Below, piece by piece: positions 1 to 64,000 of a stretch of 64,000 bases of DNA. This stretch comes from Gluconacetobacter johannae (GTDB lineage Bacteria; Pseudomonadota; Alphaproteobacteria; Acetobacterales; Acetobacteraceae): positions 1 to 64,000 of the forward strand of contig NZ_JABEQH010000017.1 of the NCBI RefSeq assembly GCF_014174305.1. The letters run 5' to 3'. The notes beneath the pieces were generated by a model, which saw only the letters and a list, made by a program, of their open reading frames with translations, had not been told where the DNA came from and made no database searches. The translations under genes were made by a program, and so were the position numbers. Numbering within the stretch: the first letter of the stretch is position 1; each line of letters begins with the position of its first letter.

Positions 1-148
1 TTTGAAAATGCGCGCTGGCGGCGATCCGACGCGCGTTTCCTGCGCTTCGATGCTCACGGCCGATAAGGCCGCTCCGCTTCGGTGCTCGAAAACACACGCC
101 GGGCGCTTCACTACGTTCCGCTCTCGCTCGCCAGCCCACATTTTCAAA
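1..148. repeat. Imperfect long inverted repeat at window start
   Basis: TTTGAAAATG at 1-10 is matched in inverse orientation by CATTTTCAAA at 139-148. The similarity continues inward for about ten more bases (GCTGGCG on each arm) with a few mismatches. The 128 bp between the arms has no convincing gene. It could be a small palindromic repeat or a MITE-like unit. The left arm touches the window edge, so the full extent is unknown. Confidence 0.4.
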
Positions 149-921
149 CAGGCTCTGAGCCCGGTATCCGCAAGCCCACCCGCATAGCCCCGACCCACAA
201 CGGCGCCGTGCGGGTCGCACTTTCGTCGTCATGACGACACGGACCCATATCCGCCCGCACGGCAGCACGTTCCCATTCTCTATATTTCAATACATATAGA
301 CGCCGTCGCGGCATGGCCCGCGCCGGGCCGGATTCTTCATGGAACGCGACGATCCGGAATTTGTATTTATCATCTCATTTCATGTTATTTTAAGAAATAT
401 ATGGAAACCTCTCTTAAATTTGATTGAAATATCATAGTTCAAACCGAACGTTCAAAAAACTGTTACGCCCCCTTGTGTTACCATCCCGGAATGATAAAAA
501 TGCTCCATCATTCTGGGCCAATCGTAAAAATAAATTAACTCTATACCGTAGACTCACTACACGCCAGGAAACCTCGCCCTTTTTCGAGAAGAACACCCGT
601 CTGTTTGTTTTTTCCAAGAAATAATCACGACAATCGAGATACCGCGCACGACGTCGAACGTGCGCCAGGGCTGTGGCACGCATCACAAAATGCATGTGCA
701 AACGCACCTCGCCTTCACGAGTTGCGTCGCGACAGAAAAAATCCTTTTAAAATGCTAGGGAAAACCATATCCGCCCCGACAAGACCCAAGCGAGATACGT
801 TGCTAAATTGCAACAGATTGTATCAAACCATCTCACTCTGAAACTGATCGTAACGTTTTTCCTCGACGACGAACGCGCGTTCATTGAAATCTTGCGAAAT
901 TCAAAAAAAGAGGGATTCGCA
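149..921. other. Long non-coding upstream region, AT-richer than its surroundings
   Basis: About 770 bp without a convincing gene. The part from about 280 to 640 is much richer in A and T than the flanks. Short open frames occur on both strands but lack ribosome binding sites and protein-like composition. The region probably carries the promoter and control sites of the TonB-dependent receptor gene that starts at 922. Confidence 0.5.
799..814. promoter_or_regulatory. Candidate operator upstream of TonB receptor
   Basis: GTTGCTAAATTGCAAC is a palindrome with perfect 5-bp arms (GTTGC/GCAAC), centred about 115 bp upstream of the receptor start codon. Fur-family sites in alphaproteobacteria are often TGCAA-type palindromes, so iron control is possible. 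This is inference from symmetry and position only. Confidence 0.3.
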
Positions 922-3852
922 ATGAGACCTTTGAGGGCTCCCGAAAAGACAGGATTGCGCGCGTTCTGCAGCTTTCTCGCACTGGGTGCCGGGTCGATGG
1001 CCGCGGGCACGGCGCATGCACAGTTGATCTCGCAGCCGGCCACGTCATCCGGATCGCTGATCAGCTCTCTCCACCGGCAGGGCACGACCACCAGCCGCAC
1101 CTCGAACGGCACCGAGGAAATCCAGGTCACCGGGTCCCATCTCGCCAACCGGGCGACTGCGGAAATTGCGCCGATCACGACGATCACGGCGCAACAATTA
1201 CAGAATTCGTCGGCGACGAATCTGGAAATGGCGCTGCACAACATCCCGTCCATGGGTTTCGGCGGCACCTATCGCACCAACGTCAATGCCGGCGGCGGCT
1301 CCACCTGCACCGACTTCCGCTCGATGGGCGTCGATCGTCTGCTGGTTCTGGTCGACGGACGCCGCGTCGTCAGCGGCCCCAACGGCTGCGCGAACATCAA
1401 CGCCATTCCCATGGAAATGGTCGATCGCGTCGTGTTCCTGAAGGATGGGGCTTCGTCGCTCTACGGCGCCGACGCGGTGTCGGGCGTGCTGAACATCATC
1501 CTGAAGAAGAACTATTCGGGCACCACCGTGAATTTCAACGGTGGCATCAGCGGCTATGACGGCGACAGCCCGCAGGCCACCGCGTCGATCACGCACGGTT
1601 TCAATTTCGACCACGACCGCGGCAACATCACCCTGAACGGTACCTACAACTACCAGGCGCCGACACTGGCCACGAACCGCCCCTGGGCCCTGCACAGCGG
1701 CATCGTCATGCCCGGACCTGGCCAGCCGATTCCCCAGAGCGGTTCGATCCTGACTCCGGGCGGGGCCTTCTATTCCATGAGCGGCGATCCTCTGTTCCCC
1801 GGCGCCGATGGCGGCGGGATCTATACGAACGGCGGCGCCGGCGGCCCGGCGAACAGCTATCGCCCCTTCACCCCCCAGGATCGGTACGACTACGCCAAAG
1901 ACACCTGGATGGCGGACCAGAACCAGTTCGAGAGCATCACGGCGAACGGCCGCTACGACCTGACCGACCATGTGCAGCTCTACCTGCTGGGGACCTGGAC
2001 GCATACCGATACGCTGGCGCAACTGTCCGGCGACCCGATCGCCAACCCCTCTTCCGAGGCGGCGAACCTGCCCGACGCCGTCATCATCCCGGCCGGCCTG
2101 CCCGGCAACCCCTTCGGCCAGGACGTCGGCTGGTATAGCCGCCCCGCCGGGCTGGGCAACCGCAACCAGCAGTACGCGGACGACCAGTACCAGATCACCG
2201 TCGGCGCGCGCGGCGACATTCCGCATAGCAATGGCTGGACGTGGGATCTGTACTATTCCTTCGGCAAGGACGTGCAGACGTCATCCATGCCGGGGTCGGT
2301 CAACGGCGTGGCGCTGGAACAGGCACTGGGTTTCCGCCAGACCGGCCTGCCGGACTCGCTCGACCAGGGCGTCTACGACCCGTCCGTCTGCTCCGCCGCC
2401 GCCGGTTGCGCCCTGATCAACCCGTTCAGCCCCGCCACGGGAATCAGCGACCAGGCCCGCAAGTTCATCACCTACAATAACGGCGTATCGTTCTCGAACG
2501 AGATGCGTGACGTGCAGCTTCTGCTGCGTAACAACCATCTGTTCCGCATGCCCTACGGGCCGGCGGGCCTGGCATTCGGCGTCGAACATCGCAGCCTCGA
2601 TGCCGGATCGACGACCGATCTGCTGAACATGAACGGATATGCGCTGAACACGGTCACGAACCCGACCTCCGGCGCCTATAACGCCACCGAAGTCTACGGC
2701 GAACTCAGCGTCCCGCTGCTGCGCGACCTGCCGGGCGCGCAGAACCTGGCCGCGAACGTCGCCGGCCGGTTCTCGCACTACAACACGTTTGGCGAGACGT
2801 ACAACTGGTCGGGCGGCCTGATCTGGTCGCCGGTCAACGACATCTCGTTCCGCGTCAACTACGGCACGGGCTTCCGCCAGCCCACGATCTCGGACCTGTA
2901 TTCGGGGCAGCAGGTTTCGTTCCAGAGCGCGTATGACCCGTGCGCGACCGATCTGATCGGCACCAGCGCCAACCGCATGGCGAACTGCATGTCGCAGGGC
3001 GTTCCGGCGGGCGGCATCAACCAGACCAGCGCCGACCAGGTCCGCGCGTTGATCGGCGGCAATCCGAAGGTGCAGCCGGAGATCTCGCGCACCTACACGA
3101 TCGGCACCGTCATCCACCCGCACTTCATCCCGAACCTGTCGTTCACGGTCGATTACTACCACACGTCGATCACCCACCAGATCGGCACCTTCCCGGCGCA
3201 GGACCTGCTGGATTCGTGCTACGACAGCGCGGGCCTGAAAGGCCCGACCTGCTCCAACCTGGGCAGCCCGGCGCGTGACGCCAGCCACCAGTTGCTCGCG
3301 TTCAACGACACCACCATGAACATGGGCGGCCTGCGTACCAGCGGCCTGGATATCAACGGCAGCTATCTCTACCGCATCGACCCGATGAACGCGATCAACC
3401 TGGGGGTCGATATCTCGGATATCATCGGCTACACGGCGCAGAACGAGCCCGGCCAGCCCTACATCAACTTCCTGGGCACCGACGGACCGCCGCAGTCCCC
3501 GACGTCCCCCGGCACCTTCGCCATTCCGCGCTGGAAGGCCAATGCCAATGCCGCCTTCACGCACGGGCGCTGGACATTCAACTACACGATGCGCTTCATC
3601 GACGGCATGGATTACTATCCGCAGTCCAGCTATAACGCCGAAACGACGCGCTTTTACCACACGAACATGGTGTTCTACCACGACATCATGATAATGTATC
3701 ACAGCAACCACTTCGACGTGACGGCCGGCATCAACAACGTTGGCGGCAAGATTCCACAGTATTTCGCCATCGGGCAGTACTGGAACACCGACACCAGCGT
3801 CTATGACTACATGGGACGCTACTACTTCCTGCGGACGTCCACGCACTTCTGA
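922..3852 (+). CDS. TonB-dependent outer-membrane receptor
   Basis: The 976-residue product should import a ligand, probably an iron complex, across the outer membrane using TonB energy. The start at 922 has AGAGGG at 909-914 and gives a normal signal peptide (basic start, Leu/Ala core, AHA-Q cleavage). The plug domain follows: an EEIQVTGS TonB-box-like stretch, then the DGRRV and KDGASSLYGADAVSGVLNI plug motifs near residues 170-225. The rest is barrel-like and ends in aromatic F. Length matches the large CirA/OMR-type receptors. The gene stands alone and its substrate cannot be read from sequence. Confidence 0.9.
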   Translation: MRPLRAPEKTGLRAFCSFLALGAGSMAAGTAHAQLISQPATSSGSLISSLHRQGTTTSRTSNGTEEIQVTGSHLANRATAEIAPITTITAQQLQNSSATNLEMALHNIPSMGFGGTYRTNVNAGGGSTCTDFRSMGVDRLLVLVDGRRVVSGPNGCANINAIPMEMVDRVVFLKDGASSLYGADAVSGVLNIILKKNYSGTTVNFNGGISGYDGDSPQATASITHGFNFDHDRGNITLNGTYNYQAPTLATNRPWALHSGIVMPGPGQPIPQSGSILTPGGAFYSMSGDPLFPGADGGGIYTNGGAGGPANSYRPFTPQDRYDYAKDTWMADQNQFESITANGRYDLTDHVQLYLLGTWTHTDTLAQLSGDPIANPSSEAANLPDAVIIPAGLPGNPFGQDVGWYSRPAGLGNRNQQYADDQYQITVGARGDIPHSNGWTWDLYYSFGKDVQTSSMPGSVNGVALEQALGFRQTGLPDSLDQGVYDPSVCSAAAGCALINPFSPATGISDQARKFITYNNGVSFSNEMRDVQLLLRNNHLFRMPYGPAGLAFGVEHRSLDAGSTTDLLNMNGYALNTVTNPTSGAYNATEVYGELSVPLLRDLPGAQNLAANVAGRFSHYNTFGETYNWSGGLIWSPVNDISFRVNYGTGFRQPTISDLYSGQQVSFQSAYDPCATDLIGTSANRMANCMSQGVPAGGINQTSADQVRALIGGNPKVQPEISRTYTIGTVIHPHFIPNLSFTVDYYHTSITHQIGTFPAQDLLDSCYDSAGLKGPTCSNLGSPARDASHQLLAFNDTTMNMGGLRTSGLDINGSYLYRIDPMNAINLGVDISDIIGYTAQNEPGQPYINFLGTDGPPQSPTSPGTFAIPRWKANANAAFTHGRWTFNYTMRFIDGMDYYPQSSYNAETTRFYHTNMVFYHDIMIMYHSNHFDVTAGINNVGGKIPQYFAIGQYWNTDTSVYDYMGRYYFLRTSTHF

Positions 3853-4052
3853 CACGCGCCTGCACAACCCGGGGGAGCCGCCCTGTGGCTCTCCCGGACC
3901 CATGGCGCGACCCGGCAGCGCCTTCCCTCGCCAGGGACACATCGCCTTCCGGGTCTGGAACCGGGGCCGGCCATGCGCTATCCAACCGTCATCATCGGCG
4001 CCTGATCCCGACCTTTCGCGGACCCCGAGCCCATCGTTCCGGAGTTGCCCCC

Positions 4053-6698
4053 ATGCGGCACAGACCCACCATCGCCACCCTTCTGCTGGCAGGCGCCGCC
4101 CTGCTGCCGGGTGCGGCGCATGGCGAAGCCCCCTTCGATTTCGCCCACGCCCCCGGCCAGTTGCCCAAGACCGTGGTCCCCAGCGCCTACCGGATCGACA
4201 TCGCCGCCGACATGAAGCGCCTGACCCTGGGCGGGCATGAAACCATCGACGTCACCGCCAGCGCGCCCATCGGCAGCATCACGCTGAACCAGGCGGGGCT
4301 GACGCTGCTGTCGGCGAAGCTGGACGGGGTCGCCGCCGCCATCACCCAGGACGACGCGGCGCAGACCGCGACCCTGACCCTGCCGCATCCGGTCGCGGCC
4401 GGTCCCCACACGCTGGTCATCGCGTACAGCGGCCCGATCCCGGCGACGCCCAACGGCATCTATTATGACGATTACCGCACCCCGTCGGGCCAGACCCACC
4501 GCATGCTGGTCACGCAGTTCGAGGTCGCCGACGCCCGCCGCATGTTTCCCGGCTGGGACGAACCGGCCTTCAAGGCCACGTTCCAACTGACCGCGACCCT
4601 GCCCGACAGCTACGTGCCGGTCAGCAACATGCCCGTGACCGCGTCCACGCCGGTCGGCGGTCACGCCCGGCGCGTGGTCTTCGGCACCACGCCGCGCATG
4701 TCGACCTACCTGCTGGCCCTGGTCGCCGGCGACATCTCCGCCGTCAGCGGTACCGGCGGCGCGACGCCGATCAACGTCTACGCCCCCACCGGCATGCAGC
4801 GGAACGGCGCCTACGCCTTGCAGGCGGCGTCCGCGATCCTGCCGTACTACAACGATTACTTCGGCATCCCCTACCCGCTGCCGAAGCTGGACCTTCTTGC
4901 CATTCCCGGAAATTACGAGGCCGGGGCGATGGAAAACTGGGGCGCCATCACCTTCATCGACGACGACCTGCTGTTCGACCCACACACCAGCGCCCCCAGC
5001 ACGCGGGAGCTGGTGTATCTGGTGGTGGCCCATGAAATGGCGCACCAATGGTCGGGCGACCTGGTGACGATGGGGTGGTGGGACAATATCTGGCTCAACG
5101 AAGGGTTCGCGACCTGGATGGAGACCAAGGCCACCGATCATTTCAACCCGACCTGGCAGATCTGGCCGCGCCAGCACGCCGACCGCGAACAGGCGATGGC
5201 GCAGGACGCCCATCCGTCCACCCACCCGATCCAGTTGGTGATCCACGACGTCAGCGAGGCCAATACCGCCTTCGACCGGATCAGCTACCAGAAGGGCGAG
5301 CAGGTCATCCGCATGACCGAGGACTGGCTGGGCGCCGACATGTTCCGCGCCGGCATGCGCGCCTACATGAAGGCCCATGCCTACGGCAACACCACCAGCG
5401 CCGACCTGTGGGCCGCGCTGTCGCAGGTCTCGCACCAGGATGTCGCCGCCGTCGCGCGCAGCTTCACCGAACAGCCGGGCATTCCGCTGGTCAACGTCGC
5501 GCGCCGGTGCGACGCCGGCAAGACCGTGCTGAGCCTGACCGAAGGCCGCTTCACCATCCACGACCCGCACCCGCTGCCCGCGCGGTGGAACATCCCCGTC
5601 ACCGTCGGCGGCCCGGACGCGACGGCGCAGCGCGTCATCCTGCGGCCGGAGACGCCCGCGACCCTGGCCTTCGCCGGGTGCGACCAGCCGCTGAAGGCCA
5701 ATCTGGGCGAAAACGGCTATTACCGCACCGCCTACGACGCCGCGTCGCTGGCGGCGCTGGCGGCGGCGTTCAGCCGCCTGGACGCGACCGACCGCGCCAA
5801 CCTGCTGGGCGACCAGTTCGCGCTGTTCCAGGCCGGGCAGGCCCCGCTCGCGGCCTATCTGGACCTGGTCGCCGGCCTGTCGGCCGGGAAGGACACCAGC
5901 ATCGCGGTCTGGCAGGACACGATCTCGCACCTGCGGCAACTGGACACGATGGAACGCGGCAGCCCGCAGCGCCCGGCCTTCCGGGCCTTCGCGCGCGCCC
6001 TGCTGGCGCCGCAGCTGGCCCGGCTGGGCTGGATGCCGCGCGAGGGCGAATCGTTCCTGGACACACTGCTGCGTCCCGAACTGATCGCCGCCCTGGGCCA
6101 GTTCGACGACCAGGCCGTGGTGGCCGAGGCCCAGGCGCGCTTCGCCGCCTGGCGCAAGACGCCGTCGGCGCTGGCGCCCAGCCTGCTGGACCCGGTGACC
6201 TGGATCGTCGGCCGCCATGCCGACCCGGCCACCTACGCCATGCTGGCCGGCCTGGTCCGCAGTTCCAGCGACACGGAACAGAAGCTGCGCTTCTTCCGCG
6301 CCCTGGCGGCCTCGCGCGATCCGGCGCTGGTCGCGCAATCGGTCCGCCTGGCCTATAGCGGCGCGATCCCGAACGGCCGCATCGTGCACATGCTGGCGGC
6401 CATCGCCACCGGCAGCGACGATCCGGACCGCGTGTGGTCGCTGGTGCAGGCCCCGCAGACGCAGAAGCAGATCCGCGCGCATCTGGCGCCCTGGTCGCAA
6501 TCGTCCCTGCTGGCCACGGTGGCCGGCCAGTCGGTCAATCCGGCCATCGCCCAGGCCCTGCTGGACGACCCCTCCACGACGGTTACCACCGGCGCCACCA
6601 TCGAGGCGAAGAAGGCCGCCGACCTGATCGCCGCGAACGCCGACATCGCGGCGCGGGCCCAGGCCGCGCTGGCGGCCTGGCTGCCCACCCGCCCCTGA
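4053..6698 (+). CDS. Exported M1-family zinc aminopeptidase
   Basis: The 881-residue enzyme belongs to the M1 aminopeptidases, which remove N-terminal residues from peptides. The chosen start has GGAG at 4041-4044 and gives a signal peptide (about residues 1-24, ending AAHG), so it should act in the periplasm or outside. The N-anchoring motif GAMEN is at residues 291-295. The zinc site HEMAH is at 327-331, with the third ligand E350 in NEG exactly 18 residues later. A helical ERAP1-like C-terminal domain fills the last 300 residues. All key residues are present. It follows the receptor gene by 200 bp and may be a separate unit. Confidence 0.93.
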   Translation: MRHRPTIATLLLAGAALLPGAAHGEAPFDFAHAPGQLPKTVVPSAYRIDIAADMKRLTLGGHETIDVTASAPIGSITLNQAGLTLLSAKLDGVAAAITQDDAAQTATLTLPHPVAAGPHTLVIAYSGPIPATPNGIYYDDYRTPSGQTHRMLVTQFEVADARRMFPGWDEPAFKATFQLTATLPDSYVPVSNMPVTASTPVGGHARRVVFGTTPRMSTYLLALVAGDISAVSGTGGATPINVYAPTGMQRNGAYALQAASAILPYYNDYFGIPYPLPKLDLLAIPGNYEAGAMENWGAITFIDDDLLFDPHTSAPSTRELVYLVVAHEMAHQWSGDLVTMGWWDNIWLNEGFATWMETKATDHFNPTWQIWPRQHADREQAMAQDAHPSTHPIQLVIHDVSEANTAFDRISYQKGEQVIRMTEDWLGADMFRAGMRAYMKAHAYGNTTSADLWAALSQVSHQDVAAVARSFTEQPGIPLVNVARRCDAGKTVLSLTEGRFTIHDPHPLPARWNIPVTVGGPDATAQRVILRPETPATLAFAGCDQPLKANLGENGYYRTAYDAASLAALAAAFSRLDATDRANLLGDQFALFQAGQAPLAAYLDLVAGLSAGKDTSIAVWQDTISHLRQLDTMERGSPQRPAFRAFARALLAPQLARLGWMPREGESFLDTLLRPELIAALGQFDDQAVVAEAQARFAAWRKTPSALAPSLLDPVTWIVGRHADPATYAMLAGLVRSSSDTEQKLRFFRALAASRDPALVAQSVRLAYSGAIPNGRIVHMLAAIATGSDDPDRVWSLVQAPQTQKQIRAHLAPWSQSSLLATVAGQSVNPAIAQALLDDPSTTVTTGATIEAKKAADLIAANADIAARAQAALAAWLPTRP

Positions 6699-6770
6699 CG
6701 CCGGCCGGGTGGCGCGCGGCGGGGCAGTCCTGCTAGGATACATGCCCTGCCATCGCGAAGGATTCCCGGC

Positions 6771-7058
6771 ATGGACCACGCCATCGCCATCATCACCGGT
6801 TTCCTGCTGGGCCTGTTCGGCCTGATCGTCTCGGCCATCGCCGTGATCGAGCAGTTCGTCCGGACCATCCTGGCCAGCGTGGGCATCGTCGGCGAATTGC
6901 AGACCGCGCTGCTGGTCATCCTGCTGGCCGGCCTGATCGTGGGCGCCTTCCGCATGTTCGGCGGCATCTTCGCCGTGCTGATCTGCACGATCCTGATCCT
7001 GATGCTGGCGCACGCGGTGTTCGCGACGACATTCCTGCCTGCGGGCGGATCCGTATGA
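6771..7058 (+). CDS. Small inner-membrane protein, 95 aa
   Basis: No family is recognised. The product is almost entirely hydrophobic with two to three membrane helices (about residues 5-28, 45-62 and 64-85) and a short polar C-terminus. AAGGA lies about 10 bp before the start. The gene follows the M1 peptidase gene by 72 bp on the same strand and may be transcribed with it. Confidence 0.75.
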   Translation: MDHAIAIITGFLLGLFGLIVSAIAVIEQFVRTILASVGIVGELQTALLVILLAGLIVGAFRMFGGIFAVLICTILILMLAHAVFATTFLPAGGSV

Positions 7059-7139
7059 AAGCACATGGATAGCCTGCCTTGGGCGGGACGATTTCCGTAG
7101 CGCCGGGTCGCGTCAACAGTCACCGGACCCGACGGGGGC

Positions 7140-7364
7140 CTATCGCGGCCTGCGGAAGGCCACCCGCCGCGACAGGCCCGCGGACACATGTCGGACCGAC
7201 GCGACATAGCCCGGCCATGCCGGTGTCCGCATGCCGCTCCGGCGCATCGCCCATGCCCCGTGCAACCGGCGCTGCGCGCCGAGGGGGGCGCGCTTCCGTT
7301 CCTCCCTTGCGGCCATCCACTCGCTGACGAGGATATGACCGATGATACCAGCTGCATGACTCAT
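7140..7364 (-). CDS. Possible small hypothetical protein, 74 aa
   Basis: This frame starts with ATG at 7364 and is preceded on its own strand by a purine-rich GAGGGAGGG. The first 25 residues look protein-like; the rest is Arg-rich and may be chance coding in GC-rich DNA. It resembles nothing I know. If it is not a gene, the 396 bp between 7058 and 7455 is non-coding. Confidence 0.25.
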   Translation of the reverse strand: MSHAAGIIGHILVSEWMAAREERKRAPLGAQRRLHGAWAMRRSGMRTPAWPGYVASVRHVSAGLSRRVAFRRPR

Positions 7365-7454
7365 TGATCGGGCCCTCCCTCATCGGGTCTCACAAAAAAA
7401 CCGGCGGACAGCGTCAAAGTTCCGGCCGGATGCCGGGCCGGCCGGTGATGCGCG

Positions 7455-8174
7455 CTACCCTGGATGCCCGCCATGACCACCATCGCCATGGCCGCCCCCG
7501 CCGGGACCGCCGCCATGACCACCCTCGCCATGACCACCACCGCCGTGACCACCATCGCCATGGCCGCCCCCGCCGGGGCCGCCACCATGCCAGCCCTCGC
7601 CATGACCACCACCGCCGTGACCGCCCTCGCCATGGCCGCCCCCACCGGGACCGCCACCGCCATGGCCGCCCCCACCGGGGCCGCCACCATGCCAGCCGCG
7701 ATCACCGCCGCCATGGTCGGGACCATAGAAGGGCGGCGGCCGGCCCGGCCTGTTCCCCCCGCCCCGTCCCCCCCGATCGCCGCCGCCCCAGCGATCGCGG
7801 TCGGAAAACCACGGGCGGCCACGATAATGCGCGCCCCAGTAATTACCGAAGACGAAACCGGCCAGCGGCAGGCCCACCATGGGGCCGTAAGTTGCCAGCG
7901 GCCCCGCCCCGCCATTGTACAAAACCTGGATCCGGTCCGGCGGCGCCCAGCCGCGATAGGGGCCGTCGGCGATGTCGCACCAGCCCCATCCCGGTTCGCA
8001 CTCGAAAATCTCGATCGGCGTACCCGGCGGCAGCGACCCGACCACGGGATAGTTCGGCGACGGCCCGGCGAAAACATCGGTCCCGCCGACGATGACCCCC
8101 GGCGCCGCCAGTGCCGGGGACGCGACGCCGCCCAGCGCCAGAACCGTCAGGACGGCCTTCAAACGATGTTTCAT
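7455..8174 (-). CDS. Exported SH3-like protein with Gly/His-rich repeat tail
   Basis: The 239-residue product starts at the ATG (8174) that gives a signal peptide ending ALAA. A bacterial SH3-like domain covers about residues 25-85 (pattern TDVFAGPSPNYPVVGSLPPGTPIEIFECEPGWGWC..GWAP). A short hydrophobic, Gly-rich linker follows. From about residue 150 on, the tail is built of GGGGHG- and GGHGEG-type repeats. SH3b domains usually bind cell-wall or surface partners, and dense His-Gly repeats can bind metal ions; both roles are inferred here. The tail's DNA is a tandem low-complexity repeat and prone to length change. Confidence 0.8.
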   Translation of the reverse strand: MKHRLKAVLTVLALGGVASPALAAPGVIVGGTDVFAGPSPNYPVVGSLPPGTPIEIFECEPGWGWCDIADGPYRGWAPPDRIQVLYNGGAGPLATYGPMVGLPLAGFVFGNYWGAHYRGRPWFSDRDRWGGGDRGGRGGGNRPGRPPPFYGPDHGGGDRGWHGGGPGGGGHGGGGPGGGGHGEGGHGGGGHGEGWHGGGPGGGGHGDGGHGGGGHGEGGHGGGPGGGGHGDGGHGGHPG

Positions 8175-8325
8175 CCAGGCCGCGACTCCATGATGCGATG
8201 GTCGCTCAACGATCGCAGAGTGGGCAGGTTGCGCGCAAATGAAAAGCCCGCCGCGACGCGGTTTGCAAATCCCGGATCGCAATGGTTAAGTGACCGCGCC
8301 AGATGACGCGAACGTGACGGAACCC

Positions 8326-9903
8326 ATGACGATCGACCCCAGCAACGAACCCCGCGCGCGCGCCGCGCAGGTTGGGCGGAACGGGGCCGCATGCCGCCGG
8401 GCCGGCGCCGCCCTGCTGCTGGCCATCGCCGCGGCGCCGGCCGCGCCGCCGGACGCCGGGGCGGCGACTGCCGCCGGCGTCCCGGCCATGGCCCCTGTCA
8501 CGCCGCCCCTCGGCGCGACCTCGGATATCGCGCCCTCCCCCTCCCCGCGTCCCGAGGACTTCCGTTTCGTCGAGGATCTGGAACGACGGACCTTCACCTG
8601 GTTCTGGGATGCGGCGAACCCGAAAAACGGGCTGATCCCCGACCATTATCCCTCGCCCGACCGCTTCGCCAGCATCGCCGCCGTGGGGTTCGGCCTGACC
8701 GCCTACGGCATCGGGGCGCAACGCGGCTACGTCACGCGGGACCAGGCGGCGGCCCGCACGCTGGCGACCCTGCGCTTCCTGTATCGCGCGCCGCAGAACG
8801 CGGCCGAGGACGGGGCCGCCGGCTATCACGGCTTCTATTACCATTTCCTCGACCCCGAACGCGGCACGCGCTTCGCCCGCTGGTCCGAACTGTCCAGCGT
8901 GGACACCACGCTGCTGCTGGGCGGCGTGCTGTTCGCCCAATCCTATTACGACCGCGACACCCCCCGCGAACGCGCGATCCGGCGGCTGGCGGACGCGCTG
9001 TACCGCCGGGTGGACTGGTCGTGGATGCGGGCGCACGCGCCCTTGCTGGACATGGGCTGGACCCCGGCCGGCAGCTTCCTGCGTAACGACTGGGACGGCT
9101 ACAACGAGGGGATGCTGATCTACCTGCTGGCGCTGGCCTCGCCCACCCATCCGGTACCCGCCGACACCTGGCAGGCCTGGACCGCGACCTATGCGCGGCA
9201 ATGGGGCACGTTCCAGGGCCAGACGCTGCTGAATTTCGCCCCGCTGTTCGGCCATCAGTACAGCCACTCCTGGGTCGATTTCCGGGGTATCCGCGATGGG
9301 TGGAGCCGCACGCACGGCGTCGATTATTTCGAGAACAGCCGCCGCGCCACCTACGCCCAGCGCACCTACGCCCAGGCCAATCCCGGCGGCTGGCGCGATT
9401 ACGGCGCGAATGTCTGGGGGCTGACGGCCTGCAACGGGCCTGGCATCGTCACCCTGACGGTGGATGGCCGCGCGCGCAGCTTCCAGGCCTACAGCGCGCG
9501 CGGCGCCGGGCGCGACTATATCTCGGACGACGGCACCATCGCGCCGACGGCGGCGGGCGGGTCCATCGCCTTCGCCCCGGAAATCGTCCTGCCGGCGCTG
9601 GAAGAAATGAAAGACCGCTACGGCGCGCGCATCTACGACCGCTACGGCTTCGTCGACGCCTTCAACCCCAGTTTTCCGTCCGGCACGTCCTACTGGGCCG
9701 ATACCGAGCAGTTCGGCATCGACCAGGGGCCGATCCTGCTGATGATCGAAAACTGGCGCACCGGCCTGGTCTGGAGCACGATGAAGAAGAACCGCTACAT
9801 CCGCGCCGGCCTGGCCCGCGCCGGCTTCTCCGGCGGCTGGCTGGACGACGCGACGCGCCAGGCCCGCGCCGACGCGCCCCCCGGCACCAGCCCGCACATG
9901 TAA
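8326..9903 (+). CDS. Exported glucoamylase-family (GH144-like) glycosidase
   Basis: The 525-residue product matches the 'glycoamylase' fold group (Pfam PF10091) that contains GH144 endo-beta-1,2-glucanases. Signs are the N-terminal FRFVEDLERRTFTWFWD, the VGFGLTAY helix, WSELSSVDTTLLLGG, NDWDGYNEGMLIYLLAL and the GHQYSHSWVDFRGIRD stretch. A signal-peptide-like hydrophobic Ala-rich region follows a basic start. I chose ATG 8326 with ACGGA just upstream; GTG at 8290 is the alternative. It probably cuts glucans in the periplasm. The exact substrate is not proven by sequence. Confidence 0.82.
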   Translation: MTIDPSNEPRARAAQVGRNGAACRRAGAALLLAIAAAPAAPPDAGAATAAGVPAMAPVTPPLGATSDIAPSPSPRPEDFRFVEDLERRTFTWFWDAANPKNGLIPDHYPSPDRFASIAAVGFGLTAYGIGAQRGYVTRDQAAARTLATLRFLYRAPQNAAEDGAAGYHGFYYHFLDPERGTRFARWSELSSVDTTLLLGGVLFAQSYYDRDTPRERAIRRLADALYRRVDWSWMRAHAPLLDMGWTPAGSFLRNDWDGYNEGMLIYLLALASPTHPVPADTWQAWTATYARQWGTFQGQTLLNFAPLFGHQYSHSWVDFRGIRDGWSRTHGVDYFENSRRATYAQRTYAQANPGGWRDYGANVWGLTACNGPGIVTLTVDGRARSFQAYSARGAGRDYISDDGTIAPTAAGGSIAFAPEIVLPALEEMKDRYGARIYDRYGFVDAFNPSFPSGTSYWADTEQFGIDQGPILLMIENWRTGLVWSTMKKNRYIRAGLARAGFSGGWLDDATRQARADAPPGTSPHM

Positions 9904-9951
9904 GGTCGGGCTGGGCCCTGGCCGGTTCGGGCAGAACCCGATTGTCCCCCG

Positions 9952-10086
9952 CTACCAGGCTGCGCCGAAGATCAGCACGCAGGCATAAAGCGCGATGATC
10001 CCCGCGATGCCCCCGATCATCACCGACCAGTATCCGATCGAATGGCCAGGCGTCGTGGACAGCCGGCGCGCAAGAATGTCGGTCAT
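9952..10086 (-). CDS. 44-aa single-pass membrane peptide
   Basis: ATG at 10086 has a strong AAAGGGGG ribosome binding site. The peptide has a basic N-terminus (about 15 residues), then one long hydrophobic helix from about residue 19 to the C-terminal W. No family is recognised. It converges with the glycosidase gene. Confidence 0.6.
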   Translation of the reverse strand: MTDILARRLSTTPGHSIGYWSVMIGGIAGIIALYACVLIFGAAW

Positions 10087-10265
10087 GGATGCCCCCTTTG
10101 TTCCCGAGGCGGTTTCTCGACCCCCTGCAGATGGGCGCCCCGGTGGGGCCGGCAAGACGACGCGGACGGCTCACCCGGTCACAACCGCACGATCGGCCCC
10201 CTTGTCCGAGGCGGGCATCGACAGGCATGCTGGCCGCGTCTGCATCCGCGAAGGAGCTTCCCGAC

Positions 10266-10466
10266 ATGCGTATCCGCCTGTTCCTGTCCGCCCTGTCCGT
10301 CGTCGCCCTGATGGGGGCGGCCGCCCCCGGTTCGGCCGCCCCCTGCCGTGACGCCAAGGGCAAGTTCGTCACCTGCCCCAAGCCGAAGCCGGAAAAATGC
10401 CGCGACGCCAAGGGCAAATTCACCAAATGCCCCGCCGCCCCGGCGACACCGGCCCCGCCGGGCTGA
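10266..10466 (+). CDS. Small secreted protein with duplicated CRDAKGKF motif
   Basis: The 66-residue product has AAGGAG about 11 bp before the ATG and a signal peptide ending GSAA. The mature part is about 40 residues and contains the unit CRDAKGKFxxCP twice, then a Pro/Ala tail. The two Cys of each unit could form disulfides in the periplasm. The function is unknown. Confidence 0.7.
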   Translation: MRIRLFLSALSVVALMGAAAPGSAAPCRDAKGKFVTCPKPKPEKCRDAKGKFTKCPAAPATPAPPG

Positions 10467-10577
10467 TCGGGTTCCGGGCGGGTGGCGTGACAGACGTCCC
10501 CGCCCGCAGGGCACGGTGCAACTCCCAAAGCCGCCAGTCGTTCGCTGCCCACACAGGCGCCTCGATGGAGGAATGCG

Positions 10578-10901
10578 ATGGGACGCCCCGCCCGATACGC
10601 GACCCGACAGGCCATGCTCGCGCTGCTGGCCGTCCTGGCCAACCCGGCCATATCCCTGGCCCAGTCCACCCCGCCCCGGCTGCCGCCCCCGGCAAATCCG
10701 CATAGCCGGACACCGGCCGAGCGGATGGGCGACATGCCGCACATGCATTGCGCCAGCGAGATGTCGCCGTCGCGCTGCGCCCATCAGGACATGCTCGGCC
10801 CGCCGCCCGAACACCGGCCCGAAGCCGGGACCACCCCGCCCCCCAAAGAAAAGCCGGGCCCACAGCCCCATCGCACGGTGCCTGCCCCGCCGGGTCGCTG
10901 A
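10578..10901 (+). CDS. Small exported Pro-rich protein with Met/His/Cys cluster
   Basis: The 107-residue product has GGAGG ten bases before the start and a signal peptide ending SLAQ. The mature chain is Pro-rich and probably disordered, with a Met/His/Cys cluster near residue 52 (GDMPHMHC) that could hold metal. It converges on the PepSY membrane gene of the iron cluster. No known family. Confidence 0.6.
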   Translation: MGRPARYATRQAMLALLAVLANPAISLAQSTPPRLPPPANPHSRTPAERMGDMPHMHCASEMSPSRCAHQDMLGPPPEHRPEAGTTPPPKEKPGPQPHRTVPAPPGR

Positions 10902-10961
10902 CCGCCAGCACTGGACCGCGCGACCGGCAACCGACCCCGCGCGCACGGCCCGACGGCTGCG

Positions 10962-12068
10962 TCAGCCTCGGGTCCGCGCCCGCCGCAACATCCACATCGC
11001 CGCACCCGTCACCGAGAACAGGCACAGGGCCAGGCCGTTCAGCCCGACAAGCACGCTCCAGAGGTCGCCGGCCCACGTCGCGGACAGCCGGTTCTGATGC
11101 AGGATCCGGATCCAGGCATACAGGCGTTGCCCCACGCTTTGCGTGCCGGGATCGGCCGTCACCGTCATGGCGCCCGTGTGGCGGTCGATCCGGAGGGTTG
11201 TGGGCCGGTTGGCGCCATATCCCGGCTGCACCACGCGCACGGTGAACGGGCCCCGCGGCGCCCCCAGCTGGATGTCGCTGATCGTATCGTGCGGCCGGGC
11301 CTGGCGGATCGTCGCCAGCGCCATGTCCAGCCCGTCCTCCTCCATCGCTCCCGCATCCGCCGCGTGACGGTGGCCGCGCTGTCCGTCCGCTGCCATGGGC
11401 GGGCGTCTTGGCCCCGCCCCGCCGCCGGGAAACATGTCGGGGTAGCAGATCATCACCCCGCTGCCGGCCATGAAGCCGAGCAGCAGGAACATCCATGCCC
11501 CCACCGCCAGGTGCGTTTCCCGCCACAGCCTCAGCCCGCGCGCCTTGCGCGAAATCATCAGGCCGCGCCGCCATAATCCCGATTGCCACAGGTGGCTGCG
11601 CGGCCACCAGAGCACGATGCCGCTGACCGCCATCCCGACCAGGAAGACGCCGACCCACCCTATCGGCCCGCGCCCGACCGGCAGCAGCAGCAGGGCGGTA
11701 TGCAGCCGCATGACGAAGCCGTAGACGACGCTGCGCTTCTGCATGCCGACCACATGGCCCGACGACGGATCGACCAGGATATTGAGGTCGGGGCGACGCC
11801 CGCCCGCCGGGCCGAACCCGACGCTGGCCGGGTCATGGGGGCCCTGCGGCGGCGCATAGCGCAGCGCGCTGGTCCCGGCGGGCGCGGCCGCGCGGGCGGC
11901 CTGGACCAACTGGCTCGCAGGAAGCGGGGGGCCGGACCAGGTGATCTGCGGCCGCCCTGGCGCCTCCTGCGGCAGCACGACCATCAGGAACCCGGTCAGG
12001 CCCTGAAGGGCGAAGGGAATCGCCAGGGCCAGCCCGATCCAGCGATGCAGTTTACGCAGGAGCCGCAT
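10962..12068 (-). CDS. PepSY-domain inner-membrane protein (PiuB-like)
   Basis: The 368-residue product is a PepSY-TM protein of the type linked to iron-regulated membrane reductases. It opens with LRKLHRWIGLALAIPFALQGLTGF (first helix). Further helices follow near residues 130-160 and 185-210, then a soluble Gly/Arg/His-rich loop, a PepSY-like segment and a last helix. ATG 12068 puts the helix at the usual distance from the start; ATG 12095 is possible. It is the last gene of the minus-strand iron cluster, 79 bp after piuC. It probably helps reduce ferric siderophores at the inner membrane. Confidence 0.8.
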   Translation of the reverse strand: MRLLRKLHRWIGLALAIPFALQGLTGFLMVVLPQEAPGRPQITWSGPPLPASQLVQAARAAAPAGTSALRYAPPQGPHDPASVGFGPAGGRRPDLNILVDPSSGHVVGMQKRSVVYGFVMRLHTALLLLPVGRGPIGWVGVFLVGMAVSGIVLWWPRSHLWQSGLWRRGLMISRKARGLRLWRETHLAVGAWMFLLLGFMAGSGVMICYPDMFPGGGAGPRRPPMAADGQRGHRHAADAGAMEEDGLDMALATIRQARPHDTISDIQLGAPRGPFTVRVVQPGYGANRPTTLRIDRHTGAMTVTADPGTQSVGQRLYAWIRILHQNRLSATWAGDLWSVLVGLNGLALCLFSVTGAAMWMLRRARTRG

Positions 12069-12147
12069 CAGGCGACCCCGCGAATGGTCATGCATGTCAT
12101 CCAGGTCATACCAATCAGGATTATGAACGTGTCTTCGACGGCGGGCC

Positions 12148-12834
12148 TCACAGCGTGCACCATTGCCGCATGAGGTTATGGTAGCAGTTGACCAGGCCCA
12201 ATATGTCCGGATCGTCATCCGGCAGCCGGGCCCGCAGGCCCATGATGGTCCGGTCGAGATCGAACAGCAGCCGGCGCCGGCTGCCTTCGCGGATCATGGA
12301 CTGGGTCCAGAAGAACGACGCCCAGCGGCTGCCGCGCGTCACCGGGGCGACGCTGTGCAGGACCGTCGTGTCATAGACGATCATGTCGCCGGCCGGCAGC
12401 TTGACCGCCTGCGTGCCGCTTGCATCGTGGATCAGCAGTTCGCCGCCGTCATATTCCTCCGGATCGGTCAGGAACAACGTCGCGGATATGTCGGTTCTGA
12501 TCCGCAGCCCGTCGGAGCCGGGGATGTAGCGGATCGCATTGTCGACATGCGCGCCGAATTCCATGCCGACATCGTACCGGTTGAACAGGGGCGGCACGAT
12601 GCGATGCGGCACGGCCGCGCTGGTGAACAGCGCGTTGCGCGCCAGCGCGCCCAGGACCAGATCGGCCAGTGCGCGATGGTCCGGATGATTGAGCGGCAAC
12701 TGAAGATTGTGCTTGGCCTGCGCCGATTGCGGACCCGCGGTGACGCGTCCGTCGCGCCAGTCGGCCTGGGCCAGCACCGCGCGGCAATGGGCCAGTTCGT
12801 CCCGGCTCAGCAGTTCGGGGATATGCAGCAGCAT
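12148..12834 (-). CDS. piuC: PKHD-type Fe(II)/2-oxoglutarate hydroxylase PiuC
   Basis: The 228-residue product is a PKHD-type dioxygenase (COG3128). Metal ligands are visible: H96 and D98 in FGAHVDN, and distal H160 in [14 protein letters not shown]170 sits where the 2-oxoglutarate-binding Arg is expected. The GDMIVYD turn comes before the distal His. TGATG at 12836-12832 overlaps the stop of the Sel1 gene with this start, so the two are translationally coupled (GTG 12837 is a less likely start). In pseudomonads piuC lies next to the siderophore receptor gene piuA and is iron-repressed; the same order is seen here. Confidence 0.93.
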
Positions 12835-13505
12835 CACCTGACCTCATGTTCCGCAAGGAAACGTTCCATCTGATCGCGGAATGCCGGTGTGCCGGTGCGG
12901 CGGGCGATGTCGAAATGACGCCGCGCCTGCGCGTGCCGGCCTTCCGCCCGCAGGAAGCGGCCGAAATTGAAATGTCCCCGGAAATCCCCGCCCTCGGCGG
13001 CACGGGCATACCAGGCCCTCGCCTGGCCCAGGTCGCGCGCCACGGCCCATCCGTCTTCGTAAAACCCGCCGATGATATTGAAGGATTTGCAATGGCCACG
13101 GGCCGCGGCCCGCCGCAGCCACGCCAGCGCCCGCATGTGGTCGGGTGGCCCGTCCCAGCCCAGGGTCAGCCCCGTGGCATAGTTGTACATGCCCCAATCC
13201 AGACCGGCGCACGCGGCGGCGCGATACCAGCGCAGCGCCTCGGCCGGGGCGGGCGCCAGGCCCCACCCCAGTTCGCAGCAGCGCCCGACCATATTGAGCC
13301 CCATCGGATGACCCTGCCGGGCGGCGGCCAGAAACCAGCCCAGCGCCGCCCCCTTGTCACGGGGCAGGAACCGGCCGTCGAGCAATATCTGCCCCAGCGT
13401 CAATTGCGCGTCCGCCTGCCCCGCGCCGGCCAGGGCGCAGATCGCCTCGACGCCGGCCGCCACGCTGTCCTGCCTTTCGCCCCGCATGCCGGTTTCACCC
13501 CGCAT
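12834..13505 (-). CDS. Sel1/TPR-repeat protein of the piu cluster
   Basis: The 223-residue product carries about four Sel1-type helical repeats ([24 protein letters not shown], [25 protein letters not shown] and [12 protein letters not shown] units). It has no signal peptide and should be cytoplasmic. Sel1 repeats are protein-binding scaffolds. The gene sits between the receptor (13 bp away) and piuC (stop/start overlap). A Sel1 protein in this position is also known in pseudomonad piu loci, which suggests an accessory role in iron uptake or in hydroxylase function. Start 13505 or 13487. Confidence 0.85.
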
Positions 13506-13518
13506 CCCGCACCAACGT

Positions 13519-15846
13519 TCAGAAATGGGCGTTCAGGGTCACAAAGGCGGTCCGGCCGGGCGCCTGCGTGGCGTAATGCGTCGTGTAAGCCTGTGTGAAA
13601 TACCGCATGTTCGCCAGATTCTGCATATTGAGCTGCAGGCTGTAATGGCGGCGGAACTTGTAATTCGCCATGACGTCGAAGCGCCAGTAGCTGGGCACGA
13701 ATTTCGGCGCCGTGGGCGAATCCGTGCCGTACACCTTGCTCATGTAATACACGCCCGCCGCCACCGTCAGCGGCCTGACGATCCGGTAGGTCGTCCACAG
13801 CGCCAGGCTGTTCTCCGGCGTGTTCGGCGCATGCCGCCCGTCCATCAGCCCGGCCGCGGCCCCGGCCCCACCGGCCTTGAGCAGCCGCGCGTCCAGATAG
13901 GTGTAGCCGCCGTTGATCGACCAGTCGCGCGTGATCTGCCCGTTCAGGCCGATTTCAAAACCACGGACCCGCTTGGTGCCGCCATTGGCGATGCCGCCCG
14001 ACGGCGTGCTGATCTTGAAATTGGTGCTGTCGATCTGGAACAGCGCGCCGGTCAGCAGCATCCGGTTATGAAGCAGGTTCCATTTGGTGCCGACTTCGAT
14101 CGTGCGGTCCCGTTCCGGCTTCAGCACGCTGCCGATATTGCCGGTCCGGTCCACGCCGAGGCTGATGTCGTCCGATCCCTGCCCCACGGAATTGCCCGGC
14201 GGGATCGCCGAAGTGGCGTAGGACGCGTAGATCGACCCGTTGGAGCGCGGCTTGTACACCAGCCCGCCCTGGTAGGTGAACAGATTGTCGCCACGCCCAT
14301 ATTCGCCCGCCGCCGCACGGTAGGTGCTCTGCACATTGTCGTAGCGCACGCCGAAATTGGCCTGAAGCTGGCGCAGCAGCGTCATCGTGTCGAACAGATA
14401 GACCGCCTTGGTGTCGAAGCGCGTGCTGTTCGGGTTGCCCGTGCGCGTGAGGTTGCCGCTCCACAGATCGTTCGGGTTCGGATTGGTCAGAGAGGTACAA
14501 GTATAGGATGAAAAGGCCAGCGCGGTCGCGCATCGGGTGAAACTGGTGCCCGAGGCCACGTTCTGCCCGTTCACCGTGGCGGTGTAGGTATCGTTCTTGC
14601 CCTGCTCGCGGGTGAATTCCGTGCCCGAGGCAAACTGGTTCTTGAAGCCCAGCAGATGGAACGACCCGTAGAAATCGGTCTGGTTGGTCGCCGTGTCCAG
14701 CGTGGAAATGCGGCTGTTCAGACGGCGATAGACGTCGCCGTAATAGATATTGCCCTGGCTGTCGTCCGGCATGGTCCACCGGTCGTTCTGGGTGGTCTCG
14801 GAATAGCGTGTGGTATTGCGGATATGAAGGGTGCTGCTGAAATCATGCTCCAGCCGCAACGTGCCCATGTCGATGCCATCCTGATTGGAATCACGGTTTT
14901 TCAACCCGTACCAGGTATCGAACGGCACCTTCACCGGCGCGCCGCTTCCCGTCGCCAGCACCCGCGCCGCGCCGTCGGACCGCGCGTTGAAGGCGGGGTT
15001 GCTATAGGGAATACCGACATCGGGCAGATCGTCGTTCTGCATGTGATAATACATCACGGTGACGCGGTTCGCGGTGCCCAGCCCGAACGACAGGGACGGC
15101 GCCACGCCGTAGCGGCGATAGTGGGTGGGCCCGCGTCCGGCCACGCCCTGGTCGTCCCCCATCAGGTTCAGGCGGAACGCGCCGGTCGGGCTGACTTTCC
15201 AGTTGCCGTCGAACGTGCCCCGCTTGTAGTCGGCATTGCCGAACCCGAGGCTGGCGTCGATCGCGTTCTTCAGGCTGGGCATCTTGCTGTTGATGTAGAT
15301 CGCGCCGCCGGCGCCGCCACGTCCGGCGAAGGCGCCGGTATCGCCCTTGATGACCTCGACCGATTCCACATTGAATGTCTCGCGCGATTGCGCGCCGACA
15401 TCGCGCAGCCCGTCGACGAAGGTGCTCGACTGCGCGTCATAGCCCCGCAGGAACGGCCGATCGCCGACCGGATTGCCGCCCTCGCCCGCGCCCATCGTGA
15501 TGCCCGGCACGTTACGCAAGGCATCGGCCAGCGTGTTCGACCCGGTCTGGGTCAGCAACTGGCGCGAGATGATCGACACGCTCTTGGGCGTATCCAGCAG
15601 GGGGGCCGTGAATTTGGGCGAGGCGTCATGCCACAGGCCGACGACCTCGATATGTTCGTGCCGGGGGGCCGGCCGGTCCGGATGGGCCTTCTTCTTCTCG
15701 TCGTCCGATATCCTGTCCGGCGCGGCCAGGGCCGAGGTGGCGGCCACCCCCTGGGTTCCGATCATCGCCAGGGCCAGACCACATAATGTCTGACCGCGCT
15801 GGGGCGCCACACCATGCGCGGTACGCCATTTTCCAGTGACACCCAT
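13519..15846 (-). CDS. TonB-dependent catecholate-siderophore receptor (PiuA/Fiu type)
   Basis: The 775-residue product should take up ferric catecholate siderophores. After a signal peptide (about 45 residues) and a charged stretch come the plug signatures: LLDTPKSVSIISRQLL, LADALRNVPGI, FLRGYDAQSSTFVDGLRD and VEVIKGDTGAFAGRGGAGGAI. The barrel ends in the canonical C-terminal aromatic (TAFVTLNAHF). It is the first gene of a minus-strand unit with the Sel1, PiuC and PepSY genes. I took ATG 15846 with AGAGG nine bases upstream. A palindromic Fur-like site at 15871-15897 indicates iron repression. Confidence 0.92.
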   Translation of the reverse strand: MGVTGKWRTAHGVAPQRGQTLCGLALAMIGTQGVAATSALAAPDRISDDEKKKAHPDRPAPRHEHIEVVGLWHDASPKFTAPLLDTPKSVSIISRQLLTQTGSNTLADALRNVPGITMGAGEGGNPVGDRPFLRGYDAQSSTFVDGLRDVGAQSRETFNVESVEVIKGDTGAFAGRGGAGGAIYINSKMPSLKNAIDASLGFGNADYKRGTFDGNWKVSPTGAFRLNLMGDDQGVAGRGPTHYRRYGVAPSLSFGLGTANRVTVMYYHMQNDDLPDVGIPYSNPAFNARSDGAARVLATGSGAPVKVPFDTWYGLKNRDSNQDGIDMGTLRLEHDFSSTLHIRNTTRYSETTQNDRWTMPDDSQGNIYYGDVYRRLNSRISTLDTATNQTDFYGSFHLLGFKNQFASGTEFTREQGKNDTYTATVNGQNVASGTSFTRCATALAFSSYTCTSLTNPNPNDLWSGNLTRTGNPNSTRFDTKAVYLFDTMTLLRQLQANFGVRYDNVQSTYRAAAGEYGRGDNLFTYQGGLVYKPRSNGSIYASYATSAIPPGNSVGQGSDDISLGVDRTGNIGSVLKPERDRTIEVGTKWNLLHNRMLLTGALFQIDSTNFKISTPSGGIANGGTKRVRGFEIGLNGQITRDWSINGGYTYLDARLLKAGGAGAAAGLMDGRHAPNTPENSLALWTTYRIVRPLTVAAGVYYMSKVYGTDSPTAPKFVPSYWRFDVMANYKFRRHYSLQLNMQNLANMRYFTQAYTTHYATQAPGRTAFVTLNAHF

Positions 15847-15870
15847 TCCCTCGGCACCTCTTGTTACAAA

Positions 15871-15897
15871 CGCAAATGCAAACAACTCGCATTTGCG
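15871..15897. promoter_or_regulatory. Fur-type operator before the piu cluster
   Basis: CGCAAATGC and GCATTTGCG form a perfect 9-bp inverted repeat with a 9-bp spacer, 25-51 bp upstream of the siderophore receptor start. The position and the GCAAATGC half-sites fit a Fur-family repressor site covering the promoter. Binding itself is inferred. Confidence 0.5.
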
Positions 15898-16082
15898 ATC
15901 TGCTCAGAACGACCCCGAATCGTCAAGACGTTCGTCCATGACAAAGCATGTCTGGAAACGGATGCCGTCGGGGGCGCGCGGCCGGGTTCGACAGAGGAAA
16001 AATTCGGTTCACGTCACCGCGACATCCCTCAAACGGCGGGCGCCACCCGGCGTTGGCACATCGTCGGACAGGAGGTCCCGTT

Positions 16083-16403
16083 ATGCGTCAGATCCCAATC
16101 CTCATGCTGGCCTGCGCCGCATCCGCATCGGTATGGGCGCCATCGGCGGGATGGGCACAGAAGCACCCCTCGCCCTCTTCGATGGATTCTATACAGGGAC
16201 ATTATCCGAAGCCGTCGCAAAAGCCGTCCTCGGATTACGACAATGCGCCCTATCTTCGAAACCGGGCGGGTGACGCGCCCAAGTCCAGAACATACCCCAC
16301 GCCTCACGCCATGAAGCCGACCCAGGAAAACCCGAGGCCGCCAGGCATGGACAAGCCGTCGCCGGACCAGATGCCAAAGCCCGGACAGGCGCCGCATTCC
16401 TGA
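16083..16403 (+). CDS. Small exported Pro/Lys-rich protein, 106 aa
   Basis: AGGAGG lies nine bases before ATG 16083. A clear signal peptide (ending GWAQ, about residue 26) is followed by a hydrophilic Pro-, Ser- and Lys-rich chain with no predicted fold. It is divergent from the siderophore receptor gene. No known family. Confidence 0.6.
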   Translation: MRQIPILMLACAASASVWAPSAGWAQKHPSPSSMDSIQGHYPKPSQKPSSDYDNAPYLRNRAGDAPKSRTYPTPHAMKPTQENPRPPGMDKPSPDQMPKPGQAPHS

Positions 16404-16540
16404 CCGCGACGGCGTGGCCCCGCCCCGAACGGCACGATCGTCAGGGCCTCAAATATCGCGCTCTTCCAAGGCCCTTTCACCCTTGCAACCCTTGTGGGCC
16501 AGCCTATCTCCTGTCCTTCTCCCAGCCTGAGGAGGGCATG

Positions 16541-16714
16541 ATGGACAGGAAAAAAGGTCCCGCATCTTCTGGTCCCAGGAAGACGACGCGGGCCAAGGTC
16601 GCGCCCAGGGAAACCAGGACGGACGCCTATGCCGATCTCGCCATCGGCAAGGATCCGAAGGAGCCTCCTGTGCCGGGACAGGCGTCGAGGCACACCCCTG
16701 GCGCCACGAAGTAA
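16541..16714 (+). CDS. 57-aa basic hypothetical protein
   Basis: A short frame with a strong GGAGGG site at 16531-16536. Of the two adjacent ATGs (16538, 16541), the second has better spacing. The product is Lys/Arg/Pro-rich and probably unstructured. It is followed directly by a good rho-independent terminator, which supports a real transcript. Confidence 0.55.
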   Translation: MDRKKGPASSGPRKTTRAKVAPRETRTDAYADLAIGKDPKEPPVPGQASRHTPGATK

Positions 16715-16730
16715 CGGAGCGCCCCCGAAG

Positions 16731-16758
16731 AAGCCCGGCCACATGCCGGGCTTTCTTT
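16731..16758 (+). terminator. Rho-independent terminator
   Basis: AAGCCCGGC and GCCGGGCTT form a perfect 9-bp stem around a CACAT loop, followed by TCTTTT. It ends the short transcription unit of the 57-aa gene. Confidence 0.85.
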
Positions 16759-16797
16759 TGACCGACCCGAGAGGACCTGCGGTTGGGGAGGAATGCC

Positions 16798-17130
16798 ATG
16801 AGCGACCAACGGCCGAAACCTGAGGATGGCGCGTTCCCTGATCCGGATGCGCCAGATCCGGAACCTGCGAAAGAGCCGATACCTGAGAAATCGGGGACTT
16901 CCGCGCCATGGCTGGACCCACGCCCAGCGTTTTTTGACGGGACGTCGGCCCCGCTGCCGCCTCGCCACCCCCACCCGGAAGACGATGGAGATGGCAACGG
17001 CGAGGATGACGACAGCGGCTGGGATCGCCGGCCGATAAGCTTTTACCCGGAGTCCGTCGCCCCCATGCCTCCCGGCCCGCCATCCGACGAACCCGCGCAC
17101 GATCCCGAAGAACCGGCGAAGACGGAATGA
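16798..17130 (+). CDS. Acidic Pro-rich disordered protein, 110 aa
   Basis: ATG 16798 has GGGGAGG about ten bases upstream. The product is rich in Pro, Asp and Glu throughout, with an acidic stretch near residues 60-75, no signal peptide and no hydrophobic core. No family is recognised. It is the last chromosomal gene before the prophage; the next 130 bp to attL hold nothing I can identify. Confidence 0.5.
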   Translation: MSDQRPKPEDGAFPDPDAPDPEPAKEPIPEKSGTSAPWLDPRPAFFDGTSAPLPPRHPHPEDDGDGNGEDDDSGWDRRPISFYPESVAPMPPGPPSDEPAHDPEEPAKTE

Positions 17131-17260
17131 AACTCCGACTGCATGGAGTCCGCGCCGCTCAGGGCGATTCGAACCGGCTTTTTTGTGGATATCCGTAGCC
17201 CTGAACGAGGGGGCAGCGAGGGAAACAATCTCTCAAGCCGCTGAAATCATTCAGGGGAAG

Positions 17261-17311
17261 TGGTGCTGCTGGACAGGATTGAACTGTCGACCTCTCCCTT
17301 ACCAAGGGAGT
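17261..17311. repeat. attL, 51-bp core
   Basis: Identical to 62786-62836. It is the displaced 3' part of tRNA-Thr(GGT), from the anticodon stem-loop through the T-arm to CCA. The left flank is chromosomal and the integrase gene starts its 3' end 65 bp to the right. Confidence 0.95.
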
Positions 17312-17375
17312 TGGATAGAATTATTTTCCATTCATTTTCAGAACTTTACCGTGTACACTACGCAAACTGCACGGA

Positions 17376-18455
17376 TTATGTCGCATTCAGCCAGTTATCC
17401 ACAGCTTCGCGGTATGCATCCGGCATCTTCTTCGCATATCGGGTCACCATCGTGATGTTGGACCACCCGCCATCGCGCTGGAGCGCCAGCAGATCGCCAT
17501 GCAGGCAGTATTGCCATGTCGCCCATGTGTGCCGGAGATGGTGAGGGGTGACGTCGGATACCCATGTCCGCTTCGACTGGCCGGATGTCGACACCCATTC
17601 ATGCCAATGCCCTGGCAGCCCAGCCTTCCGGCATGCTGTCGCCCACGCGCACTTGATCTGACCGCCGCTTGTGCGGCCGCTGTCCAGATATCCCTCCGGG
17701 TTCGGCCGCTTCCGGGTTGCCGGCGGCCGGAAGATCCGTCCCGGTCGGTGCGGTAGCGCCGACAAGGCTGATATCGCCCGGTTCGGTAGGTCAACGTCCC
17801 GCTCCGTTCCCTGCTTCTGCCATAGCGTGGCGCGCCGGCCGACCAGATCGACGCTCTGCCATTCGATCTCCAGGGCCTCGGACAGGCGTGCTCCCGTGCA
17901 GATCAGGAAGATGATGAGCGGCTTGATGTGCGTGCCAGCAGCGCCCACGAGCGCATCTGCCTCATCTGGCTTCAGGTAGGGGGTGATCGCCTTTGCGACT
18001 CGGGGGACATCAAAGGCCGGCCGGTCGCACCATTTGCGAATCGCTGCATGCTCCAGAATTGCCCGCAGGGGGGTCAGCACCTGGCGCAGCTTTGTTGCCG
18101 CGCTGGCCTTGTGCCCATCCCGCAGGATCTTCGCATAGGCGCGATCGACGGAAACCTGATCAATCTGGTGCAGGGGTGTTGTCCCGAAATGCTGCACCAG
18201 CTTCTCGACGGCGCTCTGTGTGTTATGGTTCCGCTGGGCGTGGTTGATGTAGCTCTCTACGGCTGAGGCAAAGGTGACGACTGCTTTCTGGCCGTAGAGG
18301 CTGGCGTTCCAGAGTTCCGATTCCCGGTGTGCCCGGTATTCCTCCGCTTTCCGGCGCTCAGTTGCGCCAGTACTCTCGAAAACGCTTTGCCCCCGGACGG
18401 TGCCACGGACGTAGAAGAACGACGAGCCTGGGCGTGTGACGATTTTGAGGGGCAT
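17376..18455 (-). CDS. int: Phage tyrosine integrase
   Basis: The product is a tyrosine recombinase that integrates and excises the prophage at tRNA-Thr. With start 18455 (359 aa) the catalytic residues are R190 (TGARLSEAL), H305 and R308 (HHLRHTWAT), W331 (DGGWSNITM) and nucleophile Y340 (TRYAKKM). An N-terminal SAM-like core-binding domain spans about residues 55-145. An upstream in-frame start at 18515 would add 20 Pro/Arg-rich residues. The 5' end overlaps the preceding HTH gene by about 200 nt. Position beside attL is typical. Confidence 0.93.
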   Translation of the reverse strand: MPLKIVTRPGSSFFYVRGTVRGQSVFESTGATERRKAEEYRAHRESELWNASLYGQKAVVTFASAVESYINHAQRNHNTQSAVEKLVQHFGTTPLHQIDQVSVDRAYAKILRDGHKASAATKLRQVLTPLRAILEHAAIRKWCDRPAFDVPRVAKAITPYLKPDEADALVGAAGTHIKPLIIFLICTGARLSEALEIEWQSVDLVGRRATLWQKQGTERDVDLPNRAISALSALPHRPGRIFRPPATRKRPNPEGYLDSGRTSGGQIKCAWATACRKAGLPGHWHEWVSTSGQSKRTWVSDVTPHHLRHTWATWQYCLHGDLLALQRDGGWSNITMVTRYAKKMPDAYREAVDNWLNAT

Positions 18456-18649
18456 TCCAGGCTTTCGGTCAGGCGTCTCAGGTCTGTCGGGTGGAAGACG
18501 ATGCGGTTTCCCCACCGCCTATGGGTGGGTCCGCCGGCATGCGTCGGGTTCTCGCGAAGGTGCTGGAGTAGTTTCGTCCTGCCAATCCGGCCGCGCAGTC
18601 GTTCGAGGATATCGGCCACGGTCAGGTAGGTGGGGAGTGCTTCGCTCAT
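18257..18649 (-). CDS. Excisionase-like HTH DNA-binding protein
   Basis: The 130-residue product begins with a compact winged-HTH-like region ([37 protein letters not shown], residues 9-58), as in phage Xis/AlpA-type proteins. The last 65 residues are Ser/Arg-rich and lie over the start of int in another frame, so the functional gene may be only the first half. ATGA overlap with the zinc-finger gene upstream couples translation. Location directly before int fits a recombination directionality factor. Confidence 0.65.
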
Positions 18650-18870
18650 CCCTCCACCTCCGGCTTTGACCTCTTGGCTCGCACCCACCAAATCATCTTG
18701 ACGAAGGGTGCGGCGATCCTCTTGCCCGCTTTCTCTATCTTGTCTGTCGTGATGACATCGATGCAGACTGCGACGCATTCATCGCATATGAATGCATTCG
18801 GAGCGGCGATGAGCTTCTTCACCTCATTCTGCGATTTTCCGCAGAACGAGCAACGCAGAGCTTCGTTCAT
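18646..18870 (-). CDS. Free-standing ClpX-type C4 zinc-finger protein
   Basis: The 74-residue product matches the N-terminal zinc-binding domain of Clp[21 protein letters not shown], then [14 protein letters not shown], giving the Cx2C...Cx2C pattern (residues 7, 10, 29, 32). The AAA+ part is absent and a short basic tail follows. In ClpX this domain dimerises and binds adaptors and some substrates. A lone copy in a prophage could compete for them, for instance to protect or expose a phage protein. That role is inference. Coupled to the xis-like gene by ATGA. Confidence 0.8.
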
Positions 18871-18910
18871 TTCTCCACCTCCGGGGACGTGTGCTCCTCC
18901 TGGGCGTTGT

Positions 18911-19192
18911 TCACGGCATCCATTCTCCGTTCAATAGGTCCAGAACCTGGCCCGGATTATCCATCGACCGGACGATTTCCATCGTCCTGCGGCGGCCGGC
19001 CTGCGCGATGGCGTCAACGATGAAGGTCGCACTCTCGATCTCTGGGCCACCTTCACGGGACATGCTGATGGCGAAGCCTGCGCCACGCAGCATCAGGGCC
19101 ATGGCTTCCATGCCTTCCTCTTCATCGACCAAGGCATGATCTGCGATCGCTCTGCCGATGGCTTCAAGATCGACTTCGACGGTGATTTTCAT
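18911..19192 (-). CDS. Hypothetical phage protein, 93 aa
   Basis: Unrecognised. An acidic protein with alternating hydrophobic residues at the start ([21 protein letters not shown]), probably a small alpha/beta fold. It shares ATGA with the upstream gene's stop, so it belongs to the int-proximal coupled operon. Confidence 0.6.
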
Positions 19193-19803
19193 GAGGCGAC
19201 CTTCTGTCGGGGATTAGCGACGTGGAGCATCAGCCAGCGATGGACTGCCTCCTTCCGGATAGCGAGGAAGGCCATGTTCAGATCGGCCTGGCTGATGCCA
19301 TCCACTGAAAAGGTTTCCCGGGCGATGCGCTCCATCTCGGCGAGTTCGTGCATGAACTCGGCGTCTGTCGCGCCGTTTCGGAACAGGTCGTCGGTTTGGG
19401 CCCAGCCGGGACCCCATTCTGGCTCCTGTTCGGGGATTTCCCGCCCATGATCCGCAGGCAGCAGATCACGCACGCTGTGGAGGAAACTCTCATCCGCAAG
19501 CGTTTCCGGCGCGGGCCTCGTCCAGTCTTTTACCGGCTTGTCGTAAGCGGCGCCGAGACGTGCGACGCATTGCCGCGCGCTGGTGATGTCCGTTGTCAGG
19601 GCCAGATACGCCCATGTGTCGTCCATGAAGACGACGCACGGGAAGAAAAGGGTCGGCGCGTTGATCTCGTCCAGCGCATCCTGGACCCACAGATACTTCA
19701 CCGCGCTCCAGTCGATGCGTTCGGGCAGTAGCGCCCTGCTCGGGGGTGCCATCCGGGCGCTGAAGACGTCATGCCGCATGGCGTCAGTATTCTTTCTGTT
19801 CAT
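19189..19803 (-). CDS. Hypothetical phage protein, 204 aa
   Basis: Unrecognised. Soluble, with Trp-rich central segments and an acidic helical C-terminal half (FMHELAEMERIARETF). Start and stop both overlap neighbours by 4 nt. It is part of the early minus-strand operon and probably not structural. Confidence 0.6.
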   Translation of the reverse strand: MNRKNTDAMRHDVFSARMAPPSRALLPERIDWSAVKYLWVQDALDEINAPTLFFPCVVFMDDTWAYLALTTDITSARQCVARLGAAYDKPVKDWTRPAPETLADESFLHSVRDLLPADHGREIPEQEPEWGPGWAQTDDLFRNGATDAEFMHELAEMERIARETFSVDGISQADLNMAFLAIRKEAVHRWLMLHVANPRQKVAS

Positions 19804-19988
19804 TGTCCCTGGCCTCCCCTCATCATGCGGCCGGTCGTGCCGCCCAGCACCTCGATCCAGAACCGTCGGCAGGTGTTGCGCTGCTTGCCCAGCCGATCAC
19901 CGATCTGCTTCCAGGTGTGTCCGGCGCGGCGCATGCGGACTAGGATGCCGATCTCGCGCTGCGGCCATTCCTTGCGGGGGCGTCCCAT
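19800..19988 (-). CDS. Small homeodomain-like HTH protein, 62 aa
   Basis: The region WPQREIGILVRMRRAGHTWKQIGDRLGKQRNTCRRFW looks like a helix-turn-helix of the GcrA/homeodomain-like kind. The start at 19988 was chosen because it touches the stop of the preceding gene. Probably a phage regulator; the target is unknown. Confidence 0.6.
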   Translation of the reverse strand: MGRPRKEWPQREIGILVRMRRAGHTWKQIGDRLGKQRNTCRRFWIEVLGGTTGRMMRGGQGQ

Positions 19989-20260
19989 TACGCCGCCCCC
20001 GCCTGCTGGTGCACAATCCTGTCCTGCCGGAGCGCAAGGCGGTGGAAGATCGCGCCACCCTCGAACTCCATGGCGAACAGGCGACAGATCGGCGGCGGAT
20101 AGTCGAGGGCATCCCACAGGGCGCACAGGTCGGTCAGTTCCGCCCGGAACTGCTTCAGGAACTCGGCGTCCGGCGCGGTAGCCATGACCTCGGCCAGGCG
20201 AACGCCCTGGCCACGCGGCGTGAGGCCGGCCTGCCATGCGGCAGCGAGTTCGGCACTCAT
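19988..20260 (-). CDS. Hypothetical phage protein, 90 aa
   Basis: Unrecognised. Mixed alpha-helical composition, no signal peptide. ATG 20260 overlaps the upstream stop as ATGA (GTG 20269 is also in frame). Part of the coupled early operon. Confidence 0.55.
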   Translation of the reverse strand: MSAELAAAWQAGLTPRGQGVRLAEVMATAPDAEFLKQFRAELTDLCALWDALDYPPPICRLFAMEFEGGAIFHRLALRQDRIVHQQAGAA

Positions 20261-21105
20261 ACCGCGCACTCCTGATCGTCCTGCTCCTTTACGCCCAAGA
20301 CATCGCGGACGAGCGCGAAGACCATGTTGTCATCCGGCGAAGCGTGGTAGAGGAACTTCCCGTTCTTGACCATTTCGCAGCCGATCGCGCGAACGCGCGC
20401 CATGTGCCCCTCTGGCGTGCTGGCCTTCAGTTCACACATCTGCTCGACCAAGCGGTAGAACTCGTCCTTCATTTCGCCCGGAATATCGCCGCCCGGATTG
20501 ACCACATCCATTGCCAATTCCTGCGCGATGATCCGATCGCAAAGCTCGATCAATTTGGCGTCGAGCGACGGCCGAAGATCCGGTTGCGTATCCCGCACCA
20601 GATCGCGAAGGATCGCGCTGCGGATGGTCACATCCGAGAACTTGTCGTCACCATCATCTTCAAAGAAATGGTCAGCGAAGAGGCGCAGCGATTTGGCTCG
20701 CGCGACGTGACCTTCGAGCGTTGTCGCATGCAGACGCACAAGGCACGCCCTGAGCCTGTCGTGTTCGTCATCTATCCCGCCTGGGGCCTTGCATACGTTT
20801 TCGGCTCGTTCCCATTCTTCCTGCGTCTCGACATCCTTCCATGCCGCTTGGTATCGGCACTCGATCGCGTCGAACTGGCGGCAGGCGTCGAGCAGTTCTG
20901 CGTCCGGATGCATCTGATCCCCGCCTTTGGCCACTGCATATTTCTCGGAATCTGAAACCTGCAGGCGCTCCGAGTCCGTGTTGGATAGCCACCAGTCGTT
21001 ACCCAGCAAGGAGTCGACCAAAGCATTGGAGGGAGCCTGTCCCTGACGTTGCAGTTGTAGAATGACCTGACGGCGCACTACGCTATTCAAGGTCTTCTGG
21101 TCCAC
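20257..21105 (-). CDS. Hypothetical phage protein, 282 aa
   Basis: Unrecognised family. It has two related regions: LHATTLEGHVARAKSLRLFADHFFED (about residues 124-149) and MCELKASTPEGHMARVRAIGCEM (about 222-244), suggesting an internal duplication. Soluble and acidic. Overlaps the upstream gene by 19 nt and the downstream gene by 4 nt. Confidence 0.6.
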   Translation of the reverse strand: MDQKTLNSVVRRQVILQLQRQGQAPSNALVDSLLGNDWWLSNTDSERLQVSDSEKYAVAKGGDQMHPDAELLDACRQFDAIECRYQAAWKDVETQEEWERAENVCKAPGGIDDEHDRLRACLVRLHATTLEGHVARAKSLRLFADHFFEDDGDDKFSDVTIRSAILRDLVRDTQPDLRPSLDAKLIELCDRIIAQELAMDVVNPGGDIPGEMKDEFYRLVEQMCELKASTPEGHMARVRAIGCEMVKNGKFLYHASPDDNMVFALVRDVLGVKEQDDQECAV

Positions 21106-21713
21106 TCGGCGAAGCTCTTCGTGGAGATGGATGTATCCCCATAAACGGGACCATGGACTGTCAGGCCGCCATCCTTCAGGGCCTGGAAGACGAACCCTGC
21201 GCGGAGCGCCCGGCGCAACCAGAACTTGGCGAAGACACCCAGTTTCAGAATTGGCTCATCAAAGCCGACCAAAAGGTAATTTCCGCCCTGGCTCGCCAGG
21301 TCTACGTGAGAAAATGCCGAGATCGCCAGAATGATGCGCTCGATCTCACGGACGACAGGCAGCGTCCGGACAACATCGGCGCCATCGCTCTCGACGATAT
21401 TGAACAGATCCATGTTCACAGACATCAGCGCAGAGACAGCATCAGCCACAGAACGGACTGGCGCACCTTCAATCTTCATCCAGACATCGTCTATGCTATT
21501 TTCGAGCTTTCGTATTTCCTCGTAGGAGACGTCACCGCGCTCCGAAGAGCAATCCAGCGCGCAGCATTCGGCATCGAGGCGGGCAAGCGTTCTGCCCAAA
21601 TCGCCAGCCGTCGGCGCTTCGTCCGCGCCGATCGCCGCATCAATCTGATCTTCGACAATGACGGGCGCAGCCGTCTTCTGGGCGCACTTCGGGCGCGACT
21701 TGACCTTGACCAT
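21087..21713 (-). CDS. Hypothetical phage protein, 208 aa
   Basis: Unrecognised. A basic start (MVKVKSRPK), then an acidic helical body and a hydrophobic segment near residues 140-170 that is too polar to be a clear membrane helix. Overlaps the next gene by 19 nt. Confidence 0.55.
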   Translation of the reverse strand: MVKVKSRPKCAQKTAAPVIVEDQIDAAIGADEAPTAGDLGRTLARLDAECCALDCSSERGDVSYEEIRKLENSIDDVWMKIEGAPVRSVADAVSALMSVNMDLFNIVESDGADVVRTLPVVREIERIILAISAFSHVDLASQGGNYLLVGFDEPILKLGVFAKFWLRRALRAGFVFQALKDGGLTVHGPVYGDTSISTKSFAEWTRRP

Positions 21714-21750
21714 TTCTATGGTTCCTGGCTGGGCCTTGCGGCCTGTGAAT

Positions 21751-22293
21751 TCAGTGGATGGTGGAGCGCGTGCCGGCCGGCGAGCCGTCTTTGTTGCTGC
21801 CCGGATCGAAGAGCGTTCGCCCGGTCACCCGCGCCATCTGCCTGAGTTCGTGCTCCAATTCCGGCGGCATCTGCTGCTTGCCCTGATCGTGCAGCCAGGC
21901 GTTGGTCAGCCATGTGGCCCGGTCTTCCGGGTCACGCAGGGCGCCGGTCAGCAACCCGACTGCCTCCGCCAGCGCGTCGCGGTATTCACCGAACCCGCTG
22001 GAAATGAACGGCATGCCGATCGGCGCGGTGCTGAATAGGGTGTTCGCGAGCATGTTGTCGGCAATGACGACCTGACGCGTCGTTGCCGGGCAAATGACAC
22101 GCACGATCAAGGACGGTGCCGCCTGTATGGTATCCGCGATGATCGGCGCGCTGTCATCGGGATCGAAGCCTATGGCGGTAAGCAGGGCCTCGTGGTCATG
22201 CCACGGATACTGCCCCTCGTCGTGCGGCGTTTTGTAGAACCGCACGGGGTGGCCGTTGACCATCGCGGCATGAAGAAGTTTGGCGCGGTCCAT
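21751..22293 (-). CDS. Hypothetical phage protein, 180 aa
   Basis: Unrecognised. It begins MDRAKLLHAAMVNGHPVRFYKTPHDEGQYPWHDHEALLTAIG, which resembles the short 'host-nuclease/antirepressor-like' early proteins found beside KilA-N genes, but I cannot assign it. ATG 22293 overlaps the stop of the KilA-N gene (ATGA). Confidence 0.6.
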   Translation of the reverse strand: MDRAKLLHAAMVNGHPVRFYKTPHDEGQYPWHDHEALLTAIGFDPDDSAPIIADTIQAAPSLIVRVICPATTRQVVIADNMLANTLFSTAPIGMPFISSGFGEYRDALAEAVGLLTGALRDPEDRATWLTNAWLHDQGKQQMPPELEHELRQMARVTGRTLFDPGSNKDGSPAGTRSTIH

Positions 22294-23171
22294 CACAGCA
22301 GCCCTCCCAGCGGCACCAGATCGGTATCGGCCGCCAGCGCGACGGCGGCGTAGGGCGATGCCGCGCCGGCAAGGTGAGCCTTGATCAAGGGGATGATCGA
22401 CGGCTTCCACAGAAGCTCCTGCGAGAAGCCGGAAGCATTCTTGCGCGGGGAATCGACCACGCGCGCGTGCGGCTTCCCGAGATCGGTTGCCTCATAAGGG
22501 CAGCGCGAGCCCTTTCCGCCTTTGACCTGACAGGCCATCTCGATCAGCACCAGATTGATGCGCCGATTGCTCACGCCACCGATCGCCGCGGCGATGGCGG
22601 TGACATTCATCACCGGTTCCTGGTCCGGCGTTTCCATGCGGACCGGCCCCGCTTCCTCGAACAGATTGATGCCCGTCTTCACCCTCGCGCGGTCGTTCGC
22701 GGAGATGAGCGCCGCATTCCGGTCGAGGCCGCGCATCTCGTTGACACGGGTGTAAAGCTCGATCAGCCCAAGCGTCTGGCGGCGCGGGCCGATCAGCGCC
22801 GGTGCACGAGGGGTCTTGGGCTTGGGTGTCGGGTCTTCGCCCCGCACCAGGGCGTCGAATGCCCGGATGACGGTCAGGTGGAACGCCGGGCTGATCCACA
22901 TGGCGTAGGCATAGATCAGTTCCTTGACGGCGTAGGTTCCGTTGTTCTTGCCGTCGTTTACCGTGCTGATCGGGGCATGTGCATTTTCGCAGATGCCCTC
23001 CTTTTCAAGCTCCGCCACCAGCTTCTTGGCGGCGTCCGTGCGGAACCACTGAGAAGGTGCGTCCTTGCTCAGTCCGCCGGCCGCGCGGTGGCAATCATTC
23101 AGGCAGTAACGGCCTTCGGCATCCTGCCGAACCGAGGTGGAAACAATAGTTAGCGATGTGCTATGGCTCAT
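22293..23171 (-). CDS. KilA-N domain phage protein (antirepressor-like)
   Basis: The 292-residue product has a KilA-N DNA-binding domain at about residues 15-110 (GRYCLNDCHRAAGGLSKDAPSQWFRTDAAKKLV...TYAVKELIYAYAMWISPAFHLTVIRAFDAL). A helical linker and a C-terminal domain follow. KilA-N proteins bind phage or host DNA and often act as antirepressors. GGAAGGA eight bases before ATG 23171 supports this start. It is the first of the coupled early genes running leftward. Confidence 0.82.
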   Translation of the reverse strand: MSHSTSLTIVSTSVRQDAEGRYCLNDCHRAAGGLSKDAPSQWFRTDAAKKLVAELEKEGICENAHAPISTVNDGKNNGTYAVKELIYAYAMWISPAFHLTVIRAFDALVRGEDPTPKPKTPRAPALIGPRRQTLGLIELYTRVNEMRGLDRNAALISANDRARVKTGINLFEEAGPVRMETPDQEPVMNVTAIAAAIGGVSNRRINLVLIEMACQVKGGKGSRCPYEATDLGKPHARVVDSPRKNASGFSQELLWKPSIIPLIKAHLAGAASPYAAVALAADTDLVPLGGLL

Positions 23172-23190
23172 CTGTGATGTCCTTCCGTGG

Positions 23191-23361
23191 TCATTGCTGA
23201 GAGGCATCGGGGCTGCTTTCCAGGGCCGGACCCGATGCCTTTTCTGTTTCGAGAAGAACTGCACAGAGCAGTTCGTTGATCTCGGCTGTTAGGCTACGCA
23301 CACTTGTCGCGGCCGATCGCTTGAGCGCTTCATAAACATCCGGCCTAAGCCGCAATGTCAT
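23191..23361 (-). CDS. Arc-like ribbon-helix-helix regulator, 56 aa
   Basis: MTLRLRPDVYEALKRSAATSVRSLTAEINELL is a standard ribbon-helix-helix fold: beta strand, then two helices. ATG 23361 follows AGGGAG. It diverges from a second RHH gene (23484) across a palindromic intergenic region, so the two probably control each other. First gene of the leftward operon. Confidence 0.75.
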   Translation of the reverse strand: MTLRLRPDVYEALKRSAATSVRSLTAEINELLCAVLLETEKASGPALESSPDASQQ

Positions 23362-23407
23362 CCGAGGACACTCCCTGAATGGTGTGGTGATTTGCACCTC
23401 CTTTGCC

Positions 23408-23475
23408 GATGGCACATCACATATGCCATAGCACAATTTATGTGCAATAGAAAAAAGCACACAAGATGTGCCATC
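23408..23475. promoter_or_regulatory. Operator region between two divergent RHH genes
   Basis: GATGGCACATC at 23408-23418 and GATGTGCCATC at 23465-23475 are perfect inverse copies 46 bp apart. Between them lies GCACA-ATTTA-TGTGC (23431-23445). The region is AT-richer than its flanks and both genes start within 50 bp. It is the likely binding site of one or both RHH proteins. Confidence 0.6.
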
Positions 23476-23483
23476 ATGATTCC

Positions 23484-23828
23484 ATGAGTGACGATGACCG
23501 CTACCGCCGCTTCAACCTACGTATCCCGAAGGATCTCTTTGAGAGACTCCAGAAGGAGGCTGATGCGCGATCACATTCTATGAATGCTGAGATAGTGCAG
23601 AGGCTGCGACGGTCCATTGAGCACGATGATTTTCAAAGAGAGCACTGGGAAGATCAGAAGAAAATCTTCGAAGAGCAAGAAGAAAAAATGCATGACGATT
23701 TGGTCGCTGCTGACAATTACTATAACAGGCAGATGGAACTAGATGTCCTTTCGCAAGGGCTTACTGACGAAGACATTCTCGATATGCTTCGTCAGAGGAT
23801 GATTAAGACGACAAAGCGACGCGGATAG
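23484..23828 (+). CDS. Arc-like RHH protein with coiled-coil tail, 114 aa
   Basis: FNLRIPKDLFERLQKEADARSHSMNAEIVQRLRRSIE (residues 10-46) is an Arc-family RHH domain. A charged coiled coil with EDQKKIFEEQEEKMHDDL follows, then an acidic C-terminus. It is the only plus-strand gene in this stretch and its end overlaps the convergent gene at 23739 by 90 nt. Lower GC than its neighbours. Likely a repressor acting on the operator beside it. Confidence 0.75.
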   Translation: MSDDDRYRRFNLRIPKDLFERLQKEADARSHSMNAEIVQRLRRSIEHDDFQREHWEDQKKIFEEQEEKMHDDLVAADNYYNRQMELDVLSQGLTDEDILDMLRQRMIKTTKRRG

Positions 23829-24026
23829 GGGGCTTGTCATCAGGCCGCTATTTTCGGAGCGACGCACCACCGTGGCGCGTTGACCCATATGGCCCGGTTC
23901 TGCTTCCCAGCGCTTGGTGAGCTTGCGGATATCGCGCGGGCGATCAAAACCCAGCCGGGTCGCCAAGTCCGTATCCAAGATGCGGGGTTCACCCTCGACC
24001 ATGCAGGGCGCGATTACCTTGGTCAT
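23739..24026 (-). CDS. Rha/antirepressor-N-like phage protein, possibly truncated
   Basis: The start (MTKVIAPCMVEGEPRILDTDLATRLGFDRPRDIRKL) is like the N-terminal region shared by several phage antirepressor and Rha-type proteins. After about residue 55 the sequence loses family character and overlaps the convergent RHH gene, so the C-terminus may be a frameshifted or cut remnant. ATGA couples it to the 46-aa gene. Confidence 0.5.
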   Translation of the reverse strand: MTKVIAPCMVEGEPRILDTDLATRLGFDRPRDIRKLTKRWEAEPGHMGQRATVVRRSENSGLMTSPLSASLCRLNHPLTKHIENVFVSKPLRKDI

Positions 24027-24163
24027 CGCACAGCCCCCAGCACATAGAGGGTGGTGACGAACACCGACGCGCCGACGAGCAGCATCGCGCGGAGCGTGGG
24101 CACGGCGCGCGCCAGGTCGTTTGCCCCCGCGCCCGGCGGCATGATATAGAAGCGGCTACCCAT
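24023..24163 (-). CDS. 46-aa single-pass membrane peptide
   Basis: A short frame between two coupled genes: its ATG overlaps the RHH stop (ATGGGTAG) and its TGA overlaps the next ATG. The C-terminal half is one hydrophobic helix (MLLVGASVFVTTLYVLGAV). Tight packing on both sides argues that it is translated. Function unknown. Confidence 0.55.
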   Translation of the reverse strand: MGSRFYIMPPGAGANDLARAVPTLRAMLLVGASVFVTTLYVLGAVR

Positions 24164-24392
24164 TGGCGGGCTCTCCAGCTTGCGGATTGGTGATACGGGC
24201 AGCAGCGAGGGGAAGCTTGCCGGCGTTCCTCGCTGCTGTTTCCTGTTCGCGGGCCTCTTCGAGAAGGTCCGTAATGTGCGCGTTCAGGCTGCGCACACGA
24301 CCTGCGGCCCTGGCTTCGAGCCATTCGCGCAGGTCAGGAGGGATGCGGAGATAGACCCGCGACGCCTCCGGCATTCGATATCGATCCGACAT
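24156..24392 (-). CDS. Arc-like RHH regulator, 78 aa
   Basis: RVYLRIPPDLREWLEARAAGRVRSLNAHITDLLEEA (residues 11-46) is a ribbon-helix-helix domain. ATG 24392 was chosen because it gives the usual short N-terminal arm. It heads a three-gene coupled unit. This is the third RHH protein in 1.2 kb. Confidence 0.7.
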   Translation of the reverse strand: MSDRYRMPEASRVYLRIPPDLREWLEARAAGRVRSLNAHITDLLEEAREQETAARNAGKLPLAAARITNPQAGEPANG

Positions 24393-24517
24393 CTTGGCCC
24401 CATGGCAATTGAAACTGGTCAGCCATGCCAGCGGAGGCCCGCGTCCTGAGACGAAAAACCCCACCAGCGGTGGCTGATAGGGCGATCATTTACCGGATAC
24501 CTGATTCGTGTCAAACT

Positions 24518-24550
24518 AAAAAACCGGTAACCGGTCTATTCCGGTTTTTT
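24518..24550 (-). terminator. Bidirectional terminator-like hairpin at repressor 3' end
   Basis: AAAAAACCGG and CCGGTTTTTT form a perfect 10-bp inverted repeat around a 13-base centre that itself contains CCGGT. It overlaps the last codons of the repressor and would give a U-tract in either direction. The CCGG cores also match the repressor operators at 25206, so it could bind repressor too. Confidence 0.6.
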
Positions 24551-25159
24551 CTCCAACTTCGCCTCCTCTATCAACTCCTGTCGTACGCGCCGTCTCAGCT
24601 CATCCTCTTTCTGCTTCGCCTCAATGTGATAGGAGACTTGCTCCTCGATCGCCTCGTCTACTCGCAACTCAAAGCCAGCATTAGAAGTTCTCGAATAAAA
24701 ACCAACTAGGCGAAACCAAATGGTGATGGCATCAATAGAAAAATCAGATAAAGAAATTTCTATATTATTTCTTTTGTATTCGTCTTCCATTCTTTTGGCG
24801 AAGATATCGAATTGATCTCTTCTACTTAAATCGTCAAATCTGTCGTGAAAATCTGGCTTAAATATGCGAGCATCACGCTCGCTAGCAAGGGGAGCGGGGG
24901 CCCTCAGGTACGGGCGTATTTCATCGCCCAAAGCCTTGACTAGGCGCTGCGCGATGCGGCCGCTCGGCCGCGTTTTTCCCCTTTCCCAATCCGTAATCGT
25001 AGATTGAGAGACGCGGAGAGCATCAGCAAGCTGCTGTTGGGTCCAACCCATGCGCTTGCGGATAGCCGCAATAGCTTCCCCCACTCCCGCCGCATCCTCA
25101 CCTGCGCGCAGGGGGCGAGTATAAAGGTAATCATCCTCAGGCTTACGCTCACGTTTCAT
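24536..25159 (-). CDS. CI-like XRE-family prophage repressor
   Basis: The 207-residue product has an HTH_XRE domain at about residues 28-85 (IRKRMGWTQQQLADALRVSQSTITDWERGKTRPSG). A charged C-terminal half without a LexA-type S24 protease motif follows. So it is not obviously cleaved after RecA activation, and induction may go through an antirepressor. It diverges from cro over a 62-bp operator. No ribosome binding site precedes ATG 25159; the promoter placement suggests a leaderless mRNA. Confidence 0.85.
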   Translation of the reverse strand: MKRERKPEDDYLYTRPLRAGEDAAGVGEAIAAIRKRMGWTQQQLADALRVSQSTITDWERGKTRPSGRIAQRLVKALGDEIRPYLRAPAPLASERDARIFKPDFHDRFDDLSRRDQFDIFAKRMEDEYKRNNIEISLSDFSIDAITIWFRLVGFYSRTSNAGFELRVDEAIEEQVSYHIEAKQKEDELRRRVRQELIEEAKLEKKPE

Positions 25160-25221
25160 GGCCGAAGTCTAACCGCCAAAATCGGTTGACGCCAACCGGA
25201 TAAAACCGGTAATACCGGAAT
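25160..25221. promoter_or_regulatory. cI/cro switch: back-to-back promoters and CCGGTA operators
   Basis: Rightward: TTGACG 25186-25191, 18 bp, TAATAC 25210-25215, then ATG 25222. Leftward (minus strand): TTGGCG 25195-25190, 17 bp, TTAGAC 25172-25167, then ATG 25159. The -35 boxes overlap. The palindrome CCGGTA-A-TACCGG (25206-25218) covers the rightward -10, and related sites lie at 25196 and 25234. In each direction the expected +1 falls on the start codon. Confidence 0.65.
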
Positions 25222-25461
25222 ATGTCTCACGATCCGGTAATTTCCGTTATCGCGCTTTTCGGTGGTCAAACTGACTTGGCGCGCCACCTCAGCACATCCC
25301 AAGGCACCGTGTGGGGCTGGACCCAAACGGGCCGCGTCCCCTCCAAGCGCATCCCCCAGATCATCGAGGCCGCCCGCCGTCTGGACCCACCGGTCTATCT
25401 GACCCCCAACGACTTCTTCCCGCCGACCGATGCCGTGGCAATGCCGGAGCCGCGCCCATGA
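25222..25461 (+). CDS. Cro-like (YdaS-type) regulator
   Basis: The 79-residue product has a YdaS/Cro-type HTH (VIALFGGQTDLARHLSTSQGTVWGWTQTGRVPSKRIPQIIEAA, residues 10-51). It starts four bases after a perfect operator palindrome and has no Shine-Dalgarno sequence. Position opposite the CI-like gene identifies it as the lytic-side regulator. Coupled to the next gene by ATGA. Confidence 0.82.
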   Translation: MSHDPVISVIALFGGQTDLARHLSTSQGTVWGWTQTGRVPSKRIPQIIEAARRLDPPVYLTPNDFFPPTDAVAMPEPRP

Positions 25462-25619
25462 CCCATGGCTGGTTCATCGGCTTCGTCTGCGACTACGGCG
25501 CTCTGTCCCTGGGTTTGCATGTGCCACGCGCTTTCGAATGGGTCCTGCGGCTCCTGACCAGACGCCGCCGCCTTTTCACGGTCACGATCCATGTCAACAA
25601 GATGTCGAAGGTAGGGTGA
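25458..25619 (+). CDS. Small hypothetical phage protein, 53 aa
   Basis: Follows cro with an ATGA overlap. The first 35 residues are fairly hydrophobic (WFIGFVCDYGALSLGLHV) and are followed by RRRR, so weak membrane association is possible. Its stop forms TGATG with the next start. Confidence 0.5.
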   Translation: MTHGWFIGFVCDYGALSLGLHVPRAFEWVLRLLTRRRRLFTVTIHVNKMSKVG

Positions 25620-26056
25620 TGAACGAAATCTGCATTCCTCTCGAAGCTTGGAAGATCGCGCGCGAGATCACGCCTGAGTTGCAGGACTACCAATCGACGC
25701 TCGAAGCCACCGTTAAGATGGCTTCGGCAGTTTCATGCTTCCTGTCGACCGGTTCAGTCGGAGAGTTGGTGGACTGTCTGAGCAGCATCCGTGAAAAGAG
25801 ACACGAGGTACGCGCGGTCGGCGACGGGAGCCCCTTCAGATCGACCTCTTCCGGAGTGGAACACTCCGTCGCTTGCCCTGTTTTCGCTGCGAGCAATCGA
25901 CATCGCGATTTGCCAGATAAGTGCTGCTTTTGTGCCGGGGACTTCAGTTGCCATACCAGTTCATCCTCTGTGTTGGCAGATGGTGAAAGCGCGGGGGAGC
26001 TTCCGACTCCTCCGCGCACCCCGAGTGTCACCGAGAATGACCGATGCAGGCAATGA
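25619..26056 (+). CDS. Hypothetical early phage protein, 145 aa
   Basis: The start is coupled to the preceding gene (TGATG). The first 65 residues look like a regular helical protein. The second half is Ser- and Cys-rich (DKCCFCAGDFSC near residues 101-112), which may be a metal site or mis-framed sequence; other frames are also open here. The N-terminal half is better supported. Confidence 0.45.
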   Translation: MNEICIPLEAWKIAREITPELQDYQSTLEATVKMASAVSCFLSTGSVGELVDCLSSIREKRHEVRAVGDGSPFRSTSSGVEHSVACPVFAASNRHRDLPDKCCFCAGDFSCHTSSSSVLADGESAGELPTPPRTPSVTENDRCRQ

Positions 26057-26070
26057 TGCCGGCCGGCGCA

Positions 26071-26361
26071 TCAGCCATCCGCTTCCGTGACGGCTCCGGC
26101 CCGGCGCAGGGACGCGTTCAGGGCCTCGATCTGCCGCGCCATGGTCGGCGGCATGGGAACGGCCGGCATGACGCAGAGGGTCGGCGACAGGATCGCGCGG
26201 CTGAGGTTGGTGCTCAGCCGGGCAGCCGGGATGTATTCGTATACGCCGACGCGGGCCCGCATATGAGCGAGCCCGATCAGCGCGGCGTCGATGCGGTCGA
26301 GGACGGATTGTCCCGCCGCGTCGCCGTTCTGTTTTTCAGTTTTTTCCACGTCACCTCGCAT
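26071..26361 (-). CDS. Hypothetical small phage protein on the opposite strand, 96 aa
   Basis: Minus-strand frame inside a plus-strand operon. The body (VLDRIDAALIGLAHMRARVGVYEYIPAARLS) is protein-like and reads better than the plus frame opposite. Start 26361 has only a weak AGG. No family is recognised. Confidence 0.4.
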   Translation of the reverse strand: MRGDVEKTEKQNGDAAGQSVLDRIDAALIGLAHMRARVGVYEYIPAARLSTNLSRAILSPTLCVMPAVPMPPTMARQIEALNASLRRAGAVTEADG

Positions 26362-26417
26362 CCTGTCTGTGGCTCCGATGGTCTCGACAACCCGGAACTT
26401 GCAGCAGGATCTGTCCA

Positions 26418-26744
26418 ATGGCGTGGAGTACTGAGCCCAAGGGCGCGGAAATGACCGAAGCCGTCGTCGAAGAATTTTCGGACCTCGTATCGCAGACCGT
26501 CGAGAGCCGCCGCAAAGGTCGCGGCATCAAGGCTGCGATCCACGAGGCTGCGCGAGTTCTCGGCCTGACGGAACGTCGTGTCCGCGCCTGTCTCTATCGC
26601 GAAATCCGCAGTGTCACGGCGGCCGAATGGCTGAGCGTGCGCGCGCGTTTCGCGGCCCACCTGGAAGCTGAGGCGCGCCGTCTGGACGCCGAAGCCGATT
26701 TGATACGTGTCCGGCTGGATGCGCTCCGAAATGAGGCTGCATGA
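26418..26744 (+). CDS. Hypothetical helical phage protein, 108 aa
   Basis: Helical and charged, with a possible HTH (IHEAARVLGLTERRVRACLYRE, about residues 41-62) followed by an amphipathic C-terminal helix. Start 26418 or 26451. Coupled by ATGA to the 41-aa gene. Probably a DNA-binding early protein; low certainty. Confidence 0.55.
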   Translation: MAWSTEPKGAEMTEAVVEEFSDLVSQTVESRRKGRGIKAAIHEAARVLGLTERRVRACLYREIRSVTAAEWLSVRARFAAHLEAEARRLDAEADLIRVRLDALRNEAA

Positions 26745-26866
26745 TCTGGAAATGGTTCTGTTTGCGGATGCAAGAATGGTGGCAGGACGTCGAGCGTTCG
26801 GCCATCGAGAAGGCTGAACACGCCCGGGAACGCGCCCGCGTCTGGCGCAGGAGGGCGCGGCGATGA
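26741..26866 (+). CDS. 41-aa basic Trp/Arg-rich peptide
   Basis: A short frame whose ATG overlaps the upstream stop (ATGA) and whose TGA overlaps the rusA start (ATGA). N-terminus WKWFCLRMQEWWQD, then an Arg-rich helix. The overlaps at both ends favour real translation. Function unknown. Confidence 0.5.
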   Translation: MIWKWFCLRMQEWWQDVERSAIEKAEHARERARVWRRRARR

Positions 26867-27267
26867 CGGCGCTGACGATCACCATCCCCGGCGCGGCCGT
26901 CGGCAAGGGCCGACCGCGCTTCGGTAACGGCCGCACCTACACGGACAGCAAGACGCTGAACGCCGAGGCATGGATTCGGCAATGCGCGATCGACCAGGTC
27001 GGCCAGCCGGTCCTGGACTGTCCCCTACGGGTGGACATGCGCATCGATGTGGCAGTGCCGGCGAGTTGGTCGAAGAAGAAGCGCCAGGCCGCTCTGGACG
27101 GCTCCCTGCGCGCCACTGGGCGGCCCGACGTTGACAATATCAGCAAGGCCGCTCTCGACGCTCTGAACGGGATCGTGTGGCGCGACGATGCCCAGGTCGA
27201 CGAGCTGCACATCGTGCGCCGCTATGCGGAGGCACCGGGCATCTGCCTGACGGTGATGCCGGCATGA
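26863..27267 (+). CDS. rusA: RusA-type Holliday junction resolvase
   Basis: The 134-residue endonuclease cuts four-way DNA junctions formed during phage recombination or replication. Visible signatures are PxxKxRPR near residues 12-19 (AAVGKGRPRF) and the catalytic motif RPDVDNISKAALDALNGIVWRDD, with acidic residues D89, D91 and D109 and K95. Length matches the family (about 120-140). In the replication operon with overlaps on both sides. Confidence 0.92.
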   Translation: MTALTITIPGAAVGKGRPRFGNGRTYTDSKTLNAEAWIRQCAIDQVGQPVLDCPLRVDMRIDVAVPASWSKKKRQAALDGSLRATGRPDVDNISKAALDALNGIVWRDDAQVDELHIVRRYAEAPGICLTVMPA

Positions 27268-27542
27268 GCGACCAGCAACGCGACAACGCCGGCGCCCTGT
27301 TCCTGAACAAGCACCGGCAGTCGGACAAGGCCCCCGACTACGTTGGCACGATCCACGTCGGCGGCCGCGAAATGGAAATCAGCGCCTGGGTGAAGGACGA
27401 CCGTAGCGGCGAGTTCCTGAGCCTCAAGGTGCAGCCGTCCTCCGCCTCGTCACAGAAGGGCCGCGCGCCCCGTTACCAGCGCCGGCCGACGCCGGAGCAA
27501 GTGGCGCGTGCCGAAGCCCAGCGCGCGAGGATGATGCGATGA
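27264..27542 (+). CDS. DUF736-like phage protein, 92 aa
   Basis: The central part (GALFLNKHRQSDKAPDYVGTIHVGGREMEISAWVKDDRSGEFLSLKVQP) resembles the small beta-rich DUF736 family of unknown function. The C-terminus is Arg/Gln-rich. ATG 27264 overlaps the rusA stop. Confidence 0.6.
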   Translation: MSDQQRDNAGALFLNKHRQSDKAPDYVGTIHVGGREMEISAWVKDDRSGEFLSLKVQPSSASSQKGRAPRYQRRPTPEQVARAEAQRARMMR

Positions 27543-27757
27543 CGCGGCGCCTCGACCTGGTGGATGCCTTCCGGATCGTTCGCGAGAAGATCAAGGAATA
27601 CGGCAGTCAGCGTAATTTCGCGCAGGCGCACGGGATCCGTGAGCAGGATGTGTCTGATGCCCTTTGCGATCGACGGCCGATCCCTCCCGCAGTCCTCAAG
27701 GCCGCCGGGTTGCGGCGCGTCACCTACTTCGAACAGGTCGATGAGGGTAACGCATGA
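27539..27757 (+). CDS. Small HTH protein, 72 aa
   Basis: FRIVREKIKEYGSQRNFAQAHGIREQDVSDALCDRRPIPPAVLKAAGLRR has the layout of a lambda-repressor-like HTH (helices at about 11-19, 25-32 and 36-43). It may regulate replication genes. Coupled on both sides by 4-nt overlaps. Confidence 0.6.
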   Translation: MTRRLDLVDAFRIVREKIKEYGSQRNFAQAHGIREQDVSDALCDRRPIPPAVLKAAGLRRVTYFEQVDEGNA

Positions 27758-28758
27758 GAGCGTCGCATCTCCCCTCTCGGGTTCCCGATGCGGTGCTGGA
27801 CGAGATCCGGGCCCGGAATCCGCTTGCCTCCCTGATCGGCCGGACGGTGCGCCTGCGCCGGGTCGGGCGCTGCTTCCAGGGGCTGTGCCCGTTCCATTCC
27901 GAACGAAACCCATCGTTCGCGGTCTACGAAAGCGGCTATCACTGCTTCGGCTGCGGCGCGGGTGGGGATGCATTCTCCTGGCTGCAGCATTGCTGCGGCT
28001 GCTCGTTCCAGGAAGCGGTGAACACGCTGGCGCAGGAAGCAGGTATGCAGCCGCCCTTCGGCAGTTTCGGCATCACCAGCATGCCGGTTGGCGCGCCGGC
28101 GCCGGAAGTCTGCCTGTCGCATGAGGCAAACGACGAGGTCGTCAAGCGCAATCAGCAGTTCGCGTTTTCCTTGTGGCAGGAAAGCCGCGATCCCGCAGGG
28201 ACGCCGGTCGAGGTCTATCTTGGCACGCGGCGCCTCTCCCTGACGCCCGATACCGGCTATCTGCGCTTCCATCCGGCGTGCCCACGCGGACGGCGGGAGC
28301 GGCTGCCCGCGATGGTCGCCATGATGATCGACCCGGTCACGTTCGAACCGTGCGGACTTCACCGGACTTTTCTACGCACCGACGGCAGCGGAAAGGCGGA
28401 TGGCCAGGACAAGATGATGCTCGGTCGGGCCGGGATCATCTGCCTGGAGCGTCAGACCGAGATAGCCGGCGCCCTTGGCATCGCCGAGGGTATCGAGACG
28501 GCCCTGTCCGTCCAGCAGCACCTGCGCAATATCCCGATGTGGGCCTGCGCAACGGCAGGCGGCATTGAGAGGCTGCCGCCGCATCCTGCGATCCAAAAGC
28601 TGTCCATCTATGCCGACCGGGATGAGAACGGACACGGCCTGCGCGCGGCCCGCACCTGCGCGGCACGCTGGACGAAGGCGGGGGCCGACGTCGACATCAT
28701 CACGCCGCGCGAGGCGAAGGACTGGAACGACGTCATCATGCGGAGGGTCGTGCATTGA
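27754..28758 (+). CDS. Phage DNA primase (CHC2 zinc finger plus Toprim)
   Basis: The 334-residue product makes RNA primers for phage replication. A CHC2 zinc-binding domain holds ligands C45, H48, C64 and C67 (CPFH...CFGC). A Toprim-like domain follows with E245 in GIAEGIETALS and D288/D290 in YADRDENG. It is shorter than DnaG because the helicase-binding domain is missing; the next gene supplies an ATPase. Overlaps its neighbours by 4 nt. Confidence 0.9.
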   Translation: MRASHLPSRVPDAVLDEIRARNPLASLIGRTVRLRRVGRCFQGLCPFHSERNPSFAVYESGYHCFGCGAGGDAFSWLQHCCGCSFQEAVNTLAQEAGMQPPFGSFGITSMPVGAPAPEVCLSHEANDEVVKRNQQFAFSLWQESRDPAGTPVEVYLGTRRLSLTPDTGYLRFHPACPRGRRERLPAMVAMMIDPVTFEPCGLHRTFLRTDGSGKADGQDKMMLGRAGIICLERQTEIAGALGIAEGIETALSVQQHLRNIPMWACATAGGIERLPPHPAIQKLSIYADRDENGHGLRAARTCAARWTKAGADVDIITPREAKDWNDVIMRRVVH

Positions 28759-30128
28759 GCGACCCAATGGATTTCGACTTCGATCAACTCGCAGACATCG
28801 AGCGCTATGTGGCTGGTGCGCCGGCTCCGGAACCGGTCGACCCGGACGGCATTCGGCCACTGGCCTACCGCAACGACGTCAGTCCGCGCCGGGAAGCCTC
28901 TGAAGGCGAGATCCAGGCAACACCCCTGGCGAATCTTGACCTGGAGAGCATCCCGCCTCGGCGCTGGCTGTACGGTCGTGAATTGCTCAGGGGCTTCGTC
29001 TCGGTCCTGGGCAGCCCCGGGGGTGTGGGCAAAACGGCGTATACCATGGTCGTGGGGATGTCGGTGGCAACAGGCCGTTCCTTGCTTTCTCCCAATCCCC
29101 TCACCCCGGGGACGTTCCATCGGGTCCACAAGACCGGGGCCGTCTGGTTCTACAACCTGGAAGACCCCGAAGAAGAGATGCGCCGCCGCGTCAAAGCCGC
29201 GATCATGCATCACAAGATCGCCTACGAGACGATCAAGGATACCGTCTACATCGACAGCGGGCGCGACAAGCCGCTGATCATCGCCACGCGCGATGAGGGC
29301 GGCAACCTGGTGGCGTCGCCCGTCGTCGATGATCTCGTCGCCGAACTTCAGCGGCGCCAGATCGCGCTCCTTGTGGTCGATCCGTTCGTGCAGTCGCACT
29401 ACGCCGAGGAGAACCGGAACGACGAGATGAACATGGTGATGGCTTTGTGGGGCCAGGTCGCCCACCGCGCCGAATGTGCGGTCTGGCTGGTCCACCATTT
29501 CCGCAAGGGCGGCCAGGCCGGCGACAGCGAAGCCTTCCGTGGCGCCGGGGCGATCCAGGGGGCCGCGCGGGTCATGTCCACCCTGTCGGCCATGTCGAAG
29601 GATGAGGCGGCCAAGCTGAACATAGCGGACGACAAGCGCCGGTCCTATGTGCGCCTGGACAACGCGAAGGCCAACATGGGGCCATCCGCCACAGAGGCCG
29701 AATGGTACCAGCTCGTCGGTATCAACATCGGGAACGCGACCGAGGAATATCCGGACGGTGACAGTGTTCAGTCGGTCGAGCCGTGGGATCCGCCCAAGGT
29801 ATGGGATGATTTCCCTCCTCCGCTGATCGTCAAGATCCTCGAACAGATCGATCGCGGCCCCTCTCCGGGAGAGAAATATGCGCTTGCCAAGCAGGCGAAG
29901 GACCGATGGGCCGGGCACGTCATCGTGGAGTTTACCGGAAAGTCTGAGGATCAGGCGTCGAAGATCCTGAAGACGTGGAAAGAGAATGGCGTTTTCATTG
30001 AGGGAGAATATCGATCTTCCGCGCTTCAGCGCAGAATGACCGGCTGCATCACCGTCTCTCCCGACAAAATGTCTGAAATGCGTCAGTTGGCCGCGACCTA
30101 CCCTTCCGACGACGGAGACGAAGAATGA
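28755..30128 (+). CDS. RepA/AAA_25-type replicative ATPase
   Basis: The 457-residue product has a RecA-fold AAA_25 domain: Walker A GSPGGVGKT (residues 86-94), Walker B IALLVVDPF with D209, then the sensor stretch WLVHHFRKG. These enzymes act as phage or plasmid replicative helicases. TTG 28755 with GGAGG eight bases upstream and a 4-nt overlap with the primase gene is the best start; ATG 28767 is possible. Works with the adjacent primase. Confidence 0.85.
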   Translation: MSDPMDFDFDQLADIERYVAGAPAPEPVDPDGIRPLAYRNDVSPRREASEGEIQATPLANLDLESIPPRRWLYGRELLRGFVSVLGSPGGVGKTAYTMVVGMSVATGRSLLSPNPLTPGTFHRVHKTGAVWFYNLEDPEEEMRRRVKAAIMHHKIAYETIKDTVYIDSGRDKPLIIATRDEGGNLVASPVVDDLVAELQRRQIALLVVDPFVQSHYAEENRNDEMNMVMALWGQVAHRAECAVWLVHHFRKGGQAGDSEAFRGAGAIQGAARVMSTLSAMSKDEAAKLNIADDKRRSYVRLDNAKANMGPSATEAEWYQLVGINIGNATEEYPDGDSVQSVEPWDPPKVWDDFPPPLIVKILEQIDRGPSPGEKYALAKQAKDRWAGHVIVEFTGKSEDQASKILKTWKENGVFIEGEYRSSALQRRMTGCITVSPDKMSEMRQLAATYPSDDGDEE

Positions 30129-30313
30129 CCGCCAACAGAGCGCGCGAGATCGACCCCATCCAGATCGAGAACATCGCCACCCGTCTCCGGCGCCTGATCC
30201 CCGACCGACGCGACCCGGAGCAGTTCCACACCGAGAAGTCCGAACTGGAACATCTTCTGCGCCAGATGGCGAAACGACTGAGGAAATCGAATGACGCACA
30301 TGCAAAAAGCTGA
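30125..30313 (+). CDS. Small helical phage protein, 62 aa
   Basis: Charged and alpha-helical (IQIENIATRLRRLIP...ELEHLLRQMAKRLRK). ATGA overlap with the helicase gene; its end overlaps the next gene by 23 nt. Unknown function. Confidence 0.5.
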   Translation: MTANRAREIDPIQIENIATRLRRLIPDRRDPEQFHTEKSELEHLLRQMAKRLRKSNDAHAKS

Positions 30314-30731
30314 CCGAGGCACTGACGGTCCCGCGATGCTGGCGCGCCGGCGGGTGTACGACCGCGAGGTCGGCGCCGATCGCATGCTGGATAACTGCGT
30401 GCTGTCCTTCTACGTCGATATCGATGCCCTGACGCGTCGTCAGGCCGATGCCGGTCACGAGGTCTGCCGGCTGTATGCGTTGGCGTTCGGGCGCCCTCGC
30501 GTCGTGGCCGATCTGGGGGCCCGTGGGGTCGACCTGTCGTCACCCGAGGACGATGAGCAGGAGGGGCATGCTTGGCGGCATTACAACGAACTGATGAGCG
30601 TCGTTCCGTCGAAGGCGCGGACCCAGATCATGCGCCTGGTGCGCGGCGAGTTCCCGGACCGGCATATGGGCGTTTCGCGGCTGGCAGAGGGGCTGGATCG
30701 GATCGCGGATGAGCTGAGGCTGGCGAGATAG
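30291..30731 (+). CDS. Hypothetical phage protein, 146 aa
   Basis: Soluble and helical (HEVCRLYALAFGRPRVVADLG, then a C-terminal helix GVSRLAEGLDRIADELRL). The position at the end of the replication operon is where a late-gene regulator often sits, but no motif proves it. The IS630-type insertion starts 105 bp downstream. Confidence 0.5.
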   Translation: MTHMQKADRGTDGPAMLARRRVYDREVGADRMLDNCVLSFYVDIDALTRRQADAGHEVCRLYALAFGRPRVVADLGARGVDLSSPEDDEQEGHAWRHYNELMSVVPSKARTQIMRLVRGEFPDRHMGVSRLAEGLDRIADELRLAR

Positions 30732-30836
30732 GACTGCACGGTAGCGATGAGCCTATGTCCGGGAATTACGGGATGGGGAGATGAGATAATGGGGGGGAGC
30801 CCTCGTCGATATGTAGAGGCTCCTGCGCCTGTAATA

Positions 30837-31990
30837 CCAACGGTTATAGATACAGACCTGTGTGAGCCCACTTTCTGAGTCCGATCGACCGGATGGTGTC
30901 AGGCAGGGCGGCAAGATTATTCCAAGCGGAACAGGCGGCGTCGATGATGTGATCGATGCCGTCGAAGACGGTGTTGGACAGCCAGTTGGCGCGAAGGAAC
31001 TGCCAGATATTCTCGACCGGGTTCAGTTCGGGAGCGCGGGACGGCAGGAAGATCAGGCTGATATTGCGGGGCAGCTTCAGCTTGTCGGTGGTATGCCACC
31101 CTGCTCGATCGAGCAGCACGACAGCGTGGGCAGCGCGGGCAGCGCGAGATTTCCTCGATATGCAATTGCATGCTGGCGGTACCGATGAACGGCAGCGCCA
31201 GGCCGGCGGCCTTGCCGCGCGCCGGGCAGATCGCCCCGAACAGCCAGGCATTGTCGTAGCGCTGGTCGGCCGGCTGGCGTGGCCGCGTGCCGCGCCGGGC
31301 CCATTGTCGAACGATGCCATTCTTCTGGCCGATCCGGGCCTCGTCCTGGAACCAGATCTCGACCGGTTTTCCCTTCGGCAGATGGCCGGTATGAGCGCTC
31401 AGGATGCGGGGGAAGTTTTTTTGAACGCTTCCATGACGGCAGGATCCTGTCCCGGATGGCGCGGCCGGGCGGTGATATAGGAAAAACCGAGCCGTTTCAG
31501 CAAGGTGGAAACGTGCCGTTCGTGGTAGACGACGCCGAAGCGCTCTTCGATCACGCGTTGCAGATCGATCCGGCGCCAGCGCACCACACCATCGCGCTGC
31601 CGATCCGGGCCCGCCTCCACCAGGGCCTTCAATTCGACCTGCTGTGCGGCGTTCAAGCGGCAGGCCGGCCCTGCGTGCTGATGATCGCGCAGGCCATCCG
31701 GCCCTTCGGCATTGAAGCGGTGCACCCAGTCCCGCAGCGTCTGGCGGTCCATACCACCCACGCGGGCGGCGTCCGTCCGGCTGGCCCCGTCACGGATCGC
31801 CGCCAGGGCCAGAAGCCGGCGCGCAGCGTTCACCTGCCGACTGCGCGCCGCAAGTCGCCTCAGATCAGAAGCCGAATAGTCATCCCGTAGCTTCACCGCC
31901 CTCGTCATCAGCCAGATCCTCCCCCATCAAGAGAATCAGAGCCCGAGCCATTCGTCACTTCACACACGAGTCAGTGGCCACGTCCTTTGG
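30837..31990 (-). mobile_element. IS630-family insertion sequence, 1.15 kb
   Basis: The ends read CCAACGG (left) and, inverted, CCAAAGG (right), with a second block of similarity (ACAGAC..GTGTGAG versus ACTGAC..GTGTGTGAA) inside. A TA dinucleotide lies directly outside each end (30835-30836, 31991-31992), the target duplication expected of IS630. The transposase runs on the minus strand and is broken. The IS sits between the replication operon and the accessory block of the prophage. Confidence 0.8.
30844..31908 (-). pseudogene. IS630-type transposase, frameshifted
   Basis: The first part (31908-31399, HTH region ending AVMEAFKKTSPAS) meets an A7 run (31416-31422 on the plus strand). A -1 slip there opens the frame continuing to WFQDEARIGQKNG..YDNAWLFGAICPARG..MQLHIEEIS, so this junction may be programmed. 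A second break near 31131-31148, in GCGC-rich repeats, shifts the frame again before AVVLLDRAGWHTT..PELNPVENIWQFLR, the DDE C-terminal half. It looks like a 2-nt loss (or 1-nt gain). The DDE residues are present but split, so the gene is probably inactive. Confidence 0.8.
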
Positions 31991-32000
31991 TATAACGCTA

Positions 32001-32342
32001 TTATTTCGGCAGGGACACCCGGAGTCCTTTGGTTTGCATGCAGGCCTGCCACGTTCTTCCGCGAACTCCTCCATCAGAAGGGATAGCTACGGCGGGCAAG
32101 GTGACAATAGTCGCGCTGCTATTCACAGAATCTCCGACCCTGAGCGTATCACCCGAAACAACATACGGGACCCCGCTCAGAACGTAAGTTGGGTTTCCCT
32201 GCAACACGGAAGCAGCACAACTCTCAGCGGCTGTCTGCACGGGATATTTGGCATCTGATGTGGCGGAATGTTCGTCACTACAAGAAACCAGGAAAACAGA
32301 CAGAAATAGAGCAGAAAACAAACGGAACCAATGTGTATTCAT
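32001..32342 (-). CDS. Prophage-borne lipoprotein, 113 aa
   Basis: The signal peptide ends in the lipobox LVSC, so the mature chain starts at Cys21 and should be lipid-anchored. The mature part has few charged residues and two further Cys. No family is recognised. AT-richer than the phage core genes, and it lies ten bases from the IS end. It may be a lysogenic-conversion gene expressed in the lysogen. Confidence 0.65.
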   Translation of the reverse strand: MNTHWFRLFSALFLSVFLVSCSDEHSATSDAKYPVQTAAESCAASVLQGNPTYVLSGVPYVVSGDTLRVGDSVNSSATIVTLPAVAIPSDGGVRGRTWQACMQTKGLRVSLPK

Positions 32343-33098
32343 TCAATATATCCTTCCAACATAACCGTTACGCTAGCTCGATATTGGTTTTCGCAACCTG
32401 ATTTTCTTATCTATGTCGGAAAATTTTGTAGAGTCGTGGCATAAATTTTGCGCGCAGTGGAAAGTGACCAGTAGGACACCAGATCAGGTTGGTTACCGAT
32501 CTCTTTTGTGCCTGCATGTTCAGGATCCCCCGTTCGCCACACAGCTGTGGGAAATCTCGACTCCGAACCGGTGATAGGCGGCTTCCGATCCTCCCCCTAG
32601 CGCCGCTTCAATCTGGTTCGATATCGGGTTGCGTGCCGGCCGAGCCGGCTTGACCGCGATGTCGAGGGAGGGACGTACCGAGCCGAGAAGGTCGCGACTA
32701 GTGGCACGCTAGTCGTCCGCGCGCACCTAGTGCGGTCTATGGTCGACGAGGACACGGGGGATTATGGCGAGCCGGAGATCCTGGCGGCCGTGGGGGATGT
32801 GCCGGAGGTTGAGGGCTGAGGTCGACCTAGTGGACACCCCGCCGCCCGGCAGGGCGACTCCAGCCCATCGTCCGCAGACTCCTGCCAATTTCAGGGTGCC
32901 CCCATCTGATTTCGGCCAGGTTTAGCCCGGCGGGCGTACACCCTCGCGCCCACCGTGTAACCCGGCAGAAAACTGCCGTTTATGGGTGGCGGTCTGGGGG
33001 ATTTCGCCCAGATTGGCCCGCGCAGGTACGCACGCATTTAGGCGCAAGAAAAGGCCGCTGGGGCGGGAGTGGAAACGGCGCCGCATGGAGATCAATTG
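32343..33098. other. 756-bp gap with a possible gene remnant
   Basis: No intact gene. A plus frame open from 32601 to a TGA at 32817-32819 reads like a protein C-terminus (..RDVEGGTYRAEKVATSG, then a terminal acidic stretch) but has no start codon, so it may be the tail of a deleted gene. A short hairpin CGGCAG-AAAA-CTGCCG followed by TTTA lies at 32963-32982. The rest shows nothing I can identify. Confidence 0.35.
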
Positions 33099-33716
33099 CT
33101 AGATAGGATCTCCTAGAGAAAAGCGACCGTGATCCCATATGAGAATGTCACTGAGCGTCGAACGCTTAATCCAAGGGAGGCCGACATATCCATAGTCCAT
33201 TTGGACGGTCATTTTCGCGTATTGTGGTTGCATTGGAGCAGAAATGGCTCGGCAATCAAACGACCTTGCTGAGCCGGAATCAATTATTTGTTCATCTATT
33301 GATCTTTCAAATGTGCTGTTGTCTATTTGTATTCCAGAGTAAGAAGCTTTTATTATTTTGCAATGTCCTCCAAATATCTTTATTGGAAATAATATGCTAT
33401 TGTTTTTTAATTCGAACGGTGCGCCAAAACTTCCGATTTGATATAGATTGGAAGAGTCGAAAGAAAGCTCCGTTGGCCAAAGGGGGCCGATTACAGTTGA
33501 GAGGGCCAAACATGCGCCAAAAGCAGAACCTGCAACAGTCCAGGCCGACCTCCAGAAGCCATAATGTGGTTGATCTTGTGATTCTAGGATCGTTTCTTGG
33601 GATTGCTGTTCCTGTTGGTGTCTTGTTGATAAAGTACGCCTTAGGATAAAAGAGCAGATACCAAAAATTAAAAGTCCGAATATTCCAGATATAATCTTAA
33701 GCGTAATTATTGACAT
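33099..33716 (-). CDS. Low-GC membrane protein of unknown function, 205 aa
   Basis: Two membrane helices (about residues 3-25 and 58-80) enclose a polar Gln/Ser-rich loop. A 120-residue soluble beta-rich domain follows (GSFGAPFELKNNSILFPIKIFGGHCKIIKASYSG). Codon use is strikingly AT-rich compared with all neighbours, a sign of recent acquisition. It lies alone, opposite to the late genes, in the accessory block. No family is recognised; superinfection exclusion or another defence role is possible but unproven. Confidence 0.65.
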   Translation of the reverse strand: MSIITLKIISGIFGLLIFGICSFILRRTLSTRHQQEQQSQETILESQDQPHYGFWRSAWTVAGSAFGACLALSTVIGPLWPTELSFDSSNLYQIGSFGAPFELKNNSILFPIKIFGGHCKIIKASYSGIQIDNSTFERSIDEQIIDSGSARSFDCRAISAPMQPQYAKMTVQMDYGYVGLPWIKRSTLSDILIWDHGRFSLGDPI

Positions 33717-33835
33717 AATTTACTTCCTATAGAGCTTCACACCCGCCGCGCGAACCAGACGACGCTCTGGAGCGCCTTTGCGGCATCTGTCGCCGTCGCC
33801 TTCTTCATAGCCATCTGCGGTGCTCCTGTCGGCGC

Positions 33836-34179
33836 TCACGCCGCTTCCATTGCCCGCCGGACCGCCTCCGGCTCTCGCCACACCACACGCAACAGTGTCC
33901 GCATAGCGGGGTCAAGGCGCGCACGCCCTTGCTCCCAGTTCCGCCACATCGCGACCGGCATGCCGATCGGGGCCGCTATCGCCGTCTGTGTCATCCCCAT
34001 GCGGCGCCGAACCGTTGCTGGGATGGGATAGACGCCCCCAGGTCATCAGGAGGCCTCAGTGCCGTCCCACGCGCCTGGCGGGCTATATCCTCGTCCGTGG
34101 TCGTCCTGACGCGGTCCCAGTCGATCGTGGACCGACGGGACATCGCTTCCTTCAAAGTCATTCTCGCCATCTGCGCCAC
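33836..34179 (-). pseudogene. HigA-like HTH antitoxin broken by 5-bp duplication
   Basis: The first part (34179 leftward: TLKEAMSRRSTIDWDRVRTTTDEDIARQARGTALRPPDDLGASIP) resembles the N-terminal half of HTH antitoxins. The HTH itself (MGMTQTAIAAPIGMPVAMWRNWEQGR..) is in another frame and ends at 33836. The frames join if one copy of the tandem TGGGA TGGGA at 34019-34028 is removed. So a 5-bp duplication disrupted the gene. No toxin gene accompanies it, and it lies just downstream of an intact TA pair of similar type. A 25-codon frame at 33737-33814 further left is too short to judge. Confidence 0.7.
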
Positions 34180-34207
34180 TCCTGCCAGCTAACCTGGCGG
34201 CCCAAAT

Positions 34208-34519
34208 TTACGCCTGAGCCAGCACCCGCTCGACCGCCTGGGGTTCCCGGTCGATCACCAGCAGAAGCGTCCTGGCGGCCTTCTCCGGCCGTCTCAGCCC
34301 CTGCTCCCAATCCCGCACCGCGTTGCGGCTGAACCCGAAGCGATTGGCAAAGGCTTCTCGAGTCAGACCGGTCCGGGCACGGATCTGGCGCACGTCCACG
34401 ACCGCCGGCGGGGACCATATGCGCGCCGCCGCACGCGTTCCCTCCAGGATCTGCAATCCCTCTTCGAGAGAGGCCAGCAGTTCGTCGGCGATGTTCTTCT
34501 TCGCGCGAGGCATCGTCAT
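34208..34519 (-). CDS. HTH antitoxin of type II TA module
   Basis: The 103-residue product has a C-terminal XRE HTH (IRARTGLTREAFANRFGFSRNAVRDWEQGLRRPEKAARTLLLVIDREP, residues 47-94), as in HigA-type antitoxins. The N-terminal part should bind the toxin. It follows the toxin gene with an ATGA overlap, the reversed toxin-antitoxin order typical of higBA. Probably autoregulates through the palindromes upstream of the toxin. Confidence 0.82.
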   Translation of the reverse strand: MTMPRAKKNIADELLASLEEGLQILEGTRAAARIWSPPAVVDVRQIRARTGLTREAFANRFGFSRNAVRDWEQGLRRPEKAARTLLLVIDREPQAVERVLAQA

Positions 34520-34854
34520 GTCCCTTTCCCTGCCATCATCTTCATGCGGGCAACGACCGCCAGCATAGCCTTACGCTGGTCGGGCGACGGATTGGCCTGC
34601 TCGTTCTTGCCGTAGATCAGGAGGGCGAGAGCAGGGAGGTCGTCCGACACCACGTACCAGATCACACGGAACGCGCCGCGCTTCCCTTGGCCGCCGGCCG
34701 CAAAGCGCATCTTCCGGATGCCGCCAAGCCCCGGAACCAGGTCCCCACCATAAGGGTCGCTTGCCAGCACCCTGATCAACTCGTTGCGCTCGTCCTTGTT
34801 CAGGAGGTCATCGGCGCGCTTGGTGAAGATCGAGGTTTCGGCGACCGTGTGCAT
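34516..34854 (-). CDS. RelE/HigB-type toxin
   Basis: The 112-residue product has the RelE-like fold pattern: ADDLLNKDERNELIRVLASDPYGGDLVPGLGGIRKMRFAAGGQGKRGAFRVIWYVVSDDLPALALLIYGKNEQ. The core strand RKMRF..GKRGAFRVIWY and Lys near YGKNEQ are typical of HigB2/RelE toxins that cut mRNA at the ribosome. ATG 34854 was chosen over 34914 because two operator palindromes lie directly upstream of it. It should stabilise the prophage. Confidence 0.82.
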   Translation of the reverse strand: MHTVAETSIFTKRADDLLNKDERNELIRVLASDPYGGDLVPGLGGIRKMRFAAGGQGKRGAFRVIWYVVSDDLPALALLIYGKNEQANPSPDQRKAMLAVVARMKMMAGKGT

Positions 34855-34865
34855 GGCACGATTGA

Positions 34866-34913
34866 TACCGCAGCGCGGCACATTTGGCAAGACTGAAATG
34901 CCGCATTGCGGCA
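34866..34913. promoter_or_regulatory. Two operator palindromes of the TA module
   Basis: TACCGC-AGC-GCGGCA (34866-34880) and TGCCGC-ATT-GCGGCA (34899-34913) are near-identical 15-bp palindromes 33 bp apart, 12-59 bp upstream of the toxin start. The placement is typical for TA autoregulation. Confidence 0.65.
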
Positions 34914-34925
34914 CTCGTTCGGGAT

Positions 34926-35039
34926 GGCGCGAACTTGCGAACTTCGACGAACTTTCAGAAATTTGGAAGTTCGCAGAACACCCGGAATACCGCCGCGAAC
35001 TTCTTCCGGTCCCTATAGAGAAGTTCGCAAGTTCGCGCC
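34926..35039. repeat. Nested palindromic array of GCGAACTT units
   Basis: A perfect 20-bp inverted repeat (34926-34945 and 35020-35039) encloses 74 bp with further copies. The unit GCGAACTTS occurs at 34929 and 34937. Its inverse is at 34966, the direct form at 34995, and the inverse again at 35020 and 35028. That makes six units in 110 bp, arranged symmetrically. It lies in a gene-free stretch between the TA module and the late operon. It could be an operator array, a replication origin with iterons, or a partition-like site. Confidence 0.75.
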
Positions 35040-35321
35040 CCGTTTTCGCCGCGAAAAGCCCCCCTGTGCCAGTGCGGTGCCCGCACTTCTGGGCACCCGC
35101 TCCGCTCGACCCAGAAGCGAGCTGTCCCAGGGAGGCTTGGAGCGTCTGGCGACCGGCCTACCCAGCGGGTCCCAACAGATGGCCTCCAACCAGTCCCTGA
35201 TGTAGGTGGGCAGGATATTTGGTCGCGTGGGATGCTTGAGCAGGCGACCCGAAATTCCCCCTTGCGCACCCCGCCAAAACATGCGCAAAGTAACCGCGCC
35301 ATATTCGCGTCCAACGCACGG

Positions 35322-35355
35322 AGCCGGACAGGAGCGATCCTGATCCGGCTTTTTC
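35322..35355 (+). terminator. Strong terminator ahead of the late operon
   Basis: AGCCGGA/TCCGGCT forms the outer stem, CAGGA/TCCTG the inner stem around GCGA, followed by TTTTT. It points toward the late genes and lies 60 bp before the first of them. It may isolate them from upstream transcription or serve as an antitermination target. Confidence 0.8.
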
Positions 35356-35410
35356 ATGTCCGGAAGGCTCAGGCGGCGAGAGAGTGTGGCAAGGAAGGAC
35401 TGATCCCGGC

Positions 35411-36073
35411 ATGGCCGACTTGTCGATCAAGCTCGACACGACGGCCGTCACCCGAAAACTGGCTGCGTTTCGTCGGCAGATCTCGTTCGTCGTTGCCGGT
35501 GCAATCAACGATCTCGCGTTCCAGGCGATGCGTGCCGAAAACGCGGCGATGTCGGATATCTTCGCCCATCCTCGACCCTTCACCCATCGCTCTGCTCAGG
35601 TGGAGAAGCGGGCGACCAAGGCGGACCTCACAGCCGTCGTTTCATTGCGCGATGCCCAGGCCAAATACCTGACCCCCTACGAAACCGGCGGCCCGCACGA
35701 GACGCCGGGAAAGGCGCTGCTGGTTCCTGCCGATGTCAGGCTCGACCAATACGGGCAGTTGCCCAAAGGCGCGATCAAACGGCTTGCGGCGCGGCCTGAC
35801 GTGTTCTTCGGCACTGTCCGGGGCATCACGGGCTTCTGGCTCAGGCCGCCGACGCTCGACACCAAAGGGCGACCGAAGGGTGGCCGACGTGGCGCGATGA
35901 ACAGCCGTCTGCACCAGAATACGGGGCTGACGCTGTTGCTGAGGGTCGGGCAGAACAAGCCCGTCACGAAGCGGTTGAACTTCCGACGCAGGGCCATCGA
36001 CATCGTGGAGCGGAAGGGGGCCGATGCGATCCGGGGCGCGCTGCAGAAGGCATTGGCGACGGCGCGGCCCTGA
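35411..36073 (+). CDS. Phage minor-tail-type protein placed before terminase
   Basis: The 220-residue product resembles minor tail proteins of the GpZ/HK97-gp10 kind: VTRKLAAFRRQISFVVAGAINDLAFQAMRAENAAM, then RATKADLTAVVSLRDAQAKYLTPYETGG and a C-terminal LTLLLRVGQNKPVTKRLNFRRRAIDIV. ATG 35411 has AAGGAAGG about 14 bases upstream. Such genes usually lie after the capsid gene, so the position ahead of the terminase genes is unusual. The assignment is from pattern only. Confidence 0.55.
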   Translation: MADLSIKLDTTAVTRKLAAFRRQISFVVAGAINDLAFQAMRAENAAMSDIFAHPRPFTHRSAQVEKRATKADLTAVVSLRDAQAKYLTPYETGGPHETPGKALLVPADVRLDQYGQLPKGAIKRLAARPDVFFGTVRGITGFWLRPPTLDTKGRPKGGRRGAMNSRLHQNTGLTLLLRVGQNKPVTKRLNFRRRAIDIVERKGADAIRGALQKALATARP

Positions 36074-36249
36074 GGCGAAGTGTTGCATTCCGGCAACGGT
36101 CGATCGAGCCATGCGCATGGCGCGTGGCTAGGGGTGGTCATACCCCCCCCGTGCATGGGTCCCTCTGACCCACTCCCCCGATCGGGGGTATTGCGCCAGC
36201 CCGTACGATCCCTAGCTGAGGTCATTTTTTAGGGTTGCAGTTGCAGGTC
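36074..36249. other. Gap before terminase genes with CCCCCGATCGGGGG palindrome
   Basis: 176 bp without a gene, directly before the small terminase gene, where lambda-type phages carry cos. It contains the perfect 14-bp palindrome at 36175-36188 and another C/G-run inverted pair (GGGG..CCCC) near 36130-36150. It is a candidate cos or terminase-binding region. No lambda cosN match was seen. Confidence 0.4.
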
Positions 36250-36801
36250 ATGGCGGGATCCATCAGCCAGAGCGAAGCGGCCCGCCGAGCGGGCGTGAGT
36301 CGTGCCGCCATCCAGAAGCATCTAGCCTCAGGCAGGATTGTTTCGGACGGCAATAAGGTGGACCTCGCCTCGTTCGAGGTCTGGATGGCATGCCGGTCCG
36401 ACCTGCAACCCGGGGTGCAACCTGCGACCCCGCCGGTTGCAGTTCCGGGCCAGCCCTCCGAGGCACCTGAAACCGCGGCGGCGCACCTCATCAACGAGAA
36501 CGGGGCGCCCTATCAGACGCCCGAAGCCATCCGGATCAAGGAGAACTACAACGCCCTCCTGAAGCAGCTCGAATACGACCTGAAGTCCGGAAAGGTCGTC
36601 GAGGCCGCCCTGGTGACGAAAGCGGTGGGCGAGGAATACGCGCGGGTCCGCACACGCCTCCTGGCTATACCCGCGGAACAGGCGCCGGCGCTGCACCGAT
36701 GCAAGACCGTCGCCGAACTCCAGGACCGGCTCCTGACCCTCATCACCAGAGTCCTTGAAGAACTGACATCTGATGGAGATCCAGACCCCGGCCGGAGCTG
36801 A
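36250..36801 (+). CDS. Terminase small subunit (Nu1-like)
   Basis: The 183-residue product starts with an HTH (SISQSEAARRAGVSRAAIQKHLASGRI, residues 4-30), as in phage Nu1 proteins that bind cos DNA. A Pro-rich linker and a helical C-terminal domain (AIRIKENYNALLKQLEYDLKSGKVVEAALV) follow, which should contact the large subunit. ATG 36250 is preferred to TTG 36235. Overlaps the large-subunit gene by 29 nt. Confidence 0.82.
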   Translation: MAGSISQSEAARRAGVSRAAIQKHLASGRIVSDGNKVDLASFEVWMACRSDLQPGVQPATPPVAVPGQPSEAPETAAAHLINENGAPYQTPEAIRIKENYNALLKQLEYDLKSGKVVEAALVTKAVGEEYARVRTRLLAIPAEQAPALHRCKTVAELQDRLLTLITRVLEELTSDGDPDPGRS

Positions 36802-38803
36802 TCCCCAATACCTGCCCGGCTACGCGACATTCCTGGGCGGCCTGGCGGCGGCCCGCCGGGCCAACCTTCGGCCGCCGCCCAAGCTATCCCTGAGCGAATG
36901 GGCCGGGCGTTATGCGATCCTGTCGCGGGAAACGAGCGCGCAGACAGGCCGCTTCGAGGCATTCGCCTACCAGATCGGCATGATGGATGCCGTCACGGAC
37001 CCGACCGTCGAACAGGTCTCGGTGATGAAGTCGGCCCGAGTCGGCTACACCAAGATCCTGGATCACGTGGTCGGATATTACCTGCACCAGGATCCCTCCC
37101 CGATCCTGATGGTGCAGCCTCGCGAAAGCGATGCGGAAGACTACAGCAAGTCCGAAATCGCCCCGATGCTTCGGGACACGCCTGTGCTGGCCGAGATCGC
37201 CGGCGATCCGAAAGCCAAGTCGACCGAGCAGACCCTGCTGAAGAAGACTATGCTGAACGGGTCTTCCCTCACTCTCGTGGGGGCCAATAGCCCGGGCGGA
37301 TTCCGGCGCATCACGGCTCGCATCATCCTGTTCGATGAAGTTGACGGCTATCCCAGCGGCGGCGCGGGGGCGGAGGGCGATCAGATCGCCCTGGGCACGA
37401 AGCGGTCGGAGACCTTCTGGAACCGCAAGATCGTCGCCGGATCGACACCGACGGTTGCCGGCATCAGCCGTATCGAAAAGAGGTTCGATGAGGGCGACCG
37501 GCGCCGGTTTCATGTGCCGTGCCCGCATTGCGGGGAGGCGCAGGTTCTGGAATGGGGCGGCCCGGACTCGCCGCACGGGATCAAATGGGACAAGGCCGAG
37601 GACGGCGCGCATCTGCCGGAAACGGCGCATTACGTGTGCCGGCACAACGGCTGCATCATCGAGGACGTCGACAAGCCGGGCATGATCGCCGGCGGCGAAT
37701 GGATCGCCGAGGCGCCGTTCAAGGGCCATGCGTCGTTCCACATCTGCGCCCTCTATTCGCTGTTCCCGAACGCGGCCTGGTCGAAGCTGGTAGGCGAATG
37801 GCTGAAGGTGAAGGCCGACCCGCTCCAGCGGCAGACCTTCATCAACCTGGTCCTCGGCGAACCCTACGAGGACCGCGGGGACGGCGCGCTGAACGAGGTG
37901 ACGCTGGCCGCGCGGGTCGAGACTTGGGCGGCGGAGGTGCCTGACGGCGTCGCCGTGCTCACGGCCGCCGGCGATACGCAGGACGACCGCGTTGAACTGG
38001 AGATCGCCGGCTGGGGTCGCAATGAAGAGCGCTGGTCGATCGCCCACATCGTGATCGAGGGCGATCCAGACGGACCGGAATTGTGGGGGCGGGTCGATGA
38101 GGTCCTGAAGCGCCAGTGGTTCCGGGCAGACGGCCGACCATTCACCGTCATGGCTGCCTGCATCGACTCTGGCGGCCACCATACGCAGAAGGTCTACGAG
38201 TTCTGCAAGGCGCGGCTGGGCCGCAAGATCTGGGCCGTGAAGGGCGAATCCGCCCGCGGCGGCGCACGCTCGCCGGTCTGGCCGACAAAGCGGCCCACCG
38301 CGCGGACAAAGGCGTCCTTTCGTCCGGTCATCATCGGCGTCAATGCGGCGAAGGACGTCATTCGGAGCCGGCTGCACCTGGATCCCCCGAAAAATGGGGA
38401 ATCATGTGCGGGCTTCATGCATTACCCCGCCGACCGGGACATCAACTATTTCGCGCAGATGGTGGCCGAACGGTCGGTCCGGAAGCACGAACGCGGCCAG
38501 GTGTTCCGGGTCTGGGAGTTGTTGCCCGGTCGGCGGAACGAGGCCCTCGATCTGGCGGTCTACAGCTACGCCGCGCTGTGCGGTCTGCTCTATTTCGGCC
38601 TGCAACTGAACAAACGGGCCGATCAGGCCGCCGCGACCCTGCCGGATCTCGCCGCCCGACAGGAGGCGCCGCCGAGTGCAGCCGGCGACCCCGCTCCATC
38701 GGATCGCATCGGCCAGGAGGTGGCGGTGACAGACGGCCGCCCCCTGGCCAGGGCAGCACCTGAGCCGCCGAAGGCGCGGCGATCTCGCTGGGACTATTCG
38801 TGA
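36773..38803 (+). CDS. Terminase large subunit, GpA family
   Basis: The 676-residue product is the ATP-driven DNA packaging motor and nuclease, of the lambda GpA family. A Walker-A-like segment VMKSARVGYTK lies at residues 84-94 and Walker B IILFDEVD at 184-191. Zinc-like CPHCGEAQ (about residue 246) and the nuclease half follow (VLTAAGDTQDDRVELEIAGWG, CIDSGGHHTQ). Length is close to lambda GpA (641). It starts the lambda-like head module. Confidence 0.93.
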   Translation: MEIQTPAGADPQYLPGYATFLGGLAAARRANLRPPPKLSLSEWAGRYAILSRETSAQTGRFEAFAYQIGMMDAVTDPTVEQVSVMKSARVGYTKILDHVVGYYLHQDPSPILMVQPRESDAEDYSKSEIAPMLRDTPVLAEIAGDPKAKSTEQTLLKKTMLNGSSLTLVGANSPGGFRRITARIILFDEVDGYPSGGAGAEGDQIALGTKRSETFWNRKIVAGSTPTVAGISRIEKRFDEGDRRRFHVPCPHCGEAQVLEWGGPDSPHGIKWDKAEDGAHLPETAHYVCRHNGCIIEDVDKPGMIAGGEWIAEAPFKGHASFHICALYSLFPNAAWSKLVGEWLKVKADPLQRQTFINLVLGEPYEDRGDGALNEVTLAARVETWAAEVPDGVAVLTAAGDTQDDRVELEIAGWGRNEERWSIAHIVIEGDPDGPELWGRVDEVLKRQWFRADGRPFTVMAACIDSGGHHTQKVYEFCKARLGRKIWAVKGESARGGARSPVWPTKRPTARTKASFRPVIIGVNAAKDVIRSRLHLDPPKNGESCAGFMHYPADRDINYFAQMVAERSVRKHERGQVFRVWELLPGRRNEALDLAVYSYAALCGLLYFGLQLNKRADQAAATLPDLAARQEAPPSAAGDPAPSDRIGQEVAVTDGRPLARAAPEPPKARRSRWDYS

Positions 38804-39075
38804 TGGCAAAGTCGATCTTCCCCGTTCCGGGCGGGACCTGGGCGGGAATGACGGAACAGCAGGTGACGACAGCCCGCAACGCGGCCCAGGCCGCGCTTCT
38901 GGCGCTGCTGAGCGGCACGCGGCCAATGTCCGCCGGCTACACGCAGGGGGACGGCGGCCGCAACGTCACTTTCGCCGGGGCGTCCGAGACGCAGTTGCGG
39001 AACAACCTTCGTGAACTGAATGCCCTGCTGGGTGTCGGGACGCCCCGACGGGCGATGAGGATCTATTTCCGATGA
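38803..39075 (+). CDS. gpW-like head-tail connector protein
   Basis: The 90-residue product lies between terminase and portal, as lambda W does, and is of similar size. The helical segments around MTEQQVTTARNAAQAALLALLSGTRPMS and ETQLRNNLRELNALLG fit gpW. TGATG couples it to the terminase gene and ATGA to the portal gene. Confidence 0.75.
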   Translation: MAKSIFPVPGGTWAGMTEQQVTTARNAAQAALLALLSGTRPMSAGYTQGDGGRNVTFAGASETQLRNNLRELNALLGVGTPRRAMRIYFR

Positions 39076-40715
39076 AGCCTGGCCTGCTTTCGCGCATCCG
39101 CAATCGCCTGACCGGAAGCGGCGGCGCGCGGGCTGGCTTCCCCATGACCCTTCCGGGAAGCTGGATGGGAGGCATGGGGGGCGGCTTCGCCTATGACGGC
39201 GCCAATATGCTCGGCAGCGAGAGCGCCGAGTGGAATCCCTGGCTCCGGTCGCCGGACGCGGAGATCAATCTCGACCGCGATCGCATGGTCGCACGGGCCC
39301 GGGATCTGTTCCGCAACGACGGGTGGGCGCGTGGCAGCATCACCCGCATCGCGGACAACGTCGTCGGCAGCCAGTTCCGCCTGGTCGCCAAGCCGGACTA
39401 TCGCGCCCTCACCCAGCGGTATGGGAAGGCGTTCGACGCGGTCTGGGCGCAGGAATTCCGCCAGGCCGTCGAAGCGGAATGGCGCATGTGGTCGGAAGAT
39501 CCGCTTCTGTTCGGCGACGCCGCCCGCAAGCTGACCGTCACCCAGATCTTCCGGCTGGCCTTCATGCACCAGATGAAGGACGGCGAGACGATCGCGGTCC
39601 TGCGCTGGATGCCCGAGCGCAAGGAGGAAGGAGCCGACTATGCGACCACGCTGCAGCTGATCCATCCCGACCGGCTGTCGAATCCCTATCAGCAGCTCGA
39701 CACACACTGGCTGCGGGGCGGCGTCGAGGTCGATGATGACGGCGCGCACATCGCCTATCACATCCGCCAGGCACACCAGTATGACTACTTCGACGCCGTC
39801 GAGAGCATGATCTGGGACCGGATCCCGCGCTTCACCCCCTGGGGGCGCCCGATCGTCGTTCATTCCTACGATTTCGACGATGCCGGGCAGCACCGCGGCC
39901 TCAGTGCCTTCACGCCGGTCCTGAACCGCTTTCGTATGCTGGCGCGCTACGACCAGGCCGAACTGCAGCAGGCGCTGACGCAGACCATCTTCGCGACGTT
40001 CGTGCAGAGCCCCTACGACCCGGAGGATGTCCGGAACGGCATGGAGGATGGCGAACTCAGCGAATACCAGAAGATCCGGCAGGACTGGCACAAGGACAAC
40101 CCCCTGACGCTGGGCGGTGTCCGGATCCCGGTCATGCCGCCTGGCGAAGAGGTGAAGACCGTCGCATCGACCCGCCCGAACAGCGGTTTCGATGCCTTCC
40201 AGGGCACGTTCCTGCGGAATTTTGCCGCGGCGATCGGGACATCCGCCGAACAGTTGAGCATGGACTACAGCAAGACGAACTACAGTTCATCGCGCTCTTC
40301 CATGCTGGAGATGTGGAAGACGATGCATCGCCGGCGGAACGACTTCGCGGTCAGCTTCGCCAACCCGACCTATGGCGGGTTCCTCGAAGAGGCGTTCGAC
40401 CAGGGGCGCGTCCCCCTGCCCCGGAACGCGCCTGATTTCCTCGAAGGTCGCGCGGCCTATGCGCGGTGCAGCTGGATCGGGCCAGGCCGCGGATGGGTCG
40501 ATCCCGTCTCGGAACGCCAGGGCGCGGTCCTCGGCCTCGATGCCGGGTTCGGCACCCTGGAGCGCGAATGCGCCGAGCAGGGCCTCGATTACGAGGAGGT
40601 CCTCGATCAGCGGCGGGTCGAACGGCAGATGATGACCGAGCGCGGGCTGCCCTTCCCGCAATGGGCCGTCGGCGCGCCGGCCGGCCTGACCACCCAGAAA
40701 CCGGACCCGACATGA
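39072..40715 (+). CDS. Portal protein, lambda GpB family
   Basis: The 547-residue product forms the portal ring at the head vertex. Family traits are LVARARDLFRNDGWARGSITRIADNVVG near residues 72-100, WSEDP, LIHPDRLSNPY and IGTSAEQLSMDYSKTNYSSSRSSMLEMWK near residues 391-420. Length matches lambda B. Coupled with its neighbours by overlaps of 4 nt. Confidence 0.93.
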   Translation: MKPGLLSRIRNRLTGSGGARAGFPMTLPGSWMGGMGGGFAYDGANMLGSESAEWNPWLRSPDAEINLDRDRMVARARDLFRNDGWARGSITRIADNVVGSQFRLVAKPDYRALTQRYGKAFDAVWAQEFRQAVEAEWRMWSEDPLLFGDAARKLTVTQIFRLAFMHQMKDGETIAVLRWMPERKEEGADYATTLQLIHPDRLSNPYQQLDTHWLRGGVEVDDDGAHIAYHIRQAHQYDYFDAVESMIWDRIPRFTPWGRPIVVHSYDFDDAGQHRGLSAFTPVLNRFRMLARYDQAELQQALTQTIFATFVQSPYDPEDVRNGMEDGELSEYQKIRQDWHKDNPLTLGGVRIPVMPPGEEVKTVASTRPNSGFDAFQGTFLRNFAAAIGTSAEQLSMDYSKTNYSSSRSSMLEMWKTMHRRRNDFAVSFANPTYGGFLEEAFDQGRVPLPRNAPDFLEGRAAYARCSWIGPGRGWVDPVSERQGAVLGLDAGFGTLERECAEQGLDYEEVLDQRRVERQMMTERGLPFPQWAVGAPAGLTTQKPDPT

Positions 40716-41575
40716 GCCGCCTTCCCCATCTGGCGCAACGGCTGTTCAACACGCCGGTCGCCATCCACCCGCAGAAGGCCGAGATCGTCGTCGCCGCCCT
40801 GGCCGACCGCCTGGGCGTCACGCATCTGTTCCGCGATGGCGGCACGGTTGCCCTTCAGCCGAAGGCCATGCTGCTCGACGAGGCCGACCGCGCGCCGGAT
40901 CGTGCCTATGACGTCGTCGCGGGCATCGCGGTCATTCCTGTCGCGGGTACGCTGGTTCAGAAGCTGGGCTCGCTGCGGCCCTTCTCGGGCATGACCGGCT
41001 ATGACGGCGTCCGCATGAACTTCCTCGCCGCCCTGAACGATGAGGACGTCGACGCCATCGTGCTCGACATCGACAGCCCGGGCGGCGAGGTCGCCGGATG
41101 CTTCGACCTGGCCGACCTGATCTTCGCCAGCCGGGGCAAGAAGCCGATCTGGTCAATCCTGAACGAAAATGCGTTCAGCGCGGCCTACGCCATCGCCTCG
41201 GCCGCGGACCGGATCACCGTGCCGCGGACGGGTGGAACCGGGTCGATCGGCGTGATCTGCATGCATGTCGATATGACCCAGGCCCTGTCGAAGGCCGGCG
41301 TCGTCGTCACGCTGATCCGGTACGGCGCCCACAAGGCCGAGGGGTCCGAATACGAATCCCTCTCCGAGGGCGCGCTCGCGCGCATGCAGTCCGACATCGA
41401 CCAGATGGGCAACCTGTTCTGCGACACGGTCGCGCGGAACCGGAAGCTTCGCCCGTCGGTCGTCCGTGGCTTCGAGGCCCGAACCTTCCTGGGCGGCGCC
41501 GGCGTCGATGTCGGTCTTGCCGATGCCGTCCTGGCCCCGGACGCGGCTTTCGCCGAGCTGGCCCGCTCTCTCTGA
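40712..41575 (+). CDS. S49-family head maturation protease (GpC-like)
   Basis: The 287-residue product is an SppA/ClpP-type serine protease that processes the phage prohead. Visible features are LDIDSPGGEV (residues 118-127), the nucleophile S156 in NENAFSAAYAIAS, and GGTGSIGV (174-181). In lambda, C and the scaffold Nu3 share one frame; here the scaffold-like protein is a separate downstream gene. ATG 40712 overlaps the portal stop. Confidence 0.9.
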   Translation: MSRLPHLAQRLFNTPVAIHPQKAEIVVAALADRLGVTHLFRDGGTVALQPKAMLLDEADRAPDRAYDVVAGIAVIPVAGTLVQKLGSLRPFSGMTGYDGVRMNFLAALNDEDVDAIVLDIDSPGGEVAGCFDLADLIFASRGKKPIWSILNENAFSAAYAIASAADRITVPRTGGTGSIGVICMHVDMTQALSKAGVVVTLIRYGAHKAEGSEYESLSEGALARMQSDIDQMGNLFCDTVARNRKLRPSVVRGFEARTFLGGAGVDVGLADAVLAPDAAFAELARSL

Positions 41576-41613
41576 TCCGCGCGTCAGCGCGCAATCCATC
41601 AAGGAATTCATTC

Positions 41614-42291
41614 ATGGCACGCAATCTCATGCGGTCCCTGTCGTTTGCCCATCTCATCGGCGGAGGTGCCGCGGCCGCCGGGCGCGCGCGTCGCGCGGCG
41701 GATGATGACGACCAGGAAAGCGATGCCGCCCCGGGCGCCGAAGGCGAGGACGACGACCAGCCGTCCGGCAGCCGCGCGCGTCGCGCCCGTGGTGAAGACG
41801 ATGACAACTCCGGAAACGGCGATGACGGGGATGGCGACGCGGGCGATGAGGACGCCCCGTCGGGCCGCCGTGCCCGGGGCGAAGGCGGCGATGATGATGC
41901 CGATGACACGCCGTCTGGCCGCCGTGCGCGCCGTGCCCAGGGCGAGGACGACGACTGCGAGGATGACGAGGAGAACGACCCGCAGGCCTCCGCCGCGCGT
42001 CGGCGCGAGCGTGCCCGCTGCGCCGCGATCTTCGCCAGCCCGGCCGCCGCAAGCCGGCCGGACCTGGCGGCGCACCTCGCCTTCAACACGTCCCTGCCGC
42101 GCCGGGAGGCCCTCGGTCTCCTGAAGGCGGCGGCCTCCGGGCAGAAGTCCGGCGGAAGCGGCCTCGCCAACGCCATGGCTCGCTTCGGCAACCAGCGGGT
42201 CAGCGGCGGCGCTCCGGCCCCCAGCCGGCGCGAGGCGGTGGCCGCCAGCTGGGACGCGGCGGCGCGGCGCGCCGGAATCAAGCGGTCCTGA
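41614..42291 (+). CDS. Scaffold-like acidic repeat protein, 225 aa
   Basis: Residues 30-130 consist of Asp/Glu runs broken by the repeated basic unit PSGRRAR (three copies, the first being PSGSRAR). The last 95 residues are helical and Ala/Arg-rich (ARCAAIFASPAAASRPDLAAHLAFNT..REAL), as seen in the C-terminal part of phage head protease/scaffold fusions. Position between protease and decoration protein fits a scaffolding role. The repeat DNA is low complexity. Confidence 0.65.
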   Translation: MARNLMRSLSFAHLIGGGAAAAGRARRAADDDDQESDAAPGAEGEDDDQPSGSRARRARGEDDDNSGNGDDGDGDAGDEDAPSGRRARGEGGDDDADDTPSGRRARRAQGEDDDCEDDEENDPQASAARRRERARCAAIFASPAAASRPDLAAHLAFNTSLPRREALGLLKAAASGQKSGGSGLANAMARFGNQRVSGGAPAPSRREAVAASWDAAARRAGIKRS

Positions 42292-42328
42292 TCATTCCCC
42301 GCCTCGCCAGATCTGAAAGGAGCTGACC

Positions 42329-42985
42329 ATGGTCAGTCCCGTGCTTACCGAACATTTCTACACCGCAGCCTTCCTGGTCAGGGAGGCCAACGGCTTCCTG
42401 TCCCGCGACAAGGGAATCGTCCTGAACGAGACGTCCGAGGATGTCTCGATGGATGGCGGCCTGATCCTCAGTCTCGCCACCCCGGTCACGGCGGATTTCG
42501 TGGTGTCCGAGGGCAACACCGGAAACGGCACGATCGGCGCCATCACGGTGGCGGACGGCACCACGCCGACCAACTATGCGATCGCCTTCACGGCCGCGAC
42601 GGACTTCACCGTGACGGCGCCGAACGGAACCGCGCTGGGAAGCGGCACCACGGGAACGGCGTTCGCGGCCGGCGGCCTGTCCTTCACCATCACGGCCGGC
42701 ACGACTGCCTTTGTGGCGGGCGATTCCTTCACCATCGTCGTGGTGCCGGCTGGCCCGACCCAGTACGTGCCCTATACGGGCGGCAGCGCCGCAGCGGCGA
42801 TCCTGTATGACCGCCTGTATGTCCTGGCCGACACGGCGCGGCATGTGACGGTGATCTCCCGCATGGCCGAGGTGAACGGCTCGGAACTGCGCTGGGACCC
42901 GTCGGTCACCGGCGCGGCCAATGCCGCGACGCTGCAGGCCCAGGCCCTGGCGCAGCTCGCGACCGCCGGCGTCATCGCCCGCTGA
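42329..42985 (+). CDS. Head decoration protein (gpD-like) with inserted domain
   Basis: The 218-residue product starts (LTEHFYTAAFLVREANGFLSRDKGIVL) and ends (YVPYTGGSAAAAILYDRL, then VTVISRMAEVNGSELRWD) like gpD-type decoration proteins that clamp the capsid. About 95 residues between them (60-155) form a Thr/Gly-rich beta repeat (GTIGAITVADG.., FTVTAPNGTALG.., FTITAGTTAFVAGDSFT). That makes it about twice the usual size. Good AAAGGAG before the start. Confidence 0.85.
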   Translation: MVSPVLTEHFYTAAFLVREANGFLSRDKGIVLNETSEDVSMDGGLILSLATPVTADFVVSEGNTGNGTIGAITVADGTTPTNYAIAFTAATDFTVTAPNGTALGSGTTGTAFAAGGLSFTITAGTTAFVAGDSFTIVVVPAGPTQYVPYTGGSAAAAILYDRLYVLADTARHVTVISRMAEVNGSELRWDPSVTGAANAATLQAQALAQLATAGVIAR

Positions 42986-43089
42986 TCTTCCGGCCCCGCG
43001 CCGCTCTCTTCTGACCCTTCTTTGGCCCTTCGGTCACCCGCCCGCCACACTGGCCGGCGGGCATAGCCGCGTACGGCCCGGATACCGAC

Positions 43090-44124
43090 ATGACCATTCT
43101 TGACGTCTTTCGCCAGGACCCGTTCACCTCGATCGAACTGACGAGCTATGTGGACCGCGTCCCGTTCCAGCCCACGGGTATCGGCGATCTCAACCTGTTC
43201 GACGACAACCCGATCCGCACGACGGCGCTGGCCGTCGAGCGCCGTGACCAGAAGCTGGTCATCATCCCGACCAGCGAACGCGGCGCGCCGCCCGTCGAGC
43301 GTACGACCGAAAAGCGCCAGATGAGGTATTTCGAGGTCCCGCGCCTGGCGCACGGCGATACGGTCTATGCCGTCGAACTGCAGAACATCCGCCAGTTCGG
43401 CGAACAGACCGTGCTGATGCAGGTCCAGACCGAAATCGCGCGCCGCCTGTCCGGCCCGACCGGCCTGACGGCGAACATGGAATATACCTGGGAGCTGCAC
43501 CGCCTCGCGGCCGTGCAGGGCCTGCTGCTGGATAGCGACGGGTCCCTCCTGTTCAACTGGTTCGACGAATTCGGTGTGGAGCGGCCTGTCGAGGTCGGCT
43601 TCAACCTCACCAACCCGACCCCGAAGGATGGCGCGCTCCGCATCCAGTGCAACCAGATCGTCCGTAACATGATGCGCCAGGCCCAGGGCGCGTGGCTGCC
43701 CAGCACCCGCGTGATGGCGATCTGCGGCGACGAATTCTGGGACAACCTGATCTCGCACAACGACGTGCTGAAGACCTACTACAACTGGGAAGCCGCGCGG
43801 GAACTGCGCAAGGGCACCGCCTTCGAGGCGATGGATTTCGGCGGGATCAGCTGGTTCAACTATCGTGGCTCGAACGACAACACCACGATCGCCATCCCGA
43901 CCGACAAGGTGAAGTTCTTCCCGTCCGGCGCGCCCGGCGTCTTCCAGCGCGCCCTGGCCCCGGGCGAGAGCGTGGAATGGGTGAACACGCTGGGCAAGCC
44001 GATCTACGTCATTCCGATCATCGACCGTGATCGGAATTTCTGGTGGCGGATGGAGGCCTATTCCTACCCGCTGCACATCTGCACGCGCCCGGAGATCCTG
44101 ATGTCCGGTCGCATGCAGGCCTGA
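43090..44124 (+). CDS. Major capsid protein, lambda gpE family
   Basis: The 344-residue product builds the capsid shell. Family features are FTSIELTSYVDRVPFQPTGIGDLNLFDD at the start, TKRQM-like EKRQMRYFEVPRLAHGD, and the C-terminal TLGKPIYVIPIIDRDRNFWWRMEAYSYPLHICTRPEILM. Length equals lambda E (341). It stands after a 104-bp gap and probably has its own strong ribosome binding site. Confidence 0.93.
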   Translation: MTILDVFRQDPFTSIELTSYVDRVPFQPTGIGDLNLFDDNPIRTTALAVERRDQKLVIIPTSERGAPPVERTTEKRQMRYFEVPRLAHGDTVYAVELQNIRQFGEQTVLMQVQTEIARRLSGPTGLTANMEYTWELHRLAAVQGLLLDSDGSLLFNWFDEFGVERPVEVGFNLTNPTPKDGALRIQCNQIVRNMMRQAQGAWLPSTRVMAICGDEFWDNLISHNDVLKTYYNWEAARELRKGTAFEAMDFGGISWFNYRGSNDNTTIAIPTDKVKFFPSGAPGVFQRALAPGESVEWVNTLGKPIYVIPIIDRDRNFWWRMEAYSYPLHICTRPEILMSGRMQA

Positions 44125-44129
44125 CGGTC

Positions 44130-44489
44130 ATGAGCCTGGACTGGGGAAGTCTGGTCCTCGGCCCCTGCGAAACGATCTTCGGCGAGCCGGTGACCTGGCA
44201 GTCGTCGCAGGGAGGCGCCCCCGTGCAGGCCACGGGCGTCTTCGACGAGGGCTACAAGGGCCTGGAGATCATCGGGGGCGATGACGGCATGGCGCCGACG
44301 CACGTCACGTCCAGCCTGCCGCGTCTCGGTGTGAGGCTCTCGCAGTTCCCTGCCGCCGCCGCACAGGGCGACACCCTGGTCATCCGGGGAATCTCCTACG
44401 CGATCCGCGAAATCCAGCCGGACAGCCATGGCGGCGCGCGGATAGAGCTGAATATCGGAGCCACGAATTATGACCCTCTATCGGGTTGA
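44130..44489 (+). CDS. Head-tail joining protein (gpFII-like)
   Basis: The 119-residue product directly follows the capsid gene and starts MSLDWGSLVLGPCETIFGEPVTW, with a C-terminal IRGISYAIREIQPDSHGGARIELN. Size and position fit the Gifsy-2/FII-type head-tail joining family. Overlaps the next gene by 20 nt. Confidence 0.7.
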   Translation: MSLDWGSLVLGPCETIFGEPVTWQSSQGGAPVQATGVFDEGYKGLEIIGGDDGMAPTHVTSSLPRLGVRLSQFPAAAAQGDTLVIRGISYAIREIQPDSHGGARIELNIGATNYDPLSG

Positions 44490-44964
44490 ACTGCGGGAGG
44501 CCGCCGCCACGGCGCTGAAGGCCGCCAACACGATCGCCGGCGCCAAGGTCTTCACGGCGCGCAGCCTGCCGACGACATCGGCCGGGCTGCCGTCGATCTA
44601 TCTCCAGGTGCCGACGGATCGGGCGGAGAGCGCCGGGCGGGCCGCCCCCGGATTCACGCGGGTGGCCTATCTCGTGGCGCGGGGGCGCGTCGCGCAGGGC
44701 GCGCCCGGACAGGTCGAGACGGCGCTCGATACGCTCGCCGAGCAGATCGAGCTGGCCATCATGTGCGATGCGCCCTTGCAGGCGATGATCCAGCAGGTCA
44801 CCGAGATTCAGACCGAGGTGAAGGTCACCAGCGAAACGGGTGACCATCTGGGCGAGGTCCGGATGATCTTCGGGCTGGAATTCACCGAATACTTCCCCGT
44901 TGCCGGAACGCCGCTGACCCAGATCACCGGCGAGATCGAGGCGTTCGACAATCTCCAGTCCTGA
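44470..44964 (+). CDS. Tail completion/terminator protein (gpU-like)
   Basis: The 164-residue product (LREAAATALKAANTIAGAKVFTARSLPTTSAGLPSIYLQVP...ALDTLAEQIELAIM) looks like minor tail protein U-type terminators that cap the tail end. Position between head joining and tail sheath genes supports it. Confidence 0.65.
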   Translation: MTLYRVELREAAATALKAANTIAGAKVFTARSLPTTSAGLPSIYLQVPTDRAESAGRAAPGFTRVAYLVARGRVAQGAPGQVETALDTLAEQIELAIMCDAPLQAMIQQVTEIQTEVKVTSETGDHLGEVRMIFGLEFTEYFPVAGTPLTQITGEIEAFDNLQS

Positions 44965-44976
44965 AGGACTCCCGAC

Positions 44977-45183
44977 ATGTTCGTGAAACCCGGACCGGGC
45001 CGCGCGGTGCGCTGGCCCGGCACGCTGCGGCTGCTCGCGCCCGAGGGCGCCGAGGTGCCGGAAACCACCTTCTGGCTGCTCTGCCTGAAGCATGGCGACG
45101 TCGTGAAGGCTGTCGCCCCGGGGGCGGCGGCAATCGCCGCGCCGGCGCCCGCCCCCCCTGACAAGACCGAGGTGCCGGCATGA
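44977..45183 (+). CDS. DUF2635 protein, Mu gp38-like
   Basis: The 68-residue product has the DUF2635 pattern: MFVKPGPGRAVRWPGTLRLLAPEGAEVPETTFWLL..GDVV. In Mu the counterpart precedes the sheath gene, as here. It marks the switch from lambda-like head to Mu-like tail genes. Role in the tail is not known. ATGA overlap with the sheath gene. Confidence 0.85.
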   Translation: MFVKPGPGRAVRWPGTLRLLAPEGAEVPETTFWLLCLKHGDVVKAVAPGAAAIAAPAPAPPDKTEVPA

Positions 45184-46670
45184 GCGGGTCCATCACCGTT
45201 CCGGGCTACTCGGACAGTAACCGACTGCCCGGCGTCTATTTCGCGCTCGACGCCACCAAGGCCAACACGGCCAGCGTCACGCGCCGAATCCTGATCGTCG
45301 GGCAGATGCTGGCTGCCGCGCCGGCGGCGGCTGGAGTCGCGACGATCTCCGCCGGACCGACCGATGCGATCGGCAAATATGGCGCGGGGTCGCACTGCGC
45401 GCGGATGGTCGCCCGCTATCGCGGGATCGACACGACCGGCGAGGTCTGGGTGCTGCCGCTGTCCGATGACGCGGCCGCGGCGGCCGCTGCCGGATCGTTC
45501 GCCATCACCGGTCCGGCATCGGCATCGGGCACCCTGTGCCTGTACGTCGGCGACCAGCTGATCGCAACCGGCGTGTCGGCCGGGGACACCGCGTCGGCCA
45601 TCGCCGCGAACGTCGTGGCGGCGGCGACTGCCACCCCCAGCCTGCCGGTCTCGCTCGCCGTCGATGGGACGACGAACACGAAGATCAACGTCACGGCCCT
45701 GAACAAGGGGCTTGCCGGCAACGACATCCAGTTGGGCCTGAACCTGCTGGGCACTCCCGGCGGCCAGTCCCTGCCGGGCGGTATGGCGGTCACGATCACG
45801 GCCATGGCGGGCGGGACGCAGAACCCCACCACCCTGGCGACGGCGCTGGCCACCATGGGCGACCGCGTCTACGATCTGGTCCTGCATCCCTATACCGATA
45901 CTGCCAGCCTCGACGCGTTCAAGCAGCTGTTCGACAATCTGACCGGCCGGTGGTCGGCGACGCAGCAGCTCTACGGGCATGCGATCACCGCCTATCGCGG
46001 CACCTATGGGGCAGCCACGACGTTCGGCCTGGCCCAGAACGACCCGCACGCTACGATCATGCCGATTTCCGACAGCCCGTCGTCGCCGATGGACTGGGCG
46101 GCCGAAATCGGGGCGCAGGCGGCCATCTCGATGCGCGGCAACCCCGCGACGCCGATCACCGGCCTGGCGCTGACCGTCATGCCGCCGTCCGATGCCGGCC
46201 GCTTCATCGCCGACCAGCGCAACAGCCTGCTGCATGACGGCCTGTCGACCTTCACCGTCGATGATAGCGGCACGGTGATGATCGAGCGGCTGATCACGAC
46301 GTACCAGACGAACGCGGCGGGCGTCCCGGATAACAGCTATCTCGACATCGAGACGCTGCTGACCGCCGAAATCTGCCTGCAGGACATGAGGATCTTCCTG
46401 GCCAGCCAGTTCGCCGCCTGCATCCTCGTCGCCGATGGCACCAAGATCCCGGCTGGAGTCAGGGCGACGACCGCGCAGCTGATCGGCAAGGCGTGTGCAG
46501 CGCGCTACCGCGTGCAGGCCGCGAACCTCTGGGTCCAGAACCCGGACATCTTTGCTGCAAGTGTCGTCGCCACGAATGCCGGCAGCGGCCTGGTCACCCT
46601 GCTGCTGCCCTACAACTGGGCCAACCAGCTGCGCTGCATCGCCGGCGATGTGCAGTTCATCAAATCGTAA
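45180..46670 (+). CDS. Contractile tail sheath protein (Mu gpL-like)
   Basis: The 496-residue product forms the contractile sheath. Mu gpL traits are the N-terminal PGYSDSNRLPGVYFALD, the central HATIMPISDSPSSPMDWAAEIGAQAA and the C-terminal IETLLTAEICLQDMRIFLASQF..TTAQLIGKACAARYRVQ. Length matches Mu L (495). It shows that the virion is a myovirus. Confidence 0.92.
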   Translation: MSGSITVPGYSDSNRLPGVYFALDATKANTASVTRRILIVGQMLAAAPAAAGVATISAGPTDAIGKYGAGSHCARMVARYRGIDTTGEVWVLPLSDDAAAAAAAGSFAITGPASASGTLCLYVGDQLIATGVSAGDTASAIAANVVAAATATPSLPVSLAVDGTTNTKINVTALNKGLAGNDIQLGLNLLGTPGGQSLPGGMAVTITAMAGGTQNPTTLATALATMGDRVYDLVLHPYTDTASLDAFKQLFDNLTGRWSATQQLYGHAITAYRGTYGAATTFGLAQNDPHATIMPISDSPSSPMDWAAEIGAQAAISMRGNPATPITGLALTVMPPSDAGRFIADQRNSLLHDGLSTFTVDDSGTVMIERLITTYQTNAAGVPDNSYLDIETLLTAEICLQDMRIFLASQFAACILVADGTKIPAGVRATTAQLIGKACAARYRVQAANLWVQNPDIFAASVVATNAGSGLVTLLLPYNWANQLRCIAGDVQFIKS

Positions 46671-46679
46671 GGGGTCCCC

Positions 46680-47063
46680 ATGTCGGGAACTGTCTATCGT
46701 GGCCCCCTTGCGGGCACGGCCACCCTCATCATCAATGGCGCGGTCTTCAATGTCGTCGGCGAGGCCCAGCACCAGGCCGCCGGGCCGGTCAACGAGACCC
46801 TGAAGGGCCAGAGCGCCGTCGAGGGCTTCTCGCAGATGCCGGGCGAGGGCTTCATCCAGGTCACCCTGCGCGACCGGCCCGATTTCGACGCCACGTCGCT
46901 GCAGGGCGCGAGCGGCCTGACCGTCGTGCTGGTCAAGGCCAACGGCCAGGTCGTCACGGCTGTGAACGCCTGGCAGACCGAGCGGATCAACGTGAACACG
47001 CAGGAAGGAACCTTCGAATTCCACTGCGAGAGCGATACCGTCACCGTGGATATCGTATCATGA
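46680..47063 (+). CDS. Tail tube protein (Mu gpM-like)
   Basis: The 127-residue product forms the inner tail tube. The stretch LKGQSAVEGFSQMPGEGFIQVTLRDRPDFD and the ending VTVDIVS match the Mu gpM/FluMu gp40 family. It follows the sheath gene by nine bases and overlaps the next start (ATGA). Confidence 0.9.
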   Translation: MSGTVYRGPLAGTATLIINGAVFNVVGEAQHQAAGPVNETLKGQSAVEGFSQMPGEGFIQVTLRDRPDFDATSLQGASGLTVVLVKANGQVVTAVNAWQTERINVNTQEGTFEFHCESDTVTVDIVS

Positions 47064-47862
47064 GCGGACCGACCGACGACGAGGCGATGGCCGTCCTGTC
47101 CGCTCCGGACGAGCGCATGGAACCGGAGGCCGAAGCGGGCGTGTTCGTGCCCGACGAGCCGATCATCCTGAAAAAGGGCGGCACGTTCACCGAACTGCGC
47201 CTGCGCGAGCCGACGGTGTTCGAGACCCTGTACGCCGCCAAGGTCATTGGCAAGCGCGCCACGCAGGAATCGATCTATGACTCGCAGATCGACCTGGTCG
47301 CGCGCGTGTCGAAATGGCCGGTCGTCGCCGTCCACATGCTCGGCGCGCGGATGCTCGACGAGGCGGTGGAGTTCCTGTCCCGGTTCGAGCAGGAGGCCCG
47401 CCGGCCCGCCGACGCCGACCCGGACCTGTCGCCCGCCCTGATGCTGCAGTTCCTGCCGCCGATCGAGGCCGTGAACCAGGCCTTCCCCAGCATGTCGCTG
47501 CGGCCGCCCACGGTCGGCGAGCGGCGTCCCTACAAGGCCGCCGAGGCGCGCGGGACCGCCGAGGCCTTCCTGCAGGCGGAAATCGACCTGGTGCGCGCGG
47601 TCAGCGATTGGCCGCCGGCGGCGGTCCTGAAGATGCCGATCAGCCAGTTCGCACGCGCGTCGGATTACCTGACCGGTTTTTTTACACCTGGCCCGGGAAC
47701 TGGGAGCAGCTTCCTGCCGAGCTGACCCGCTTCTACACGGGCTGGACCCGCACCGAGGCCGAGGGGCTGACCGGCGACGAGCTGCTTGCGGCCGTCGAGG
47801 ACGCGAACCGGATCAGCGAACAGCAGAGGAAGGAAGCAGAACGCGGGAAGCGGCGGCGGTAG
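47060..47862 (+). CDS. Tail assembly chaperone, made by -1 frameshift (Mu gp41/42-like)
   Basis: The unshifted frame (47060-47725, 221 aa) starts with a gp41-type domain (EPIILKKGGTFTELRLREPTVFETLYAAKV). At T7 (47677-47683) a -1 slip continues into YTWPGNWEQLPAELTRFYTGWTRTEAEGLTGDELLAAVEDANRI and stops at 47862, giving about 267 residues. Such gpG/gpGT-type pairs, located between tube and tape-measure genes, are required for tail length control. Both products are probably needed. Confidence 0.88.
47677..47683 (+). other. T7 slippery site for -1 frameshift
   Basis: The zero-frame codons are GGT TTT TTT ACA; a -1 slip on T-TTT-TTT gives TAC next. The site lies 42 nt before the zero-frame stop and opens 179 nt of downstream coding. 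It fits the X-XXY-YYZ rule. Confidence 0.8.
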
Positions 47863-47867
47863 CCAGT

Positions 47868-48254
47868 TCAGGCACTCTCCCGCGCCAGCTTCTCGCGCGC
47901 CGCCTCGGCCAGGAACCGAGACCGATTCGTAGTGCGCCCCTTGATGGCGTCCAGAAGGGATTCCTCAAGGGTCACGTTCACCCGGATCAACCGGGCAGGC
48001 TCCGCCACATCGATCAGGAATGCGATGCCATCGCGGTTATCCGGATCGGCCATTACGACGTCCGCGTTGGACGGCGCGGGGATGCTCTCGCCGTCCTCGC
48101 GCATGCTGTCGATATGGAAGGCCAGCGCCTCAGCCGCGCGCTGGCGCGCCTGTTCCAGCGTGTCGCCGGCGGTGATGCAGCCGGGGAAGTCCGGGAAATT
48201 GACGCTGAAGTCGCTGTCCGGGTCCTTCCGCAACAGCGCGATATACGATGCCAT
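47868..48254 (-). CDS. hicB: HicB-type antitoxin
   Basis: The 128-residue product has the HicB N-terminal fold (YIALLRKDPDSDFSVNFPDFPGCITAGDTLEQARQRAAEALAFHID) and a C-terminal ribbon-helix-helix (IRVNVTLEESLLDAIKGRTTNRSRFLAEAA) for DNA binding. It lies two bases after hicA on the minus strand. The pair is inserted, inverted, between the tail chaperone and tape-measure genes, five bases after the chaperone stop. Confidence 0.92.
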   Translation of the reverse strand: MASYIALLRKDPDSDFSVNFPDFPGCITAGDTLEQARQRAAEALAFHIDSMREDGESIPAPSNADVVMADPDNRDGIAFLIDVAEPARLIRVNVTLEESLLDAIKGRTTNRSRFLAEAAREKLARESA

Positions 48255-48256
48255 GA

Positions 48257-48445
48257 TTATCTGAGCCTCACGCCTGACTGTTTCTCAATGCTGCGGACGG
48301 TGCCCTTGGCCATATCCTGCTTGGGATGCGGGACGGTGACCAGACCCGGCCGCTCCGGGTGTTTGAACTGCCAGTGATCACCCCGCGTCCGAACATGGGT
48401 CCATCCGGCGGCCTCAATGGCCTTGATGATCTGCCGGCTGTTCAT
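48257..48445 (-). CDS. hicA: HicA-type mRNA interferase toxin
   Basis: The 62-residue product has the dsRBD-like HicA fold: MNSRQIIKAIEAAGWTHVRTRGDHWQFKHPERPGLVTVPHPK..KGTVRSIEKQSG. The catalytic His lies in GDHWQF. ATG 48445 gives the usual size; a longer in-frame start at 48472 lies within the operator. HicA degrades mRNA when HicB is lost. Confidence 0.9.
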   Translation of the reverse strand: MNSRQIIKAIEAAGWTHVRTRGDHWQFKHPERPGLVTVPHPKQDMAKGTVRSIEKQSGVRLR

Positions 48446-48461
48446 GTGTAACAAATACACA
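48445..48461. promoter_or_regulatory. Candidate HicB operator
   Basis: TGTGTA-ACAAA-TACACA is a perfect 6-bp inverted repeat with a 5-bp spacer touching the hicA start codon. More ACACAC/TACACAC half-sites occur at 48488-48503. The AT-rich stretch 48445-48520 contrasts with the surrounding tail genes and must hold the hicAB promoter. Confidence 0.55.
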
Positions 48462-48523
48462 TTAATCGGCAATAGGTCAAGTCAAAAACACACTCATACA
48501 CACTTTCGAAGCGGAATGCGGGA

Positions 48524-50482
48524 ATGGCAAACGCCGGCGTTAAGGTCGTCATCTCGGCTGCCGATCGGGCCAGCGCGGTCCTGGAGAAGATCAACGGCCG
48601 GATCGCCGCGCTGCAAGCGCCGGTCCGCCGTGCCCAGGCGGCTTTCGGGCGCTTTGCCAGCCTCTCGGGCCTGAACCGACTGGGCAATGGGTTGGCGGGC
48701 CTTGGGCGGCAGGCGCTGTCGGCGTTTCGCTATATGGGCCAGATCGTCCCCGTGCTGGGCGCGATCACCGGCGCGGCCAGCCTGGCAGGCATCTATCGCC
48801 TGTCCAGCGCCTGGGCGCAGTTCGGCACCCGCCTGATGAACACGTCGCGCACCATGGGCATGGCGCCCGATCGGCTGATGGCGATGCAGAACGCCGCGCG
48901 CCTGGGCGGGTCGTCGGCAGAATCCATGACGTCGGCGCTCCAGCAGTTGTCGGACCTGAAATGGCGCGGGCCGGCGGGCTTCGCGCCCGAGCAGATGGCG
49001 GCATTTCAGGCGTCGGGAATCATCAAGGGCGTCGAGAATCTGAAAGCCCTCAAGCCCGACGAGCTGTTCGCGCGGATCGCAGCCAAGATCGGCAGCATCC
49101 GAAACCCGGCTGCACAGGCGATCGCCGCAACGCAGTTGCTCGGCCAGGCGGGCGCGGACCTGCTGCCGGTCTTCCGCGAGGGGGCAAACCAGTGGGAAGC
49201 CGACATCCGCTTGGCGCAGCGGCACGGTCTGGTCACCGAAAAGCAGGCCGAGGCAGCGAATCAGTTGCGTCGCTCTCAGGAGAACCTGACCCAGTCCGTC
49301 GAGGGCTTGGGCTTCCGCGTCGCCGCCGTGCTGTCGCCGGTCCTGACGCCGCTGCTGAACCAGCTTTCGCAATGGATCGACACCAACCCGCAGGTGACCG
49401 AGGGCCTGAACGCACTGGGCCAGATGGTTCAGCAGTTCACGACGTGGCTGCGCAACAGCGGGTGGAGCGAGATCAAAGGCGATATCCGGGGTATCTATGA
49501 CGAGATCAAGGGCGTCGTGGATGGCCTCGGGGGCTGGAAACTGGCGGGGCACGATGCGCTGATCGCCCTGGCGGCGCTGTATGCGATGCCGGTCATCGCC
49601 GGCCTGTTTCAGGTCAGCGCAGCCATTCTGCAAATCGCGACGGCGCTGGGCGCGGTCGGGAGCGCTGGCGCCGTAGCGCGCCTGGGGCTTGCTGGGATCG
49701 GCGGGTATGCGGCGCATCGCGGCATGCTGCGGATGGATCCGAACGACCATTTTGGGTCGTGGATCGACAGCAACGTGCCCGGCGCCGCGCGCACCGACGA
49801 TTTCATGGCCCGTTATACCGGGTTCGGCCGGACGTATGACCAGCAGGATCAGGCGCGTCGGTTCTTCGCCGGCCGGGATGCGCGGGATTACTTCGTGTCG
49901 CAGGGCTGGACGCCTCAGCAGGCCGCGGGGATCGTCGCCAACCTGGATCAGGAAAGCGGGATTCGTATTGGCGCATCTGGAGATGGTGGCAGGGCATTCG
50001 GTATCGGCCAGTGGCATGGCGACCGGCAGGGCCGATTCCGCACTCTGTTCGGCCACGATATCCGCCAGTCCCGCATGAGCGAGCAGCTCCAGTTCGTGCA
50101 GTGGGAACTAACCCATTCGGAAGCGGGGGCCGGGGCAGCCCTGCGCCAGGCGCGAACCGCCCGAGAGGCCGGCGCCATCGTATCGAGCTTGTATGAGCGG
50201 CCGCAGGACGTTGCGGGGAACATGCAGCTCCGAAGCGATCTTGCAGAGCAATGGTCCGAGCGTCTGAACGCCTCCGGCGCGCCCCTTACTGTGCCGCCTG
50301 GCAACATCAACGGGCCGCCCCCGTCAGTATCGGGCCCGCAATCGCTGACGGTGCGGATCGAGAACGAGAACGCCCCGCGCGGACAGCGGATCAAGATCGC
50401 GGATGCCTCCCAAGGCGTACGCGTTGGCGGCATCAGCCAGAGCCGGGCAATGGATCCGGTCAATTCGGAAGGGGGATCGTAA
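48524..50482 (+). CDS. Tape measure protein with tail-lysozyme domain
   Basis: The 652-residue product sets tail length. Residues 1-60 and 210-300 are helical (VISAADRASAVLEKINGRIAALQ). Hydrophobic helices lie near residues 65-90 and 340-400. A phage tail-lysozyme domain spans about residues 450-560 (YFVSQGWTPQQAAGIVANLDQESG..AFGIGQWHGDRQGRF), with the likely catalytic Glu at 477. So it may also open the cell wall during infection. The C-terminus is Pro/Gly-rich. It follows the hicAB insertion. Confidence 0.88.
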   Translation: MANAGVKVVISAADRASAVLEKINGRIAALQAPVRRAQAAFGRFASLSGLNRLGNGLAGLGRQALSAFRYMGQIVPVLGAITGAASLAGIYRLSSAWAQFGTRLMNTSRTMGMAPDRLMAMQNAARLGGSSAESMTSALQQLSDLKWRGPAGFAPEQMAAFQASGIIKGVENLKALKPDELFARIAAKIGSIRNPAAQAIAATQLLGQAGADLLPVFREGANQWEADIRLAQRHGLVTEKQAEAANQLRRSQENLTQSVEGLGFRVAAVLSPVLTPLLNQLSQWIDTNPQVTEGLNALGQMVQQFTTWLRNSGWSEIKGDIRGIYDEIKGVVDGLGGWKLAGHDALIALAALYAMPVIAGLFQVSAAILQIATALGAVGSAGAVARLGLAGIGGYAAHRGMLRMDPNDHFGSWIDSNVPGAARTDDFMARYTGFGRTYDQQDQARRFFAGRDARDYFVSQGWTPQQAAGIVANLDQESGIRIGASGDGGRAFGIGQWHGDRQGRFRTLFGHDIRQSRMSEQLQFVQWELTHSEAGAGAALRQARTAREAGAIVSSLYERPQDVAGNMQLRSDLAEQWSERLNASGAPLTVPPGNINGPPPSVSGPQSLTVRIENENAPRGQRIKIADASQGVRVGGISQSRAMDPVNSEGGS

Positions 50483-51790
50483 ATGTCCGGCGCGCTGTCC
50501 GCCCTGACGAGCATCGCGGGTGAATACCTGCAATGTTCGTTCCGGGGCGTGCCCTTTGCCGTGGTCGGCAGTGGCGGCCAGAATGGGCGGAATTTCTCGA
50601 TCCACCGCTACCCGTTCCGCGACACGGTCTGGGCCGAGGATCTCGGCAAGGCCCCGCGCCTCTACCGGATCCGTGGGTTCATCACCGGACCATTATGCCT
50701 GGCGCAGCGCGATCTGCTGGTGACGGTAACCGAGCAGAAGGGGCCCGGCCTGCTGGTCCATCCCTCCCTCGGGGTCATCCGGGCGGCCTGCCTGCGGTTC
50801 GAATGGCGGGAGCGCGAGGGTGTCACCGGGGTGGTCGATCTCGAATTCGAGTTCGTCGAGCAGAAGAACTATCTGTCCACCACCATCCTGACGGCCCTGC
50901 ATGCGGCCATCGGCATCGCGGCGATGGCGTTCAGTTCGGCGGCCTCGTCCGATTATCAATCCGATGCGAGGGCCCCCTATCAGGTCGGGGCGTCGGTCGG
51001 CGCAGCCGCGGCCAAGGTGGCGGCAGGATGGGCGGCGGGCGCGGCAACCGCCATCCGCTCGCCGGGCGCCTTTGGCGCGGCAGTCGCCACGCTGCCGGGC
51101 AACAACGACCGGTATGCTGGCGGAAATGCCGCCCTGGTCGATCCGTCGGCGACCGTCTCGTCAGCTCTGGCGGGGCTGACCGTCAGCCGGCAGGCCGTCG
51201 ATGCCTGCGTCGTCGCGGCGGCCGGGGCAACCGACGCGCCATCCCTGGCGACGGCGGTCCTGGCCGTGCCGGAGGCGCTGCGGGTCGGCATCGTCGATCC
51301 TGGGGTGCAGATCGACCTGCTGTCGGTCCTGACGACCTGCGCGCCGCAGGTTCTGGCGTCGTCGGCGCCGATCGGCGGCGCGATGGCGACGGTTCAGGTC
51401 GCCACGGCGGCACTGTGCCGGCAGGCCGCGCTGGTCTCGATCGCCATGGCGTGCGCCGACTGGCAGCCGACATCGTCCAACGAGGCCGAGGCCCTGCGCC
51501 GGCGCGTCGGCATCCTGCTGGACGACGAGGCGACGATCGCTGCGGATGCCGGCAACGATGCGACCTGGCAGGCCCTGCGCGCGCTGCGCGCCCAGGTACT
51601 TCAGGACCTTGCGGACCGGGCCAGCCGTCTGCCCGACCTGATCGCCGTCACACGCAACGCCCCGCTGCCGGCCCTGGTGCTGGGGCAGCAGATCTATGCC
51701 GACGCAACCCGCGCGCCGGAGTTGGTCCAGCGCGCGAACCCCATCCACCCGGCATTCATGCCGGCCAGTTTCGAGGCCCTGTCGTCATGA
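50483..51790 (+). CDS. Tail/DNA circularisation protein (Mu gpN-like)
   Basis: The 435-residue product begins with a DNA_circ_N-type domain (YLQCSFRGVPFAVVGSGGQNGRNFSIHRYPFRDTVWAEDLG, then RIRGFITG and VEQKNY). An Ala-rich helical C-terminal part follows. In Mu the gpN homologue is a baseplate/tail protein. The start is directly after the tape-measure stop. Confidence 0.85.
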   Translation: MSGALSALTSIAGEYLQCSFRGVPFAVVGSGGQNGRNFSIHRYPFRDTVWAEDLGKAPRLYRIRGFITGPLCLAQRDLLVTVTEQKGPGLLVHPSLGVIRAACLRFEWREREGVTGVVDLEFEFVEQKNYLSTTILTALHAAIGIAAMAFSSAASSDYQSDARAPYQVGASVGAAAAKVAAGWAAGAATAIRSPGAFGAAVATLPGNNDRYAGGNAALVDPSATVSSALAGLTVSRQAVDACVVAAAGATDAPSLATAVLAVPEALRVGIVDPGVQIDLLSVLTTCAPQVLASSAPIGGAMATVQVATAALCRQAALVSIAMACADWQPTSSNEAEALRRRVGILLDDEATIAADAGNDATWQALRALRAQVLQDLADRASRLPDLIAVTRNAPLPALVLGQQIYADATRAPELVQRANPIHPAFMPASFEALSS

Positions 51791-53001
51791 GCGGATTGTT
51801 GTCGTCGATCACCGACGTGCTCGGCTACGGCAGCCAGCCGTCGGACGATGTGTCGATCATCATCGGCAACACCGTCATCAGCGGCTGGACGGATGTCACG
51901 ATCCGTGTGGGCATCGAAATCATGCCCTGGACGGCCGAGCTGTCCACAACCGAATGGCAGCCCGAGCTGGACGAGAACGAGACGATCCAGGAAGGCGACG
52001 CCTGCCAGATCAAGATCGGCAACGATCTGGTCATCACCGGCTACGTCATCACGGTCGATCGCGAGGTCGGGCCCGAAGAACATATCGTCCGCGTCTCGGT
52101 CGCCTCCAAGAGCGTGGACCTGGTCGAAGGCGCGGCCGAGTTCGCGACCTACCAGATGACCAACACCAATGCCCTGGCGCTGGTGAAGAAGGTCTGCGAG
52201 CCAGCCGGGATTTCGGTCTATCCGGTCGGGCTGGCTGGGATCACCGACATCCAGCAATTCTCGGTCATCCTGACCGAGACGGCCTATGAGGTGATCGAGC
52301 GCATCTGCCGCTTCGCTGCGTGCCTGTTCTATGACCGCCCCGACGGCAATATCACCCTGTCAGATGTCGGCAGCAGCGTCGCGGTCAGCGGCTTCGTCCT
52401 GGGCGGGAATGCTGAGCGGATGCGCCGGCGCGCCAGCATGGCCGGGCGATATGCGGACGTAACCGCGATCAAGCAGACCCCCATCATTCTGTTCTCGTCG
52501 CCGGATGAGGACGATTTCATCAGCCAACTGGAAGCGGAGACAGTCGGCCAGCCGGCGACCGATCCAGGGGTCACGCGACCTTGGCGCCACCTCCTCATCC
52601 CGTACGAGCAGGGAGACGCCGGCGGCCAGAATGCCCGCAAGCGCGTGCTCTGGGAGGTCGCCCGCCGGTACGGCCGCTCACAGGTCATCGAAGTGACCTG
52701 TGATAGCTGGCGGGATGCGTCAGGGAAGCTGTGGCAGCCGAACACCATTGCCCAGGTCACGGCGCCCCGGCTGAAGTTCAACGGCCCGCTGCTGATCGCC
52801 GAGCTGGTCTTCCACCGCGACGAAGACGGCACGCACGCCGATGTCGTCCTGATGCCGCCCGAAGCGTTTCAGCCGGAACCAATCCTGCTGCCGATGCAAT
52901 CGAACCTCGGCGTGCAGGCCATAACCAGCAACGATGCCCCGGCGCCGGTATCCGGCATCACGGCGACACCGCTGCCGCCTCTCATGCCGGGTGGGTTATG
53001 A
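51787..53001 (+). CDS. Baseplate hub protein (Mu gp44/gpP-like)
   Basis: The 404-residue product matches the Mu gp44 hub: VSIIIGNTVISGWTDVTIRVGIEIMPWTAELSTTEW, then the gp27-like LALVKKVCEPAGISVYPVG..AYEVIERICRFAACLFYDRPDGNITLSDVG. ATGA overlap with the previous gene. Confidence 0.9.
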   Translation: MSGLLSSITDVLGYGSQPSDDVSIIIGNTVISGWTDVTIRVGIEIMPWTAELSTTEWQPELDENETIQEGDACQIKIGNDLVITGYVITVDREVGPEEHIVRVSVASKSVDLVEGAAEFATYQMTNTNALALVKKVCEPAGISVYPVGLAGITDIQQFSVILTETAYEVIERICRFAACLFYDRPDGNITLSDVGSSVAVSGFVLGGNAERMRRRASMAGRYADVTAIKQTPIILFSSPDEDDFISQLEAETVGQPATDPGVTRPWRHLLIPYEQGDAGGQNARKRVLWEVARRYGRSQVIEVTCDSWRDASGKLWQPNTIAQVTAPRLKFNGPLLIAELVFHRDEDGTHADVVLMPPEAFQPEPILLPMQSNLGVQAITSNDAPAPVSGITATPLPPLMPGGL

Positions 53002-53474
53002 CCGCCCCGATCCTGCGCGTCGCACGCCGCGTGGCGATGGCCATTGGGATCGGACGACAGACGGCAAACACCGACGAAAGCCGCACGACGGCCACCGTGC
53101 AGGTTGCGCTGCCCGGCGGCGAGTTGCACAGCGATGTGCCGATGGTCCAACTCTATGGCTTCGCCAGCCGGCCCGTGCCGGGGTCCGACCTGATCGTGCT
53201 GTTCCAGGGCGGCGATCGGTCGCGCGGCGTGGCCATCGCCAGCGGAGACCAGCGCAACCGGCCGACCGACCTGCAGCCCGGCGAAGCCTGCCTCTTCCAT
53301 CCTGCCAGTGGCAATCGCGTCTGGATGAAAGCTGACGGGTCGATCGCCCACAACGCGCCGGTGGTCGAATCATCCGACGTGCTGCGTGCGGGGAACGGGG
53401 CGACCGGGTCCTTCACGACGCCGACAGGGCTTACCGTCACGGTGCGGGACGGCATCATCACCAACATCTATTGA
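52998..53474 (+). CDS. Baseplate spike assembly protein (Mu gp45-like)
   Basis: The 158-residue product carries the gpV/gp45 OB-fold pattern (TATVQVALPGGELHSDVPMVQLYGFASRPVPGSDLIVLFQGGDRSRGVAIASGDQRNRPTDLQPGEACLF). A beta-helical C-terminal tip follows (GSFTTPTGLTVTVRDGIITNI). It forms the membrane-piercing spike. Confidence 0.9.
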   Translation: MTAPILRVARRVAMAIGIGRQTANTDESRTTATVQVALPGGELHSDVPMVQLYGFASRPVPGSDLIVLFQGGDRSRGVAIASGDQRNRPTDLQPGEACLFHPASGNRVWMKADGSIAHNAPVVESSDVLRAGNGATGSFTTPTGLTVTVRDGIITNIY

Positions 53475-53483
53475 GGCAGACCG

Positions 53484-53909
53484 ATGAACGCCCAAGGGTC
53501 CAGCGTCATCGACGCGGATTATTTCGACCGGGTCGCCAAACGCATCAGGCAGGTCACCTCGTGTTCGGACCTGCAACAGGTCGTGCAGAAGGAAATGACG
53601 GCGATCCAGGCGCAGGTATCCGCGATCAAGGCGCAGCTTGAAGCCCTGGGGCCGATTGCCGCCCTTCTCGAAGGGCCATCGGCGGACCTCACCAAGATCG
53701 TCTCCTGGATCGAGAACCTCATCGCCGGCCTCATCAAGCCCCTGTACCAGCCGTACCTGACCGGCACATCCCAACTGGCGCAAATCGCCGAGGGCGTCGC
53801 AAAGGTCGCCGCCGCCGCCGAAGAGGCTGCGGCCAACATCACCAGCTGCGCCATTTCGATCCCGGCCGTCGCCATCAGCAGCGTGACGAGTCCCTCCACC
53901 TCAAGCTGA
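53484..53909 (+). CDS. Additional baseplate-region protein, 141 aa
   Basis: Unrecognised. Helical, with a coiled coil (DLQQVVQKEMTAIQAQVSAIKAQLEALG) and an Ala-rich helix, then a hydrophobic Ser-rich end. Mu has no gene at this place between gp45 and gp46, so it is an added component. It may trimerise with the spike or fibre. Confidence 0.6.
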   Translation: MNAQGSSVIDADYFDRVAKRIRQVTSCSDLQQVVQKEMTAIQAQVSAIKAQLEALGPIAALLEGPSADLTKIVSWIENLIAGLIKPLYQPYLTGTSQLAQIAEGVAKVAAAAEEAAANITSCAISIPAVAISSVTSPSTSS

Positions 53910-53919
53910 CGGCGGCCAC

Positions 53920-54420
53920 ATGGATATTGCCATCATCTGGGACCCCGTCGCCCTGCGTGGCGACTGGTCGATCGTCAATGGCGACCTCGCCCTGGGCGAC
54001 GCGCTGGAGGCAGCCGTCCTCATATCGCTGTTCAGCGATGGGCTGCTGCCCCAGCAGCCCACGCCATCCGACGTCACGGTCGGTATCACCGAGCCATCCG
54101 GCGCGCCCGGCACAGCCGATGCCGACCGGGGCGGCTGGTGGGGCGATGCGTTTTCCGACGTCCCGATCGGGTCACGGCTGCGACAGCTGAAGCGCGCCAT
54201 CAAATCCGGAACGGCCGCCATCCCGCTGGAGGTCCAGGCCATCGTGGCCGAGGCCCTGCAATGGATGATCGACGACGGCGTCGCGGCCTCGGTCAACGTC
54301 GCCGCGCGGTGGGCCGCCAGCAGCGCCACCACGGTGGAATTCACCGTGACCATCACCGAGCCGGGCGCCACGACGCCCCGGACCTTCACCTATTCCTGGG
54401 CCTGGAAGGAGCTGACCTGA
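53920..54420 (+). CDS. Baseplate wedge protein (Mu gp46-like)
   Basis: The 166-residue product has the GP46 pattern: MDIAIIWDPVALRGDWSIVNGDLALGDALEAAVLISLFSD and RGGWWGDAF..IGSRLRQLKRAI. GP46 is related to the gp25 wedge proteins of other myoviruses. The stop is directly followed by the gp47 start. Confidence 0.9.
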   Translation: MDIAIIWDPVALRGDWSIVNGDLALGDALEAAVLISLFSDGLLPQQPTPSDVTVGITEPSGAPGTADADRGGWWGDAFSDVPIGSRLRQLKRAIKSGTAAIPLEVQAIVAEALQWMIDDGVAASVNVAARWAASSATTVEFTVTITEPGATTPRTFTYSWAWKELT

Positions 54421-55572
54421 ATGCCTTACGCGCGTCCCACGCTGACCCAGTTGCGGCAGCAGGCGCTTCAGGACGTGCAGAATGGCGGCATTCCGGGCGT
54501 GGTCTCCCTGCTGCGCTTCTCGGTCCTATACGTGCTGTCCATGGTCCTGTGCGGTCTGGCGTGGCTGCATTACGGCTATATCGACTGGGTCTCGCTGCAA
54601 TCGGTACCCTGGACCGCGCAGGATGAATTCCTGGCGGGCTGGGCGGCCCTCAAGAACGTCTTCCTGAAGGCGGCGACAGCCGCATCGGGTTCTGTGTCAT
54701 TCGCGGCGACCGGCACCTCGACCATTCCGGCCGGCACGCCGATCACCCTCACCGGCGGCTACGTCGCCACTACGACGGCAGACAGCGTCACCACCAACGG
54801 CATGACAGTCGCGAACGCCACGATGGCAGCGGCCGGCGCGGCGGGAAACGTGCCGGCCGGCACGATCGCGACCCTCAGCAGCCCCGTCCCGGGCATCCAG
54901 ACCTCGGGCACCGTGACGGCATCGTGGACCGGCGGCGCCGACATCGAGGACCAGACCTCCTTCAGGGGGCGGACCATTGCAGCCTATCAGGCAGGTGGCA
55001 CCAACGGGAAGCCGATGGACTATGTCGGGTGGGCGACGGATGTTGCAGGGATCACCCGCGCCTGGTGCGCGCCGAACGGCGCCGGCGCGGGAACCGTGGT
55101 GCTCTACATCATGCTGGACAAAGCCCAGGCTGCCCACGGCGGATTCCCGCAGGGAACGAATGGGGCATCGACGGCCGACCCGCGTTATGCGACAGCAACC
55201 GGAGATCAGCTGACCGTGGCGGATGCGGTCAGCGTCGACCAATCGGTCACGGACCTGGTTATCGTTTGCGCGCCAATCGCCCAGCCGACGCCGTTCGTGA
55301 TCGCCGACCTGGGCACCGCGAACACAGAAGCCAACCAGGAAGCCATTACGGACGCGCTGCAGGACATGTTCACGCGCCTCTCCTCGCCCAAGGGCACGTG
55401 GCAGCCGCCTGGCGCGCCTTATGCGAACGGCACGATCCACCCGAACATGTGGGAGGAAGCCATTGCGGCGCTCGGGCTGCCCACCTTCAGTGTCGCGTCG
55501 CCTTCGGCCCCGGTCGTCGGTGCAACGAACGGCTGCATGCCCACGCTGGGCACCATCACCTTTGCGTCGTGA
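54421..55572 (+). CDS. Baseplate J-like protein (Mu gp47-like)
   Basis: The 383-residue product matches baseplate J: GLAWLHYGYIDWVSLQSVPWTAQDEFLAGWAALKNVFLKAA, then the Ig-like AATGTSTIPAGTPITL, VTASWTGGADIEDQTSFRGRTIAAYQ and the C-terminal insertion domain. It forms the baseplate periphery. Confidence 0.92.
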   Translation: MPYARPTLTQLRQQALQDVQNGGIPGVVSLLRFSVLYVLSMVLCGLAWLHYGYIDWVSLQSVPWTAQDEFLAGWAALKNVFLKAATAASGSVSFAATGTSTIPAGTPITLTGGYVATTTADSVTTNGMTVANATMAAAGAAGNVPAGTIATLSSPVPGIQTSGTVTASWTGGADIEDQTSFRGRTIAAYQAGGTNGKPMDYVGWATDVAGITRAWCAPNGAGAGTVVLYIMLDKAQAAHGGFPQGTNGASTADPRYATATGDQLTVADAVSVDQSVTDLVIVCAPIAQPTPFVIADLGTANTEANQEAITDALQDMFTRLSSPKGTWQPPGAPYANGTIHPNMWEEAIAALGLPTFSVASPSAPVVGATNGCMPTLGTITFAS

Positions 55573-55575
55573 GCC

Positions 55576-56223
55576 ATGGCTGCACCCATCTTTTCGATGT
55601 CGGACTTCCGGTCCGCGATCCTGCGCCTGTTGCCCAGTGGCCCGATCTGGTCCCGCGAGCCGGGCAGCATGGCCTACAAGCTGGCATCTGTGTGGGCACC
55701 CACATTTCAGCGGAACGGAGCCCGGGCCGGCAACCTTCTGGTCGACGCCTTCCCGGCGACGGCGGTGGAACTGTTGCCGGAATGGGAATCCACCCTGGGT
55801 CTGCCCGACCCGTACGCCGGAGAAAGCCCGACCATTGAGCGGCGGCAGGCTCAGGTCGTCGCGCGCCTGACCGATAACGGAGGATCATCGATCGCCTATT
55901 ACACGGCACTGGCGAAATCGCTCGGCTACGACATCACCATTACGCAGTTCGTCCCCAGCCGCTTCGGGAAGACATTCGGCGGCACATTCGGTGGTGACGC
56001 CTGGGCCTATGCCTGGAAGATCAGCGCCCCGCAATTCACGATACAGCAACGTCAGTTCGGAAACGCGTTCGGCGAGCCCTATGCGACCTGGGGTAGCACC
56101 GTCCTGCAATGCGAGATCCGCACCCGCGCGCCCGCGCGGACCATCCTCATGTGGGACTATGGCGGACAGGGCAATCCCGCCGTTCTCGGCAATTTCGAAC
56201 TCGACTTCAACACGCTGACTTGA
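55576..56223 (+). CDS. DUF2313 baseplate protein (Mu gp48-like)
   Basis: The 215-residue product contains the DUF2313/YmfQ pattern: LLPSGPIWSREPGSMAYKL..LLVDAFPATAVELLPEWESTLGLPDPY and IERRQAQVVARLTDNGGSSIAYYTALAKSLGYDITITQF. It links baseplate and tail fibre. Confidence 0.9.
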   Translation: MAAPIFSMSDFRSAILRLLPSGPIWSREPGSMAYKLASVWAPTFQRNGARAGNLLVDAFPATAVELLPEWESTLGLPDPYAGESPTIERRQAQVVARLTDNGGSSIAYYTALAKSLGYDITITQFVPSRFGKTFGGTFGGDAWAYAWKISAPQFTIQQRQFGNAFGEPYATWGSTVLQCEIRTRAPARTILMWDYGGQGNPAVLGNFELDFNTLT

Positions 56224-56230
56224 GGTTTTA

Positions 56231-57043
56231 ATGGAACTGATCATCGCGCCCAATACGGTGACGGAAGCAAACCGGGATGTGATGCCTGTAACGGGCACAC
56301 CCGGTTGGGCGACCGATGGAAATCCCGCACAGAATATCCCGGCAACGGGCGACCTGGCCTGTCATTACAACATGATGATGGCAGAGATCGTACAGACGAT
56401 CCTTGATGCGGGATTGACTCTCGACCGCACCAATTGGGGGCAGCTGTCAGCAGCAATCCAGAAATTCGTCGCAAATGAAACCACGCGCGCTACGACGGTC
56501 GAAAGCAACCTGCAATCCGGCAAGGCCGCCGTCGCGGATCTGCAGGCCGAGACCGCGCGGGCTGAAGCTGCGGAGGCAGCCCTGCAGGCCGGCAAGGCCG
56601 CCGTCGCGGACCTGCAGGCCGAGACCGCGCGGGCTGAAGCTGCAGAGGCAGCCCTGCAGGCTGGCATCGCTCCGCTCGCACCCGAATCATGGGTTCTCCA
56701 AGCGCTCCTGAGCGGCACTGGATTGAGCCAGGCGAAAGCCAACCCGGGTTATCAGATGTTGCCCGGCGGCTTCATTCTCCAGTTCGGGGCGATGAATAGC
56801 GGGAGCGGAGGGACGACCTCTTTGCAGTTCCCCGTTATGTTCCCCTCTTCGGGTCTGTCGCTTATCGCGTTGGAGGGGAGCGCAAGCGGATCGTGGGCAT
56901 CCGGCGAACCGACTTTGCATGGGGCTTGGCAGGGCATTCAGAACGACGGAGCCACGGTCTATTCCATGAAATTCAGCGGATCGGGCGGCGGATGGTCTGG
57001 GGCCTCGGGCCTCTACTTTTTCTGGTTCGCGATAGGATTCTGA
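56231..57043 (+). CDS. Tail fibre protein with coiled-coil repeats
   Basis: The 270-residue product has an N-terminal baseplate-binding region. Two exact 24-residue coiled-coil repeats (residues 94-141; LQAGKAAVADLQAETARAEAAEAA, here abbreviated LQ..EAA) follow. The C-terminal receptor-binding domain is of the gp53/collar type (GYQMLPGGFILQFGAMNSGSGGTTSLQFPVMFP..). It should bind the host surface. Fibre assembly is likely aided by the next gene. Confidence 0.82.
   Translation: MELIIAPNTVTEANRDVMPVTGTPGWATDGNPAQNIPATGDLACHYNMMMAEIVQTILDAGLTLDRTNWGQLSAAIQKFVANETTRATTVESNLQSGKAAVADLQAETARAEAAEAALQAGKAAVADLQAETARAEAAEAALQAGIAPLAPESWVLQALLSGTGLSQAKANPGYQMLPGGFILQFGAMNSGSGGTTSLQFPVMFPSSGLSLIALEGSASGSWASGEPTLHGAWQGIQNDGATVYSMKFSGSGGGWSGASGLYFFWFAIGF
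56510..56653 (+). repeat. Two 72-bp tandem repeats in fibre gene
   Basis: Units 56510-56581 and 56582-56653 differ at only a few bases and encode the fibre's coiled-coil repeat. A third partial unit (CTGCAGGCTGGC) follows. Recombination here would change fibre length. Confidence 0.8.
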
Positions 57044-57044
57044 A

Positions 57045-57452
57045 ATGGACACGAATTACTATTTCTCGCCTACGAAAAACGCGTTCTATCCTGCCGCCTG
57101 GAAAGCGATCTACGCCGCATCCGGCACCTGGCCGTCGGACGCGATGGCCATTGCGGACGCTGTATTCGCAGAATATGGGATCGGCCAGCCGCCGGCGGGG
57201 CAAATCCGCGGCGTCGGGGCAAATGGAATGCCCGCCTGGATTGCGGCGCCGACGGTGCAAGTTCCGCTCAATAATCAGGCTCAACAAGCGCTTGCACAGG
57301 CGCAGCAGACGGTGTGGGCAGAATACGGCGCCCTGGGCCAATCGGTTCCAGCCGCGTGGATTACCTATCAGACGGCTTTGCGGAATATCATCAGCGGGGT
57401 TGATACGACCAGCACGACGCTACCGACGGCGCCCGCCGCCTACACGGATTGA
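57045..57452 (+). CDS. Tail-fibre assembly-like protein, 135 aa
   Basis: MDTNYYFSPTKNAFYPAAW is the typical opening of small tail-fibre chaperone (Tfa/DUF4376-like) proteins, and the C-terminal half is helical. It follows the fibre gene by one base, as gpU follows gpS in Mu. Probably helps the fibre fold or attach. Confidence 0.65.
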   Translation: MDTNYYFSPTKNAFYPAAWKAIYAASGTWPSDAMAIADAVFAEYGIGQPPAGQIRGVGANGMPAWIAAPTVQVPLNNQAQQALAQAQQTVWAEYGALGQSVPAAWITYQTALRNIISGVDTTSTTLPTAPAAYTD

Positions 57453-57461
57453 GGATTCGAT

Positions 57462-59210
57462 ATGCTGGCATCACGCATCGCCCAGGCGTTGCTGCTCTTT
57501 GCGTTCTGGTTCACCCCGACGCTCGCTCTGGCTCAGTCGCAAATCGTGCCATTCACGCCGGGTCAGGTCCTGGGCGCGGCGCAGCTCAATGCGCTCCAGT
57601 CCGGGAAGGCGGACTATTCCGGACTCGTGGCAGAGATCGCGCGTGCCGAGGCCGCCGAGTCCGCATTGCAGTCTGGCACTGTCGCCAAAAGTAACGGCTC
57701 ATCCTCCAACCAGACGCTGACGACGCCGACGATCACGAACGCCACGATCGACGGCCTGACCTCCGGCGGCCTGATCCAGCCCCCCGGCGTGTCAATCCTC
57801 GCCAACGGGGCGCGATGCGACGGAGTCACGGATGACACGGCCGCTATCAATGCTGTGCTAGCCGCCTATCGGAACGTGTCTATCCCTCATGGAATTTCAC
57901 AGTGCAATGTTTCGGGGACAATCCTCATTCCGAATGGGGAATCTCTCGTAGGTTCCGGAGTGACAGCGGCTACGTTTATGTCCACCAGCTCAACTGCTCC
58001 ACTGATGCGGGTGGCAGCAGGGGCTGATAATTTCACGCTGTCGGGGTTCACGCTGGACCGGAACGTCGTTCCGACCGCCTCGTCTGCGGCCGGGCTGAAC
58101 ATTCTGGGTGGCACGAATCAGGGGACAATTACCAACGTAAAGGCGCGGGACCAATGGTATGGATTCGCGCTGGGAGGAGCGTCGTCCGCGTTGATTTGGA
58201 ACGTGCTATCGGAAAACAACTACTCGGACGGGTTCTATATCACCAATTCGTTGCAGTTCCAGACAGCGCAGTGGAACATGCTGAACGTCGTCAGTCAGCT
58301 GAACGATGGAGCAGGATTTAACGTCGTCTCTACCCCTGGGACAAATATGGTCCTGCTGCCGTGGGAGGATACCGGGACATTCGCCAACACCCAGGGCGGA
58401 TATCGTTTTCAGGGGAGGTCTGACGCTCCCATCACGAACATCAACCTGCAAAGTGTCGGCGCGTCCACGGACGGGGATACGGAACTGTTTTTTGATACCT
58501 ATGGCGGGCACATCACCATCGGGGGCGGAGGGTTTGTCGAGGCGGCTGGAACAGACAGAACGGGGAGCCACGGCCGTCCCACTGCCGCGTCGCATACGGG
58601 TTTCGGTATTTATTTTTCTGGCAGTGTTCAGGATGTTTCGCTAGGTCAACTCCTGGTTTTCGACAATTCGCAAGCGGGGATCGACGGCGGTCCGTACCGG
58701 TTCTCCGCGACCGGCACTCTGCTGCTGCAAAACGGGGCAAACCAGACCGGCGCCTGCGGGATAAACCTGAACAACGTCACGGCCGGGAATACTGTCCAAA
58801 TTACCGGGATACGTTCGGGCAATCTGAACACGACCTCCCCGCAGGGATCGGGGGTCTGTCTGGTAAATGGCGCTGGCGTTACCATTACCGGCAGCGACCT
58901 GTCGTTTAACAGCGGGCAGCCGGTATATGTGCAGAACGGGTATAACGGACTGACGGCCTACGGCAACGTTGGGTGGGTTACCTCCTCGGCGGGAGCAGCG
59001 ACAATTCCAGCTGGGTCGTACACCGTCACGGTCAATCACGGGCTTTCCGCACCCCCTGCGTATGTGGTCGGTAGCCCGGTAACTCAACTGTCGTCAGGGA
59101 CGACGTACTGGGTTGATACTACAACCGAAGACTCGTTTGTCCTGCATATTTCCGGAGCGCAAACGTCCGATACCATTTTCAACTGGAATGCTCGGATGTT
59201 GGCCAACTGA
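57462..59210 (+). CDS. Tailspike with beta-helix fold and signal-peptide-like N-terminus
   Basis: The 582-residue product has a pectate-lyase-like beta-helix (GARCDGVTDDTAAINAVLAAYRNVSIPHG near residues 112-140, then many G/N-rich coils). A LVAEIARAEAAESALQSG coiled segment like that of the fibre lies near residues 52-70. Such spikes bind or cut surface polysaccharide. Oddly, residues 1-25 form a perfect Sec signal peptide (basic start, LLLFAFWF core, ALAQ). No later start would keep the coiled segment. Confidence 0.8.
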   Translation: MLASRIAQALLLFAFWFTPTLALAQSQIVPFTPGQVLGAAQLNALQSGKADYSGLVAEIARAEAAESALQSGTVAKSNGSSSNQTLTTPTITNATIDGLTSGGLIQPPGVSILANGARCDGVTDDTAAINAVLAAYRNVSIPHGISQCNVSGTILIPNGESLVGSGVTAATFMSTSSTAPLMRVAAGADNFTLSGFTLDRNVVPTASSAAGLNILGGTNQGTITNVKARDQWYGFALGGASSALIWNVLSENNYSDGFYITNSLQFQTAQWNMLNVVSQLNDGAGFNVVSTPGTNMVLLPWEDTGTFANTQGGYRFQGRSDAPITNINLQSVGASTDGDTELFFDTYGGHITIGGGGFVEAAGTDRTGSHGRPTAASHTGFGIYFSGSVQDVSLGQLLVFDNSQAGIDGGPYRFSATGTLLLQNGANQTGACGINLNNVTAGNTVQITGIRSGNLNTTSPQGSGVCLVNGAGVTITGSDLSFNSGQPVYVQNGYNGLTAYGNVGWVTSSAGAATIPAGSYTVTVNHGLSAPPAYVVGSPVTQLSSGTTYWVDTTTEDSFVLHISGAQTSDTIFNWNARMLAN

Positions 59211-59319
59211 CTCTGTTGCTGTCCCGGCCGGCCCGAGGTCGCGACGGCGGAGAGTGGGACAGTGCCGTGAAACGTCCGCCTCATAGCCAGGACACAATAC
59301 CCAAAGTCCGACCAAATGC

Positions 59320-59346
59320 AGCCGCCCATTGAGGCGGCTTTTTTAT
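59320..59346 (+). terminator. Terminator between tailspike and lysis genes
   Basis: AGCCGCC/GGCGGCT forms a 7-bp stem around CATTGA, followed by TTTTTATT. It ends the tail operon; the lysis genes must have their own promoter or rely on read-through. Confidence 0.85.
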
Positions 59347-59357
59347 TGGAAAATCGA

Positions 59358-59687
59358 ATGCCTGAAGACCTGGCTCCGAAGGGAGATGCGGAGCGCGTCC
59401 GCCTGCTCGAAGACCGCGTGCTGGTTCTGGAAACCAGCCTGTCCGCGCTGGATGGAAAGCATGAGGACCTAAAATCGATGGTCGACCGCAAGATCACCGA
59501 ATTGACGACATTCGTGACGTCGCGGCTGGACGCTGTGTCGCGTCAGATCAGCGACGTGAATGACAAGTTGGCTCGGCTGTTCGGCGCACGGGCGGTCGTC
59601 ACGGGGCTGATAACGTTGGTGACGTCGATCCTCGGTTCGGGTGTCGTGCACGTCGTGGTGTCGCTGGCGGGCGGGGGCAGCCCGTGA
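59358..59687 (+). CDS. Coiled-coil protein with C-terminal membrane helix
   Basis: The 109-residue product has a long charged coiled coil (AERVRLLEDRVLVLETSLSALDGKHEDLKSMVDRKI) and one C-terminal membrane helix (VVTGLITLVTSILGSGVVHVVVSLA). I take ATG 59358 because an earlier in-frame ATG lies in the terminator. Members of this type sit in front of endolysins and may be holin-like or anchor proteins. Overlaps the endolysin start. Confidence 0.65.
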   Translation: MPEDLAPKGDAERVRLLEDRVLVLETSLSALDGKHEDLKSMVDRKITELTTFVTSRLDAVSRQISDVNDKLARLFGARAVVTGLITLVTSILGSGVVHVVVSLAGGGSP

Positions 59688-60163
59688 CCGGCATCGACCC
59701 CGCCCAACTGAAATGGCGCGTCGTCGCCCCCACGCTGGCGGCGCTGGGGCTGGGTGGCGATGCGGCGGTCAATCTGCTGACCGGCACGGCATTGGTCGAA
59801 AGCGGCGGGGTCTGGCTGGCGCAGCTTGGCGGCGGCCCGGCGCTGGGCTTGTGGCAGATGGAACCTGCGACCCACGACGATATCTGGCGCACGTTCCTGC
59901 CCGACGACCGGTTCGCCGAGATTGAAACACGCGTGCGCCGGATGACCTGTTCCGACCTGCCGCGCGTGCAGCAGCTCGTCGGCAACCTGCGCTACGCCTG
60001 CGCCATGGCGCGGCTGAAATATTACCGCGCGCCCGATGCGCTACCGGCCGCGAACGATGCCGCCGGCCTGAGCGTGATGCACAAGCGTGTCTACAACACG
60101 ATGCGCGGCGCGGCGGACCCCACCACCAACATCGCGGCTTTCGCTGCCGCGATCAACGCATAG
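59684..60163 (+). CDS. Phage endolysin, lysozyme-like
   Basis: The 159-residue product starts with GTG overlapping the previous stop. The motif TALVESGGVWLAQLGGGPALGLWQMEPATHDDIW is a lysozyme/transglycosylase active-site region with the likely catalytic Glu39. It should cut peptidoglycan at the end of infection. No signal peptide is present, so a holin is needed for release. Confidence 0.8.
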   Translation: MTGIDPAQLKWRVVAPTLAALGLGGDAAVNLLTGTALVESGGVWLAQLGGGPALGLWQMEPATHDDIWRTFLPDDRFAEIETRVRRMTCSDLPRVQQLVGNLRYACAMARLKYYRAPDALPAANDAAGLSVMHKRVYNTMRGAADPTTNIAAFAAAINA

Positions 60164-60171
60164 GACATACC

Positions 60172-60417
60172 GTGGACCCCACGACCATCCTCACATACCT
60201 GATCGGCGTCGTTCCGGTGCAGGACTTGATCTATCTGGCCGCGCTGTGCGGCGTATGCGCGGTGCTGATGCCGTGGTTGCCGGTTCCGGCAAGCAAGGCG
60301 AGTGCCTATGGGCGCATCTACACCGCGCTGAACCTGCTGGCGCAGAATTTCCGCAACGTCGCGAACCGCGCGCAGCCGGGCACGACCCAGGCCGCCCAGA
60401 CGGAGAGCCCGAAATGA
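60172..60417 (+). CDS. Holin-like membrane protein, 81 aa
   Basis: GTG start. One or two hydrophobic helices (about residues 7-40, broken by a polar spot) are followed by a polar tail with Gln/Thr. Location directly after the endolysin supports a holin role. ATGA overlap with the lipoprotein gene. Confidence 0.6.
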   Translation: MDPTTILTYLIGVVPVQDLIYLAALCGVCAVLMPWLPVPASKASAYGRIYTALNLLAQNFRNVANRAQPGTTQAAQTESPK

Positions 60418-60977
60418 CCAATCGCCCCTCCCGCCGTGCCCTGCTGTGCGGCGCCAGCGCCCTGCTGGCCGGATCTGCCCTGGCCGCCTGCACCGTCTCC
60501 ACGAACGGCAACGTGACCACCATCACGCTGAACGTTGCCAAAATCGTCGCCTACGGCCAGGCCGGCCTGAACGCGGCGGCGACCGTGACCAGCTACCTGT
60601 CCGCTTTCCCGGCTGTATCGCCCTACGCCGCGGCGATCACGGCGGCCGAGACCGCGCTGTCCGGCGCGCTCCAGGCGCTTTCCTCGACGGCCGGCTCGAC
60701 GCTGACGATCGACTACAACGATGCGACATGGCGCACCCGGGTGGACAGCGTGCTGAACGCGCTGGCCCAGGTGGGCGCGGCCATCTCGACGGCGATCTCG
60801 GGCGCGGGGTCGGCCCTGTCGTCCACCGTGAAGGCCGACGCGACCACGGCGTTGTCAGCGCTCCATACCATCATCTCGCTGTTCGATGCGCTGGTAGGCG
60901 TGTCGGCTGCGCGCGCCGTCGCAGCGCCGGCCATGTCCGAGGCACAGGCGCTGCGGGTCCTCGGCGTCATCCGGTGA
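60414..60977 (+). CDS. Lipoprotein with twin-arginine-type signal, 187 aa
   Basis: The start SRRALLCGASALLAGSALAAC combines an Arg pair with a lipobox (LAAC), so it should be a lipoprotein, possibly Tat-exported. The mature chain is Ala/Ser/Thr-rich and helical. Phages often have a lipoprotein (o-spanin) here to fuse the outer membrane, but this one is larger than usual and the assignment is uncertain. Confidence 0.6.
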   Translation: MTNRPSRRALLCGASALLAGSALAACTVSTNGNVTTITLNVAKIVAYGQAGLNAAATVTSYLSAFPAVSPYAAAITAAETALSGALQALSSTAGSTLTIDYNDATWRTRVDSVLNALAQVGAAISTAISGAGSALSSTVKADATTALSALHTIISLFDALVGVSAARAVAAPAMSEAQALRVLGVIR

Positions 60978-61372
60978 CGCGCGCCGCTCTGGCCGCAGTG
61001 CTGGTCCTGGCCGGCTGCACCACCGTACCGGAGCGGACCCGGAGCGCCCTCGTCGGCCAGCCGCGCCCGATGGTCCTCGCCTGCATGGGCGTGCCGGACC
61101 GGGCGGACCAGCGCGGCGACATCGAAACCCTGACCTGGCGGCAGGACCAGCAGGTGCAGGGGCCGTTCGATATCAAGGGCCCGCTATCGCTCGAACTGAG
61201 CATCGGCGGCCACGGCACCTGCCGCGCCACCGCAATGATCCGCGACGGGCGCATCGCCTCTTTCGTCTATTCCGGGCCCAGCACCACGCTGCTGGGCCGC
61301 AACGGGGCCTGCGCCGGCCTGGTGCGCGGATGCGTGCAGTCCAGTCCCAGCAAATCGGAGTCCCCTCCATGA
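60974..61372 (+). CDS. Second lipoprotein of lysis region, 132 aa
   Basis: GTG 60974 overlaps the upstream stop. Signal peptide and lipobox LAGC give a mature chain from Cys18. The mature part (VGQPRPMVLACMGVPDRADQRGDIETLTWRQDQ) resembles SmpA/OmlA-like small outer-membrane lipoproteins in style. Function in the phage is unknown. Confidence 0.6.
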   Translation: MTRAALAAVLVLAGCTTVPERTRSALVGQPRPMVLACMGVPDRADQRGDIETLTWRQDQQVQGPFDIKGPLSLELSIGGHGTCRATAMIRDGRIASFVYSGPSTTLLGRNGACAGLVRGCVQSSPSKSESPP

Positions 61373-61491
61373 TCCATGATATTGCCATCGGACTGCTCGG
61401 CGCGCTCGGCGGACAGGTCCTGGCGCTGATCGTGTTCAAGATCCTCCGCGTCTTGCGGGCGCAGCGGCTTCGCAACGCGGGGCTGGAGTGA
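61369..61491 (+). CDS. 40-aa membrane peptide
   Basis: ATG overlaps the lipoprotein stop and TGA forms TGATG with the next start. One helix (IAIGLLGALGGQVLALIVFKIL), then an Arg-rich tail. It could be a small lysis or pinholin-type peptide. Confidence 0.5.
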   Translation: MIHDIAIGLLGALGGQVLALIVFKILRVLRAQRLRNAGLE

Positions 61492-62255
61492 TGGTCCGCA
61501 AGCTTGGCAAGCTGCCGGCGCGCCACGACCCGCGCACCTACCGCATGGCGCCGGCGCTCGCCGCCCAGCTACCGATGATCCCCGAAGCAAAGGACTGGAC
61601 GGCCGGCGTCCCGTTCGAGATGTGGGGCAACGACCGATACGGCTGCTGCGCCTTCGCCGCCCAGGCCGCGCACCTGGCGATGTGGACCCGCGCCGCGCAG
61701 GCGCTTCTCGTGGTTCCGACTGATGATGTGCTGACCAACTACAGCGCGGTGACGGGATTTGATCCGGCGACCGGTGCCAACGACAACGGCACGATCCTGC
61801 TGGACGAATTGAATCATTGGCGGCGGGACGGCCTCGTGCGGCCGGGCCAGCCAGGCCGGGACTACCTGACTGCCTATGGGGCAATCGACCCGCGCGATCG
61901 GGACGGCGTCAAGCGGAGCGTCTGCTTCCTCGGCGGCACGCTGGCCGGCGTGCAGGTGCCGAACGGTTTCCTGTCTCTGCCCCTCGGCGCGACCTGGGAC
62001 TGGGATGCGATCACCGACCACGCGCCGGTCGGCGGACATGCCATCGCGATCGGCGGCTACAACGCGGCGGGTGTCTGGTTCAACACCTGGGGCACCCGGA
62101 CGTTCATGCCCTGGGCAACGTTCGAGCGGATCGCCGATGAGGCGTACGGCCTGGTGAGCCGGCAGAACTGGATCGGCATCCCCGGTGTGTCACCGCTGGG
62201 CGAGGATGTGGATGCGCTCGTGGCGGAGATGCAGGAAGCATATCTAGGCGGCTAG
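61491..62255 (+). CDS. Papain-fold (C1-like) phage protein
   Basis: The 254-residue product shows the order of a papain-like active site: C52 or C53 in YGCCAFAAQAAH, H183 in GGHAIAIGGY and N198 in FNTWG. Length fits the C1/C39-like fold. It has no signal peptide and sits at the end of the lysis operon. It may be a peptidase carried in the virion, a lysis enzyme or an accessory protein; the role is open. Confidence 0.7.
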   Translation: MVRKLGKLPARHDPRTYRMAPALAAQLPMIPEAKDWTAGVPFEMWGNDRYGCCAFAAQAAHLAMWTRAAQALLVVPTDDVLTNYSAVTGFDPATGANDNGTILLDELNHWRRDGLVRPGQPGRDYLTAYGAIDPRDRDGVKRSVCFLGGTLAGVQVPNGFLSLPLGATWDWDAITDHAPVGGHAIAIGGYNAAGVWFNTWGTRTFMPWATFERIADEAYGLVSRQNWIGIPGVSPLGEDVDALVAEMQEAYLGG

Positions 62256-62298
62256 GCACGGACGTCCGAACCACGCTTGTTCCGGAGAATTGGGCCTC

Positions 62299-62328
62299 TT
62301 GACGTTACATCAGTTCAATTCTTATGCT
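62299..62328 (+). promoter_or_regulatory. Sigma70-type promoter of the tRNA-like gene
   Basis: TTGACG (62299-62304), 18 bp, TATGCT (62323-62328). The expected +1 is about 62335, a few bases before the tRNA-like sequence. Confidence 0.6.
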
Positions 62329-62340
62329 CATTATGGCTAC

Positions 62341-62432
62341 GGCCGGGTGGCAGAGTGGTTTATTGCACCTGACTACGAATCAGGAGTGCTCATGAATAGT
62401 GAGTACCGTGGGTTCGAATCCCACCCCGTTTT
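62341..62432 (+). tRNA. Class II (Ser-like) tRNA with anticodon position ACG
   Basis: A 92-nt cloverleaf of serine type: D stem GCA/TGC with GTGG loop, anticodon stem CCTGA/TCAGG, a 7-bp variable arm (GTGCTCA/TGAGTAC) and T arm GTGGG-TTCGAAT-CCCAC. The loop CTACGAA puts ACG (62375-62377) at 34-36, which is an Arg anticodon, not Ser. The acceptor stem pairs well at four positions next to the T arm (CGGG/CCCG), while the outer three pairs are poor. CCA is not encoded. Own promoter and terminator. Confidence 0.65.
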
Positions 62433-62434
62433 GA

Positions 62435-62470
62435 CCCCGCTCCAACCTTGGTTGTTGAGCGGGGTTTTTA
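62435..62470 (+). terminator. Terminator of the tRNA-like gene
   Basis: CCCCGCTC/GAGCGGGG outer stem (62435-62442, 62457-62464) with inner CAACC/GGTTG, followed by TTTTTA. Very stable. It closes the last phage transcription unit before attR. Confidence 0.9.
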
Positions 62471-62498
62471 TTTGCGAGTCAATTGTTTGAGCAGGGAC

Positions 62499-62649
62499 AT
62501 GACCCAGAAGGCGACCTGGCGCTGGCTGCGGTCGCGGCTGATGGAGGTGCACGGCCTGGCGGCAGTTGATGCCCGCCGGCGGCCTGGCGCCGGACGGACG
62601 GGACTGGGACGCGCTGGTGGCGGAGAATCGGGATTATCTGGCGGGATAG
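62499..62649 (+). pseudogene. Small frameshifted gene near attR
   Basis: A frame with AGGGA and ATG 62499 (TQKATWRWLRSRLMEVHGLAA) loses sense near 62570. The adjacent frame then continues LMPAGGLAPDGRDWDALVAENRDYLAG to TAG 62647-62649. The end resembles the C-terminus of the papain-like protein (DALVAEMQEAYLGG), so it may be a relic of a duplicated gene. The 136 bp to attR hold nothing clear. Confidence 0.4.
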
Positions 62650-62785
62650 GTGCAGGAATCATCCTAGATGAGTCTGCACGGATTCTGCACGGATTTGGTT
62701 GATCCATACCGTCCCGAATCGCCACAAAGCGCACCGCATCGACCCGTACGATGCATCTAAAATTGGCTGATTTCTGCGAAAATCA

Positions 62786-62860
<75 letters not shown>

Positions 62861-62950
62861 AACGTGGGGACGGGCGCTTCCTACCGCCTCTGTCCGCGGG
62901 TTGCAAGCCCCCGCGTCCGGAAATCGGCATGTCCCGGTCCCGGAGGAACG

Positions 62951-63364
62951 TCAGTCGTCGCGGTGGATCTTTTCCATCCGCTCATGGCGCTCCTGGGCCT
63001 CGATCGACAGGGTGGCGATCGGGCGGGCCTCCAGCCGTTTCAGGCCGATCGGCTCGCCTGTTTCCTCGCAATAGCCATAGGTCCCGTTCTCGACCCGCAG
63101 CAGCGCCTGGTTGATCTTGGAAATCAGCTTGCGGGCGCGGTCGCGGGTACGCAGTTCCAGCGCCCGGTCGGTCTCGACACTGGCGCGATCGGTGATGTCG
63201 GCCTCGTGGATGCCGCCCTCGGACAGGCTGGCCAGCGTCTCGTCCGCCTCTTTCAGCAAGTCGGCCCGCCATTTCAGCAGCTTCTGGCGGAAATATTCCA
63301 CCTGCAGCGGGTTCATGAATTCCTCGGTTTCCGAGGGGCGGTAATCGGGAGGCAGTGTAATCAT
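62951..63364 (-). CDS. dksA: RNA polymerase-binding transcription factor DksA
   Basis: The 137-residue product has the DksA coiled-coil (EYFRQKLLKWRADLLKEADETLASLSEGG, then DRASVETDRALELRTRDRARKLISKINQALLRVENGTYGYC). A degenerate zinc-finger region follows, EETGEPIGLKRLEARPIATLSIEAQERHE, with one Cys, as usual in alphaproteobacterial DksA. It works with ppGpp to tune transcription initiation. Chromosomal, just beyond the prophage. Confidence 0.95.
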   Translation of the reverse strand: MITLPPDYRPSETEEFMNPLQVEYFRQKLLKWRADLLKEADETLASLSEGGIHEADITDRASVETDRALELRTRDRARKLISKINQALLRVENGTYGYCEETGEPIGLKRLEARPIATLSIEAQERHERMEKIHRDD

Positions 63365-63537
63365 GATACGCGTCCTTGAACTTCGCCCCCGGACGAGACT
63401 TCGCCGGACAGGGGCCCGCCGCGAAACGGGCGGCTTATACGCTGCCGACCGCTGTCCGCCAAGCCCGGAGACACCTTAAAATCGCCGCAATCTGCCCGAA
63501 TCCGGGCGATTCGTCTCGAAACGATTCCGGGCCGGGC

Positions 63538-64000
63538 TCAACCCGGCCCGTGGATGGCGGTGGATTGCGGCAGCGTCGCCACCCGTGCGGCGTGGGTGGC
63601 GGGGCGGTCGGGGAAGGTGGTTTCCCAACCGCCGCCCAGCGCGGCGTAGAGCTGCACCAGGTCGGTCGACAGGGTGGCGGTGCTGGCCGTCAGGTCGGTC
63701 TGCGCCCCCAGGACCCGCCGTTCCGCGTCCAGCACGGTCAGGAACGTCACCATGCCGTGACGATACTGGTCGCGCGCCAGGTCCAGCGACCGTCCGTCGG
63801 CGGCGACCTGGCGCGCCAGGCTGTCATGGCGCGCCTGTTCGTCGCGGTAGGCGGTCAGGGCGTTGTCCACCTCGTGCCAGGCGCCCAGGACCGTCCGGCG
63901 ATAGGAAATCGCGGCCTCCTGCTGGGCGGCCTTGCGTAGTTCCAGCTGCCCGCGCAGCCGCCCGCCCTGGAAGATCGGCAGGGTGATCGACGGGCCGACA
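63538..64000 (-). CDS. Outer-membrane efflux protein (OprM/NodT family), 5' end beyond window
   Basis: Only the C-terminal 153 residues are inside. SITLPIFQGGRLRGQLELRKAAQQEAAISYRRTVLGAWHEVDNALTAYRDEQ is the hallmark second repeat of RND outer-membrane channels, followed by YRHGMVTFLTVLDAERRVLGAQ. The gene ends with a short Pro/Ala tail at 63538, within a GC-rich palindrome that may act as terminator. Partner pump genes should lie upstream, to the right of the window. Confidence 0.9.
   Translation of the reverse strand, partial: VGPSITLPIFQGGRLRGQLELRKAAQQEAAISYRRTVLGAWHEVDNALTAYRDEQARHDSLARQVAADGRSLDLARDQYRHGMVTFLTVLDAERRVLGAQTDLTASTATLSTDLVQLYAALGGGWETTFPDRPATHAARVATLPQSTAIHGPG

What the first reader, a model, noticed from the sequence alone, without database searches (positions are those of the whole stretch)
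34926..35039. Six GCGAACTT units in a perfectly symmetric 114-bp palindromic array
A 20-bp perfect inverted repeat encloses two more inverted units, with 74 bp between the outer arms. No gene covers it. The position between the TA module and the late-operon terminator suggests a control site for late transcription, a replication origin or a partition-like site. None of the annotated genes explains it.
Basis: seen in the sequence. Interest (0 to 1): 0.7.

Follow-up and report, generated by a model that had tools for sequence, protein, structure and literature searches.

The report
Prophage replication origin read by helicase
The palindromic repeat cluster is most likely the start point of DNA replication of a prophage in an acetic acid bacterium, and it looks like one of a widespread, apparently undescribed family in which each phage's replication helicase seems to recognise its own distinct repeat placed downstream of its gene.

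Summary
The array is real: seven GAACTT-type units (six exact GCGAACTT, one imperfect) at 34926-35039, with a perfect 20-bp outer inverted repeat; the inner units are not mirror-symmetric. It is far beyond chance. Two same-genus prophages keep it beside different terminase genes, so packaging does not explain it. It tracks the prophage's RepA-type (AAA_25) helicase: of 119 distinct helicase loci, 87 carry an array of short repeated units, direct and inverted, within 900 bp after the helicase stop, and 83 of those 87 hold a short-loop hairpin (controls 21 of 82). In this window the array lies 4.8 kb from the helicase, with transposase-like and toxin-antitoxin genes between. Unit sequence differs between phages and follows the helicase's C-terminal winged helix, not its ATPase core. 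One wing residue matches the unit class in 70 of 74 helicases and in 22 of 23 rows left out of that fit; a tree-branch test of this is not robust. Best reading: an iteron-type origin bound by the helicase itself, resembling the origins of phage-inducible islands and RSF1010 but a member of neither. Origin activity and DNA binding are inferred, not shown.

The parts
34926..35039 (.). Iteron-like array, 7 units in order + + + - + - -; proposed origin core
34929..34936 (+). unit 1 GCGAACTT
34937..34944 (+). unit 2 GCGAACTT (8-bp period with unit 1)
34947..34954 (+). unit 3, imperfect (ACGAACTT)
34967..34974 (-). unit 4
34995..35002 (+). unit 5; with unit 6 encloses a stretch with CCCTATAG
35021..35028 (-). 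unit 6
35029..35036 (-). unit 7
35046..35140 (.). about 95-bp GC-rich non-coding flank with nested inverted repeats, nearly identical in three prophages of the genus that have different terminase genes; role unknown (origin accessory hairpins, terminator or RNA)
   Evidence: alignment; DNA fold z -1.9 and -2.2, a modest signal
28755..30128 (+). RepA-type helicase (AAA_25) with C-terminal winged helix; proposed reader of the array
   Evidence: PF13481 E 3.8e-37; RSF1010 RepA 1g8y E 3.6e-32 (profile A3); model pLDDT 89.8
29802..30092 (+). coding stretch of the winged helix (residues 350-446); residue 426 at the wing loop
27754..28758 (+). DnaG-like primase (CHC2 zinc finger + Toprim), directly upstream of the helicase
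30844..31908 (-). transposase-like ORFs lying between helicase and array (IS630-like by recall, not tested)
   Evidence: ORFs 30844-31320 and 31399-31908
34208..34914 (-). HTH antitoxin-like and RelE-like toxin genes on the near side of the array (RelE match is below Pfam's cut-off)
35384..36073 (+). minor tail protein, first late gene beyond the array
   Evidence: phrog_1924
36235..38803 (+). terminase small and large (GpA-type) subunits

Best explanation
The array is the replication origin (an iteron-type ori) of the prophage's primase-helicase replicon. The RepA-type AAA_25 helicase (28755-30128) carries a C-terminal winged helix that binds the AAGTTCGC units, so the helicase acts as its own initiator. 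Bound copies in both orientations would load helicase rings at the array. Opened DNA would expose hairpins, from which the co-encoded DnaG-like primase starts synthesis. Steps tested computationally here: linkage of arrays to the helicase gene, presence of a hairpin in the relatives' arrays, domain architecture, and covariation of the unit with the winged helix. Steps inferred: binding, melting, loading, priming and origin activity.
For: (1) Linkage: 59 helicase places outside the same-genus trio were found in 397 genomes of the family; 58 could be tested and 41 have an array (at least 5 copies of a 7-mer in 220 bp, p<=0.01 against 100 shuffles) within 900 bp after the stop; in copy number, 0 of 58 reach 5 inside the helicase gene and 1 of 55 at 1.5-2.5 kb. 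In IMG/VR 51 of 66 distinct loci have it; copy-number controls 1 of 66 inside the gene, 3 of 60 further on. (2) A short-loop hairpin (stem>=6) lies in 83 of 87 arrays against 21 of 82 control stretches. (3) Unit distance correlates with winged-helix distance given the ATPase core (partial r 0.243, p 0.0005) but not with the core given the winged helix (0.055, p 0.21); it holds without the window clade, with complete units only and without two rows that hold a stop (0.247, p 0.001). (4) Lys at residue 426 goes with GGCG-type units: 47 Lys/GGCG and 23 non-Lys/other against 4 discordant of 74; in 23 rows not used for that fit 22 agree, the other having a gap there (some are near-duplicates). (5) The helicase core matches RSF1010 RepA, and the model shows a winged helix with wing strands 414-420 and 427-434. 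(6) Other contexts: next gene SSB in L076; the circular phage-like plasmid of Rhodoplanes serenus has an 8-copy array that by eye encloses an AT-rich stretch right after the helicase. (7) G006 and G013 keep the array next to different terminase genes, and 6 of 8 units in G013 have changed G to C in front of CGAACTT.
Against: In this window the array is 4.8 kb from the helicase; none follows the helicase stop itself (best 4 copies). The window's array has no GC-rich short-loop hairpin inside (best stem 10 bp around a 14-nt loop) and no strong AT-rich melting stretch. No DnaA-box-like site lies near (one in 64 kb, at 17395). GC skew shows no clear switch there. 32 of 119 distinct helicase loci did not meet the array criterion, and Rhizobium phage RHph_X2_26 (32% identity) shows no array. 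Along the protein there is a second, weaker covariation peak at residues 105-129 in the ATPase core (0.21-0.26; wing 0.39-0.44). The branch test for residue 426 is fragile: 8 of 13 unit changes shared a branch with 14 residue changes (7.5e-7), but only 6 of 13 (3.5e-4) after two rows were dropped and the tree remade; 361 columns had been scanned, so this does not survive correction. No binding or replication was measured.
Confidence: 0.75

Rival explanations
1. Late-operon control region: a phage regulator binds the array to switch on the rightward late genes, perhaps with the conserved 95-bp flank as an RNA antitermination element.
For: Position between early genes and late operon in this window and, by eye, in L079 and L081; the 95-bp flank is strongly conserved in three prophages of the genus and has nested inverted repeats.
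Against: In L076 the array is followed by SSB and in L090 by DUF6362. The unit covaries with the helicase winged helix. No shared regulator gene was identified, though none was searched for systematically.
Confidence: 0.1
2. Operator of the neighbouring toxin-antitoxin operon (autoregulation); the toxin ORF starts about 12 bp from the array.
For: In all three same-genus prophages the array lies just upstream of a toxin-antitoxin operon.
Against: The toxins differ (RelE-like here, BrnT in G006 and G013) while the array is kept; in most distant loci the array starts within 120 bp of the helicase stop (32 of 41 and 56 of 62).
Confidence: 0.05
3. Packaging (cos/pac) site recognised by the terminase small subunit.
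For: Upstream of terminase, as lambda cosB sites are (recalled).
Against: Same array with different terminases: GpA-type large subunit here, a Terminase_2 small subunit in G006 and a Terminase_6 large subunit in G013.
Confidence: 0.03
4. Partition (centromere-like) or copy-control site of a plasmid-state prophage.
For: Some relatives are circular phage-like plasmids, one with a ParA gene; iterons can also serve copy control (recalled).
Against: An integrase lies in this prophage; the unit tracks the helicase; no Par protein was tested.
Confidence: 0.05

Closest known systems
Replication origins of phage-inducible chromosomal islands (PICI pri-rep-ori)
   Same: Origin immediately 3' of the replication initiator gene, two sets of iterons, allelic variants of the initiator (PMC6092414: abstract and passages seen).
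   Different: PICI origins flank an AT-rich region; here a GC-rich hairpin is usual. The initiator here is a RepA-type RecA-fold helicase; that PICI/P4 initiators are SF3-type is recalled. [quoted passage not shown]
RSF1010 (IncQ) oriV with RepA, RepC, RepB' and ssiA/ssiB
   Same: Helicase core homologous to RepA; iterons plus stem-loops (RSF1010 description from passages of PMC4234260).
   Different: In RSF1010 the separate RepC binds the iterons. The listed IncQ-type records match only query residues 77 to at most 368 (227 further records not listed). Here a winged helix is fused to the helicase. A search for RepC in the own genome found nothing but its controls were silent too.
Phage P4 alpha protein with ori/crr
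   Same: One protein recognises the origin, unwinds and is coupled to a primase (passages; repeat details recalled).
   Different: P4 alpha is a different, SF3-type helicase (recalled); not compared by sequence here.
pRN1 (Sulfolobus plasmid) origin
   Same: C-terminal winged helix on the replication protein; origin is a stem-loop 3' of the gene (PMC4234260 passages).
   Different: SF3 helicase and archaeal-type primase; no iterons (same passages).
RepA-type origins of extrachromosomal mycobacterial prophages
   Same: Phage-encoded protein that drives prophage replication, ori in or next to its gene (PMC7157519 passages).
   Different: A 320-350-residue plasmid-type initiator with an N-terminal HTH; the authors found no repeated motifs.
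Lambda ori / O protein iterons
   Same: Phage iteron origin with a cognate DNA-binding initiator (recalled).
   Different: Lambda O is not a helicase and its iterons lie inside its own gene (recalled).

Membership tests
Iteron-type replication origin | Multiple short repeats with a shared consensus next to a replication gene | tested here: inconclusive
   repeats met and relatives' arrays follow the helicase; in this window the array is displaced by 4.8 kb
Iteron-type replication origin | Repeats recognised by the cognate initiator | tested here: inconclusive
   covariation only; no binding data
Iteron-type replication origin | AT-rich melting region (usual, not universal; recalled) | tested here: not met
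   not in this window's array; seen by eye in R. serenus plasmid 1
Iteron-type replication origin | Autonomous replication from the site | not testable with these tools
   needs experiment
PICI-type ori | Origin immediately 3' of pri-rep | tested here: inconclusive
   met for most relatives with arrays; not for this window
PICI-type ori | Two iteron sets flanking an AT-rich region | tested here: not met
   no AT-rich centre here; relatives mostly have a hairpin
IncQ RepA helicase family | RepA RecA-fold helicase core | tested here: met
IncQ replicon | RepB' type primase | tested here: not met
   primase next to the helicase is DnaG-like
IncQ replicon | RepC iteron-binding protein | tested here: inconclusive
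   no hit in the own genome, but the control genomes were silent as well; 13 window proteins scanned, none is RepC
Packaging site (cos/pac) | Site conserved with its terminase | tested here: not met

The most novel reading that the evidence does not exclude
A large, undescribed family of proteobacterial phage replicons in which a RecA-fold (RepA-type) hexameric helicase is its own origin-recognition protein. A C-terminal winged helix reads a phage-specific repeat array placed 3' of the helicase gene, and a single wing position largely predicts the repeat class, so phages carry different origin 'barcodes' (incompatibility groups) that change together with the protein.
Probability: 0.57. Interest if true: 0.72.

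Novelty: new variant of a known kind. Interest (0 to 1): 0.6.

Why it matters
It suggests origins for many temperate phages and phage-plasmids of Alphaproteobacteria and some other Proteobacteria, and predicts which protein reads them. If right, it shows a RecA-fold replicative helicase fused to its own origin reader, a layout so far described for P4, PICI and pRN proteins (SF3 type, recalled), and gives a sequence-based link between protein and origin that simple binding assays can test.

Tried and rejected
Rfam: only chance-type hits that reflect the hairpin (mir-9456 at 29 bits, gathering score 80). The exact 16-mer in IMG/VR: 21 loci; the cluster scan showed at most three scattered same-strand copies in five of them, so they were not used. 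L028 and L034/L035 were chance-type matches. blastn of the array in phages and plasmids: no match. The core pattern in 299 family genomes hit only the own genome. GC skew and AT content did not point to an origin. DnaA-box search: nothing near. A RepC search was uninformative. Late-control, packaging, TA-operator and partition readings were weighed and ranked low. Foldseek placed the helicase core; viral hits were mostly primase/helicases of uncultured phages.

Rows dropped: L136 (duplicate), L215 and L118 (too little downstream sequence), L230 (no downstream). 310 relatives were found, 80 kept by the tool, 79 taken, 78 tested. For the covariation tests 114 helicases were aligned, 91 had a usable unit and 74 remained after 90% identity filtering; 23 were excluded for unclear unit register, 16 of which carry GGCG-type units. 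Arrays were called from exact 7-mers, so degenerate ones (L216, L217, L219, L227) count as misses or were judged by eye only.

Full report
WHAT IS THERE. The window is part of a genome of the Gluconacetobacter/Nguyenibacter group: contigs of two same-genus genomes, G006 and G013, have the same lengths as records titled Gluconacetobacter sacchari and Nguyenibacter vanlangensis. A prophage lies between an integrase (17376-18515) and roughly 62 kb. The array at 34926-35039 has seven units, six of them exact GCGAACTT, in the order + + + - + - -. Shuffles do not reproduce it. It is not fully symmetric: the outer 20-bp arms are, the inner units are not.

RELATIVES IN THE GENUS. Of 14 genomes of the genus, two others (G006, G013) carry the array; three more have short partial matches, one of them a remnant of the flank and two chance-type. 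Unit order is similar, and about 95 bp on the late side (35046-35140) are nearly identical. In G013 six of eight units have C instead of G before CGAACTT, a concerted change as expected for a site that follows a DNA-binding protein, though a hairpin constraint could do the same. The genes beyond the array differ. Here they are a minor tail protein and a GpA-type terminase. G006 has a Terminase_2 small subunit and G013 a Terminase_6-type large subunit. On the other side lie toxin-antitoxin genes, RelE-like here and BrnT in the other two. So neither terminase nor toxin explains the array.

THE GENERAL PATTERN. The three prophages carry a DnaG-like primase (here; by resemblance for the other two) and a RepA-type AAA_25 helicase. 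Searching that helicase in 397 genomes of the family gave 56 genomes with matches. All 59 places outside the trio were fetched. Of 58 with enough sequence, 41 have a dense array within 900 bp after the helicase stop, 32 of them starting within 120 bp of it; the 17 that fail are listed, several with 4 copies. In copy number the controls are 0 of 58 inside the gene and 1 of 55 further downstream. In IMG/VR, 78 of 79 loci could be tested and 66 are distinct; 51 of 66 have the array; controls 1 of 66 and 3 of 60. Pooled, 87 of 119 distinct loci have it. Outside the family, 9 of 15 testable loci from sampled class and phylum genomes have it, including 4 of 5 from genomes given as same phylum but not same class. 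Among named phages only RHph_X2_26 of seven hits was looked at; it has no array. The units differ: AATGGCGCA, AGTGGCGCA, AACGGCGCA, AACCGTAGCA, AAGTCAGCA and others, with AAGTTCGC in this window. A frequent frame is AA-nnnn-GCA (my reading). The array also holds a hairpin with a short loop in 83 of 87 cases against 21 of 82 controls.

WHY THE HELICASE IS THE LIKELY READER. A profile of 60 helicases matches only RSF1010 RepA among solved structures by sequence at E up to 0.01 (1g8y, E 3.6e-32), and RepA is the best fold match. The listed IncQ-type plasmid records match only the core. The rest, residues 350-446, is a winged helix in a confident model (mean pLDDT 89.8; helices 355-367, 379-384, 387-394, 398-410; wing strands 414-420, 427-434). 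Across 74 non-redundant helicases, unit distance follows this domain given the core (partial r 0.243, p 0.0005) and does not follow the core given the domain (0.055, p 0.21). Six other blocks of the same length give between -0.06 and 0.07 on the full set. In sliding windows the peak is at 415-439 (0.39-0.44); a weaker one at 105-129 (0.21-0.26) is unexplained. The strongest column is 426, at the wing loop: Lys goes with GGCG-type units (47 of 49 Lys loci), other residues with other units (23 of 25). In the 23 rows set aside earlier, 22 agree, though some are near-duplicates of each other. A branch test gave 8 shared of 13 unit and 14 residue changes (7.5e-7), but 6 of 13 (3.5e-4) once two rows with stops were removed and the tree was remade; with 361 columns scanned this is not significant after correction. 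The association itself therefore rests on concordance and on the partial correlation, not on the branch count. The window has Arg at 426 and a non-GGCG unit, consistent with the rule.

CONTEXT FROM PHAGE-PLASMIDS. Circular elements carry the same module. Rhodoplanes serenus plasmid 1 (53.8 kb, with terminase, portal and capsid genes; 55 of 72 features seen) has eight GCGTCAC-type units right after the helicase, by eye enclosing an AT-rich stretch. Methylobacterium indicum pVL1_6 (31.5 kb, tape-measure gene, ParA, no other Rep among the 33 of 39 features seen) and two Microvirga plasmids have degenerate AGGTGGGG-type arrays by eye; one Microvirga plasmid also has RepB and RepC. Gene tables of that collection are incomplete.

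THE WINDOW'S PECULIARITY. Here the array is 4.8 kb from the helicase. Transposase-like ORFs (30844-31908), other ORFs and the toxin-antitoxin genes lie between. In G006 the gap is about 1.2 kb and in G013 about 3.6 kb. The simplest account is that cargo entered between helicase and array. Whether the prophage still replicates is unknown.

KNOWN SYSTEMS. The organisation resembles PICI origins, iterons immediately 3' of the initiator (PMC6092414, abstract and passages). It also resembles RSF1010 oriV (iterons, RepA helicase, stem-loops) and pRN1 (C-terminal winged helix, stem-loop 3' of the gene), both from passages of PMC4234260. Mycobacterial prophages with a RepA-like initiator (PMC7157519, passages) use a different protein and show no repeats. 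Ten literature searches, some with capped listings, listed no paper whose title or abstract start describes this helicase-array pairing; the library is open-access only, so prior description elsewhere is possible.

VERDICT. Origin of replication, read by the helicase: about three in four. The link between array and helicase gene is the firmest part; binding and initiation remain to be shown.

Noticed in passing
L096 (own genome G000:C20), just after position 12060: A second, distant copy of the helicase (about 30% identity) in the same genome is followed by its own array with a different unit (GCACGGA type) and a CCCTATAGGG stretch; it has 4 exact copies and so fails the formal criterion.
   Followed up: partly
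window 35046-35140: 95-bp GC-rich flank conserved in three prophages with different terminase genes; nested inverted repeats. Could be accessory origin hairpins, a terminator or a regulatory RNA.
   Followed up: partly
window 33836-34179 (-): By eye, a remnant of the HTH antitoxin gene that accompanies BrnT in G006 and G013, split over two frames here with no BrnT beside it; a RelE/HTH pair sits in its place.
   Followed up: no
L090 2470-3138: A DUF6362 gene starts inside the array, so the repeats there are also translated into its N-terminus; similar by eye in other loci of the family.
   Followed up: no
L077, L078, L089: Helicase-array modules with, by eye, non-phage-looking genes next to them on the fetched stretch: remnants or satellites?
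   Followed up: no
L033 1501-1549 (G002): A lone 50-bp remnant of the conserved flank without the array.
   Followed up: partly
L096, L129, L131, L231: CCCTATAGGG or CCCTATAAGGG recurs inside arrays of distant lineages, and CCCTATAG in the window's; might be a primase start site.
   Followed up: no
helicase residues 105-129: Second covariation peak with the repeat unit, in the ATPase core; unexplained.
   Followed up: no
window 7469-7820 and 56540-56660: Other dense short-repeat stretches, inside predicted ORFs.
   Followed up: no
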